Positions 1 through 64,000 of a stretch of 64,000 nucleotides of DNA are shown here, one piece after another; positions within the stretch are counted from its first letter, which is position 1; each line of letters starts with the position of its first letter. The stretch is from Turbatrix aceti (taxonomy: Eukaryota; Nematoda; Chromadorea; Rhabditida; Panagrolaimidae). The notes beneath the pieces were generated by a model. That model ran no database searches. It had not been told where the DNA came from and saw nothing but the letters and a program-made list of their open reading frames with translations. The DNA is taken from contig OZ017770.1 of assembly GCA_963969345.1 (NCBI GenBank), forward strand, positions 5,341,246-5,405,245, written 5' to 3'. Made by a program: the position numbers and the translations under genes.

Positions 1-3000
1 ACGAACAGGCGTTTGCGCATCCAAGGACAAGATTCAGAAGGTCCCCACTCTTGAATCTGTCGACGACTGTTCCAAGTCCGGCTGCAAAAAGAATGAACAA
101 TGCGTTGTTGACGCGTCTGGAAACCATCATTGCGCTTGTGGTGTCGGTTTTGAGAGAAGTACGAGCAACGGACAATGCCAAGTGCCAGGCTCCTGCGATC
201 CAGCGGATGACAACTCATGCGATTCTCGAAAACGCGAACACTGTCTGCTGCACCCCGGCGGAAAGTATCACACCTGTCAGTGTCTCATTGGAGAGCGACG
301 TCATCCTTCTACCGACGTTTGTCGTAAGTGTTTTTTGTCGTAAATAACCAACTTACAACCATTACAACCATTTTTAGTGCGCAATGAGTGCCTTTCACGT
401 GAAAATGACTGTGACCGTGCAGCTAAGTGTGTGGATACGGATGACGGCTACATCTGCGCGTGTCCTAACGGATTCCTCGACCAGAGTCCCGATCCGGTCA
501 ACCGACCGGGTCGCTTGTGCGTCGCCGAGCAAAATGAATGCCAGTTGGGCTCCCACCATTGTGCTCCCGATGCTATCTGTACCGATACTCCTGAAGGCTA
601 CGTTTGCCGTTGCAAGCCCGGATTCGTCGACTTTTCACCTAATCCGCAAAACACACCTGGCCTGGTCTGCAAACAACTCGTCAACGAATGTGCTCGGCCG
701 GATCTTAACACCTGTGACACCAACGCTATCTGCATCGATACCGCAGAATCTTACAAGTGCATCTGCAAGGCTGGCTTCACCGATCTCGACGAGCTTCGCA
801 ATCCCGGTCGTCACTGTCAGAAGGTTCAGCAGAACGAACGCTGCAGCATCGGTAACAACGATTGTGATAAAAATGCCAGATGCGTTCAGCGAGGAGACAA
901 CGATTTTACCTGTCTTTGCCCGCCTGGCTTCCGTGACAAGAGCCCGGATCCCCTTGGTCGGCCTGGCCGTGTTTGTATTCCACTCATTCCCGAGTGCGAT
1001 AATCCGACACTCAACGATTGTGACTCACCTGATCGCGCTATCTGTACTGATACGGATGAAGGTTATCTCTGTCGCTGCCGTCAAGGCTTCCTCGATATTT
1101 CGCCGAACATCGCTTCTAAACCCGGCAGACTTTGCAAACCACGTATGTTTTTCGATTTTTACATTATTTGATAACCCTTCATTTTTTAGTCGAAAACGAA
1201 TGCGCCAAAAACACTCACGATTGTGCTCCCGACGGTGGAATTTGCGAAGATACACCTGATTCCTACACTTGCCGTTGTGCCATTAACTACCTGGATGTTT
1301 CGTTCGATCGTCAGACTCGACCTGGACGCAAGTGTAAACGACGTAAGTTTCTAACTTTTACTTTCTTTCTCATACTTCTAACACGATTTTTGCAGTGATC
1401 AACGAATGCGTAACGGGACAAAATGATTGTTCATCCGAAGCCACCTGCACTGATACCGAAGATTCGTACATTTGCGCATGCCCTGGCAACTACATCGACG
1501 TGTCGCCTGACACAGTCAATCGCCCGGGTCGTCGTTGTCTGAAACGTAAGAACAACCTAAAACAAAAAATAATTACAAATCATAATATTTTTTAGGAGTC
1601 AACGAGTGCACTGAAAACAAACACGATTGTTCGCCGAATGCTGACTGTCAAGACACTCCCGAATCCTACAAGTGCCAGTGCCGCGATGATTTCGTTGATG
1701 AATCTCCCGATCCACGACGCGCCGGACGTGTGTGCCGCCCTGCTCTCGTCGACGAATGCAGACTGCGCAAACACGATTGTGATCCCAACGCTGAGTGCCA
1801 AGATTTGCCTCAGGGCTATACCTGCCAGTGCCGTGCAGAATTCCTCGATGAATCACCCGATCGAATTGTTCGTCCTGGTCGCAAGTGTATTCCCCGACCG
1901 ACTCCGCCACCAGATGAGTGCCGCATTGATTCGGCAACGTCGTGCAAGGTCGAGCTTAACGAAGTGTGCCGTCTCATTGATGGCAAGCCAAAATGCGCGT
2001 GCCCACCGAACTACAGCCGCGACTCGTCAACCAAAGCTTGCACTGTTATCAACGAATGTCTCTTCCCTCAATTCAACGACTGCCACCCGTCCGCCGAATG
2101 CATTGATCAGACGCAAGACTACACGTGCAAATGCCGTCAAGGTTTCAAGGATGCTACTCCCGAGAAGCCAGGTCGCAACTGCCAGCCTTTGGTGAACGAA
2201 TGTCTGTTCCCACACCTCAACGACTGCCACCAGAATGCGCAATGTATCGACAAGGAAGAAGGGTACGAATGCAAATGTCATCAAGGCTACAAGGATTTGT
2301 CGCCAGAGCACCCAGGACGCGTTTGCCAGCAGATGATCAACGAATGCAGCAAGCCTGAACTTAATTCTTGTGACAAGAACGCAAACTGTGTGGATCTGGA
2401 AGATGGGTACAAATGCGAATGCCGTCAGAATTACCTTGATATTTCTCCTTCGCCAACACTTCGTGGACGCGCCTGTCGACCAATCGTCAACGAGTGCAGC
2501 GATCCAAAGCTCAACGATTGCGACAAGTCTGCCATCTGCACGGACACCATCGATTCGTACACTTGCAAATGCCCGCCGAATTCTAAGGATATTTCTCCGA
2601 ATGCTGCTTTCCCTGGCCGCGTCTGTCTCGTTTTCGAAAACGAATGCGTCACTGGCAAACATGACTGCGATCAGAACGCTCTTTGCCACGACAACGAACA
2701 ATCATTCGCCTGCGAATGCAAACCGGGCTACACCGATCGATCGCCAAACAAACTCAACCGACCCGGCCGTGTTTGCGTGAAACTCGTTGATGAATGTGCC
2801 ACCAATCGTCACACCTGCAGCGCTCAAGCTGATTGCCGTGATCTCGATGAGGGATACACGTGTGAGTGCAAGGACGGCTACATCGATCGATCGCCGAACC
2901 TGCTCACGCAACCAGGTCGCGTTTGTGGCACGCCGGAAGTCTGCCCTTCAAACCACGAATGCAGCAGCGCCGCAGTCTGCGAACCCCTTGGCGGAAACAA

Positions 3001-6000
3001 ATACAAGTGCACGTGCATCCAGGGTTACATCGATCAGTCACCTTCTGGAACTCAAGGCCGCATCTGCGTAAGAAACAATGCCTGCCGCGATCCGAGACTC
3101 AACAATTGCTCCCGCAACGCTGTCTGCTATGACGAACCCAAGGGTTACCGTTGCGAGTGTATTCGTGGTTACGTGGATAGGTCACCCCAAGAAGGACTGC
3201 GTGGTCGTGTCTGCGAGCCCCCGCCGCCGCCTCCTCCTCCTCCGCGTCACCCGTGCCAAGACCCCGATCTCAACGACTGCCACTCCGCTGGATCTTGCCG
3301 TGCTACGGGACCTACCACCTACACATGTGAATGTCTGGCTGGCTACGTTGATCGCTCGCCCGATCTCAAGAACAAGCCTGGTCGTGTATGCGTTCTCACG
3401 GAGCCTATTTGCTTGGATTCCAGCCGCAACGACTGCGATCCTGCTGCTATCTGCAGTGAAACCGATGACGAAGACGGCTATACCTGTCGCTGCCGTGATG
3501 GCTACGTTGACCAGAGTCCGGACACAAACAAACGTCCTGGTCGCATCTGTGTCGAGCAACTGAACGAGTGCCTCGATCGTAGCCTAAACGATTGCGACGC
3601 TCTGGCTGTCTGCGAAGACTTGCGAGAAGGCTACACCTGCCGCTGCCCGGTTAACGCCATTGACCAATCACCTGATCCCAAGCGACCTGGCCGTAAATGC
3701 TTCCTCAAAGTCGACGAATGCTCGAACCCGTCTCTCAACAACTGTAGCCGTTTCGCTGATTGCATTGACAAGCGCGAAGGCTATGAATGCAAGTGTCGCT
3801 CTGGCTATCACGATGAGAACCCTGCGCACCCGGGCACCGTTTGCAACTACATTATCAACGAATGCGAGTCGCCCAACCTCAACGACTGTCATCGCAACGC
3901 TGAGTGCATCGATGAACCCGGTGGATACACCTGCAAGTGTAAGAACCCATACCGCGATGAAGGACCCAAAGCCCGTCCTGGTCGTGTCTGCCGCTACAAC
4001 GAGTGTGCCAGTCCGGCGACAAACAAGTGCGATCCTAACGCCGAGTGCCGTGACACGGAGGATGGTTACATCTGTTCGTGCAAGGATGGTTTCTACGACA
4101 ACTCACCGAACCCCAGTGAATCCGGCCGTGTCTGCATTGAATTCCAGCAGGAGAAGAAGGTCACTGTTGCTCCTCAGCAAGAACAGCGCCAGTCTGGCAT
4201 TCCATGTGGCAGGGATAACTTCTGCAGCACCGCTCGGAACGAAGTTTGTGTTGGAGGAACTCGCTGCCAGTGCCGACCTGGTGAAGGCCGCGCTTCGCCT
4301 ACTGACAAGTGCCAGCCCATCGATGAAATTCCGCTTTCCGTTCGTGTACTGAACCGCGATGGCCAACCTTTGTTCTACAGTAGCGAGTATGGAGATGACA
4401 AAAACGAAGCGTACGTCGACGTCACCAGCGAATTCGAAAAAGATCTTGGTCGCGCTGTTGGAGGTACGCAGTATGCTCCGCGCTACGTCAACACTGACGT
4501 CGATTTCATCACTCATCCGAAGACGATTAACAGCTCGTGGCCCGATGGTCTGCTCTTTAACTTCTCTGTTGGCGTTAACCCGTCTGGTGGTCCGATCAAC
4601 CCTTGCGACCTCTGGGACTCTCTCACTGAGTCTTTCCAGCGGACCAACGGAGCCATCGGTGGCGGTCGACTCAATGTTGCGCCTGACATGGAAACTCTCA
4701 ACCCGTGCTACAAGGCTCCTCCTCGAGGTGACCTTTGCGGAGGACAAATCTGCAATGCCGATTTGGGAGAAGTGTGTATTGCCGGCAGCATCTGTGGCTG
4801 CAAACAGGGCGAAAAGCGGTCTTCTCCATCGGATCAATGCCGTCCTGTCGAATCCTGGACTCTGCCTTTGTGGGTCATCCGCAAAAACAACAACAACCTG
4901 GTCTACAACGAGACATTTGCTAACCCGCAGGAGCCTATCAACAAACAGTACGTCAAGGCCTTCGAAACTGGTATTGGTGAGAGCTACAACCAAACGGTGC
5001 TTAAGAACTCGTTTGTGACATCTGATGTCAACGATATTCTTGATCCCATGGTTGTCAACGCCAGCTGGGACACCGGTATTCTCTTCAATACGACCATGCA
5101 CTTCCGTAAGGGTACCGTGCGTCTACCATCTGACGCCTACCAGACTTTGGTGCGCTACATCAGTGACCGCAACGAATACCAAGTCGGCAACAGCGGCCTC
5201 TACCTTAATCCCTACCAGCCGGATCCCTTCAAGGCTTGTTACAAGAACAACTGCCATCCGAAGGGCATTTGCGTTGATCTCGGACCCAATGCCTACCGCT
5301 GTGAATGCGGTCCTGGCTACAGAGATCTCAACCCCAGCGACCCAGGTCACAGATGCTTGCCTAACCGCGGATACAACGAATGCGAGCGCCCCGAAGACAA
5401 CGAGTGCTCAGAAAACGCCCGCTGCATCGATCTCGACCACCTCTACAAGTGCGAGTGCCTGCCTGGCTTCAACGATGCAGCCCCGAAGGGTGCTATCCCT
5501 GGCAGCGTTTGCGTCCTCGATTACTGCAGTGATGTCAACTTCTGTCCTGCCAACTCCACCTGTGTCAATCTTGAGCAACAAGCCGAGTGCCAGTGCGACC
5601 GTGGCTACGTTGACATTCGTAAGAGCGAACAACGCCTTCAATCTGGTCTGGACGAAGATACTCTGTGCCTTAACCCTCGCGATGTCAACGAATGCGCGCT
5701 GGGTCTTCACAACTGCTCTGGCGTCGCAGAGTGCATCGATCTGCCCGTCGGCTATACCTGCCGCTGCCCAGATGGTTACATCGACGGTAACCCGAATGAG
5801 CCCGGTCGCGTTTGCGGTGCCCTCCTCTGCGATTTGTGCAACTCTCACGGCGACTGCGTCCACAACGCGCAGACCAACAACATCACCTGCATCTGCACGG
5901 AAGGCTACACCGGAGAATTCTGCGAATTGGCACCCTCGAACATGCCTTTGATTTTGTTGATTCTTCTGGCTCTGCTCTTCTTGCTCCTTACGCTGTGCTG

Positions 6001-7173
6001 TCTTCTCTACCTCTGTACCAAGTGCCATTGCTTCCAACGCCACCGAGAGCCACTGTTCACGTACCGTCGTGGAGTCTTCCCGTGGTCGACACTTGACCAG
6101 TCGGCATCCAGCGACAGCGGCGCAGACGTCAGTGCTTTGTCCGCTGCTGGTGATCTCTATGGCATTCCCCGTGCTAAAGTTCGAGAACGCAGGGCAGAAA
6201 ACGAGCAAAACGCGGTTCAACTGGCCAACTACCTTGACGACATGCGCATTCCTCGAGCCCACCTCCACGACGGTTCTTCCATCGGTTCCGGCGACAGTGA
6301 ATATACGATTGCGGAAGAAATTGAACGTCGCGTTGTCACCGATGTTACCAAGACCGAAACTCGCACTGTAACGACAGAAAACGCTGACGGAACCACCACG
6401 TCGCACACGGAGTACCACGTATTCCCCAGCACTGTCACGGGCGCAGCTTCTGCTTCTCAGGTTAGTTTTTCTTGTCTTGTTTAATTTGGTCATGCTAATA
6501 TTCAAATTTCAGGTGAATCTGCGTGAACGAGCTCTTCGAGAAGAGCAAGAGCGCGGAGAAAGCGTTGCTGAATTCTCAAATGGTGGCGCCACTCGCGAAT
6601 GGCACCAACGCTCGCAAAGTGGCGAGCTACTAGAAGGACGCAGAAATGCCAGCTATATTTCTGTAAGTCTGTTGTGTCCTCTTACAAACACATTCTCCCC
6701 GATGAAGAATTACAAATTTATTAGGTGGAATTACAAATACTATGCAGGAAGTGCATAATTATTAGATCAGTTTTTTCTAGGCCTTCGATGTTCTTACTAT
6801 AGGTTTTCCGAGAAACAAATATTTTGCGGATAATAAGAAAGCATTTTTAATACAGAATACATATGTATAAAAAATATTTTTTTTTACAAATATCAAATTT
6901 TTAAGGTATGAGGATATCCAATTTGTATACATTTTTGAAGTGATCTCGCATACGAGATACTTAAAATCTTCAAAAGATATTTTTATTACTGTTGTTATTT
7001 TTTAGGACCAAGACGACCGGTCGATTGACAGCTATGCTACTGATGATGACGGCGTTTACGACAAACACGTTGTAGTGACTCATGCCCGCAACATTGATCC
7101 TAGCCAAGGATATGAACACTATAAAAACGAGGTTGCAACAACCAAGACCAGCACCGAACACTACTCAAAATAA
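1..7173 (+). CDS. mua-3: MUA-3/MUP-4-type EGF-repeat transmembrane receptor, 3' part (5' end outside window)
   Basis: Transmembrane apical hemidesmosome component that in C. elegans anchors epidermal intermediate filaments to cuticle. Visible exons: 1-323 (partial), 378-1142, 1190-1342, 1396-1545, 1596-6460, 6513-6662, 7006-7173. The product shows about 26 tandem calcium-binding-type EGF modules of the form NEC...NDC...DGYxCxC...SPxxxxPGRxC, then two SEA-like modules (about 4324-4690 and 4848-5215), five more EGF modules, one transmembrane helix (5942-6020, Leu/Ile-rich) and a roughly 220-residue cytoplasmic tail rich in Ser, Thr and charge. SEA pair, EGFs, TM and tail in this order match MUA-3 and its paralogue MUP-4; the large EGF number favours MUA-3. 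The vWFA domain of the family is not seen and should lie upstream. Splice phases are consistent throughout. An AATAAA overlaps the stop codon (7169-7174) and another lies at 7506. Confidence 0.85.
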
Positions 7174-8965
7174 AGCTGGTTACACTGCCGATTTTCCCCG
7201 ACTTCATTTTTTTACAGAATTGGTGACAACCAATTCGCCAGTTTTGCGGGTTCGACCTCATCATTCGATGCATTGTGCCACGTAATATATGGGCTTGCCA
7301 CTGTACTGCCTTGCGTGCTGCCTTTGTTTTCCCCATGTTTTATCCTAGCTCTGCACGTTTTTTACATTGTTACCTGGCTTGTTTATTGTTTCTTACAAAA
7401 AAAGCATTTATTCTATCCTGTTAACGGTTTTAATCACGAAACATTGCTCCATATTTTTTTAACCTATCCTTTTTATCGCGTGTTTTCTAATGTACAGAAA
7501 CGGTGAATAAATTTTTTAAATTTTTATTTTTCTGCAGATTTTTGCAGCCCACTCATTTTCGATATTTTTGAACTCAGTTGACTTTTAATTTTTATCTTTT
7601 TGGCCATAAACCATTTATTTTTTTTTATTTTTGACAAAAAATTATTCTAATCAAATATTCATTACTTGTGGCATTAATGATATTTTGAAGGTTACCAGTT
7701 CAACCCGACTTTTTTTATTCGGACCATGTATGACGGAATAACAAAGAAAATTTGCTTGTTATAATTATGCTGTCTCAGGGGTTTAGAAATTCCTTAATGC
7801 GACGAGAAGAAAGAGAGGAGGGATAAATTGTCGGCCCACGTTTTTGGATAGAATGTAGCTTGATGATGCTCCACAATGTTTTATCCATGTCGCTCCCAAT
7901 CTCAAGTACACGATAATCATTATGACAACATCGACCGAGCTCCACATTTCGTTTTTTGAGGCTTTGTGGTAATTATCATTAAGTTCTTTTGTCGACAAAA
8001 AAAACTACGGTAGGAACGGTTGAGCGTGATCACAGTGAACTAGCTCTGGTAATTTTCGACTTAAATAATAGTTGCTTTATCAAAAATGCTCGTCAGTGAC
8101 ATTAACCAAAAAATTACATGTGTATAGTTTCAACCCTGACTCAATGTGCATTTTTGGGGGAGTTTATAATGTAGAAATTGTTTCGTTTTTAGAGCGTTCC
8201 TTTGGCTGCGATATAGGGCACCATAATAAAATTTCTGCATCTAAAGAATGCTTACGGCCATTTTTACTGCTGGATTTGGATCAGCTTGGCAGGCATAAAA
8301 ATGGGGCTAGTAGGAAAGATTATTTCAATCCATGTTGATCTGTTTGAATTTATGGAAACGCACATGTCATAAAGGAAGGCAGCCTGACTTGTCTTTGTGT
8401 GCCATTTATTATCAAGTCACCCGACTCGCAATGGGTAATCAGCTAGTCCTTCGTCTGTTTTTTCATTCAGCGTTCATCAACAGTTTCTACGAGCACGACA
8501 GTTGCCATTCTACAACTAATTTTGCTGCATTCGTATTTCGAGGCTTTAGGAGCTTCACAGAGGCAACGGTTTTTAAGCCACGGCTTGTTAAAAAAAACGG
8601 TATCAACTCAAAATAATTTGATACCACATTAACTCTTTTTTGACGAAGCTTGCGGTTTGTGCAAGGTTATTTCCTAGGTCACAATCGCTCCACAAGGGCG
8701 GAGTTATTCGTGTCTTTAGCTATAGATTAATTGCGGCACGGCATGCCGACAACTTCAAAACGAGGTTATCTGTGTATACATTATAGTTCCCGCCCCTTTA
8801 AGACAATTTCAAATAAAAGCTTGTACAGTTTCCCATATTTCGGTAGAGGCCCCGTGAAGCTCATCACACGTTTTCACTTCCTTTGCCGTGCCAGATATAT
8901 TCATTCGTCAACTGTAATTTCTTTCTTTCAGCAGGCTTGTGCTTACACTCTTCTAGCGGTCAAGG
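7174..8965. other. Intergenic, mua-3 3' flank and flp-14 promoter region
   Basis: AT-rich sequence with only short chance ORFs. It holds the AATAAA at 7506-7511 and, at its right end, a T-rich acceptor (ttctttctttcag, AG at 8930-8931) 34 nt before the flp-14 start codon. That acceptor is either a spliced-leader site or the end of a 5' UTR intron. No other gene seen. Confidence 0.6.
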
Positions 8966-10035
8966 ATGAGCGCGACACAATCCCAACTATGCATTGGTCT
9001 TCTTTTTGTCTTTTCCATCGTCTGCAGCCAGAGCACCGCGGCATCTGAAGTCGCCGCTCAAAGCTGTGCTCAGGTACGAACAAAATTTCTGCCCTTTATG
9101 ACAAAAAATGCGATTTATAAAATTCATGTTCCCAGTATTCTGGCGCCTTTTTGCCATTTTCGGTGAAATATTTGAATTCTAAAAAACCATTTATAATAAG
9201 CCTCGTTTGATAAAACAAGCCCTTGAAATTCATCAAATTTGTAGAACCAAACAATTTTTTCATGTTTGAAGAAATGAATTGTAAAATTCTTGCAAACGTG
9301 AGGCATAAATATAATTTACTCCCCCCTTTTTATCTCACGGTAATTTCTATTTTATAACTTGTTTGGGATTCACGAGTTAAAAATTCATAATCTTGTGATT
9401 GTGGGGGCTGTATTGCCAAGGGACTGCACTTTCGTTAAGACCCAACTTTACCTGATCCATAGCATTAGCGAGAAGTGCTATTTAAGCCAGTGTTTTTGTC
9501 TCAAAAACCAGGGTCGCACTTTAAAAAATAATTAAATTTTTCACTGTTGCAGTGTTTTTTGGATACTTTCGAGGCTACGCATCATAATTGAACGCTCTGG
9601 TAGTCCCAAAGACTGTAAAAATAATTGCAGTTTTTGTTCTTCCTTCTAAAAAGCTTATTCTGAATGCAAATAAATAAATAAATAAAAAACAATGCACTAA
9701 ATTTTTAGCTGATCGCATCAAATCCTGATAACAGCGATGAACGCGTTCTTCTCTGCCAGCTGTATGAGAGCTCGTCTCTGCTTGCCCAACTGGGTGTTCT
9801 GGTCACTGAGGGTCTCGACAGGCTGATGCTTAACCAAGGTGGGTCCATTGCTGGAAAACAAAGGCAACCAACTTTTTTTTCAGGATTGATTAAGGAAGAA
9901 GCCGATGCTGATGCGTCATCCCCAGATGCCCGGGAAAAGCGAAAGCATGAATATCTTCGTTTCGGCAAGAGAAAGCACGAATACCTTCGGTTTGGAAAGA
10001 GAAAGCACGAGTACCTTCGATTTGGCCGCAAGTGA
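8966..10035 (+). CDS. flp-14: FMRFamide-like neuropeptide precursor FLP-14 (three KHEYLRFamide copies)
   Basis: Prepropeptide cleaved and amidated in neurons to KHEYLRFamide. Exons 8966-9073, 9709-9838 and 9884-10035, phases 0 and 1, give about 108 residues. Exon 1 encodes a hydrophobic signal peptide ([13 protein letters not shown]). Exon 2 encodes the acidic spacer. Exon 3 ends in three back-to-back KHEYLRFG units separated by Lys-Arg; KHEYLRFG is the diagnostic FLP-14 peptide of nematodes. The third copy is followed by Arg-Lys and the stop. The 635-nt first intron is long for this window, where most are about 50 nt. A candidate poly(A) signal is at 10292-10297. Identification rests on exact peptide identity. 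Confidence 0.95.
9074..9708 (+). other. Large first intron of flp-14
   Basis: Intron with GTACGA donor and TTTTTAG acceptor. AT-rich, with a short TAAA run near 9670. No nested gene or RNA gene recognised; it may hold neuronal control elements, which is inference only. Confidence 0.7.
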
Positions 10036-10921
10036 ATGGGGGTACCTATCGCTTTAACCGCTTGATGCTACGCGATTTCAAATATACTCAAAAATAAGTC
10101 GATTTGTCAATGTGGTTGTACATCTACAAACCATTATTACCAGCTTTCATCTTTCCTTTTCCGTTGTCATTTAAACCCCAGAAATTGTGTGTGTGGCATT
10201 CCAGCCGAGATACGATAAACATGGTTGTTGCATAGTGCTGACAGACTGTATCCACAATCTTTGTGTTTGATAAAAGTTGACTGTAGCTTGGAATAAACGC
10301 TAACATGATTACGTGTCACTTGCCAACTCCTTCTGTTCTTCTTTTCCGTTCTCACGTTCTTACATACTTGCACTTATTTGTGCCTTAAAAAGAAGGGTTT
10401 AAACAGCGAGCAATGCAATTTGAACTCAAACACCTAGTTTGAGACAAGGACAAGGAATGCGTCAAAATAGCATAGCAAAACTTCATATTTCTTTATATTC
10501 ATTACTTTGAATTCCTGATGATGCCACTGCTTAACTAGGCAATAGGGAATTCGAAATATACTACTTGACCATCATTTTCTTGTTACTTCATAGTTCCTTG
10601 TTTCATCGTCGTCTCATTTTAACAGCAAACTAAAAAAACATAAAGAAATCTGCAATGCATTGCAGACAAGCGGCAGTTGCTACATCTGATACCTTCGAAC
10701 TGTATACGCCATTTGTCATCGTTTTTCATTGTGTGACCAGGGTTAATTAAATAAAATGCACTACGCGTCACCTGCAGCGAAAATTGTTTTTAAGCTGCAG
10801 TCAGTCGCCGTTTCTGTGGGTCCAGTGAAAATAAAGATATTTCATAATTTATTAGAACAATACAAATGAGATCAAAACACTGAAGAAACGCTCAACTTTT
10901 TCTTTATTGCATTGATATTTT
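10036..10921. other. Convergent intergenic region between flp-14 and the MAM gene
   Basis: Tail-to-tail spacer. It contains an AATAAA for flp-14 (10292) and, on the minus strand, AATAAA at 10908-10903, only 14 nt past the MAM-gene stop. Nothing else recognised. Confidence 0.6.
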
Positions 10922-13460
10922 TTATAACTCTGAACTGTAGTCTGGCATCGATTCTTCTTCGAAAGCTCGTGGATCGCAGATAGCGACGCGCATGTTATCC
11001 AGCGCTATGGCTGACTTCTCAGACGCTTTGTCCAAGTTATGCGCCACCAGATAGAACTAAAAAAACAGATTATTAAAGCCACGAATGGAAAATTACAGGC
11101 TCGGAGGCTTACATGCGTTGTTCCGGGGGGTAATTGAATGTGGGCCGTATTCCACTTGTAGGCATTTTTTGACGTTAATGAACGCAAAATTGGCGGACAC
11201 TGTGTGAATGATGATACTTTTTGCAGGGGTTTCGTATACGATGTTCCAAGGCACAGACGAATCGTAGTTGCGTGCGTAGGCCTGCAACAACAACAAAATG
11301 ATACAAACAATATACCCCGCAACTAAGTACAATAAATATATCACGCTTATGAGCAATAAAAAAACAAAACAATACCTGTAGTATTGAAAAAGAAGTACGT
11401 TGATGCCTTGTGACATGTTGAATACCGGGCTTTCAAGTATAGCAAAGTCTCCGGGACCGAGAATTGTGCTGACAAATTGGTGGTTGGTTGACAAGGGTCG
11501 AATATCGGTTATTCTCGACAACGGAAAACCGTAACCTTTGTTTCGAAGGGTCCATGGAACTTTTGTCAGTCCGTGATTTAGATAATTGCATGCGTTTTCT
11601 ACAAAAAAAAATTAGAAAAGCAACACCGAAAAAAATTACCGTCGAAATTGCAGTTCAACAAAGCACAGTAATCTACAGGTACTTCTTCAGGTGTAACCGA
11701 AATAATTCTTCGACGAGGTGATACGGTTTCTGGTTGTACTGTTGTCGTCACAGAAACACGAGTTCGATATGTTGGCTGAATTGTCGTGGGCGTCAGAGGC
11801 TTTATGAAGCGTGACAACGAAGTTCTGGAAACGACTCTCGGAGGAGGAAGAGTAGCCAGATCGGTAGTCGTTGGTCGCACCGTTGTTGCAGGAGGGTTGC
11901 TACAGTTGCCCATGTACGCAATTTCATCGATCATAAAATATTGGTTTCGGTCGTCATTCTCCCAAATGGGTACGATGTTGAGCGTGAATGGTTCATCAAT
12001 GGACTCACGAAACTCAAAAATCCCAAGTGTACCGTTCTGTGCAAGGTTATCATCAGAATGCTCTTCCGTGCACTGCATTGTTCGACTGTTTTCTCCGTCT
12101 CCCAGGGCACAAACTTGCAGGGTTATTGGACCATTTGTCCAATACCGGAACAAAAGACTTCCGCTACCTTTCTGGCATCTAATAGGGTCGCTTGAAAACA
12201 TCGCAGCTCCCTGGATTACCAAGGCAGAGGGAAAAGATGGAAGCGATTTCGCTGTTGCCTCCAGCGATGGTATAGCGCCTACAAATATTTTTTTGTATAG
12301 CAAACCGAAAAAAAAAGCATTAAGTTATTACCCTTGTCCACAATGGCCCATTTTCCTGCTTCAGCGCCCCACAAACAAGGAAATTCGTTTCCAAAGTCGC
12401 AAAGCAAACTTGTAGTGTCGTCGATGACTGCGCCTGTTCGCCGATCAAACAACGGCTTTGTGTAGTGTCCAACAATAAGCAGATCAAATGGTGTCTCCGT
12501 TCGCGTGATTCTAAAATTCCGCACGCATGACTCAGAACAATACGAAAAAAAGCAAATTACGCCGGTTGTATCGTTACCACCAAAGGAGTGGTCTGAAGGG
12601 GTACCTGAGTTGTGGAAAACGCAGGTGGTGTTGGAGGAGTTGGCGGCTCTTTTGATATCAGTTCTCTTGTCTTTGGTTCAGGAAAAAATGGATTGACTGT
12701 TTTGACCTCCTCACAGGGGGGTGCATCATACTGAATGTCGTCGAGGATCAAGACGCCCGTTTGATTGTTTGGTATGAGTGATATCTAAACGAGTTTTTGA
12801 AAAAAAAAATTTAAGGAATGCAAAGAAATACGTGAAAGGGATGAGATATGACTGGTATCGATAATGCGACTTTGCCGGGTTGTATGTGTGAATTGAGCAA
12901 ACCAGTGCAGTTGAATTTTACGAGAGAACCGTCCAACAAACAGATTTCGAGATCGGCCTCTCCGATGGTCCAATATGTGAATCGCAGTGTTGCCGGCTGA
13001 CGTTGACATTTAACGACGTAAGATGTCAACGTATCTGCCTCCTGACCGCGTAACTCGATCAACGAAAACGGTTGTTCTTAACAAATTATATATTTTTTTA
13101 AAGAAATTCGGATTAAGAACTTACTTGGGGTGATGGTCGTTCCGGTAGCAGCAAGCCAGATGAGCGCTTCTGGTTCTCCCTTTGCCTGCAGCCAGTGATT
13201 TTGCGTATTTCCAAGAGATGACCATCGACAGGGCGCGTCGAATAAACAATCATATCCCAAGGAGACGTTTCTTGCCTGTTCGGGCGACAGTGAAGGCAGT
13301 TCCGCAGTAGTCACAAAAAGCCCTAGAGCTACCTAAAAGAGAAAAATCACTGACCAGAAAATAACATAAATATACATACTCTCAATATTCGGCTGACAAA
13401 TGTGCCGGGTGGGCCCCCGCCACCTGCAGCAGAGGTTTTTAGGGCTTCAAAAGGATCCAT
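10922..13460 (-). CDS. MAM-domain protein with three MAM modules
   Basis: Nine exons in transcription order: 13460-13380, 13332-13125, 13076-12832, 12784-12578, 12530-12332, 12278-11640, 11598-11376, 11281-11113, 11056-10922; all phases agree and give 701 residues. Start: a TTTTAG acceptor lies about 27 nt upstream of the chosen ATG, and an upstream ATG at 13515 falls inside the spliced-off region. The N-terminus is 27 hydrophilic residues followed by a short hydrophobic run (VALGLFVTTA), a weak signal peptide or anchor. Three MAM-like modules follow: about residues 50-205 (CLFDAPCRW, ILDDIQY), 260-425 (CDFGNEFPCLWG, FMIDEIAYMG) and 505-690 (NCNFDENACNY, IALDNMRVAIC), separated by Pro/Thr-rich linkers with repeated TTV/PPT motifs. 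MAM domains mediate extracellular adhesion. I do not recognise an exact C. elegans orthologue. Confidence 0.85.
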
Positions 13461-14235
13461 TCACCAGTTTTGTGACGCGATGTTCGACTAAAATGACGAG
13501 AATGCCCAAAGCCATGTTGATTCTATTCGCACGTGCAATCGTGTAACGGTTGCGTAAACTTGTGTTCACTGTTGAATAGAATGGCCATCGCGTGGATTTA
13601 CGAAAAGGTCATCACACCAAAAGTAAAGAAACGCGCACCGAGAAAAGAAAGGAGAGTTGAGAGTGGTCAATTGTTAAATGCATTGTTAACGAAAAAGTAC
13701 AAAAAATCAGAAAAAGGAGAATTGACGTAGTGTAATCCCGCTGTTGAATTAAACCAGATTTTATTTTTCGATCACCAGCAATATTAATCATTTATTTATG
13801 ACATTTGTAATTATAACATTTTTTGAAGAAACGAAGTCACCAAATGACCATAAGTGGCATGAAACACGAAGAGCAATGCTACAAACGCACAAAAAATAAT
13901 TCATTCAAGGCAAGTGAATAAGAGAAAAAATCCTGGCGACGCATGAGATACGTCAAGTCTGTGGGCGCAATCGATCTCTTCGCCGTGCTCATTTTCATCG
14001 GAATTGTTCAAATCTTTTCTTATTCTGCTTTCACTGCGATTTACTTCATTTTTTTTCACAACAAAAAATATTGCATGTCACCAGATGCCTGTGTTTCTCT
14101 CGTCTAGCGAAGTATGTCGCAATTTACAGCAACCAGAAGTAAGCCTCTGACCCGATTTCAATTATTGTTCCTCAGTGCCACAACAATAAGCTAGTGATCA
14201 GCAAGACGGATTAGTAGCATTCGTCTTAGGACTAG
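13461..14235. other. Intergenic region
   Basis: Upstream of the MAM gene and downstream of the GPCR gene, both on the minus strand. It contains the leader acceptor of the MAM gene (AG at 13489-13488). No further gene or RNA recognised. Confidence 0.5.
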
Positions 14236-15472
14236 TCAATGAATTCCCGACATTGTGCTCATGTTAAGAAGAGTGGCATTAGTCTGTAAAAAAAACTGTC
14301 ACATTTACTTCCTCAAGTGAATTATTACCTTGTTGTCGCACTGTCTTGCAAGCGGCTGATAACCCATTGTGCAGGAAAGTACAAGCTGCATGAACACTTT
14401 GCGGAATTTGCGACCAAAAATAGAGTAAACGAGTATGTTCGAAGCACTGAAAATTTGTATTACAAGCTAATCCGACTAAAAGTTAAAAACTAACCTGTTA
14501 ACGCAAACAAGCAGATTTCCAATTGTTATTCGCGATGTGTGGCCTGGCAGTGTGAGGTTAAATCCCTCGGCAATCTGGTTCACAGCGGCTAATAAGTTGA
14601 ACGATATAAACGAAATTATAATCACAAAAGCCATTTTGGTGCACCTTCTGTCATTGTCTTCGACTCTTTGATTTGTCGTCATCTTGCCACGCTCTTTGCA
14701 TGCTGTTCTTACTGTGTTTACGGTAATTATGTTAAGCACGATTATAATTAGCCAGGGAATAACAAATAGCAGAAGCACGTATCCATACGTTTGGATCATG
14801 AGGTATAACGGATTTGTTCTGAGAGGAGTCGGTTGAACGCGACCGCAAGCGTCAAGTGTTATTTCAAATAAAGAAGGAAGTTTGTAAACTACGCCGGCAA
14901 AAGTAATAAAAAGCAATGCCATAACAGCTTTTTTTGGCGTGCACCATATCCTGGTTTGAAGGGGGTATCTGATGGCGAGAAAGCGATCAACAGTAATTGC
15001 AACGCAAGTCCATACTGAGCATGTCTGTGCCATCAGTGAGAGTGGAAAAGCCACCAGGGAAGATTGCCAAAACATGTGACATACTGTTCCTACATTTCCC
15101 TATAAAAAATTAAGATTTATAATTTTTAGCTTAAGTTGATAAACCTACTCTTTCAATGCAGGCATTCATTAAGGGGTAAATCATTAAACTAGTAATCAGC
15201 AGCACCAGATCAAATATTGACAATCCAGCCAGGTAGATATAAATTGAGGACCTCATTTGTCTTTGCGAAAATATAATAATGCAAATCACTGCTCCGATGG
15301 CTCCGGGAATGCACACAATTGGAATGAGTGCAGAATAGGCAAATGATTGAAACTGTTCTTTGCGTTGAACATACTGAGGTGAATTACATAATATTTCGTA
15401 GGGTTCGGGATGAAAGGATTCGTTCATTCCAGAATGTCTTGTTACGTCGTAATCTGGCATCGACTGAAGCAT
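14236..15472 (-). CDS. Rhodopsin-family GPCR, FMRFamide-peptide-receptor-like
   Basis: Exons 15472-15149, 15099-14495, 14446-14329, 14283-14236 with consistent phases encode 364 residues. An extracellular N-terminus with an N-glycosylation site (NES) is followed by seven hydrophobic segments: TM1 (ALIPIVCIPGAIGAVICII), TM2 (LAGLSIFDLVLLITSLMI), TM3 ending in the DRY-like motif DRFLAIRYPL, and TM7 with SNILVYSIFGRKFR in place of NPxxY. The TM3 pattern TCSVWTCVAITVDRF and the LPSLFEI motif after TM4 resemble the FRPR/FMRFaR neuropeptide receptors of nematodes and insects. The C-tail is short and ends in GIH. A TTTTCTTAG acceptor 18-20 nt upstream of the first ATG suggests a trans-spliced start; two further in-frame Mets follow within 15 codons. 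The ligand is unknown. Confidence 0.8.
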
Positions 15473-16420
15473 TTGTAATGGTTTATACGGCTAAGAAAAT
15501 ACGACAGCATCCACGTGCATATTCAAAAACATCGAGCACTTCAGTGGGAAAATGGACAGAGATATAACATCATTAATTACCTGACAATATTCAAATAAAA
15601 AAGTAACATAAGCAAAAGCGAAGCATAATTATCGGAGGCTGCCAACAAATTAATTAATTATTTTGCAAAAACATATTATTAGACGTCGTCGGATACAAAA
15701 GAAAGCAAAAAAAAGTATTTGAAAAAAAATGAAACAAGATTTTTAAAGACTAAATTTGATTTTTTAAGCTGCCGACATTGAGAAGAGAACCATTTCACAA
15801 CGCACGATAGTCCTGCTCTCGACACGCAATAAAAGCACGCACAGCATTTAAAAAATTTTCACGTAATATTTCCACTTGAACTTTTATTAATTGTTAAAGA
15901 CAGAATCAATGGGCCCGCTTTGCTCTTACTTGAAAAAACCATAAAACATTGTGACGCAGTAAAAAAAAAGTTGAAGAAAGGATCATATTAGCGTCGTTTG
16001 TCAGAAATCTAAGCGACGCCTTTTTAGGGACTTAGATAATTTAAAAATGATGTTGCTGTCATCATAAGCAAGAACGAATTGAAATAAAGATATTTTGTTG
16101 TTAGTATCGAGCGGGGAGACAAAACTTAGATATTTTTAATGAACAAGGCACTGAAGTGAAAGGAGTATGTAACTTGTTTTTGTTTTAATTTAGCGCGAGT
16201 AGTGGTAGCGAGATTAACTCTTCTCATGCCTAAACCATTTACAGCACGCATTTCGACACATTTAAAGCACCAAAGAGAGAAAAGTAGACTGTAGGCAACT
16301 TTATGATAATATTATGTACACGAAAAAAAATATTAGCAATTTAAAAAAATGAACCGTTCGCATTTTGGGGAAAGGGCGGTTTGATTGCACGTAGAGTAGC
16401 AGTCTGGATGAAGTAAGATT
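15473..16420. other. Intergenic region between GPCR and RhoGEF genes
   Basis: AT-rich, about 950 nt. The minus-strand AATAAA at 16425-16420 overlaps the RhoGEF stop codon. The remainder probably contains the GPCR promoter. No gene recognised. Confidence 0.5.
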
Positions 16421-19400
16421 TTATTCGGTCGGTGGCAACGGTGGGGGCTGGGAGGGTGGTTCTGTCAACGTTTCTTCGCTTACTGTTCTGTCGCCCGGTC
16501 CATTTTCGGCAATATCCTTAAAAGAATGGGCTTGTTTGTGGTAAAAAAACAAATGAGTAGCAAATACATACTTTATAATGATAAAGCTGTTGTTTAATGC
16601 CAACCATTTCATTTTGTTGGTCCTGAATGACTTGTAGTAGCGCCATTAAGTGGTTCATTAAGTGAGCAGAAATGGCAGTTAGCTTGTAGCAAGGTACCAT
16701 TGGCAAGCTTTGATCGTGTAATTCCAGTTCAATTCTTTCGTCACAATCTTTTTTCAGACTCATGCCTTTGTTGATTATGTCAAGCAAACGATTTCCTTGT
16801 ACTATGGCTGACATGGCTAATTCTTTGCAGCTTTTTTGTTTAAGCTCACCGACGGAGAGACTCGAGAATAATTCTGTCATGCGTTCCAGATCGCTTGCAT
16901 CCTAAAACAACACAAAACATACAAAACATAGTCGGATTAAGACGGATACCTTTTTTTCGCTTAAAAATGTAGCCAATATCTTCTGTTTGTCTACGAGTGC
17001 ATCAACAATCAGCTTGTCATCCCTCCTTATCCGTTCCATAGGGGTCAGAATAGGTTGAGCGTGCTCAAAAACCGTTGGTTGTTGGATAACAATTTCATTT
17101 GCGTTCACAAGTCTCGGATGAGTAACCACGTGTACGTGTTCCAAGTGCTTCTCCTCAAAAACAGAGAGAGGCCTCGAAGGGGAATTCTGACGGTAAGGTG
17201 AGTCATCAAAGTGAACATCTGGGACCGAGACATCGTCCGTAACTGTTCCTTGGTTGTTTTGTTGTATTTGTGTCTCAATGACACGATGCCAGCTGAAATA
17301 TCAATAAATGTGTGAATCTACGCAGGAAGTAGAATAGTATTACTTTTTTCTCTCTGTCGCTGTCGCAGCCACAAATTCAAATATTCTAAAATCCCGTCTG
17401 TTGAGAAGCGAAAAGGCACGCTTGTCGTTTGCCTTGTCCTTAACGATCATGTTGGTAAGCTTCAATAGAGGGGTCAGTCCTGCTTCGTGTACGCGAAGTT
17501 GTAATTTGCTGCCGTCAGATTTTGTTAAAAAGACCATGAGCGTTTCCAATAACACAACGTGCAGGTCGACCATCTTGGTTCTACTGATGCGCCATGTCAG
17601 GGGACCTTCATAAATGAGTTTGTGCCTACAAATAAAGAAAGCAAATATGCACTGACAACGTACTTTGAACATACTTTGTAAAGTCAAAATCCTGGAAAAA
17701 GGCTTCAAATTGGTCATTACGATCGATGTTTGTTGTGTCCAGGCGCCTTTGCAGCTCATCCAGTCGCCTAAAGTTTTCAGCATTTCGCTTTGCAGTGTTA
17801 ACAGCCATCAGAATCTGTTTCGAGCTGTTTACGCTGTTGAGCAATTGAGTTAGTTCCGGACTAGGGTCCTTAGTATATTTAGCAATAGTTTCCAAAAGCA
17901 TGGGATATTTTACCAGTCGTTGCATTTCCATCGGTAGCATATCTTTGAGTTGTAGTTTGCGACAGAGCGGACTGCTTTCCGCCTCGAGAAGAAAGAGCGA
18001 AAATGAATCGTCCTTTGGACGACTGTAGCGAGCCCTCAGGTAATCCAGAGCGTGCTGTTGGTGCTGACAAAAGGTAGAAGTGGCTTTCATTAGTCGCTCA
18101 CCACTCGTTCCACTGAACATGCCCTCCATGAGTTCTCCAATGTCGCCGTAGAGCTTGTTGAGAGTGGGATCACGCTGCCATAGGTCCATAGCCAGCTTCA
18201 TCTTGTGTTTCATTTCCTGATGAATCTCCAAAATTTCAACCAAATTGGAGAAAATGAGTTTGATGACTTCAGTATTGACAACTTTGTTGACAAGAAGTGG
18301 CTTGTAAAATACTTGAAAAATAACTTTGAGATTTCGGACGTGCGTCTTTTCAGTGTGAAACAACTCTGAAAATTTAAAAAAAATTGGAATTGCTGTTCAT
18401 TTTTAACATACCATTGATGACTTCCTGGCGTTTCTTTTCCTTTGGCTTGAGATGTCTAAGCACTTCCCAACTGATTAGGGATTCAAGCGACGGAACCTCG
18501 GTGTCAACATCTAAATCACTGTCGCCTTCTGTCAATGCTGCAGATTCCAACTTGCGCAGCATCTTTTTTTGTTCTTCGTCATCAGCAGAGGCTTGGGAGA
18601 GTGATGAGCTTCCAGAAACAGAACCAATTTCTATTGCCCGCAATAGAGCTGGTGGTCGATCCTCAAAGTCGCCATCGGTGCGTCGGTATCCTGTCATGAT
18701 CGGTTCCTCGTAGGATTCGTCTGGTGGGGGCCCCAGGGGTTCACCGGCAGTCCACGACGACGGCGCCGGTTTATTCCTTGATGAAGAAGTGACATCAACC
18801 TTAAATTTTGAAACGTGTAAATGCAATTGAACAGAACACGAACAAGACAACATACCTGAGTCCGACAACTCTGGGAACGCAACACAGGACGATCACTACT
18901 AACCTCGGTGCCAATTCCAGAATCCGAAGATGACGATTTGACATTTTCGGTCGGTGGAGCTGATGCAGAACTACTCCAAGGAATCAGATTCTGTGCAGGT
19001 GGCGGAGGAATACTAGGAGGAGGAGGGGTGGGATGAATATTAAGTGTGCGCAACTCTGGATTGGAGTGGTCCATATTACTCCTTCGCAAAGCGTTTGCCA
19101 GAATAGGCTGAGAAGACGCAGACGTCCGCATCGCGTCTACCGGCGACTCATGGCGGCTATGTGACGAAACAACACTCGGGCCACTAAACAGGTTCGTGGT
19201 GGATGAAGTAAAAGGCTTTTTAACAGCTTTGTTGGACGCCGCTTTGGTCTTTTGCAGAGTCGCGGGATAACAGTGATCCACCAGCTGGCTGGTGCACTGT
19301 TTGTGAACGGAAACGTCGCAGTCTAAAGGATTTGAAGAGTCTGTTAAAAGGGGCGTTGAAAAAAGCGGCTTTTACTTACTTTGGCAGAAATATGCTTGAG

Positions 19401-22400
19401 CGTTTACACCCCATACAGCCTCACGACATTGATAACAATGCACAATTAAATTGACGGATTGCAGCACAAAGTTGTGCCCCTTTATCTGTACGCCACGTTT
19501 GCTCATCATTGGTTTCATTTTGAAGACACCGCTTTTGATACCGGTCAGGAAAGTTGGGCATCTTTCGAGCAGCTTTTCCCATGAACTGAGATTTGGCCTC
19601 ATACCGTAGACCACTTTGATAATGGTCCCTACTGACATTATCAGAGCGAGAATGCGGGGCTCACAATTTTCAAAATCTGCATTAGTTGAGTTGTACAACG
19701 TTTCTAATGTCCTCATAAGCATCTGCTCACTGACGCGATGCTCCATTGCGTGATCGCCTTTGGCAATGCTGTCCAGTTGGTTGGCTTCCAGCACTGAAAA
19801 TAAAAGATAAAACGGCGCTTAACTCTTTTGTTTGTATTTTGTAATCGGAACTCTTGTGCATGACACTGTTTTTTTCATCCAACAAAGCTGAAGTGCCCGC
19901 AAAACGGAACTCGTGAATCGTCAAAGAGCAAGTCGCATGCGCTAGTGCTGGATTCCGTTAAAACAACAGTGCCAAACCCAAAATCGATGTTGTGCACACT
20001 GTTAAACATTGCTGTTTTCTTAAAACATCGGGGTTTGCGCGCCTTTTACCCCTCAAGACAATCGAGAATGGCTCCCTATGGAATAGTCCGACAAAATATA
20101 TCAATTTGATGCCAGCTTAAAGTGTCGCTCAATCTGGTAAGAAAACGTGTTACCGAATTCCGACATGCGGGTCAAACAAGTCCCTTAGCAAAATATTGTC
20201 AAACATAGTTTTACCTCGAATAAAAAACATACCGTATTGTCGTTTGACACGAAAGTCAGCCAAACATTGATTAATGTCATCCAGAGCTTTGGTTCTGGCA
20301 GGCACAAATATTTTGCGAAGTTGATCAAAATCTTGATCAGTTGCGTTGACGGTAGCCTTGAGAATTTTATCGATGGCATGTATCAACGGTTGGGATATAT
20401 TGGACATCGCCAATGGGGCGTTTGGAATTAAAAACGTCGAAAATATTTCATACGCAAATCGTCGGATTTCTTTGACCGAGCAGTTGGACGTCTGATACGA
20501 ATCGGTAATTAGATAAAAAAGCTAAAAAAAATGAAATGAGTCATGAATAACAAATCATAATTGACGGAAGAGACAAACCAGACTGCTTGAGGTGCTATTC
20601 GAGAGAAGATAATTGATGAATGAGGCCATGTGGGCCGGGCGAGATTTAAGCTCACCCAAATTGAGAAATGGCCCATGATCTACATTCTGAAACGACCGCT
20701 TTACGACTCAATGGCGTCACAATTTCAAGCAAACCTGCGGAAAGGATGGCCCTTCTTCGTCATCACCGTCATCCTCGGTTCCACCGATGTCGGCTGCCTG
20801 GATGTAGTGCATCCCACCGGAATCTACCCAAGATTTAACAGGCTCCACGATTGCTGGATTCGCTTGGTGCTGAAAACGTCAGAAAACTAACAAAGTTGTT
20901 GGCAAGAGTGACAATACTAAAATTTAGCAAAACTACAAACATTGACAAAAAACTGGGGGATAACAATTTACGATAACAAACATAGCTCTGAGGACGCAGC
21001 CTTCCGGGTGAACACTATCAATGCCAGAGCAGGGAGAGGGGGGTGAAAAAGCGACTCAATGGTCAAAAAAGCTCTCTTAATTACATAGCTTAAACGTCGC
21101 CAGCGGACATGTTCAAAATGCGGGAGTGAGGGGTTGACTCCATTATTCGAAAGCAGCATCAATGCAAATCAAATATCGCCAACTAAATCGGCTACAATGT
21201 TAACCAAAACTTGGTAAAATGGACATAGAAAACCACGCTAGAAGTGGCGTCTCTAGGGGCGCGTAGTGTGTGCGGGTGGATGCATGATGACAATTGTTGT
21301 ACGCCGGCGTAGTAGTGTCTTCCTGTTCGCCTCTTGACTCGTCTAATCGAGGACGTTGAAACACGCGTGCGCGGTTTAAAGCCCGCAGCACTGATCCGCA
21401 GGTCGGTGAAGAGTAACATGAATGCGCATAATGAATGATTTTTGCAAAGGAGAAAGGCCCATGACAAATCAACGTCAATGAGACGTCTAATAAGAAGTGT
21501 AAATCCGGAGGCAAAAAAAAAGACTGTAGAATCGCGAAGATGAAAAACAACAAAACTCGTCTCACCTCGATAAAGCCGCGCTCCGTCTGCAGCATGTCAT
21601 TCAGACCTCCAATTTGACGTCGACAACGATCTTTCTCTGATTTTGGTATCTGCAAATGTGGAACAATTGTGAGTGACAACTAACCTCCAATTCAAAAATT
21701 TTCACTTCGTACCTCATAGTCAAAATCGCATTGCGATGTGCTTTGTCGACTTGGGTAATCGGATGACCGGCTCAATAAAGTGAGCGCAACCGTTTGACCG
21801 TCTGAAACAAAGTTTTTGTTTGTTACTACAAAAAATATGTCGATGCTGTGCAAACACTAACCGGAAATCATGCGAACGACTTCGTGGTAGTTTGACCGCG
21901 TCACTGGCATGCCATTGACTTTCACAATGTGATCTCCCTTACGCACACCGGCAAGAAAGGCTGCACCGTCAGGCTTGACACTATCTACGAAGACCGGGTT
22001 GTCGCTGGTCACTGTCAACCCGTAACCATCCGAGTGCTTTGCAATGACGACACAGCGCTCGATAGGTCGCTCGATTTCATGATTGGGGGAACCCGATGAA
22101 AATAATGCTAAAAAGGGTGTAATAAAGCGCAAAGAAATCTGACACTTTTTTACAACAAACGTAAATGGCCCAAAAAGCTCAAAAGAATTGTTTTTCATTT
22201 TTGTCTTTAATCTATGACCGATAAGATATCCTGATTAGGGATTGCAAGAAAAACACAGTCTAGTCTTTTACTACTTACAGTTGCGAGTGGATGCGGGGAG
22301 AGTCGAAGCGCGAACCACCGATGCATCGTCCATAATTTGACAGCAGGGTCGTCGCGGATACAATGTAGATGCGGTAGTCATGGGTCCTTTCTGCGCGAGG

Positions 22401-22417
22401 CCATTTGCATTTTTCAT
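16421..22417 (-). CDS. rhgf-1: PDZ-RhoGEF/LARG-type Rho guanine nucleotide exchange factor
   Basis: Fifteen exons: 22417-22279, 22107-21862, 21801-21713, 21649-21566, 20869-20735, 20686-20579, 20521-20233, 19793-19380, 19322-18856, 18799-18412, 18365-17675, 17625-17344, 17292-16950, 16901-16572, 16516-16421. All phases join and give 1366 residues. Domain order: PDZ (about 58-135, GYGLTVTSDNP, MISDGQTVALTLL), RGS-like (about 228-370, SRPAHMASFINYLLS, KEIRRFAYEIF), C1 zinc finger (about 465-520, HCYQCREAVWG, CDVSVHKQC), DH (about 775-975, RLVKYPMLLETIAKYT), PH (about 1000-1115, LIYEGPLTWR) and a Pro-tailed C-terminus. This is the full ARHGEF11/12 layout, coupling G-alpha-12/13 to RhoA; the C. 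elegans member is RHGF-1. A 30-nt optional exon may sit at 20183-20154. The start ATG at 22417 has no clear leader acceptor, so the first exon is less certain. Confidence 0.9.
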
Positions 22418-24392
22418 TGCGATGAACTATGAGTAATCACGTCACGTGGGAATGAGTGATCGTGGGTAAAGGCACAATTGACAATCGGTCTGCTTACAAA
22501 AATTAGAGGAGAACGAACACGCTTGACTGCTACCTGCAAGTGTATAAGTGTATTCGCATCACAAATTAAGAAAAAAAATGTTACAGGAATGGAAGAACGT
22601 GTTCACGAAGATGCAAAAAAAGCAATTCCAAATCCATGTTTATCAATTCAACTGACAATCATCGCGACAATCGACACGACACAAAAGAGTTGGCTGGAAC
22701 ACATAACAAACGCCTTGAATCGGCGTGACTTCCCTCGAGTGTAACATATTCATCAGATGTTGGACTTTAAAAATGTATCTTTGTCTCGGGGGAATAAACC
22801 TGGAGATTTGGCATCAAGTTAGTATTTCGACAGAATCAATTCCCTTGCCAAAGGACACACGAGTTGCCATCAAAAAGCGAGGATGGATTTTAAGGGGCTG
22901 TTGGTTGTCTATTTTTTTTATTTTTGACTTGCAGCACCCAGGACTTCCCCCACAAGCAATAGAAACGCGAAGACGTAGCCCCGCATCACTCAAATGCCTT
23001 CTTGCGCTGCTTCGTCATTCAAAGCTCTTAGGACTTGAGGCAGACGTTAAGTTTTGTCTAAATGGCAACAGAAACAAAAAAATTTATTTGCATCCGAACT
23101 ATTTCCTACAGTGCTTACACGCGATCGTCTCAACAGTCAATTACAGATGAAATAATTGTATCACGGCACTCAGAAGCCAATGATTAGTTGGTCCAACAAA
23201 TTCTAATGCCTCCATTAGTAGAGTATCCTATTGCATGCACCACCAAAAGTTGAGCAGTCATACAGAAAAATCGGGTCATAACCAAAAAAACTGCTCGCGT
23301 GGAAAAAAAATACTCGATACGTGTTGGCGAAAATGACCGATCATAACTGACATTAATGAAACTTATAAATAACCTAGACAAGGCAATCAATTTTAAAACT
23401 GAACAACGAAAGTCTTCGTGACGATCATCCTGTTTCATATAAAAAAAAGGAAAAAAAAGTAATGAAAAATGTTCAATAATAAAAATTGTTGCGATGAATC
23501 CATCGGCCCGATTAATACGGATGTCTTTTTTTGCAGTTCAGTTGTGTTATAAAAAAATGACGTCCTTATATTGATAGATCTAAAGAACTGACATTGTCGC
23601 GCAGTTATTCAAAAGAAAACGGCCCCCACCTTCGCGAGTCACATTTAAATTTGCATACAATGGAATAAAAAGGTCGTACAAAGTTCCTTATTTTTAAGCA
23701 GCAAACACACATTTTCACGGATCAAATATAAATAAACACGAGTTTTTTTTTACAGCCGTGACAGTCTAAAATGCGTCGTGTGATATTTTACAATCGTTTC
23801 AGACAACTTTTTTTTATTCTCATAATTCCTCATGGATGCACTGCCCATTACTCGCATTGTTGTTTTGCGATCGTTTTTTTTTTCGCGCACAATCAACCCC
23901 TTTCACGCCAAACCATATATGTTCTATTATTCATTCGCTCATTTCGTGTCAGTGTTGTACTTTCCAAGTTAAAATTATTCCGTGTAGATTTCAGCAAAAT
24001 CAATTGCACTAAAAAAAGGATATATCTTTTTTTTCTCTCTTGGAAGATTGATGGGATCAACCGATTTTTTGTAACCCCCAAAAACAACCCTCGCATTAAC
24101 AGGCATACGAATGTTTCAAATACTATTAATTATATTATTAGTCAGAGCCAAATGTTTTATCATATGTTTTTGCAAAGAGAGAACGCTCTTGTGACTAAAT
24201 TGCGAGTAATCCTTTATGAACTAAAATATAGAAAGATTTTATCATTATGAGTAGCAGTTAGGATTAATTGTCCTTTGGTGAAACAATGCGAGAACCCAAT
24301 TTGTGTTATTGGTTAAGCCATTAATAACGCACACGTATTTATAGGCAGTGAAATTTCAAAACAATGTGCGACAATCGTAATTCTATTCAACC
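22418..24392. other. Divergent intergenic region
   Basis: Two kilobases between the start of the RhoGEF gene (-) and the start of the small secreted protein gene (+). AT-rich with many poly-A/T runs. Open frames here are short, have no splice context and no recognisable domain. It presumably holds both promoters. Confidence 0.5.
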
Positions 24393-25091
24393 ATGTGGCT
24401 GCCAAACGATTCTCGGTTATGGCTTCTTGTCGCATCACTGATTGCTACAGCATCAGCAGAATGCGTTTGTCGGCAATGCGAACAAATGTTCGCAGCCAAA
24501 TTTCAAACTATTAACGGCAATTACAACTCCGCTGATCAATTAATCCAGGTATGTTTTGATAATTAATTAATTACAAACCACACGTCCTAATTTATCTAGA
24601 TCCTAGACGACTCAATGACCATGCTGTACAACGGTAAAAGCATTCAACAAATTGTGGACTACTTGAAATCCACGCAAGACAAGTATATGACTCCGGCTCA
24701 GATAAAGAACGTGACCAGTATCGTCAACAGCATGAATGATATTTTTGGCAACACAAACAAAACAGCTGAGTTTCTAGTATCTGCCGTTAATATGACTGTC
24801 AGCTTCATCACAAACGACCTTCAAAATGTTAACCAAACGATTCACAATCTGAAAGCGAATAACACATCACTCGACGAAGCCAAGCTCGTGTTGTGCCGCG
24901 AGGTGTACCAGATGTATACTGCTGAAAAACGAAATGCATGCATTCAAAAAGTTTTCGATGAGTTGGATCCGAGCAAACAAGCTGGCATTTACAACCTATT
25001 AGGCCAAATCACGAATTTGGCGGACATTAAGATACATTCGACTGGTGCAACACAGAAGACTGCTGCAGCTGCAGGAAATCATACGGGATAA
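24393..25091 (+). CDS. Small secreted, N-glycosylated protein of unknown function
   Basis: Two exons, 24393-24548 and 24600-25091, phase 0, encode 215 residues. The N-terminus has a signal peptide (WLLVASLIATASA) cleaved before a short Cys cluster (CVCRQC). The rest is helical, with several N-glycosylation sequons (NVT, NKT, NMT, NQT, NTS, NHT) and two more Cys near residues 150-170. A stretch around ILDDSMTMLYNGKSI and the later LDEAKLVLC superficially resembles nematode SXP/RAL-2-like secreted proteins, but the match is too weak to assign. Poly(A) signal AATAAA at 25239-25244. The gene is convergent with the next one. Confidence 0.6.
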
Positions 25092-25248
25092 TTCCGATTG
25101 TCAGCTAGAACAGTTTGTACGTCAAAAATTACTCAAATTTATTTTCTAGTATGTGACACGTTGGCACGCTCACATAATGCGTAACAATATTTATTGCAAT
25201 TTCGACAAACAGTTCTACTTTGCGTTTCCAATAACCCGAATAAAAGTT

Positions 25249-25895
25249 CTACAAAAAAACAACGTCGTCTTCATCATCTGAATTTGGTAGTGAGGTATCG
25301 TTGAGCAAAAACGTCAGGCTTTCGCGTGCTTTTCCTTTCGGAACGTGCTTTTGCTTCATCGAGGTATACTGCCGAAAAGTGTCGGACTTCATTATTATTA
25401 TTCTGAATTGTTCGCTAGTCGAGCTCTCAGGATCCGAGTGCAAATCAGTTGATCTCGCAATGCTGCTGAAGCTCTCTTTTGCCATACGCAATCATTAAAA
25501 CTGAACGAAACGCACCTTTGTGAGCAGTCCCAATTTGATCTGCTGTTTTCTCTGTCGTGGGCAAGCGCGTCAGCAGTGCTCGATTCTCTGATCCGGCTAA
25601 AAAATGCTTCATTTAGTTGGCGCAGCTGTGTGATTAATGCGCACCTTTTTTCATAACAGTTATTATTCGGCCGTGATAAATCGAATGATTTAGACTGGGG
25701 ATGAAAACGACTCATATGGTTTTCGATGACGGCAGCTACTACCTCTGTGTTTTCCTCCTCTGAAAAATCATTCGTGAAGCCTGACAAGGCTCGAATCAAG
25801 GCATCAAGCAGAGAACGCCGCTGCTCAGCCAAGTCCGTCATAGTTGTTGAGTTTGTCTGGGTTTGTTTTTTTGAAAGAGAAGACAAGGATCTCAT
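25249..25895 (-). CDS. Uncharacterised Ser-rich protein, possible downstream cistron
   Basis: Exons 25895-25516 and 25465-25249 (phase 2) encode 198 residues with no family I recognise. Visible features are a Ser/Gln/Thr-rich N-terminus, a central helical segment (LLDALIRALSGFTNDFSEEE), basic patches (MKQKHVPKGKAR) and an acidic C-terminus (NSDDEDDVVFL). The frame stays open about 175 nt upstream of the chosen ATG to a T-rich acceptor with AG at 26073-26072, but that stretch has no ATG. So either the mRNA is trans-spliced at 26071 and starts at 25895, or an upstream exon exists. The acceptor lies only 135 nt past the stop of the same-strand GPCR gene. The stop is 5 nt beyond the poly(A) signal of the opposing gene. 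Confidence 0.5.
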
Positions 25896-26206
25896 AATTT
25901 GGTTGGGGGATGAAGAAGAAGACTTCCGAGACGCAAGCTGACTTAGCGAGCGTGTAAGGCTTTCTCGCTGCTGACGAGAAATTGTGTTTGACGTCGCTTT
26001 AATTCCTGTTAAAGCGGAAGAAAAGAGCGGCGAAGTTTCGGTAAAACTGTTATCTAGTCTTGTAGACGTTCTAAAAAATTTTTAAAATAACTGTGTTTTT
26101 ATCCTGCTTTCTTCGTGCACCCAAAACACAAAAAAAAGTCGTGCAAAATGTGCAAACCGATTAAAAAAACAACAACAGCGGGGTGAATCAGGTATTAGGA
26201 TCCTTA

Positions 26207-28137
26207 TTAGTGGTCCTGCACACTGGTGGCAATTGTAGATATGTGCGTTACGTTTTCTTGGGAAGAAGGGTGTGCAACAATGTCTAATCCGTGCAAGTGA
26301 CCAACAAAGGACAACATGTTATAATTAAGATGCGCAACTGACTTTCTCTGAACTGATGGCTTCGACATTCGACCGTATTCAGACTGTTTTCTGGATCGAT
26401 TTCCACAAATACAGGACACAAAATCTGACATAGCCTGTCTTAGATTAGCTCTCATTTCTTTGTTAAGTGAAAAGTATATGACGGGATTGATCATATGCGT
26501 GGTTGAGTAGAAAAAGCTGTTAAAAAGCATCACCCATTTGTTTTCGGTTTCAAATATGTAATATACGAGGTAATATGTTGTCATGTACATGTAAAATATT
26601 GCTGCTACAACTGATATCTAGAACAAGATTATTATTAGTCCTTAGTCATCTTTAGAGTCTAAAATGCGTTCACAATACTTGAAATAAGATGCGTTGTTGT
26701 TGACGATTTGCTTTGCGCGATGCAACTTCACGGGCGTCATTTCCACTGTGACGAGAACCAATTCTCATGGACATTTCGATTAACATGGTACTTGCTCTAA
26801 AATAACACTTGTAGCTCATCCTTTACTGGCAGGCAAAAAAAAGCAAGTTAGGGTGATGTGAGTGCAAAAAAAAATAAATGTAAGGTTTAAGTCAAAATCA
26901 AGCATTGCGTAAGAAAATGAAAAAAAGGGTAAAAATGTGCTATTGTCAAATGTTAGAACTGTACCAACCAACGATCACGTACAAAAAGCGATTTGTAGTG
27001 CAGCAAAATAATATAGTTAAGGATTAATTGTCAACGTGTTAAAAATGAGCAAACATTCACATATTAACAGTATAAAATACCTTTGCCACTGAGTATGTGA
27101 TCTATAAGTCGTGTCCTGACTCGATTTCCGCCTGCAGTTTCTTAAATATGATTACTCTCTCATCCGTTATAAAAAATGGTCTAATTATTTAAGCTGGGTA
27201 TAAAACAAAGAAAAGATCGTTGCCACTAGCTGTTTTTTTTTCTCGAGTATTTAGCTCTACAAAATATCAAACTTACTGCCGAAGCGCGAGCTTTCGTTTG
27301 TGTCTTCTGTAGAGTTGTGCCAATGTGATGGGATTGCTAATTGAGAGAATAATAAGTGTCGTAATTTCTGTCGGTGTGTATGTATACATGTACATGTTTG
27401 TAGAACCCATGAAACTTTGATTATCTAAATTCGTTTCTGAGATAAGACTATTTTAGATTCTGCTTACTTATTTTATTTTCGTCATATCCAAAGGAATAGA
27501 ACTCCGAATGACTAAGTGGACGAATAAGGCAACAAAAATCAAATACGAAATATAGCATGTTGAGGGTAATGAAAGTTATCCAACAACCGATACTGCAAAC
27601 AAAGTAACCGGATTATCCACCAACACAGTAATGTAATTTACCTATACTTTTTTACTCGTTCAACCGTGACTATTTGATTATACTGTCCATAGAGCATGAT
27701 AGCGATCAGTCTGTCGAGACAAATTGCCGTCATATGTCTGTAAGTTATTTTTAAGTTGTTCTGCAAAGAAAAAAATAAATCACTGATTCCTACGTTAGTG
27801 TAATACTCCACGCAGACCAATCTATAATATTAAAAATTCGAACGCTGTATTCGTGCCATGTATGTTTTAACAGTATGGGTGGATAGAAGTAGCTTGTTGT
27901 GCATATTCCGTGGAGAACGTCTGCACACGCAAGACTCAGCATGAGAATGAAACTACAAACTTGTGTTTATACGTGTTTTCTGAAATAGTTGTCTTACCTG
28001 GCCCGATGGAGGTATTTGTTCCTTACGAGCACAATAACAAGGCAAAGATTGCCGATAACCGCTAGCAAGCCAAGGGTTTCCAATCCAGCAAAGACGACTA
28101 TGTCTGGAGTTCGAAGTTTTACTCCATCTTTCTGCAT
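26207..28137 (-). CDS. Rhodopsin-family GPCR, probable peptide receptor
   Basis: Seven exons: 28137-27998, 27952-27794, 27737-27642, 27592-27468, 27436-27277, 26796-26679, 26617-26207; phases all join and give 402 residues. TM1 LGLLAVIGNLCLVIVLV (with the GN signature), TM2 SFILMLSLACADVL, TM3 ending in HMTAICLDRLIAI (DRL instead of DRY), TM4 IGCWITFITLNMLYFVF, TM5 ITTLIILSISNPITLAQLY, TM6 ISVVAAIFYMYM, TM7 with NPVIYF. The C-tail has CICGN, a possible palmitoylation site, and many Ser. The TM3 junction was chosen because the nearer acceptor at 27762-27761 would break the frame, whereas the one at 27739-27738 restores the conserved motif. An upstream N-terminal exon is possible because the frame is open about 55 nt beyond the ATG. 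Ligand unknown. Confidence 0.75.
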
Positions 28138-30483
28138 GACGCTGTGTACCGTGTTACCCCCTATTTGGTCAACACGGTGAGTAACCCTTTAAGAAATTAT
28201 ATTCAGTGGGGCCATCTGCAAAATTCCAAGCTTTTATATTAGAAAACATTGAAAACAAGCACGCTTTTAGTTAAAGGACGAGCAAAAATTAGGTTAGTTC
28301 TCTGCACTATCATAATAAACTACGCCGACTATGAGACATCTCTTTGGCAATGAATAGAAACGCCACTTGCACGACACTTTTTGTAGCGTTCAAATCTAAT
28401 GAGTGGTGGAATTGTTTTAAAGAAAAAAGACTTTACATGATGCTTTACTCGGCAAACGGTCGAGCAACTTTCTAATTACCATAGTAGCAGCCAGAAGTTG
28501 GAGTACCGTGTTTCAAAAAGTTGAGCACAAAAGAAGAAAATGCACCCTGAAGGATATGAAAGTAAGTACAAAATGGGAAAAATGTCATGCAATTGAAATT
28601 CGTGCCGTGATTTGTGTCCGTAGAAGCGCAATTCATTCGTTATTTCCTATAAGTCATAAAAGAATCATGAGATAAACCAGTGCAAAAACATAATAAACAT
28701 CAACTAAAGAATGAAATGCGGTTGGTAAAGTTGACAGATGTCATCCACTACAAAATGGAAAGAAATGACTAGCGCTTGGATGCCGGGCTACGCCTTCTTC
28801 CCTCGAACGGAAGAAACAATTCAGTTGTCTACTGACCCAACCTGTGGGGATGACAAATCCCGCGAGTGTTCATCGATAACGCCGACGTGTTGAAAATTGC
28901 TCCCACTTCCCAATTCATCGTTTGATGTATCGACGTGATCCCAGGAGACTGATTACTTCTCAGACAGCAAGTCATATAAATGCCGGAAATAAAAGAAAAA
29001 AAATGCGCTAGGGGCGTTATGAAGAACGGTTCATTTGGGAAACGCGAGTAGCTTTCATGTCGAATATAATTTCTTTGAAACTAAGCAACGCCATATCAGA
29101 CTCTGGAACAATGAGAGATTTGAGAACAAAAATGGAACAATTTTTTAAAAAGAATTTTGACAACGTTACGGCGCCATGTCATTTTTTTTAAAGAAAAAAT
29201 TCCATTTTGCAGGAGCCCTGAAATACATAGCATACATCACGCTACCATGTCAGGTGCCCTAAAGGTTGCTTGAACCAGCTGCAATAAAGTGAATAACTTT
29301 GTCAGTTTTATTACCTCCCATGATTCTGCAAAAAAAAACAACATAGGTCTAAAAATAGGAACCGTTCAAGTGAGTGCTTGATTCGAACAACACACCCCGC
29401 AAAAATATAAGATGCCCTGTGAGGGTACTTTACAAGCGTTCTAAAACGTAGCATTTATGGGAAAAATGTCTTTAAACACAAAACAACGAAAAAATTTGAC
29501 ACAAAAATCAGTCACTTTTGAGGACAGCGTATTATGAGAAAAAAAGAACGTGCATTAACAAAAAAGATCTTTAAGAACGCCAAGGCCCATATCACAGTGG
29601 AAATACATATGTAAATCACTACGGCTTCAAAAATATGAAAGAGAATACAATTTCCTATATGCACTTGTTGCGAGTAACCCAAATCATGCTTATCGCGAAA
29701 TTAGAAGCCTTAGGCGCAGAGACACTGAAAACCACGGACAGACGTCAGAAATTCGAGATCGAAGCTGTAACTGCTTATGTTTTTTGGCAATAAATTTTAT
29801 TAAGTGTTTGCCTATTACGACACAAAACAAGGCAAACCTAGAAGGTCTCAAATAATAAAGCAACTCGGTAATAGCATTCATTTTTTGTAGAGCAAAAAAA
29901 AACATTACAAGTAGATATATTTGCAAGTAAAACTTTGTTTCAATTTTTATCGTGTCTTGTCTAGGCACAATGAAGTTAACTCCGTAAACGGGAAGACAAA
30001 TCATTGTCATTTCTACGCCTCTTAGGCTAAATAAATGACTTTTTGAGCACTACCCGAACTGCTCCGGGTAAAAAAGTAGCAGACATGACAATTTGTTTTA
30101 CCAACCGACGGCAAAGCCAACATCATTTTTTATTTCAAAAAAATTAGAAGCACACGTGTCCGATAGTTACTTGTCACGCACCTCAGCTATGATCAATTAA
30201 ATGTATCGGAATATTTTAAATTTGTTTTTCTCTGCAAAATGAATAAAGTCAATAGCATTCATCGTTCAAGTGTGTGGATTTCTGGCTAATAAATAAACAG
30301 AAATAGATAAAGCTTTTTAAAATGTTTTTATGACAATGAATACATCATGCATGCTGTTACAAGTTTATTAGAAATCATAAAAATTGTAGCAATTTTTTTC
30401 AATGTCAAAAAGCAGTGGTTAAACTTATGCATTACAAAACAAAAACGTTTAGAAGAAAGCTCCAGTAGCGTGAATCAAAATTT
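28138..30483. other. Intergenic region, 2.3 kb
   Basis: AT-rich. It contains one hydrophobic minus-strand ORF (30010-29690) with a TM6/TM7-like look (ELLYYLRPSRF) but no room or exons for the other helices, so it may be a receptor remnant or chance. No RNA genes or repeats recognised. Confidence 0.45.
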
Positions 30484-31400
30484 TTAGCCAAAGACCAGGT
30501 TCAATGATTGCGAGTTTTGTCCTTCGGCGTTCTTGACAACGCATTTGTACTTGGCTTCATCGGATTTTTGAGGCTCCTTGATTTCCAGTAAGAATTGCAC
30601 ACCCTCTTTGTCCTTGTCGTCGGGCTTCGTTACCAGCTTGACGCGATCTGTGCTCTTAACCGGCTTGTCATCCTGCAAAAGTACAACGCGTTACGTTACG
30701 TCCGATCTAGCTGCTATTCATCTTTTCAAGCTTAAATTTAGCTGCTGTCTCTTTCCAGATTGCAGGGGTGCAAAATGTTCCGTCATCGTTAATGAGTGTA
30801 ATGACATAGAAAAACAATTGTTTTTTCCTCATTCAAAGAAACGACTTTTCACTTTTAGATTTTTTTGCAACAAAGAACTTTCAAACGCCTACATACCTTG
30901 AACCATTCGGATTTCATCTCCAGATGAGACTTGGCCCGAATCTTGATGCAAATGATGTTGCCGCCATCGCGCTGCACAATCTTGGGTTTATCGTAGAAAT
31001 CGGGGGCATCTATAAATTGTATATTTTTTGCCTGTCAGACACGAAATGAAACTTACTGCCGGATTGCACGTTGAATGTTGCGAAGTTCTCGCCATCGGCG
31101 CTTTTGAAATTCGCTTTGTATTCGCCGCTGAGTTCTTTGTCAAAGTTCTGTAATAAAAAAACAAGCTTTAAAATGAGTTCAAGGCCTACTCACCAAAATC
31201 TCAAGAGTGTACTTGCGTCGATTACCGCCTACGTCTTCTACAGAAAACTTGTACGTTTCACTCGCTTCAATTTGCTGACCCTTGAATTGCCATGTTGTCT
31301 TGGCAGGATCGGAGCCGGTGACGATGGCTTCGAGGACGACATTGCCGGTGTCTTCTTTGTGGCTGATCTTGGGCTCGCTGTAGATGCTAGGAGGCGCCAT
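30484..31400 (-). CDS. dim-1: Two-Ig-domain intracellular protein, DIM-1/As37-like muscle Ig protein
   Basis: Exons 31400-31194, 31147-31057, 31009-30897, 30672-30484 join in phase and give 199 residues. There is no signal peptide or TM segment, so it is intracellular. Ig-I-set domain 1 (about 8-99) has TTWQFKGQQI and LSGEYKANF; domain 2 (about 102-198) has KSEWFKDDKPV and DEAKYKCVVKN. Short cytoplasmic Ig proteins of this kind in nematodes are DIM-1 and its parasite homologues, which stabilise thin-filament attachment in body-wall muscle; DIM-1 usually has three Ig domains, so this is shorter than expected. An ATTTTCAG acceptor lies 4 nt upstream of the ATG, typical of a trans-spliced start. 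Domain 1 lacks the usual first Ig Cys (LEAIV), common in muscle I-set domains. Confidence 0.6.
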
Positions 31401-32238
31401 ACCACTGAAAATGGATCAAGAATAAGAAACCTAGGCTTTAGATCGGCACTTGTGAGCATCGAAGGGATATAACAACGCTAGATAAAGGTTATTCTGTCAA
31501 ATGATAGCCATTATGCGAGAAGGTCGGATTTGAGGCGTATGGTCAATCACTTGAACAGTTGCTTTCACGTCTGAAGCATCAGCTGCTGGTGGTTATAAGT
31601 AAAAGGCGGAGTGCAGAAGTGAGGTACGCGGCGCAGGAACCTCTTGCTTACGCAAGGTATATTTTTTTTAGAATTGCTAGGTAAAATAAAAAGAACAGAC
31701 AGGCGTTTTTCAACAAAGAAAATACTGCGGGGGTGGACCTGTTTGAAGGGAACGAGTGAACAAATTCATTTATCATTCAGGATGTATGACTTTGACTCAC
31801 ACATAGCTTTTACAAACATGATAAATGATTTTAAGTTTGCAGTCACATAAAATCCAACATAAAAAAAAACACTGAAATTTTGTGATCAGACAGCATGGCA
31901 TGTGTTCCTAACGTATGTTAATTAAGTTTTGCCCTGACTTTTAAAATAAAAAAAGTTATAGGATTTGTTTAATGCTCTGGCGTTTACTCATTAGCCAGCT
32001 GTCAAAAAGTTTTACATTTTTTGATTTTTTATGTTGATCCAAGAAAAAAATAGGAAGTCAAAAGATTTACACAGTTGACGTTAAGCACATACTAAAAACT
32101 TAATGTTTTTAAATTCAGATCAGATCTAATAGCGAACTTTTAAATCGAAGTAAAATATGTTGATTACATGCTAATGAAGCTTGACGGATGCTATAAACAT
32201 TAATGATTTCTGCCAGACAGACCGATAACTTCCGGAGA
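31401..32238. other. Divergent intergenic region
   Basis: Between the Ig-protein start (-) and the Gly-rich peptide start (+). AT-rich, with the leader acceptor of the Ig gene just upstream of its ATG. No gene recognised. Confidence 0.5.
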
Positions 32239-32611
32239 ATGCAGTCCTTTAGCATCTGTCTTATTTTTCTGTTAATCGTCGTAGCTGGTGTCTTCGCAGG
32301 CGGCCAAAAAACTACTGACCCCGATCAGGCACCAAAACAACCGAAAGCCACTGCTCAGCGCGTCGAACGTTTATTCCGCTTCAAACGAGGTGTCACAAAC
32401 CCAGCTCTCGTTCATGGGTAAAATATATCGATGGTAACTGAACACTAATCAACAGCTGCACTCTTTTAGGCAGGCGTGTGGCTGCGGTTGTGGTGGAACT
32501 GGCAGCGGAGGTGGCACCGGTGGTTCCGGGTCTGGTGGATCAGGTGGGAGCTACCAAGGAGGCTATGGTTACGGTGGAGGCTACGATGGCTACGACGGCG
32601 GTTATTACTAA
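32239..32611 (+). CDS. Small secreted Gly/Tyr-rich peptide precursor
   Basis: Exons 32239-32417 and 32470-32611 (phase 2) encode 106 residues. The second in-frame Met was chosen as start because it begins a clean signal peptide (MQSFSICLIFLLIVVAGVFA) and a CTGCCAG acceptor lies between the two Mets. A basic pro-region ends in LFRFKR, a plausible furin-type site, before GVTNPALVHG. The C-terminus is a CGCGC motif followed by Gly/Ser and then Gly/Tyr repeats (YQGGYGYGGGYDGYDGGYY). The layout resembles nematode Gly/Tyr-rich antimicrobial or cuticle peptides (NLP-29/CNC-like), but no specific family match is claimed. AATAAA at 32651-32656. Confidence 0.65.
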
Positions 32612-32690
32612 GTTATGATGCTGCTTTTATTTTAAAATACTTTTCACAATAATAAAGGGTGATTTGCGAGCAACAATTTGTGTACGGTTT

Positions 32691-34158
32691 TCATCTGGCG
32701 TAAAGGGTTTTCCCGTTGGTTGACGTTCTACAAGATTTCAAAAATCGCGATATGGTGTCGAAAACAATAAGACCAAAGCTGTTGGTCACGATACTAATGA
32801 TTGCTGGGTAGATGTTGAGTCCGTTCTCGTGGGAATACATGGTTAGCAGAAGCGTGTACCACATGAGGCAAAACAGCAAAATTTTTGTTATCCATATTCT
32901 CGTTGTTCCATGATGCATCTCGCTGTAGATAATTTTTTTTTCAGCTAGTACGGATCATAAATCACAAACCCCAAAAATTCAGTGACTGAATTTGTCCGAG
33001 ATGCGGCATACTTCTCAAGTCCGGTGTTTGACATACTGTTTTCGCAACAAAACAAAAAAGCCATTATAAATGTTGCCAAGTATAACAACCCGCCAACTGC
33101 CATGCTATAAACTTGCAAATTATTTTTTTTATGCCTGACCTGTTACCTTGAGATGACGAGCACTGCGATCGTTATTGAGAGCTGTGCTTGCATAAGCTCA
33201 AAGTTTACGGCGTTACACCAGATGTGTGACGCTACTGTGCCTCCCGTTGTAAGAATGAATGCCAATGTGTACCATACTGACAGCTTTTCTCTCCCAGAAG
33301 ATAAGTTTGTTACGTCAAGATCTGGAAAAATAATTATGCACAGCCGTTATTTTTGGCATGGAAATGAAACCTGATTTTTTCATTCTTTCAAAGTTTCCCG
33401 ACGAAAAATGATGCATCAACAATATCCGTAAGATGAGACTCTTGTGCTGTTCGTTGCTCGTTTGCCGAACCTCTTTGTCAGCGATACACTGGATGACCTT
33501 GTGTAAAGATATCTAAGAGAAAGTCAAATTTGAAGGTAAAAAATAAAATTGAAAATAGCATACTTCAACTCTGTCTGGACCAGTAAAATTGTTCATGTTT
33601 AAAAAAGTGTCGTTGGTAAGAATACCTTCTCTGATAAGCGTAACCAGGGCTTTTGTCTGTCGAGGGGTTAGACCCTTTATAAATTCCTCAACAAGCGAAG
33701 GAGTTGAAGCTCTGGTACTACCGAACATATCACCTCTGACCTCTCCAGCATACTCGCCATGTTGTTCATCAGCAGGGTACTTTTGGGATGCTAAAGTGCA
33801 TTGAAGGTTTTATTTCCGGGTATTATATGAAAGTTGCAGTCGTCAAACTCACTGCTGTGTATCCATTGCCTCCACGTTGGTTTCAGAAAGTTTAGTAATT
33901 CTCGTACAGTTAACGGCTTTGTTATGTAATCAACCGAAAAGTTTCTAAAAAGTGGTATATCAATATTTGACGTGACATACTGCTTACGCACAGAGTATTG
34001 AGGTGGAGTAATGTGTCCTCGGTTATCAAACGGGCTTTGACTGGTGTCAGGATTTTGATGAGCTCACTGTGTGACAGCGATAGAATATACCTCTTGAGAA
34101 TCTCATTGACCGGATGATTGAGAGCAGGTGGAACGCCAGAAAAATGTTCTGCAGACAT
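32691..34158 (-). CDS. Uncharacterised protein with four C-terminal transmembrane segments
   Basis: Exons 34158-33992, 33944-33853, 33790-33564, 33512-33371, 33321-33147, 33104-32970, 32922-32691 join in phase and give 389 residues. The first 215 residues are soluble and helical, with a loosely repeated motif of about 70-75 residues ending in a Leu-rich helix (LIKILTPVKARLITEDTLL, LVTLIREGILTNDTFL). Four hydrophobic segments follow: LSVWYTLAFILTTGGTVA, LSITIAVLVISSMAVGGLLY, ILLFCLMWYTLLLTMY and IYPAIISIVTNSFGLIVF. I do not recognise the family. It ends tail-to-tail with the Gly/Tyr peptide gene, with 79 nt between stops. Confidence 0.65.
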
Positions 34159-34517
34159 TCTTTTATGGCAGAATAAGGTACAACTGACATAAAGGCTTTT
34201 AACGCGTTATAGTGGAAAAATTTATCTTTTTTATTGTCGGCCGGTGACTTGTGATCAAAAACGACAGCGTTAGCTTACAATAAAAAAGACACCTTGATTT
34301 TGCGTGTGTCGAAGTGTTCCGATATTATTTGACGCTGATAATTGCTAGAGTGAATTCAATGATTTATTTTTTTATCGATTAAGCAAATAATGAATGACAA
34401 ATGCAAAAACAACTTATTCAGTCGTTTTGATGTGTTCATCACCCGCAAAAAATTATATTCTGACACGTAGGCAAATTACTTGCTGATAAATGCGTTAAAG
34501 TTGATTTTGACACGGAC
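34159..34517. other. Intergenic, left flank of the MITE
   Basis: AT-rich, no gene recognised. It ends in the 8-bp target-site duplication ACACGGAC (34510-34517). Confidence 0.6.
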
Positions 34518-35038
34518 CAGGGTTCTCAACGGGCCTGTTTTTTTTCGGCCCGGGCCGGGCCGGGCTTGCAAAATTGAGGCCCGGCCCGGCCCGGGCCAGC
34601 CCGGGCCGGCCCGCCTTAATAGTACCTAGTTTTGTAAATAAATTTTATCGTCTAAAAACCGTTAAAAAACAACAACAAACCCGAAGGAGGCAGAGATACT
34701 TCCTCATCGTTGCACAGATTCATTTTCCGCTCAATTACTAGTGATCTTATGAACTGACGACAAAATTACGGCGCCCGCGATTTACCTTTTGCTTCCAGAT
34801 TAGCCCAAAAGAGCGGTGCCAGGTCAGCATTCTGCGTGCATTTCTTTGCATTTTTCGCGGTTTTTACTTTTTCATAAAATTTTTCATAAATTTTGCGTAA
34901 AATATGCATTTTTTAAATTATTTTCCGGCCCGTTTTGGCCCGGGCCGGCCAACAAAACCAATCGGCCCGGCCCGGGCCGTGGAAAACTCCGGCCCGGCCC
35001 GGGCCAGCCCGGGCCGACCCGGCCCGTTGAGAACCCTG
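34518..35038. mobile_element. hAT-superfamily MITE with GGCCCG-rich subterminal repeats
   Basis: A 521-bp element with perfect 18-bp terminal inverted repeats (CAGGGTTCTCAACGGGCC at the left, its reverse complement at the right) flanked by an exact 8-bp target-site duplication ACACGGAC (34510-34517 and 35039-35046). The 8-bp duplication and CAGGG-type termini are diagnostic of hAT transposons. Arrays of GGCCCG/CGGGCC palindromes lie just inside both ends (34546-34615 and 34926-35025), while the core (about 34620-34920) is AT-rich and non-coding. No transposase, hence non-autonomous. Confidence 0.93.
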
Positions 35039-35152
35039 ACACGGACTACAAAAATATGAAGTTGTTAACAATGATACACTATGACGGTGTGTACAAAAGG
35101 AATGATGTTTGCTGATAAATAAAAAAAATAAATCTAACAAAACGACATGGTT

Positions 35153-37877
<2,725 letters not shown>

Positions 37878-40377
37878 AAGATTGGTAGGTAATCTGCCAA
37901 CGACGAATAATTGGAAGATGCTACACGACGCCGGGTGGCAGCCGATAACGTATTTGTGAACTCCAGTTTCTTAACCAATCACGCACTAAAGAAATAATTT
38001 AAGTCAAGTTGTAGAACTCTTTAAACGTCAGTGAAAAAAACAGTATTCATAAATGGCAAAAACGTATGGGATAAAGCACGGGGAAAGACGCGGAAAAAAT
38101 GATAAGACATAAGTGGCAAGGGACACGCCTTACTGGAAGAAACAAACACAGGTAAAGGATATTGGCATATTTTCTATCCAAGTGTGCGTTTACTCTGTTA
38201 TACGCGACAAATCCGTTAAAAAGACGATTGTCGGTTGATACTTGCCAGAACTACATGCATAAATCGTGATTAAAACAAGCTAGCCGCGTAACAGGTTATT
38301 AACAGTAAGAAATATCTGAAGGCGGGATGCCGTGTATTCGAAGAAAGAAAAATTAGCAATTTGGCGATAATACTAACAGTTGAGGCGTAAATGACGTCGT
38401 TGCAACAAAAATGACACATTGCCACTTCTAACAAGCGCTGCGAAATAAAAGCACACAATGAGACATTCAATATGAAAATTGAACATTTGTATTTTTTTCG
38501 GCATTTTGGTTGGTAGACAAGAGGACAAAAAGTCACGCAACGTAAAATGCAAATTGAAGAGAACAAAGGCGTCCTGATAATCTCTATCAATTCTTTACAC
38601 TTGGTACTTCGTTAGCAGCTTACGCAAATGCCATCCAGAAGAATCAAATAACTGAAAAGCAGTGTTGCGCTTTCAACGTGCGCAATAGCACGACTTACGA
38701 CAGCCGCTAACGGCTCCTGTGGGGCGAACGACAACGTCAGTCAGCAGCCCGGCAAAGCAAGCAAGCAGACCCGAAAGCTTCGTTGGACACAACGTCTCTA
38801 CTTCATAGATGACGCAAACCCGGCGACGTCATTACGTTGCCCACCACACTCCTTAGCTTTGTGTGAAATAACGGAAAGCACTGAATAAGACTCTTTTGAT
38901 GTTCAGGGTTGAATAATTTGGTTTAAAATGAAAAAAAAACCTCTGTTAGTGTTTAGTAGTGACGTAAATTAACCCTGGGTAAAATGCACGACGTTTTTCT
39001 ATCAGCGCTGTTTACATTAGCTCAAAATTTTTTCAGCATAATCGTTTTCTTGCATAAACATTTAGCCGGTTATTTTTAAAAAGCTTGGTGAATTAAAAAC
39101 TGAATAGATGATACCAGACTTGATCCATGAGTGTTTAAACCTCTATGAACGACGTCATGTGCTTACATGGGGTTAAAACGTTATTTTTTTTCTAACTAAT
39201 GTAATTTTCCCTGTTTTCAGCTAGAAACGTAAATCAAGTTTGTTTATACTCGGAAAAATTATTACTAAAGACCAAAGGTGTGTATTTTCTACAACAAACA
39301 AACGAGCTCAAAAAATCGTAATAATTCTCTCGAGTATATACAATGGCTTTCTCCACGAACACGAAAGAGTACATTTTGCAGAACGTCGCAATTGTAAAGA
39401 AGTACAAAAATATGATAGAAAACAAAAAAAAAGCAAAATGCTAGAAGGTTTTCTATTGCGTCAAACGACCAACTCGGGGTTACCCCTAAATGATAAGAAA
39501 TTGTACGGGCACAAGCCAAACACGATCCGTAATAAACAGATTCTGAAAATAATGCTGAAAAGAATGCAGGAACTATGCATTGTATCAAACGCATGGGGTT
39601 ACGCATTATACAAAAATACACACAAACTTTGATTACGTCAACAACGTATTCCAGACAATACAATGATGGCTGCAACGTTTAAGTTAAAAACAAAAAGATA
39701 TACAAAAGTTGGGGCGAGGTATTTTTTGTTACCCGGTTAGCAAAAATCAATCGTGATTTAAAGGTACATTGATGCGTAGTTGTTTGGAGCAGTAAATTCA
39801 CGCTTATGCAAGTACTAACGACGTCACATTTCCATGCGGCTGTTTTAGATTACTTACGTCATCGACGTCAGTTCTTGATAACGAACAATGACATGTAATT
39901 TTTTTATACCAGGGTACCGTTAGCATCAAAAGATTTTTGACGCTGTTCGCTTCTCATAAATCACAATGTAACGTTGATCGAGTGTTCAGTCGCAAAAAAA
40001 ATAACGCGTGCGTGAGGACTAGCTGACACCAGCATCAGAAACGTACGTACACCTTCGATAACGCATACCTAGGTAGCTTTTCATGTGACTTTAGAATATT
40101 TATTTATTGCTATCATAGATTTTTTAAAGTGGCAAGAGAGCAAAATCAGTTACATATGAAAACAACCCGAAGTACATATGTGTGGAAAAAACACTTGTTT
40201 GGGACACTTGATCGGCTATCTGGGCATTGAGTCTGTAGCCTTTCAATAACAATGATCATAAGTGAAATAGTTTGCTATGAAGTTGTTAGACGTCAAAAGC
40301 AATGCTAAAGGGTAACAGGTAAGAGGGCCGTGCACGCGGATTTCGAAGATTCGGCAAGCTATAATTTCTGTGCTTGA
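37878..40377. promoter_or_regulatory. kin-29 upstream region with a cluster of CRE-like ACGTCA sites
   Basis: Non-coding 2.5 kb between the kin-29 start and the syg-1 stop. The core ACGTCA, or its complement TGACGT, occurs at about 38025, 38392, 38734, 38826, 38960, 39152, 39635, 39821, 39856, 39865 and 40290. About one would be expected at this base composition. Two copies are the stronger TTACGTCA (39633-39640 and 39854-39861) and one is GTGACGTAA (38959). Overlapping opposite-strand ORFs at 39240-39675 look like chance. Confidence 0.5.
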
Positions 40378-43300
40378 TCACACATGTGTTGACATCTGAC
40401 TTGTAGCTCGTTCATGGACATCACTAGATAACAAGAGTGGCGTTCCGCTTTCAGTATCCGGGGTAGCTACCTCGGTCAAAGTTTCCAACTGCCCCGCGGG
40501 ATGCTTTAAATACGTCGCATTGCCATAGAGATCAACTGTTTGTCCTGCAAAATGCAGAGATTGCGTCACAAGCGTCATTTTGAACAAGTTCTTACCATTG
40601 TGCACGGAGTGAGGTATAAAGCTGTTGTACGTCGCTGATTCGTATCGCAGGCTGTTATCTGTGGGCAAAAACTCATGTGACTGCGGATGCAGATAACCGT
40701 GGTTCGATTGATATATGATGTTTGGCGGCGGCAGGTAATCAAGATCCGGGTTATTTTGGGGTACAGAAATGTAATCCTTGGATGGCAGTATTTCTATGTT
40801 ATCAACGTTACCGGCGTTGTACACGTCACCAGCATAATACTGCACGCCGTCGAGAGCCTCACAGCGAACGGTTACGTCAGAGGGGTCGTCTAAAAAGGGG
40901 TTTGTGAATTATGCATCGCAACAACAATAAATAATGCTAACCCGAAAAAATTGCTGCTTTCTTTTCACTAGGACAACAGCATTTTTTGATGCAAAATATG
41001 AGAGTGAAAAATATTAACAATGCGACGATGAATGCAAGGGCCAGAATCAGGAGACCAGGCAGAGCGCCCAATTCCAATTGTTGTGAGACCGCAGATACAC
41101 TATCGCTGTTGAATAATCTTTCGAAGAACGTGGGTTCGTGAAGCTCAGCAACGACAAAGTGGTTACCAAACTCATTTACGGCTGAGCAATTGTAGAATCC
41201 GTAATCGTGTTCAGTTACCCGTAGTATTGTGAGTCTGCTCTCAATGCCGAATTCTTTATGAGATTCTTGAACCTGTATGCGACCATTTGAATGTTCAAAA
41301 TTTATTGCGTGTCCATCTTTGGACCAAATGATCTGCTTCGGAAATGGTTTTCCACGTGCCTAAAATAATCCAGTAAACACAATTCTAAAATTTGAAAGTA
41401 GCGTTTTCAGACATTAAAAATACGATCAGCTGTTTGTTGATAAATCATTCTGCGTGTGTGCGTGCGCATGCGAGACTGACTTTAAAAGCGTTCAAAGGTG
41501 TGACGACTTTTCAGAGAACGATAATGCATCATCATTGACAAACGATCATGAACGACGCTTTTAAAGTAGTCATCGTCGTTTTAAAAAATGATGGGCAGAA
41601 TATGCATTTATTTTTGGTAGCAAAATTACATAAACTTATGCACTGAAGCTTTGGGTCCAAACAGCAGTTTGAATGCACTTATAAGAAAATTGAAAAAAAA
41701 ATAAGCAAATAAATGCAGCACGCAAAACTGCTGATATGTTTATCATTTAGGAAATGCAAACTACTGTAAACAACAATAAAGTATTTTTTTCGTAAAGCGC
41801 ATATAATAATACTCACCTGACAGGTCATAACAACCTTGTTGTTTTCGTATTTGATCGCTTTTTCGGAGAAGTCTATCATTGGTGGACCTACAAAACAATT
41901 AGGTCAAAATTTGTTTTTCAAAAAAAAACCCTAACAAACCTTTAAGATGCAAAAAGTGTCTCATTTTTGCAGGTTCAAAGCCCAAAACAGTGGCAATGCA
42001 TTCGTATTCTCCCGCTTGCCATGGCTGAACAGAATCGATAGTCAGTCTGTTCCCCTTCGCAATAATCATTTCATTATTTGTCTTCCGGACCCAGTGAATT
42101 GATGGCTCGGGGTTGCCATTCGCCTCGCAGACAAAGGTTACGGATTCGCCACGTTCGACTGCTTTAATTTGAGAGGCTGTTATTATTCGCGGTCCGACTG
42201 AAATGCAGAGTGAATAAGGTTAACATACAAAGAAAGTGCCTTACAATTGACATTTAGCTTGTAAGCAGTTTCTCCAACGCCAACAACATTTTCTGCATGA
42301 CAGATTATTTTGCGGTCGTGATCTTCCATGCGCAGATTTCTGATAACCACCGTATCAGAGCCTCCATTCTCAATGAGTTGATCGTTTTGCGTCCAAAAGA
42401 TGCGTACATTGTCATCGGGCTTGGCCTCGTAGTTGCATGTCAGCGCAGCCTGACCCCCTTCTTCCAGTGTGCTTCGACTCTCGTCCATCTTGATTTCGAC
42501 GATTGGTGCGTAAGAAACATCGAGTGAAATAGAGTCAGTCTTGTATCCCTGCTGATAGGTAGGATGAGTAGCCACGCAAACAATGAATTTCTTGTCCTCT
42601 ATTTTGGACAGAGGAAAGGATATGTGGCTAGTCTTGCTTTTCAGCTGGCTATCGTGAACAACGACTTCTTCGCGAACAATTGCATTATGCTTGTCCTTAT
42701 CCACCACAGCGTACACTAAACCCAACAATTTTTAAAAACCGCAAAAATCGTTAAAAACAAACAGTTGGTATCTTTTAAAATGACGGATGCATTCCCGAGA
42801 AATGAATGCACTTTGAATGGATCAGTAGATGAGGCGATAACCCAGGCAATTTGAGCCGTAGGTCGACCATTCGCACTCAAACACGACAGTTCCACATTCT
42901 GACCTTCCTGGAAGGATAGTGTATCCTTTTTTGTTTGTATTTTTGGATCATCGGGTGGCGCTGTAAGTTTGTATATTATAGGCATTTCAGACCGATCGAA
43001 TGAATGAATGGCTTACAAGTAATGACAACGTGGGCGGGTTCGGACGTTTGACTGGGGTTGCTCGCAGTCTCTTCGATGTGGCATTCGTACTGCGCCTCGT
43101 CTTCTAGCGTGGCATTCCTGATTTGAAGATGATACTCGCCCTGAGAAGGTCGTCCAATCATGGAGTATCTCTCGTAGAGCACCAGATCTCGAGTAGATCC
43201 CAGCCCAAAGCCGTTTTTTAACCATTGAACAGCACCTTCCTGTAAAATTTGGAAATAAAGACTAATTAATCGAAAAAATTGGTTACCTGATTTTCAACAG

Positions 43301-43433
43301 TGCATTTAAGAACAATGGTTTCATTTAACCTGGCCGCAACATCTGAAGGCCCTTCCAATATTCTTTGCCTGGCCGAACTGAGATGTGATGATAACAGGAA
43401 CAAAAATAAAAATAACTGCAATCTGCGCGACAT
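40378..43433 (-). CDS. syg-1: SYG-1 (NEPH/Kirre family) synaptic adhesion receptor
   Basis: Nine exons: 43433-43287, 43239-43017, 42960-42763, 42715-42245, 42197-41940, 41887-41817, 41359-40942, 40889-40596, 40544-40378; phases join to 748 residues. Signal peptide (LQLFLFLFLLSS), then five Ig domains (about 22-115, 125-230, 235-335, 350-432, 435-525; the first has EGAVQWLKNGFGLG typical of Kirre/NEPH), TM LPGLLILALAFIVALLIFF, a Cys-rich juxtamembrane KKCCC and a Tyr-rich tail ending in STHV, the PDZ-binding THV of the family. In C. elegans SYG-1 pairs with SYG-2 to choose synapse position in HSNL. A TTTTCAG acceptor about 21 nt upstream of the ATG fits a trans-spliced start. The last intron (40595-40545, 51 nt) is in frame and stop-free. 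Confidence 0.93.
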
Positions 43434-46400
43434 TTGCGAGATTGCGGGAGTCTGAAAATGCGGGAAGGTAACGAACGGTAGACAAATTAAGAATTAATGA
43501 CACACGGAAGCAGTAAATGATTGGCACGCTCTGACAGATCGTCCACGAATGTCGATGGGCTTAGGTGCTTAGCAGCGACAAAACAAAGCAAGCGAGAAAT
43601 GGGTTGTCAAGAGCCTTACAGTCCGGTGCGCAACCGGGTTTACGCTTACGCTCTCCACGACCCCCACTTGAAATGAAATCGGATGCCGTTGACTGACTAA
43701 AGGAACGGTCAGGCTGCGGCGGCCTAACAAGGTGGTGCGATCAATTCGTCCAACGACCTGCCACACGCAGAAGTGTAATTTCTTTATATATATTGAATTT
43801 GAGAAAAAGCTCGGAACGCAGTAAAAATTAGGCTTTAAAAAATAATAAATTGAGAGATCGTTAAAAAAGCAGTTGGTATTTTTAAAAATGACCAATGCGT
43901 TGTCCGGTGCCTAATGGGCATCAAGCTGCAAGCTGCAGCGCAGAATGAGGAAAACCGTAACTCAGCCATGTACCAATCTTAATGCGATCAGGAAAAACTA
44001 CTTTTAGATAAAATAACAATGCAACTTAACTGCAGCATAAAAAATGTTGTTGGACATGATGTTAAAACAGTATAGGCTTTCTAGCACCAAATTTATGTAT
44101 CGGTCAACTCTCGGGAGAAGTGATTGACCAGCCGATGACAGATGGCCAAACACGTGCCATGCAACGATGCCGCAGGCTATACCGCAAGCTGTGTAATATC
44201 ACCCGGAGCTGTCACATTGGCAATCGGCGATTAATAATTCATTCAAAACAGATAAAAAAGGTGCAAACAAAGCAATCGTATTTTCAGAGTTCTGGGGTAC
44301 TATATCGGTGCAAAAAAGAAGGAAAAAAAAGAAAAGTCGAGGTTTCCCGGATTAACTGGTGACACCCGCGCAGAGCGAAGAAAGCTGTGACAGCGCGCCT
44401 TTATCGGGAAAACAGGAGTGGCCTCGTGTCGCGCCATGGCGATTGAAGCCATCACCGCCCTAATTGTGTTACGGCATAAAGAGTCTGTAATGAGCTTGCA
44501 CGAAGTTAGTCTTCCCAGCAGGAATGGACACCAGAGTTGCAGGATGAGCAAGTAAACCACTTAATTGACGACCAGCAGTCAGCTAGCACGTTACAAAGTG
44601 GTCACTAATGATTTGTCCACCCCGCAAGCAAAGGCGACAAGAGGGGCTATGATAGGCGAGTAAATATAACAATGAGTAAAAAGTGCAGGATGCCCTATCT
44701 GGCAACAAGTCGTCCGACACACGACATACATTCACGATTAAATTATTTGAATTGCTTTTGCTTCGAAGTAAACGTTAACAAGACCCTGGCAAAGACAATG
44801 CAAATTTGACATGTTAAGTCAAGTTTGACAAGAAAGTTGCACGGATTTGACTGACGGGAGCAACACCCAAACATGTGTATTACATCTCTGATGAGTGTCA
44901 GGATTACTCGGATAAAAAAAGTGAGAACAAGCATTTATAAAAAAAAGAATGTGCATGTTACCATTGCTGCTAAATAAGGATAAACATATTTGATTGCGTA
45001 AATTATTAACCCGCCACAAACAAGAAATTTTCCAGCTGCCGGAAACTCAAACCCATGTATGTGCTAATATTACGAGAGCGCTTAGACCGGCTTATGCTCC
45101 AGCTAAATGACCTTCTCAGGATTTTGATTAGAATAGCGGGATGACAATTATACTCGGCCGACCGCGGCAAATAGGTGTACGGCTTTAGCCCCAGCACTGC
45201 GACCTGTTTGGGCCAAGTCGTGACAAAGGTGAGCCAGAGCCAAAAGATCACAGCTGCACTACACGACCGATGTGTGCCCGGAGCTTACTTGCTTTCGTTT
45301 AGCTTCGGTTTGTTTTAATCCAACAGTGGTTGCTTTATAACTAAATTCTCAGTCATCGCACAACTGTCACACTCCTCACAAAACGTACTTGGCAAACAGA
45401 TAGTTGTGGACAATGACGAACTGTTTCGGGAATATTACTTGTGGCATATCAAGAGCTAAAACGACCTTGCACAGCCAGCACAGAATAGCAACAACGAGGA
45501 CAACAATATTTTTAAACGGTTTTGAAAAGCTTATGAAAAAAGGACCCCAAGACGGTCGATAAACATGATCGTCATCGATTGCATGTTTTTTGACGGAACG
45601 TTTAGTTGTCAAAAAAACGAAAGTGACTTCTGACCACATAAATCTTGCTAAACTTAGAGATCTTGCCCCAGAAGTCGCAATGCTAAATAATCCCCAAATA
45701 CATATCCCCCGAGATCTCATTTTTCGGGCATGCCTCCGCTTTGTTGTGTTGCATGCATGGCGAGAAGGCTTCGCACTTGGTCGTTTAACAAAAAGACACT
45801 AACATGTATTGTAGCCACAAAGGATCTGTCGTCCTCTCTTTTTCACTAAGGGCAATACGACAAGTGTTATCCACAGACTTTGTTCCAAAATTTGACACAG
45901 GGCTAAGGATGCAAAAAAACATGCCAGAGGGCTAATAATCAACAAGATAAAGAAATGTTGATTTCCGGGTGTGCAGCTGGAACTCTGTTTAAGCATTTTT
46001 ATATAATTTTGTTGGACAAAACAAAAACTTGTCGGGTAATGGGTTAATCATCACTTCACACATTTGTCAATTTTATGTGACTTGGCACAAACCGGGCAAA
46101 CATTCACAGGGGTTAAACACTGCACAGGTAATTTACAGCAACAATTGTTACCAAGTTCTACCTCTTCGGCAGCACCCCCCACCAAACAGCGAAGGGGAAC
46201 ACAGTATTATCGCTGCTTTAATAAAACAATTGTCCGTGCTATGGTTACAACAACAAAAACACGATTGAATAAGTTCACAAAGTCAAAAGCAAGAGTCGGC
46301 AATTTGTTTTTTATTGAACGAAGTTGTGAGATGTTTAACAAAATCGAGCAAGTTTTATGACATTACAAGCGCCTACTTTAGGCCATAAACGCTTGCTTGT

Positions 46401-47562
46401 GGTTAGCAGGCAGATTTGTCGTATGCAAATTGGGTAAAAACGAAAGACGATATGAGTTAGGAAGCGTGGGATTTCTGGATTTGAAATTGCGCTTGAGTGT
46501 GTACTCAATCTCGGAGAGACTTATCAAATCAAATTGGTAGCAGGCGGCTGCACAGTCACTTAACGTTCGGTCAACCGAAGACTACAATGCTGGCCGGAAA
46601 CGCCGGGCAAAACGGTAGTCTATTTTTCTTGTGAGATGTCCACCCCACGGATGCTCAGATGTGAGCATCGGTTACATGGATGAAAGAAATAAATGCAAAA
46701 AAAAGTTACTAAAATGAAATAAAGTATATTTCAAAAATTTAATCTATTTTTGCACTCCAAAAAAATTATTATATTTATGGGCAATATGTTTAATATTTTT
46801 TGTGCATGTCATATACACTCACACATGTGGTAGCTCTTAAAATTCAAAAATACACCACAGAGGTGTTACTCAACTCGAGGATCTATCATCCCAAAATCCA
46901 TGCAAGCGGAAGCAAATCCGGCCAGATGGCGCTTTGAGACGTCGTCGTGCTTTTTGCGCCGCAGTGTTATACAACAACTTTTGCCACGCATTCGGTAGGC
47001 TTTTTGTGCTTTTCTTTGCTCTGTCTGTTGTAAGGTCAGATTTACAATCAATCATAACGATTATTTGGTTTTTGAGAATTAATTAGCTAGCTTTGAAGTA
47101 TAGCCGCGCATGTTGATATTCAAGTTTCTTGCTTCTGACCGCTAATTTAGAAATCTGTCATCCCTCTCGACAGCAAAAAGGGGTGAGAAAAAATCCCGAA
47201 AGCCGTCAAAAAAATTAATACGGAGAATATTTGATCTACGCAACTTTGCGACAGTCTAATTGGCAGCAACTTGGTGGTTTTGTTTTGTCTGCAAAAGAGA
47301 GAAGGGTAGTTCGGAGTGTCTACAGGTAGCTTTCAAAGCTCGCGCTTCTGACTTGAAATATATCCTAATGAGCAATCGGTTTTTCGAGTTTTTTTTATTT
47401 GTTTTGGCCAGCAGGCGTAGCCAGTTCCCCTTGTTTTATGCGTAAAGATGACTCCGCTGATGAATACAGAGGACGACCTTTAGCACTTTATGAGTTGGTT
47501 GCTCCGCTTTCAAGCTCAGTGCGCAGTGGTAAACTCTCTTTAAAAATTATAATTTTAGCTAA
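43434..47562. other. Long intergenic region, 4.1 kb, with possible receptor remnants
   Basis: Upstream of syg-1 (-) and upstream of the dynein light chain (+). Mostly AT-rich non-coding sequence. Between 46.0 and 44.7 kb several hydrophobic minus-strand ORFs occur (separate entry). At the right end an AATTTTAG acceptor (AG at 47557) lies 4-5 nt before the light-chain ATG. No RNA genes or other elements recognised. Confidence 0.5.
44743..45996 (-). pseudogene. Possible degraded serpentine receptor (hydrophobic ORF cluster)
   Basis: Minus-strand open stretches in order 45996-45799, 45720-45376, 45251-45006 and 45019-44743 are each hydrophobic and could represent TM segments: FFILLIISPLACFFASLALC; NIVVLVVAILCWLCKVVLAL; VIFWLWLTFVTTWP followed by RSAEYNC, like TM4 and its loop Cys; and CTFFFINACSHFF. 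I could not join them with consistent splice phases, and one needs a frame change, so an intact gene is not supported. A chance run of AT-rich hydrophobic frames is the alternative. Confidence 0.2.
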
Positions 47563-47934
47563 ATGGCGGATATTCTGTCAGCACCTGCCGTCAAGTCACC
47601 AGAAATGCCTAAAGTTGGAGAACCGTCGGTCAAGAGCACTGACATGACAGAAGAAATGCAGGGCAAAGCGTTTCAAGTCGCCATTGAAGCCCTATCAAAA
47701 TTCAAAATTGAAAAGGTGAGAAAATTTATTTTTGTTTTTGTTTTTGCGCATTAAGCTGTTTTTTTCCAGGATGTAGCCGTGTACATTAAAGAGGAATTCG
47801 ATAAGAGATTTGGCACTTCCTGGCACTGCGTGGTTGGTCGCAACTTTGGATCGTTTGTGAGCCATGAGACGAATTACTTCATTTATTTTTATATCAATCA
47901 CATTGCAATAATGCTATACAAAACCGCTTTTTAA
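47563..47934 (+). CDS. dlc: LC8-type (DYNLL) dynein light chain, divergent, with N-terminal extension
   Basis: Exons 47563-47715 and 47770-47934, phase 0, encode 105 residues. From residue 23 it follows the LC8 fold: DMTEEMQGKAFQVAIEAL, EKDVAVYIKEEFDKRF, the signature WHCVVGRNFGSFVSHET and FIYFYINHIAIMLYK. Canonical LC8 is 89 residues and begins near SDMSEEM; this protein carries an extra stretch of about 16 residues rich in Pro/Ser/Lys and diverges at several core positions, so it is a paralogue rather than dlc-1 itself. LC8 is a dimeric hub bound by dynein intermediate chain and many other proteins. The leader-type acceptor just before the ATG supports the start; AATAAA at 47968-47973. Confidence 0.85.
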
Positions 47935-48487
47935 TCAAAGTTGTTTACGGACTGGACTGTTTTTTTTAATAAACTTGAGATAAGTTCCAAATTTTTTTTT
48001 AAACTCTTTGCGCCATGTCCCCAGAACTGCAAGTTTTTTTAAAAACAAAGATGTCATTTGCATCTAGTTTGATTTTTGCAGGACTGCAATAATCTTGGTT
48101 GTTGCAGAAACAATACCACAACCTAAACATGTTTACGTTGTTGCATTTTTTTTCACTGTAAATCATTCATACACTTGAACCGGATCTTCGGCCCCCCATG
48201 GAAAACATCTTCCGGGTGCTACGTAGATTTTGTCAGAGGGGCTCACTTCAATGACTGTTGAATGGTAGCAATCACTCTTGAAAGATTCATACGAAACGTT
48301 AGGGTTCATTGGGTCAACAATTTTTCACGCAAAACTATAATGTTTATTTTCAGTGGCGCAACTTTTTAGTAAACGACGCAATTTTAGTATTTGTGTAGCT
48401 ATGTGTTATAGCTAATATCTACTTGACAGTTCGTTTGGGTTTGCGTTTATGATAAAAGCTCAAGTGCAGTGCAGAGTGATTCAGTGC
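47935..48487. other. Intergenic, left flank of the LTR element
   Basis: AT-rich, no gene recognised. It contains the light-chain poly(A) signal and ends in GTGC (48484-48487), repeated at 51262-51265 as the target-site duplication. Confidence 0.6.
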
Positions 48488-48529
48488 TGTCGCAGCGCCG
48501 ACCGGCTGCTGGACGGGAGATGGATGGGG

Positions 48530-48720
48530 TCGCGGCGCTGACGCTACCGGACCGAAGTTGGGGTGGTCGCGGTGCGAGGACGCTGCCGGACCGGTGATGA
48601 TGACGTCTCGGTGCGCTCGCGCTGCCGGACGGATGAGTGTAGTCGCGGCGCTTCACGCTACCGGACTGGAGATGATGACGTCGCGGCGCCTGACGCTACC
48701 GGACTGGAGATGATGTCGTA
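48530..48720. repeat. GC-rich imperfect tandem repeats inside the LTR
   Basis: Several imperfect units of about 36-40 bp sharing TCGCGGCGC, ACGCTACCGGAC and GGAGATGATG; the clearest pair is 48642-48680 and 48681-48715. The same array occurs in the right LTR at about 50619-50810. Confidence 0.75.
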
Positions 48721-48950
48721 GCGGGGGGCTCTGAGGCCTTGCCGTCAACGAGGATTTGGTGAACGTTGGGCTTCGCCGTACGAAGTCGGGCGAAGCAGAG
48801 AATAGCCAAACGCGAGTTACTCAACAACTTTATTGGTTTGCAACAGGTTCTCCCTAGTGCAACCGCATAGGGAAACCAACGAGGGAACAACCAAGGAGCC
48901 AACGAGGGGACGACCGAGTTACCCAACGAGGGGACCAAGAGAGAGAACCG

Positions 48951-48979
48951 GGGTCAGTCTTCGACTGACCCTTTATATA
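48951..48979 (-). promoter_or_regulatory. LTR core promoter: TATA box and perfect 9-bp dyad (left LTR)
   Basis: Minus-strand TATATAAAG (48979-48971) abuts a perfect inverted repeat GGGTCAGTC-TTC-GACTGACCC (48951-48971). The right LTR has the same pair at 51059-51067 and 51039-51059. The dyad lies between the TATA box and the expected start site. Confidence 0.6.
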
Positions 48980-49046
48980 GGCACAATCAAAAGGGGCGGG
49001 ACAATTCAAAAAGAGGACAGAATTATCTAGAACGAAGAGTCCGTAT

Positions 49047-50504
49047 TCAAATCGAGGGAGACGGCACCGCTGGCCGGCATTTCCAAGAGATTGGAGCAGA
49101 TGGTTCTCTGGGGGGCCATCGGGGAAGGTGTGAAGCGCAGCAAGATAAAGCTCGCGGTCTGTAGGACGCGACACTCCCGGCGGCGTAGGAGAGGGCCTCG
49201 ATGATGGGCGATGATCGGATGGAGGACAGTAAACGATCCAGAGGCCGGCGGCTACTGCTGACCGATCGATCGGCTGACCGAGGTGGAGGTAGGAACCTGA
49301 AATCCATTTTCTTCCCTACCGTTCCTGTTGGTAGTTTCGCAGGACCAATGCGGAATTCGGTGCGGTGTGGACCATGTGGAGCTTGTTTCAGGATGTGATG
49401 ACGCTGCATTTTTCCCAAGTGACAGCCGGGTGCGCGGTGAGTTGCTTTGGCAGTGCGTCTGCGTGACACGGGATGAAGTGCGCGTCGGTTGCATGCAGCG
49501 ACTCGTCGTGTGGCGGGGTTGCGAAGACGGCTGAGGTGGAGTCGTAGAGCACGTCGGGGCCTGAGGGAGCAGACTACCGCTTTTGACGCCTTTCGTAGAC
49601 ATGCTGAGTCTTGAGGTTGGCGGCCCGATCTACATTTCCGAAGGGAACCCTCCCGAGGGCGGTGGGAGCGCGGGTTGGTGGTGCCGGAGTTCTTTTGCCC
49701 GAAGACGGCCGGATCAGGCTTGCTCTCGGGTGCTGGCAACGCGGGTTGTTGGATTCCAGAAGGTGGTTCCGGAGGCACTTGCTTGACAGGCATCATTGGG
49801 GACGCTCCGTAGGATGTGTGCAGCGTCGGCCGGGGGCAAGGTAGAAAGCTTGCCGGATCTGTAATGATTTGTCCTACCTTGTCACCCTTTGATGGAGTTT
49901 CAAGCGATGCTAAAGAGTCCGACGCTGGTACTGTGGACAGGGTAGTCGTCTGATTGAGACAATGATTTTTCGGACGGATTGGTAGCTTGTCTTCGACCAC
50001 ATGAGAAGCTTCCAATTGTGGTAGGCTGCGATCGGCGCGTTGAGTAATATCCTGATCTGTGGATTTACTTTGAGAATTTTCCGTGCCTTGAAGTTGTTTT
50101 CCTTGACCGGCGGTATGCGACTGGTTCTGCGCTTTTCTGGATCTGTATCTGGCGAGAACGCAGCGTGCATGGATGTCGAAGGCTTCGTCCCTGACTGCCT
50201 TGAACTTGTCAATGAGTTCTGTGGTACCATTAGCACCGTGATTCTCCATCTCGAACTGAGCTCTGCGGGAGTCGGCTTGTTCTCCCGAGAGCCCGGCTAT
50301 TTGGGCCTGGTAACGCTTCGTTTCCTCAGAAAAGTCATCGCGTAGTTGGTAGAATATTGCTTCGGCTGCACGACTTACGCTTGTATGGTTAATGATGTCG
50401 TCGTTTGTCTCTGATCCCGCTTTAACGAGGTTGATGTAGTTCAAGAGATCGTCGATCAGCCTGTGGGCATCGGCTTTGGATGCTTCGAGTTTTGCGTTTG
50501 GCAT
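49047..50504 (-). CDS. Gag-like ORF of the LTR element
   Basis: Single uninterrupted ORF of 485 residues on the element's sense strand, starting 72 nt inside the right (5') LTR boundary. The N-terminal 130 residues are helical and charged (DAHRLIDDLLNYINLVKAG, AAEAIFYQLRDDF, ELIDKFKAVRDEAFDIHARC), like a capsid-type Gag. The remainder is Pro/Ser/Arg-rich without an obvious CCHC knuckle. No catalytic motifs. It terminates inside the 3' LTR. Composition changes after about residue 270 (very Arg-rich), where other frames are also open, so a past frameshift cannot be excluded. Confidence 0.6.
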   Translation of the reverse strand: MPNAKLEASKADAHRLIDDLLNYINLVKAGSETNDDIINHTSVSRAAEAIFYQLRDDFSEETKRYQAQIAGLSGEQADSRRAQFEMENHGANGTTELIDKFKAVRDEAFDIHARCVLARYRSRKAQNQSHTAGQGKQLQGTENSQSKSTDQDITQRADRSLPQLEASHVVEDKLPIRPKNHCLNQTTTLSTVPASDSLASLETPSKGDKVGQIITDPASFLPCPRPTLHTSYGASPMMPVKQVPPEPPSGIQQPALPAPESKPDPAVFGQKNSGTTNPRSHRPREGSLRKCRSGRQPQDSACLRKASKAVVCSLRPRRALRLHLSRLRNPATRRVAACNRRALHPVSRRRTAKATHRAPGCHLGKMQRHHILKQAPHGPHRTEFRIGPAKLPTGTVGKKMDFRFLPPPRSADRSVSSSRRPLDRLLSSIRSSPIIEALSYAAGSVASYRPRALSCCASHLPRWPPREPSAPISWKCRPAVPSPSI

Positions 50505-50576
50505 TTTGGTGCTGCCACGCGGGTCTTAGTTGATTGATAAACGGCACACGTTCGAACAGGCCGTTGCACCAGAAAA

Positions 50577-51261
50577 TGTCGCAGCGCCGACCGGCTGCTG
50601 GACGGGAGATGGATGGGGTCGCGGCGCTGACGCTACCGGACCGAAGTTGGGGTGGTCGCGGTGCGAGGACGCTGCCGGACCGGTGATGATGACGTCTCGG
50701 TACGCTCGCGCTGCCGGACGGATGAGTGTAGTCGCGGCGCTTCACGCTACCGGACTGGAGATGATGACGTCGCGGCGCCTGACGCTACCGGACTGGAGAT
50801 GATGTCGTAGCGGGGGCTCTGAGGCCTTGCCGTCAACGAGGATTTGGTGAACGTTGGGCTTCGCCGTACGAAGTCGGGCGAAGCAGAGAATAGCCAAACG
50901 CGAGTTACTCAACAACTTTATTGGTTTGCAACAGGTTCTCCCTAGTGCAACCGCATAGGGAAACCAACGAGGGAACAACCAAGGAGCCAACGAGGGGACG
51001 ACCGAGTTACCCAACGAGGGGACCAAGAGAGAGAACCGGGGTCAGTCTTCGACTGACCCTTTATATAGGCACAATCAAAAGGGGCGGGACAATTCAAAAA
51101 GAGGACAGAATTATCTAGAACGAAGAGTCCGTATTCAAATCGAGGGAGACGGCACCGCTGGCCGGCATTTCCAAGAGATTGGAGCAGATGGTTCTCTGGG
51201 GGGCCATCGGGGAAGGTGTGAAGCGCAGCAAGATAAAGCTCGCGGTCTGTAGGACGCGACA
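50577..51261 (-). repeat. LTR, right copy (5' LTR of the element)
   Basis: Matches the left LTR except for a G/A difference at 48610 versus 50702 (approximate) and one G fewer in the G-run near 50814. Confidence 0.9.
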
Positions 51262-52031
51262 GTGCTGAGAAATTCTTAACACGGTGTATTCTGGGAACGA
51301 CAGTTACAAAGCATAAAATATAAAGAAATAGGAGTTTGTGAATGAAAGTTTCTCACCTGTTTTGTATAACCATGATTATTATCGTTATCACATGTTGACA
51401 CTCACTTTTTGCATTCCCAGGAGGCTAAAATCCGTTGCATTCGTTGCAATTATGAGACACACGAAAGTGCAGACACTGACTCAAAATTAATAATTGGTAA
51501 TTTGATACTTTCACAGAGTTACATATCCTCAAGATAAGCAAAAAAATTGTTTAAGCGGTTGAAAAAAGCACGAAAAACAAACTTAGGGTTGACCTTTGAG
51601 AACTTAAATTTAAGCTAGCATTTATCTTTCTAATCGAGCTAAGTTTAGTCAGGTAAAGTCTTTTTATAAACATTTTACTCGACGAACTCGACAACTCTGG
51701 CAAAAACATGTAATTTTTAAGTTACCATTTGAAATATTTCTTTTGCACACACTGCAGATGTAACATTTTCTGCAAAAGTTTATTTTTTGAAACTGTTCAT
51801 TCTCATTGTTATGCTTGTACGCATCTGCTAATTGTCTGTCTCGTCAGAAAATAAACATCAGAAATTGACAATACTCAACATGATAGTACAGAGTTTATGT
51901 TTGTGTTAGAATGATTCATGCACTCAACAGCGAACGTTAGACTGATTCATGTACGGAATGTGAAGTACGGCGTAAAACAACGACAAAAAAAATTGAAGAT
52001 GCAAAGGTACGTCAGATAGCGAACAATGCGT
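51262..52031. other. Intergenic region between the LTR element and nlp-1
   Basis: AT-rich 3' flank of nlp-1. No gene or repeat recognised besides the GTGC target-site copy at 51262-51265. Confidence 0.5.
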
Positions 52032-52636
52032 TTAATACCCAATGCCGTTGAAATCGGGAGTGATTTCTGCGTCGCGCTTCAGCTTGTTATCGATATCGGC
52101 GGATCGTTTACCAAAGCCCATGCGGAATGCATTGGGATCCATGCGTTTGCCAAAGCCCATCCGGAAGACATTAGGGTCGATTTCATCGGAACTTCGCTTA
52201 CCAAACCCCATGCGAAAGACGTTAGGATCAATTTCGTCGGAGCTACGCTTGCCGAAACCCATGCGGAAAACATTGGGATCAATTTCGTCGGAGCTACGCT
52301 TGCCGAATCCCATGCGGAAAACATTTTGATCAATTCCGCTGGAGCTGCGCTTGCCAAAGCTCATTCGGAAAGCGTTGGGATCAATGTCTCCTCGCTTGCC
52401 TGTAAATTTGTAATTCAAATTTAATCTTATGTTATAGACATAAAAAAGTTTACCGAAACTCATACGGAAGGCATTTTGGTCAATTGCATCTGAGTCGCGT
52501 TTTTGGCCTGGTCGTTGTTCCTAAAACAAAATGGTATACGGTAAAATCGTTTTTATCGATAACTTACATCTGCGTAGAGTGCAGGAATTGCCAAGATGAC
52601 TACCGGGAGAAGTAGCATCAGCAGAGTGGTATGCAT
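52032..52636 (-). CDS. nlp-1: Neuropeptide precursor NLP-1 (MSFamide/buccalin-like), seven amidated peptides
   Basis: Exons 52636-52568, 52520-52454 and 52399-52032 join in phases 0 and 1 to 167 residues. Signal peptide MHTTLLMLLLPVVILAIPAL. After QKR come seven peptides ending in Gly before Lys-Arg: DSDAIDQNAFRMSFG, GDIDPNAFRMSFG, SSSGIDQNVFRMGFG, three identical SSDEIDPNVFRMGFG and MDPNAFRMGFG, then SADIDNKL-KR and a non-amidated DAEITPDFNGIGY tail. DPNAFRMSFG is the signature of nematode NLP-1, which in C. elegans is released from AWC olfactory neurons and acts through NPR-11. Five of the seven copies end in MGF rather than MSF. A CTTTCAG acceptor about 35 nt upstream of the ATG marks a trans-splice or 5' UTR acceptor. 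Confidence 0.93.
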
Positions 52637-52911
52637 TGTTGCGCAGAGAATGCGTGGAAGCCACTGGCACTGAAAGTATAATTGCCCTTAAAAACGACAT
52701 TTTTTGTAGTGTGTGTTTTTTATATTATGAATACGGGGGAGCGCTAATTGTCACGAAAAACGAAAAAACGATAAATGTTCAGAGTAGAATAGTGAAATAT
52801 GACCGGTTAAAAAATGTTGCAAAAAAAATTAACAAGAAATATCCGGCGTGAGAAAAAAAAGCCGGAATGCATCACATACGGAAGTGAAGTAAGCATATAC
52901 CGTTGTCATAA

Positions 52912-54894
52912 TGCTTTTATATCTTTTGGGATAAAATGGGGCTCATGTAACGCGGGAAAAAAATTTTTTACTGTAATAAATGGAAGCCCTCGTACAGAAC
53001 AGACACGCGAAATGTAGGATCTATACGCTGTCTGAGTACAAAGTGCATGAAATTGTTTATCTAGGCGTGGCACAAATCCCGGGTTTTTTGCGGTCTTCAC
53101 TTGAAAGGTAAAATGTCATGTAAAGAGAAAAGCGAGATCAAAGGTGTTGCAAACGAGAAATGATAACACTTTCATCGTTCCCTGGGTAATGGAAGCTGAA
53201 ATCGACAAAGCACTCATTACCGGGGAGAGAAAAGAGGGGAAGTCATAGTCATACTAAAAGCAAGAAGGCAGAAAATACAATGTGAAAACCCGTCACAAGC
53301 CGATTAGCAGACGACCTTTGGTAAAACACGGAGCACTGTAAACTGATAATCGCTGGTTTTCACAAGACTCGTGAATTACATCATTTTTAATTCTTTAGGT
53401 CTTGGATTTCAATTTCATGATAAAAATGCGTGAAATGTTATGTTATGCAACTTCGAGACTTGAATATACGACAATGTAAGTAACGAGAAATGAGACAACG
53501 CACTAATTAATAAGTGATAATCTGTGCTCTATAGGCCGGATTTTGTGGGATTTCAGGAATACCGCGTGCTGGTCAGGCAAACATCGTATCGTAAACAATA
53601 ATTAGTGTACCTTTATGTTAACAAGAAACTGAAAATACAAAATCAGATTCTTGTTGAGAAATAAAAAAAATATTATGAAGGCGAAATTTGTTTGCCATAT
53701 TTGTTTAAGGTGCTCGACACAAGTTGAATGAATCACAGCTAATGCATCAGTGCCCTTTATTCAGTTTTTTTGTTCATAACGATGAACACGATCGAAGGTC
53801 ATAAAGCACCCAAAGAGGTTGCTATCTGACAAATAGAGTTATGCTTGCTCTAAAAATTTTTGAAAGCATAACACATTTTATACCGTAAAATCAGAAAAAA
53901 ACGGGTAGCTTGTTTTTCGGGAAAAAAATTGAATGGAATTTATTATATAACATCTGTGCATTGCTCCCTGGGGCGTAAGATTTAGAAAAACATCGCATTA
54001 TTCCATTATCATTTGACCTGAAATTTAGTGTTCACCATGTGCGCTTGGCGTTTAACCTTTTCAATGTATAATATAAAAAAATTACGAAGGTACATATTAG
54101 GGGAGTAGAAATGCCATACTTAATTGGTTGAGTTTTTTAGAGCTCAAGTGCAATAAACACACATTGTAGTAAATCACAAAACAACTTAAGCATGCTTTCA
54201 AGTGCATGTTACACAAAAGAATGTAACACAACCACCAAAAAAACAACGTGTTTGAATAATATGTTTTGAATAACGTGAATTTGCAAGCAATTTTTTACAA
54301 CACTTTTTTCGTTTGGCAATTGTCATTTTTGATTGTTGTTTAAAAACAAATATATGTTATTCTTGGAGACATAGAATTGTATGAATCAAAATGGCATGAA
54401 AGCGCTGTTGCGCATAAAAGGATTTCGAAGATTAAAGAGTTCTAATTTTAGAGATTTTAGGGATTCATTGTAGCCAAACATATTCGGCTTATATTTTTTA
54501 TAGAAATTGAAACGACAAATGTCAACTTCACAAAAAATTTCTTTTTTTTCTAGAAACGGAAATTGTATTACACAAAAAAATCCGCAAATTTTGAATCATA
54601 AAAATTTATTTTTCTTGTTTTCTAAAATTTTAAAAATGCGCATTCTGATTACAGGATGTTGTTCTTCAAAAAAATATTTCAAACATCAGATTTTTAATTA
54701 TGAAATGATGCTTCAAATACTATTTAGACATGTAAAAACATAATTTTAAACTAATTCATATTTTCTCATCTTTTGCTTGCGATATGCATCGGATGAGCAC
54801 ACCTATCACATAAACGCACACGGAAAAAAATTTGGATGCAGAAGGGTTATAAGTTTTCGATGTCTCGAATGCTACCGACAGGACGAATACGCCC
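52912..54894. repeat. Segmental repeat A, first copy (1983 bp)
   Basis: Matches 57017-58999 with constant offset 4105 and no indel. The one mismatch I saw is T at about 53293 versus G at about 57398. It is AT-rich and non-coding as far as I can see; ORFs such as 54507-54743 are low-complexity chance frames. Left of 52912 the sequence is unique (nlp-1 5' flank); right of 54894 it runs directly into segment B. Confidence 0.95.
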
Positions 54895-55055
54895 GATTCT
54901 GTCAGGGCAGTGCCCATGCTTGAAGCGCGCTCATGCCCGCAAAGCTCGGGTGCCAATTCAGCGCCATACACCACAACAAGACCCTTGCTGCTGCCGCCCG
55001 CCCATGCTGGGAGCCCACAAAATGGCTTGGCGACAGCCGTTGTTACTCCGGGCAT
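54895..55055 (-). pseudogene. 5' fragment of the putative 62.2-62.6 kb minus-strand gene
   Basis: Copy of the exon at 62578-62401, cut at 54895 where it joins segment A. The GTGAGT donor and second exon of the other copy are missing and the frame runs on into unrelated sequence. If the full copy is not a real gene, this is just repeated sequence. Confidence 0.3.
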
Positions 55056-55189
55056 TTCTGCCGACACAAGCGGTAGCGTAGCCGCTTGGAGTGTTGCCAC
55101 AGAATTGTCTTCCGGCGCTCTGAATCCCTGTTACTGTTCATCATCAATACCATTATTCACAGCTCACAACTCACAACAACAACAATACC

Positions 55190-55720
55190 ATGTTGAACGG
55201 CACAAATGCCGGCGGCACGGTGTATACTATTGAGGAACAAATGCGACACGTCGACAAAGTTATAAAGGTTTGTTTCTTCACCCGCTCTTGAATTAAGTGT
55301 GTACATTTTTTGTCAGCCCTTCTGTCCCATTTTTTTCACACTCGTTAGGCATTGTGTTTTAGGAATGCGAAAATTCTCGTAAAAATCTTGATCACATTGG
55401 CAGGCGTCTGGATGACTTGAATGATGTAAGTTCCGAGATTTGCTATGCACTGATTTTGCTGTTACCTGTTTTATTATTTGCAGGAAGTCAAGAGATACCG
55501 AGATTACTTGGGGAACGAGAAGTCGCATCGAGACCCCGCCGTGTACAAGACGGTGAACGCCGAGCAGCCCAGTCCCTACAATGAAAGAATCCTTGGCATC
55601 ATGTCTAACTTGACGTCGCAACTTACCCAAGAGTGGTCAGAGAAGCTGCGCAGCATTTATTACGTTATGAGTTCTCCACCGCCTTCAACACCCGGTTCCA
55701 AGCTCTCCGAGCGAAATTGA
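55190..55720 (+). CDS. Small coiled-coil protein of unknown function, copy 1
   Basis: Exons 55190-55267, 55363-55425 and 55484-55720, all phase 0, encode 125 residues. The N-terminal half is a charged helix (YTIEEQMRHVDKVIKECENS, RRLDDLNDEVKRYRDYLG) that would form a coiled coil; a second helix (ERILGIMSNLTSQLTQEWSE) follows, and the tail is Pro/Ser-rich (SSPPPSTPGSKLSERN). No signal peptide or TM, so cytoplasmic or nuclear. I do not recognise the family; size and helical pattern would suit a subunit of a small complex, which is inference. AATAAA at 55787-55792. Matches copy 2 at 62713-63243 throughout as far as I compared. Confidence 0.7.
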
Positions 55721-55945
55721 ATTCATCGACCCTCATTTTCTCTTCCGTGTGGTTAAACATTTTAATACAAAAACGGTATAAACAGAAATAAAATAATGTG
55801 ATTAAAAGTGTGTTTTTTTCTGCTGAGGGGATATATTACTCTTTAAAGTCGTCAGTACTGGAATGAGGAAAGAAGAGCCGTTGAGGGAAACAAGTGTGCA
55901 AAAGAAAAAGTAAGTGAATGAAAGCCGAAAAATTTTTGTTCAGTT

Positions 55946-57016
55946 CTAACCGTATGTGTTGACCACGGACATCAGAGGACGGAATTTAAGTGAGCAGTCA
56001 GCGCCGCACGAATAGAGCCGCTGCTCTGAGTCGACGCAAAGTTGTTGAACTCCCTGAATACCCACTTGTCGTAGACTGAAGCCGCCTTTGGCTGCATGCT
56101 CGCCCATAAAAGAGCTCACAGGGGCCAGATCGTTACCAAAGATCTATAATGAATTGCTTGGTTTTAGTTCCGGCTTTTAAGCTTCCTTCCTTATTACCTT
56201 GAGATCGCCGTCGCTAGAGCCAACAATTATGTAGTCGCCACCAGAATCGATGCATACGTCTTTGACAATGACAGTTGAATCGAAGGCTTTGACGGATGCT
56301 CTCAGTTGACGCTGCCTGATATCCCAAAGGCATACATCGCCGTGGCGACCACCGGACACAATGGTCTGAAAGCTCATTTATCAGTTTTTGTTAATTTTAC
56401 AAAAACAAAGCCGACTGACCTGATTGTTGGGGATGTAGGCAACGCACATGGCACCATCCGGATGACCCACAAATGAGTGAACGTTACACTTGGAAGCGGG
56501 CATCAAGGTGTCCCATAGCGAGACGTTGGTGTCACCTGTGCTGTGACCGGCAGTCACCAGCAGGGAACTTGTCTGGGCAAGGAACTTCACGTCGGACGCA
56601 ACTTTCGTATGACTTTTTTGGTTCTAAAAGAGTAAGCCCCGGGTAATCTTTGGCCAGCATGGAGTTAACTCCTTTATCGATAAACTCACAAAGAATGGCT
56701 TTCGCCTACTCTGCGTCGCTTGCCACATGCAAAGCAATCCGTCGCCATCAACAGCGGCAAATTTGTTGCCATTCAATGCAAACGCCAACTTGGTCACTTT
56801 GGCATACTGGCCAGCGCTTCGCGCGGTAAATAGCGGCTGCTCGTGACCCCATTCCCAGAGGAGTATAGAGCCATCGAAAGAGCCACTGACGTCTAAAAAG
56901 TCGACATGGATTTGCATTACGCTCTATTCAAAATTAAATAACCGAAGAAAAAGTGCGAATTAAAAACTCACAGTATGGTAGTGTTGGATGCGACTCGAGG
57001 CTTTTATATATCTTTT
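55946..57016 (-). pseudogene. rbc-1: Rabconnectin-3 alpha (DMXL/RBC-1) C-terminal WD40 fragment, 5'-truncated
   Basis: Exons 57016(cut)-56972, 56892-56690, 56623-56420, 56365-56198 and 56143-55946 join in phase and encode the last WD40 repeats of the DMXL/rabconnectin-3 alpha family: LESHPTLPYYVSGSFDGSI, FAAVDGDGLLCMWQAT, LLVTAGHSTGDTNVSLWD, TIVSGGRHGDVCLWDIRQRQ and a C-terminus GADCSLKFRPL. The protein regulates V-ATPase assembly and vesicle acidification. The most upstream exon is broken at 57016, where segment A' begins, so this copy has no 5' end here and is a gene fragment or an assembly duplicate; the other copy (63469 onward) continues past the window. Confidence 0.85.
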
Positions 57017-58999
57017 TGCTTTTATATCTTTTGGGATAAAATGGGGCTCATGTAACGCGGGAAAAAAATTTTTTACTGTAATAAATGGAAGCCCTCGTAC
57101 AGAACAGACACGCGAAATGTAGGATCTATACGCTGTCTGAGTACAAAGTGCATGAAATTGTTTATCTAGGCGTGGCACAAATCCCGGGTTTTTTGCGGTC
57201 TTCACTTGAAAGGTAAAATGTCATGTAAAGAGAAAAGCGAGATCAAAGGTGTTGCAAACGAGAAATGATAACACTTTCATCGTTCCCTGGGTAATGGAAG
57301 CTGAAATCGACAAAGCACTCATTACCGGGGAGAGAAAAGAGGGGAAGTCATAGTCATACTAAAAGCAAGAAGGCAGAAAATACAATGTGAAAACCCGGCA
57401 CAAGCCGATTAGCAGACGACCTTTGGTAAAACACGGAGCACTGTAAACTGATAATCGCTGGTTTTCACAAGACTCGTGAATTACATCATTTTTAATTCTT
57501 TAGGTCTTGGATTTCAATTTCATGATAAAAATGCGTGAAATGTTATGTTATGCAACTTCGAGACTTGAATATACGACAATGTAAGTAACGAGAAATGAGA
57601 CAACGCACTAATTAATAAGTGATAATCTGTGCTCTATAGGCCGGATTTTGTGGGATTTCAGGAATACCGCGTGCTGGTCAGGCAAACATCGTATCGTAAA
57701 CAATAATTAGTGTACCTTTATGTTAACAAGAAACTGAAAATACAAAATCAGATTCTTGTTGAGAAATAAAAAAAATATTATGAAGGCGAAATTTGTTTGC
57801 CATATTTGTTTAAGGTGCTCGACACAAGTTGAATGAATCACAGCTAATGCATCAGTGCCCTTTATTCAGTTTTTTTGTTCATAACGATGAACACGATCGA
57901 AGGTCATAAAGCACCCAAAGAGGTTGCTATCTGACAAATAGAGTTATGCTTGCTCTAAAAATTTTTGAAAGCATAACACATTTTATACCGTAAAATCAGA
58001 AAAAAACGGGTAGCTTGTTTTTCGGGAAAAAAATTGAATGGAATTTATTATATAACATCTGTGCATTGCTCCCTGGGGCGTAAGATTTAGAAAAACATCG
58101 CATTATTCCATTATCATTTGACCTGAAATTTAGTGTTCACCATGTGCGCTTGGCGTTTAACCTTTTCAATGTATAATATAAAAAAATTACGAAGGTACAT
58201 ATTAGGGGAGTAGAAATGCCATACTTAATTGGTTGAGTTTTTTAGAGCTCAAGTGCAATAAACACACATTGTAGTAAATCACAAAACAACTTAAGCATGC
58301 TTTCAAGTGCATGTTACACAAAAGAATGTAACACAACCACCAAAAAAACAACGTGTTTGAATAATATGTTTTGAATAACGTGAATTTGCAAGCAATTTTT
58401 TACAACACTTTTTTCGTTTGGCAATTGTCATTTTTGATTGTTGTTTAAAAACAAATATATGTTATTCTTGGAGACATAGAATTGTATGAATCAAAATGGC
58501 ATGAAAGCGCTGTTGCGCATAAAAGGATTTCGAAGATTAAAGAGTTCTAATTTTAGAGATTTTAGGGATTCATTGTAGCCAAACATATTCGGCTTATATT
58601 TTTTATAGAAATTGAAACGACAAATGTCAACTTCACAAAAAATTTCTTTTTTTTCTAGAAACGGAAATTGTATTACACAAAAAAATCCGCAAATTTTGAA
58701 TCATAAAAATTTATTTTTCTTGTTTTCTAAAATTTTAAAAATGCGCATTCTGATTACAGGATGTTGTTCTTCAAAAAAATATTTCAAACATCAGATTTTT
58801 AATTATGAAATGATGCTTCAAATACTATTTAGACATGTAAAAACATAATTTTAAACTAATTCATATTTTCTCATCTTTTGCTTGCGATATGCATCGGATG
58901 AGCACACCTATCACATAAACGCACACGGAAAAAAATTTGGATGCAGAAGGGTTATAAGTTTTCGATGTCTCGAATGCTACCGACAGGACGAATACGCCC
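57017..58999. repeat. Segmental repeat A', second copy (1983 bp)
   Basis: Copy of 52912-54894. Preceded by the cut rbc-1 exon and followed by unique segment C. A short T-rich similarity (CTTTTATAT-like) lies at the 57016/57017 junction. Confidence 0.95.
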
Positions 59000-61900
59000 T
59001 TTTCCAAATAAAAATTAATACGGCTAGAGTGTACCTTGTCATCGGGCATATAAAAAATTTGATGCATGGGCATAAAAATACAGGTTAAAAGTAAAAAGCA
59101 ACGGCGGCCCTCAGTTTGTTTAGTGTCCCCATAAAGTCGCTCTACGGAAACCTAAAAAAATGGCACTGTTTTTTTCCACCAACCAACCGTAACCCTACTA
59201 TCTATTTGTTCTGCAATAATATCCGTTGTTCCATTTTTTTATTTTTTAAAATAATGCCAACAGACCAACAATTTTTGTGACAGGAAAGTCAAAAAAATTA
59301 TTTCATTTACATCTCAACATGCAAGGAATAAACAAAAATCGCGGCAGCAGCAATAACGCGTTTTTTGGTATGTAGCATCGTTTTTGAAAATTGTGTTGTC
59401 AAGTGGCAATGAAAAGAACAAGTACAAGCAAACAAGGGCTTTTCCACTTTTGAGCATAATGACAACCTTTTTTTATGGCTTGTGAAAGTTGAAAATACGT
59501 ATGTGTGTTTGAGATCTCCTTCTGACCAACGACAAACGCATTTGGATTATTTACTGAGGAGGTACAACGTTTTCAAAATAAGCGTCTTGATTTTGAACGT
59601 TGCCGGTGGGGGTGTATTTAACGACCACGTAAAGCATGGCATAGGGTCTGCTCGGTTGACAAGGACCCCGTTTATGGCCATCGTGTTGACGAATTGCCAC
59701 TCCAACTCCCATTCGGGTCGTCGATTTCCATATTAACTGCGTAAAGTGTCCGACGACAAAATAATTTCGAATAAATCTAAAAATTCAATTTTGACCGTCA
59801 ATTCAAGAACACACAACGTCATAACCTCTGATAATTGTAGTTTTTTCCTTCACCGTAAAAAGTTCTCATCATGGCATCTGCCATTGAATTGGGATCGGTA
59901 AAGTACCGTGCGCTGAACAGAAATAGGTTTTCTCCTAGTCCTTGTTTGTGTTCATGAATCAAGCAGCTCTTGGCATTTGCTAGGATGTTGGCCCATGACT
60001 GCGCAGCGGCCTCGAGTCGAGTGTCATAAGATAAGGGTTTAGCATTGTGCTTTAGTCGGAAGCGGTTGTGGAGTTCAACTAGCTAAAAACTCATAAACAA
60101 GAATTAGATGATTAATTCTTTCCAAAGTAGACTTACTGTGTGTCTGAAAGTTGCGACATCGAACGAAAAGGGAGGAATCTTTTGTTCCAGACTTAATTTC
60201 AAAAGAATCGGCAGAGCATCGGCCAGCTGAAAGTGACACACAGAATTAACAGTGAAGTCTACAATTTGTCGCAACTTTTTCGATACGGTTTGTAGACAAC
60301 GAATCTAAGGCCCCAGAAGCATGAGAAACAAAACGACTTGTGGTATGTGATTTTGGATTTGTGGTTGTGGTCATGGTTGTGCTCTCAGAGATCACGGAGC
60401 GTGTGAACGGCGTCGGTGGTCTTGCGGTTGTCGTAACATGGTTTTCTCTCACGTCACCTGTTTTCAGAACTCTGTAGTCCAGCCTGCAATCATCAATCAT
60501 GTTTTCTGCTGCGAAAAAAGTCTATACGAACCGGATGAAACGATTGTTAGTCACCGAAGCCAAACTAGCTGTCGCCTTGGTGAATTTGACTGGCAATGAT
60601 TGCCATTCAGGACTTGTCAAAAGTCGACTTCCATAGCGGACTCTGACATACAGAAACTTACTGTTCGTCTGAAAATTTATTTCTGTCAGATATAAATTTA
60701 ATACCGCGCGTGCGTATGTGTACATCAGAGGGGAAATTGGCGACAAGACACCGATCAGTCGTTGAATGATGTAGACAACTGGTTGGGTATAAGGCTTTTG
60801 GCGCCGATTCGGCGCCTTTCTTTCCTCGGACGTTAAATGAACAGTGACATTGATAATCAGAAAAAGGTGACCTGCTCTCCTTGTTACAGAGACAAAAACT
60901 AAATCAAAACAGATCTTGTACATCAATGACCGGGTGAAAGGTGATTACCTGAAGAGATACGGTGTGTGCGTCTCCGAAGCCACTTCAGCCAGCGTTAGCG
61001 CTTCATATCTCGTCACAACGACGTCGTAAGAGCTGCTCTGTAATCCACGTAAATACAAAAACAGAAGCGGTAGTAAAACAAAACTCACAGCACAAGATAC
61101 AACCAAAGAACATAAAAACACCGCTATTAAAGTGGTTTTCAATCTGCGTGGAGAAATCATCTGTTATACCAACTTACCAACTTCTTTTACTCTCGCTGTC
61201 AAAAAGAGGTTTCTTACTTTATTAGGGTTTGGGTTTCTGAGGGGTTCCCGGGAGTACCGCCTCCTTAAACCCGATATTATCATTGTGCATAAAAATGAGA
61301 TGATTTATGTTCTGTCAAATGCGATACCTGTCCATTTATATCCGTACCAACATAATAAATGATTACAACAATTTAACAGCTGCTTTGAAAGTTGCACGCA
61401 ATAGTCTTCCTATTACTGTTATGAACATGTCACCTGCCAGAATATGTTTTAGTCTTTATGGTTATGACTCTTTGATCTATATGACGGGAACCATAACATG
61501 ATCCATACATATTTTACAAAAGACTTCATAAAACCGGTTCAAATCAGAAACAAATTACACAAACCCAAGAAGCGATTAACAAACGAATACGCATTTTGAT
61601 GAGTACCAAATGCCCTTGGAGAAGCAGTTCGCGTTGGTTGTCACAATCAAACGCTGTTTTAAATTCTATGCACGCATAGAAAAAAATTTATGCATTTTTT
61701 GGTTTTAATTTCCGTAATTTTTTGAAAAATGAATTTAATAAGCAAAATTGCTCAGCTCACTTTCTTTCGACAGAAACGTCGAGATATTCAAGCAATGCAC
61801 TGCAAATAATAGCTTTTCAATTAAAACAATCCTCTTGATGTATGGCGCTGGTCCGACCCAGTGAGGGTTCAAAGAGAACTTTGCTTCCCTCTACTTGGTT

Positions 61901-62417
61901 CCGTTTCTTCCAAACAAAGCCAGGACCCATAGAATAAGAATAAGATGCAAGCAAATGTTTTTTTCGTTGTCCGGTCCGAAAATTTTTTTAGCGTTGTTGT
62001 TATAATCAATGTTTGTTCTAGGAGGTACGTTCGGAGCACGATTCATAAACAGCCAGGAAATATGAGCCGTTGCATTCCGGGAATCGCATGCATAAGTCAA
62101 TTTTTAGGTGGATGATGAAACGTATAATGCATGAGTTGTTTCAAAAATCAGTAGTAGTGTGGCACTGTTAATTGCTTCCTCTCGAAGCCAAGATGGGTTG
62201 CATAAAGAAGATAAGAGCATCCGCTTTTGTTTCTTCGTATTTGACACTTTCTTCGTTTTTTTCTGCCAGTAAGGTTCTAACTTATTAATAAACTATCATT
62301 AAAAGTGCACTTCAGAAAACTTGTACGTGTTAAAGTGCAGTACGCAATTATGACATGAAAATAGCAGAATAGCAGGGTTATTTTACCCACAGTTACTCAC
62401 CTGGTAACTGATCAGGA
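59000..62417. other. Segment C: 3418-bp block present only once
   Basis: Unique sequence between A' and B'. In the first A-B arrangement A joins B directly with no trace of C. C contains the entire CAP-domain gene, and probably the second exon of a short minus-strand gene that begins in B'. 59000-59550 and 61161-62167 are otherwise AT-rich with no recognised gene. I found no target-site duplication or terminal repeats at the C borders, so it does not look like a transposon. Confidence 0.85.
59551..61160 (-). CDS. CAP/SCP-TAPS domain protein with N-terminal membrane anchor
   Basis: Six exons: 61160-60949, 60879-60532, 60483-60276, 60226-60137, 60082-59826, 59776-59551; phases join to 446 residues. 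A single strong hydrophobic segment near the N-terminus ([20 protein letters not shown], then LLFLYL), preceded by basic residues, suggests a type II anchor. A beta-rich region of about 150 residues follows, then a Thr/Ser/Pro linker, then a CAP domain (about 285-430): [58 protein letters not shown] and [12 protein letters not shown]. The CAP His/Glu/His set is present (HNRFR, GENLF, GHFTQ). Nematode SCP/TAPS proteins are usually secreted (VAP, ASP, VAL); a membrane anchor plus long N-terminal region is unusual. The donors ending exon 3 (GTTGCG) and exon 5 (GTTATG) are non-consensus but forced by frame. The join of the first three exons to the CAP exons is the least certain part. Confidence 0.75.
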
Positions 62418-62578
62418 GATTCTGTCAGGGCAGTGCCCATGCTTGAAGCGCGCTCATGCCCGCAAAGCTCGGGTGCCAATTCAGCGCCATACACCACAAC
62501 AAGACCCTTGCTGCTGCCGCCCGCCCATGCTGGGAGCCCACAAAATGGCTTGGCGACAGCCGTTGTTACTCCGGGCAT
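62168..62578 (-). CDS. Putative short two-exon gene spanning the C/B' border
   Basis: Exon 62578-62401 ends in a perfect donor (CCAG/GTGAGT) and joins in phase 1 to 62262-62168 (TGGCAG acceptor), giving about 90 residues ending in ALIFFMQPILASRGSN. The first exon frame stays open upstream of the chosen Met, so the start is uncertain. No family recognised. The first exon is unusually GC-rich and lies divergently upstream of the small coiled-coil gene, so it could instead be that gene's promoter with a chance ORF. Confidence 0.3.
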
Positions 62579-62712
62579 TTCTGCCGACACAAGCGGTAGC
62601 GTAGCCGCTTGGAGTGTTGCCACAGAATTGTCTTCCGGCGCTCTGAATCCCTGTTACTGTTCATCATCAATACCATTATTCACAGCTCACAACTCACAAC
62701 AACAACAATACC

Positions 62713-63243
62713 ATGTTGAACGGCACAAATGCCGGCGGCACGGTGTATACTATTGAGGAACAAATGCGACACGTCGACAAAGTTATAAAGGTTTGTTTCT
62801 TCACCCGCTCTTGAATTAAGTGTGTACATTTTTTGTCAGCCCTTCTGTCCCATTTTTTTCACACTCGTTAGGCATTGTGTTTTAGGAATGCGAAAATTCT
62901 CGTAAAAATCTTGATCACATTGGCAGGCGTCTGGATGACTTGAATGATGTAAGTTCCGAGATTTGCTATGCACTGATTTTGCTGTTACCTGTTTTATTAT
63001 TTGCAGGAAGTCAAGAGATACCGAGATTACTTGGGGAACGAGAAGTCGCATCGAGACCCCGCCGTGTACAAGACGGTGAACGCCGAGCAGCCCAGTCCCT
63101 ACAATGAAAGAATCCTTGGCATCATGTCTAACTTGACGTCGCAACTTACCCAAGAGTGGTCAGAGAAGCTGCGCAGCATTTATTACGTTATGAGTTCTCC
63201 ACCGCCTTCAACACCCGGTTCCAAGCTCTCCGAGCGAAATTGA
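62713..63243 (+). CDS. Small coiled-coil protein of unknown function, copy 2
   Basis: Exons 62713-62790, 62886-62948 and 63007-63243; same 125-residue product as the copy at 55190-55720. AATAAA at 63310-63315. Here the upstream sequence beyond 62417 is segment C, not A, so the two copies would have different distal promoters. Confidence 0.7.
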
Positions 63244-63468
63244 ATTCATCGACCCTCATTTTCTCTTCCGTGTGGTTAAACATTTTAATACAAAAACGGT
63301 ATAAACAGAAATAAAATAATGTGATTAAAAGTGTGTTTTTTTCTGCTGAGGGGATATATTACTCTTTAAAGTCGTCAGTACTGGAATGAGGAAAGAAGAG
63401 CCGTTGAGGGAAACAAGTGTGCAAAAGAAAAAGTAAGTGAATGAAAGCCGAAAAATTTTTGTTCAGTT

Positions 63469-64000
63469 CTAACCGTATGTGTTGACCACGGACATCAGAG
63501 GACGGAATTTAAGTGAGCAGTCAGCGCCGCACGAATAGAGCCGCTGCTCTGAGTCGACGCAAAGTTGTTGAACTCCCTGAATACCCACTTGTCGTAGACT
63601 GAAGCCGCCTTTGGCTGCATGCTCGCCCATAAAAGAGCTCACAGGGGCCAGATCGTTACCAAAGATCTATAATGAATTGCTTGGTTTTAGTTCCGGCTTT
63701 TAAGCTTCCTTCCTTATTACCTTGAGATCGCCGTCGCTAGAGCCAACAATTATGTAGTCGCCACCAGAATCGATGCATACGTCTTTGACAATGACAGTTG
63801 AATCGAAGGCTTTGACGGATGCTCTCAGTTGACGCTGCCTGATATCCCAAAGGCATACATCGCCGTGGCGACCACCGGACACAATGGTCTGAAAGCTCAT
63901 TTATCAGTTTTTGTTAATTTTACAAAAACAAAGCCGACTGACCTGATTGTTGGGGATGTAGGCAACGCACATGGCACCATCCGGATGACCCACAAATGAG
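63469..64000 (-). CDS. rbc-1: Rabconnectin-3 alpha (DMXL/RBC-1), C-terminal WD40 exons, continues past the window
   Basis: Exons 63666-63469, 63888-63721 and the 3' part of the exon ending at 63943, same as the fragment at 55946-57016. The reading frame is intact to the window edge. This copy is presumably the 3' end of the complete rbc-1 gene, because C and its flanks look undisturbed here; that is inference from the layout. Confidence 0.8.

Follow-up and report, generated by a model that had tools for sequence, protein, structure and literature searches.

A nearly identical A-B / A'-C-B' arrangement in a nematode contig: most likely a real and young duplication, perhaps made in one repair event

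How did two nearly identical copies of one locus come to lie side by side in this nematode DNA, and is the duplication real? We analyzed the window, that is the whole stretch of 64,000 nucleotides (C6:5341246-5405245), which belongs to a 59.9-Mb assembly of 28 contigs. The window was compared with itself after it had been extended by 20 kb on its upstream side and 30 kb on its downstream side. The order obtained in this self-comparison was left-A-B-[15 bp]-A'-C-B'-right, with the following parts (positions are those of the window unless preceded by C6).

52912-54894, plus strand: segment A, first copy, 1983 bp, with one mismatch and no indels against 57017-58999
54894/54895, no strand: junction J1 (A to B), likely new, blunt, with 0 bp of microhomology
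54895-57001, plus strand: segment B, first copy, 2107 bp, 100% identical to 62418-64524
57002-57016, plus strand: filler at junction J2, likely new, 15 bp, similar to the first bases of A'
57017-58999, plus strand: A', second copy of A, found in the self-comparison at offset 4105
59000-62417, plus strand: segment C, 3418 bp, missing between A and B in the first copy
62418-64524, plus strand: B', second copy of B at offset 7523, running 524 bp beyond the window edge (64000) and then into the rest of rbc-1

The initial annotation had reported that A, 1983 bp long, recurs without indels at offset 4105, that B recurs at offset 7523 up to the window edge, and that A abuts B in the first copy while a block C of 3.4 kb separates A' from B' in the second. 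All of this was confirmed. The sole difference between A and A' was T at 53293 against G at 57398. We observed no mismatches between B and B', either over the 1583 bp within the window or over the full 2107 bp, which ends at 64524. The total divergence of A and B was therefore 1 difference in 4090 aligned bp. The copies are direct and adjacent, their limits are sharp, and the net gain at the locus is 4105 bp. Identity on a kilobase scale at a fixed offset makes a chance match impossible.

The copy number of the segments was assessed by searches of the whole assembly, in which simple repeats were skipped and counts of repeats are lower bounds. There were 2 matches for A (whole length) and 2 matches for B (first 506 bp tested), while C gave 1 match in the 59.9 Mb and is thus present as a single copy. 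The flanks were also found once each (1612 bp tested on the left, 3976 bp tested on the right). Neither a third copy nor a separate haplotig was found with A, C, the 506 bp of B and the tested flanks; haplotigs were possibly purged before release of the assembly.

Further, we looked at the genes that the segments carry. No genes were recognised in A. The genes of the other parts were read as follows.

55190-55267, 55363-55425 and 55484-55720, plus strand: gene of three exons, read by eye, for a protein of 125 amino acids
62713-63243, in B': second copy of the gene for the 125-aa protein (copy of 55190-55720)
55946-57001, minus strand: orphan 3' fragment of rbc-1, comprising its last exons, with WD40 matches
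within approximately 59551-61163, minus strand: exons of a CAP-domain gene in C (PF00188; our own reading)
C6:5409209-5409772 and C6:5410470-5411021, minus strand: Rav1p_C domain in two exons, right of B'

The 125-aa protein had 9 homologues at E<=1e-3, with 62-71% identity; all 7 that were named came from nematodes and 2 were unnamed. It is, as judged by these matches, a conserved nematode protein. A Pfam search of it gave no family above the cut-off. Its identification as Mediator subunit 30 was dropped, since Pfam and PDB searches gave no support. In two protein searches the best matches at the locus were to panagrolaimid and other nematodes, at no more than 71% identity. In C, the PF00188 model scored 50.8 bits for 59819-60082 and 20.3 bits, just below the cut-off of 21.1, for 59551-59784.

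The label rbc-1 (rabconnectin) proposed by the initial annotation gained support, because the Rav1p_C domain lies right of B', approximately 3.4 kb from its end, on the same strand as the WD40 exons. The annotation had also placed the break of B inside an rbc-1 exon, exactly where A' starts. The break within an exon holds according to our reading of splice sites by eye: the rbc-1 stub of the first copy is cut within an exon at 57001 and has no 5' part. The position given for it does not hold, as B ends at 57001 and not at 57016, and bases 57002-57016 lie outside both B and A.

Segment C contains a gene, and the copy in which it is found runs without a break into the remainder of rbc-1. We therefore took the order that contains C as ancestral, and we infer that this was left-A-C-B-rest of rbc-1. 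It is then likely that only two junctions are new, namely the blunt A|B and B-filler-A'. Four junctions had been singled out in the annotation; 54894/54895 and the interval 57001-57017 are likely new, while 58999/59000 and 62417/62418 would be original neighbourhoods. The insertion of C as a transposon was rejected because C is unique and no target-site duplication was found at the A'|C and C|B' edges (no bases are shared at either edge); further, C has no repeated element at its ends and it contains a CAP domain.

The sequence at the two junctions was examined base by base. In the first copy the join of B with A' reads ...CGAGGC, then TTTTATATATCTTTT, then TGCTTTTATATCTTTTGGG... At J2 there is no overlap by which B could have been joined to the start of A, and at J1 there are 0 shared bases on either side. 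The self-comparison of the window and its flanks detected no repeats at the breakpoints themselves. The best local alignment of the filler with the start of A' comprised 14 aligned bases, 13 matches and a single gap of 1 bp, which gives a score of 12. The GC directly before the filler is also the GC before the matching stretch in A', so that the end of B has 2 bp (GC) in common with the filler template. The score of 12, which is a measure of our own choice applied to a single locus, was equalled or exceeded in 4 of the 6314 neighbouring 15-mers that lie outside A, 45 of 5000 shuffled versions of the filler (0.9%, a modest value) and 0 of 121 AT-rich 15-mers. In a control that included A, the supposed template, it was reached by 57 of 8394 local 15-mers, and 50 of these 57 start in the first copy of A or at most 30 bp from it. 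These results are suggestive of a filler copied from the sequence adjoining the junction, at the start of A.

What kind of event could have produced this order? Taken together, the limits of the copies, their identity, the filler and the continuous sequence between the copies indicate that we most likely deal with a real and young duplication, whether it arose in one event or in two. We favour, with some reserve, a very young local duplication made in a single event with two template switches. It would have started with a break or a stalled fork at the A|C boundary, repaired with two switches of template. In the first switch the end of A would be joined forward to the start of B, so that C was skipped and 2107 bp of B were copied. 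In the second switch the new end would jump back to the start of A and leave the 15-bp filler copied from there, after which copying would continue through A-C-B. The repair could be polymerase-theta end joining or microhomology-mediated break-induced replication (MMBIR), two enzyme classes between which a single locus cannot discriminate. J1 is blunt, with 0 bp of microhomology, and this speaks against the single-event reading. The sampled worms possibly carry the duplication on a single chromosome (heterozygous).

A separate loss of C had been part of the earlier interpretation, in which the one-event route, yielding the identical sequence, was not considered. In full, the two-event reading has a simple tandem duplication of A-C-B (7508 bp) with filler at the junction, and then a deletion of the 3418 bp of C from the first copy. 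The final sequence is the same, the contig has other tandem duplications of comparable size (10.9 and 11.4 kb), and the loss of a redundant extra CAP gene was perhaps harmless or favoured. Against it, an independent kilobase deletion is needed in the time in which only 1 substitution in 4090 bp arose. We estimated how often this should happen from rates reported for C. elegans, which in the cited text are about 0.25 SNV and 0.03 structural variants per genome per generation, with 28 of 40 of the latter being deletions (PMC13322394). One substitution in 2 x 4090 bp corresponds at this SNV rate to a copy age of approximately 49,000 generations (95% Poisson 1,200-272,000), and over that age one 7508-bp copy is expected to undergo, all recorded sizes taken together, 0.08 separate deletions (0.43 at the upper bound), with both estimates ignoring selection and borrowing C. 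elegans rates that may not hold here. The low expected number favours a single event over two, and we regard two separate events as rather unlikely. Selection or instability of repeats could raise the chance of a later loss of C above the calculated value.

The initial annotation had left the choice between a duplication with loss of C and two haplotypes placed end to end. The sequence favours a real duplication; the joining of haplotypes is disfavoured. Such a false duplication would mean that the assembler set two haplotypes, one without C, or duplicate graph paths one after the other. Near-identical local duplications are common in the sampled part of the assembly, as described below, and C6 opens with 1000 bases given as N, which may reflect scaffolding (other causes of N exist). 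The locus also resembles false heterotype duplications in that near-identical copies are adjacent on one scaffold. The hallmarks described for such artefacts include gaps between pairs on the same scaffold, half depth and haplotype-specific k-mers (PMC9516828). Unlike these cases, in which gaps are characteristic (PMC9516828), there is no gap here between the copies, and neither the window nor the 50 kb of flanking DNA contains an N. The joined ends have no shared overlap, and the filler is part of neither adjoining segment, which suggests that molecules bearing J2 existed. Haplotypes that are 1 base in 4090 apart and yet differ structurally by 3.4 kb are improbable, and the searches with A, C, the 506 bp of B and the tested flanks recovered no haplotig. 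A false duplication is thus, in our opinion, quite unlikely.

How ordinary such copies are on this contig was assessed in a background sample of 200 kb (C6:4841246-5041245), located approximately 0.5 Mb upstream. In this sample, 16 rows of self-matches were 300 bp or longer. Five of them were direct with at least 99% identity, namely one pair of 393 bp, one head-to-tail pair of 11.4 kb and three rows that belong to a 10.9-kb unit with a third, partial copy. Two pairs were inverted (99.9% and 88.9% identical, one each), and the other 9 rows were direct with 66-80% identity, several of them from one locus. With other settings (at least 200 bp and at least 90% identity) there were 9 rows, and an 816-bp inverted pair at 98.9% was added. 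Direct pairs in the sample thus had either at least 99% or at most 80% identity, with none between. In the window and its flanks (114 kb), all 3 rows of at least 300 bp exceeded 99.7%; these were A, B and an LTR pair. According to our own reading, the joins of the large direct pairs in the 200 kb share 1, 1 and 3 bp, and in one copy among these pairs 41 bp are deleted, with 4 bp in their place. The short microhomology and the small deletion-insertion at these upstream duplications look like repair scars. The void between 80 and 99% identity would follow either from rapid loss of young duplications or from an artefact across the whole assembly. The A-B / A'-C-B' duplication is thus one of a class, for which an assembly-wide artefact is a possible cause.

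A wider explanation would be that the genome is undergoing a burst of new direct duplications through template-switch end joining, so that the case in the window and the 10.9- and 11.4-kb ones are sister products of an unusually high rate, caused for example by weakened homologous repair in the sequenced strain. We consider such a burst improbable. A chimera that arose in whole-genome amplification of few worms before sequencing and was fixed by chance in the assembly is very improbable, as amplification can make local template-switch joins but at any one locus these are expected to be infrequent and to be outvoted when the consensus is built, and the copies carry one base difference.

In summary, these results point to a real duplication, probably made in one event. 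If it is real, the locus offers a clean snapshot of the birth of gene copies in a nematode: a second complete gene for the 125-aa protein, a dead 3' stub of rbc-1, a skipped neighbour (the CAP gene, still single) and a readable repair scar. Annotators should take neither the additional 125-aa gene nor the rbc-1 stub for a functional paralogue unless reads support it.

The proposed type of event is a well-known, ordinary kind of mutation. The locus resembles tandem duplications described in C. elegans brc-1/brd-1 mutation-accumulation lines, which involve segments from 1 kb up with end-joining junctions that carry microhomology and occasional insertions (PMC7368036). In the same report, 24 of the 33 deletion-associated insertions that were 5 nt or longer matched sequence close by, junctions of tandem duplications were similar, and polymerase-theta repair in C. 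elegans mutants was associated with tandem duplications with microhomology or insertions and with templated insertions at deletions (PMC7368036). Those duplications arose in repair mutants, and none was recorded there in 240 wild-type generations (PMC7368036), while our locus is not known to come from a repair mutant and is without the internal block in one copy. The MMBIR model was derived in part from discontinuous duplications that are combined with deletions (PMC2621351), and our locus shares with them the combination of duplication and deletion and, on the one-event reading, several jumps in one locus. In contrast, the cases described in that source are human disease loci with microhomology of 2-5 bp and nearby low-copy repeats (PMC2621351), whereas here there is one blunt join and one filler. 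The complex duplication of rcan-1 in a C. elegans laboratory line contains inversions and at least 5 new fusions (PMC7058356), while here every copy is direct and probably only two joins are new. Like the spontaneous rearrangement at rcan-1, ours would be a local one, and both hold complete and truncated copies of genes.

As background for duplications, we sampled a 200-kb stretch upstream on the same contig (C6:4841246-5041245). The following features were found at these positions of the stretch:

46740-69441, 11,354-bp tandem duplication, head-to-tail, 99.87% identity
12830-39536, 10,859-bp tandem duplication
131275-140455, large inverted repeat pair, 3804 bp, 99.9% identity
90828-92738, large inverted repeat pair, 816 bp, 98.9% identity

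At the join of the 11,354-bp duplication we observed 1 bp of shared sequence and no filler. The second copy of the 10,859-bp unit lacked its final 2 kb and was followed by a partial third copy, in which AAAA stood in place of a 41-bp deletion. This tandem duplication with a partial third copy is also a complex layout.

Two further elements were located in window coordinates, the second of them past the window edge:

48488-51261, LTR-type element with terminal repeats, end motifs and an open frame on the minus strand
85758-87115, perfectly identical 258-bp inverted pair spanning about 1.4 kb, possibly a terminal-inverted-repeat transposon

Self-comparison placed the 686-bp terminal repeats of the LTR-type element at 48488-49173 and 50577-51261 (99.7% identity), with ends TGTCGC...GCGACA and an apparent 4-bp target duplication, GTGC. 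Its minus-strand frame of 492 codons had no match in Pfam. Across the assembly there were at least 34 matches to the terminal repeat, the majority of them partial.

We also observed a minus-strand frame at 52032-52520 with repeated ...FRMGFGKR units, which we take to be neuropeptide-precursor-like. The Pfam search on this frame gave no support for that class. Self-comparison detected a tandem repeat within it (52144-52385).

In the whole assembly, 16 of the 28 contigs were measured, and five were sized 11.4-12.7 Mb. The first 1000 bases of C6 read as N, which may represent a gap, and the end of contig C4 carries TTAGGC repeats.
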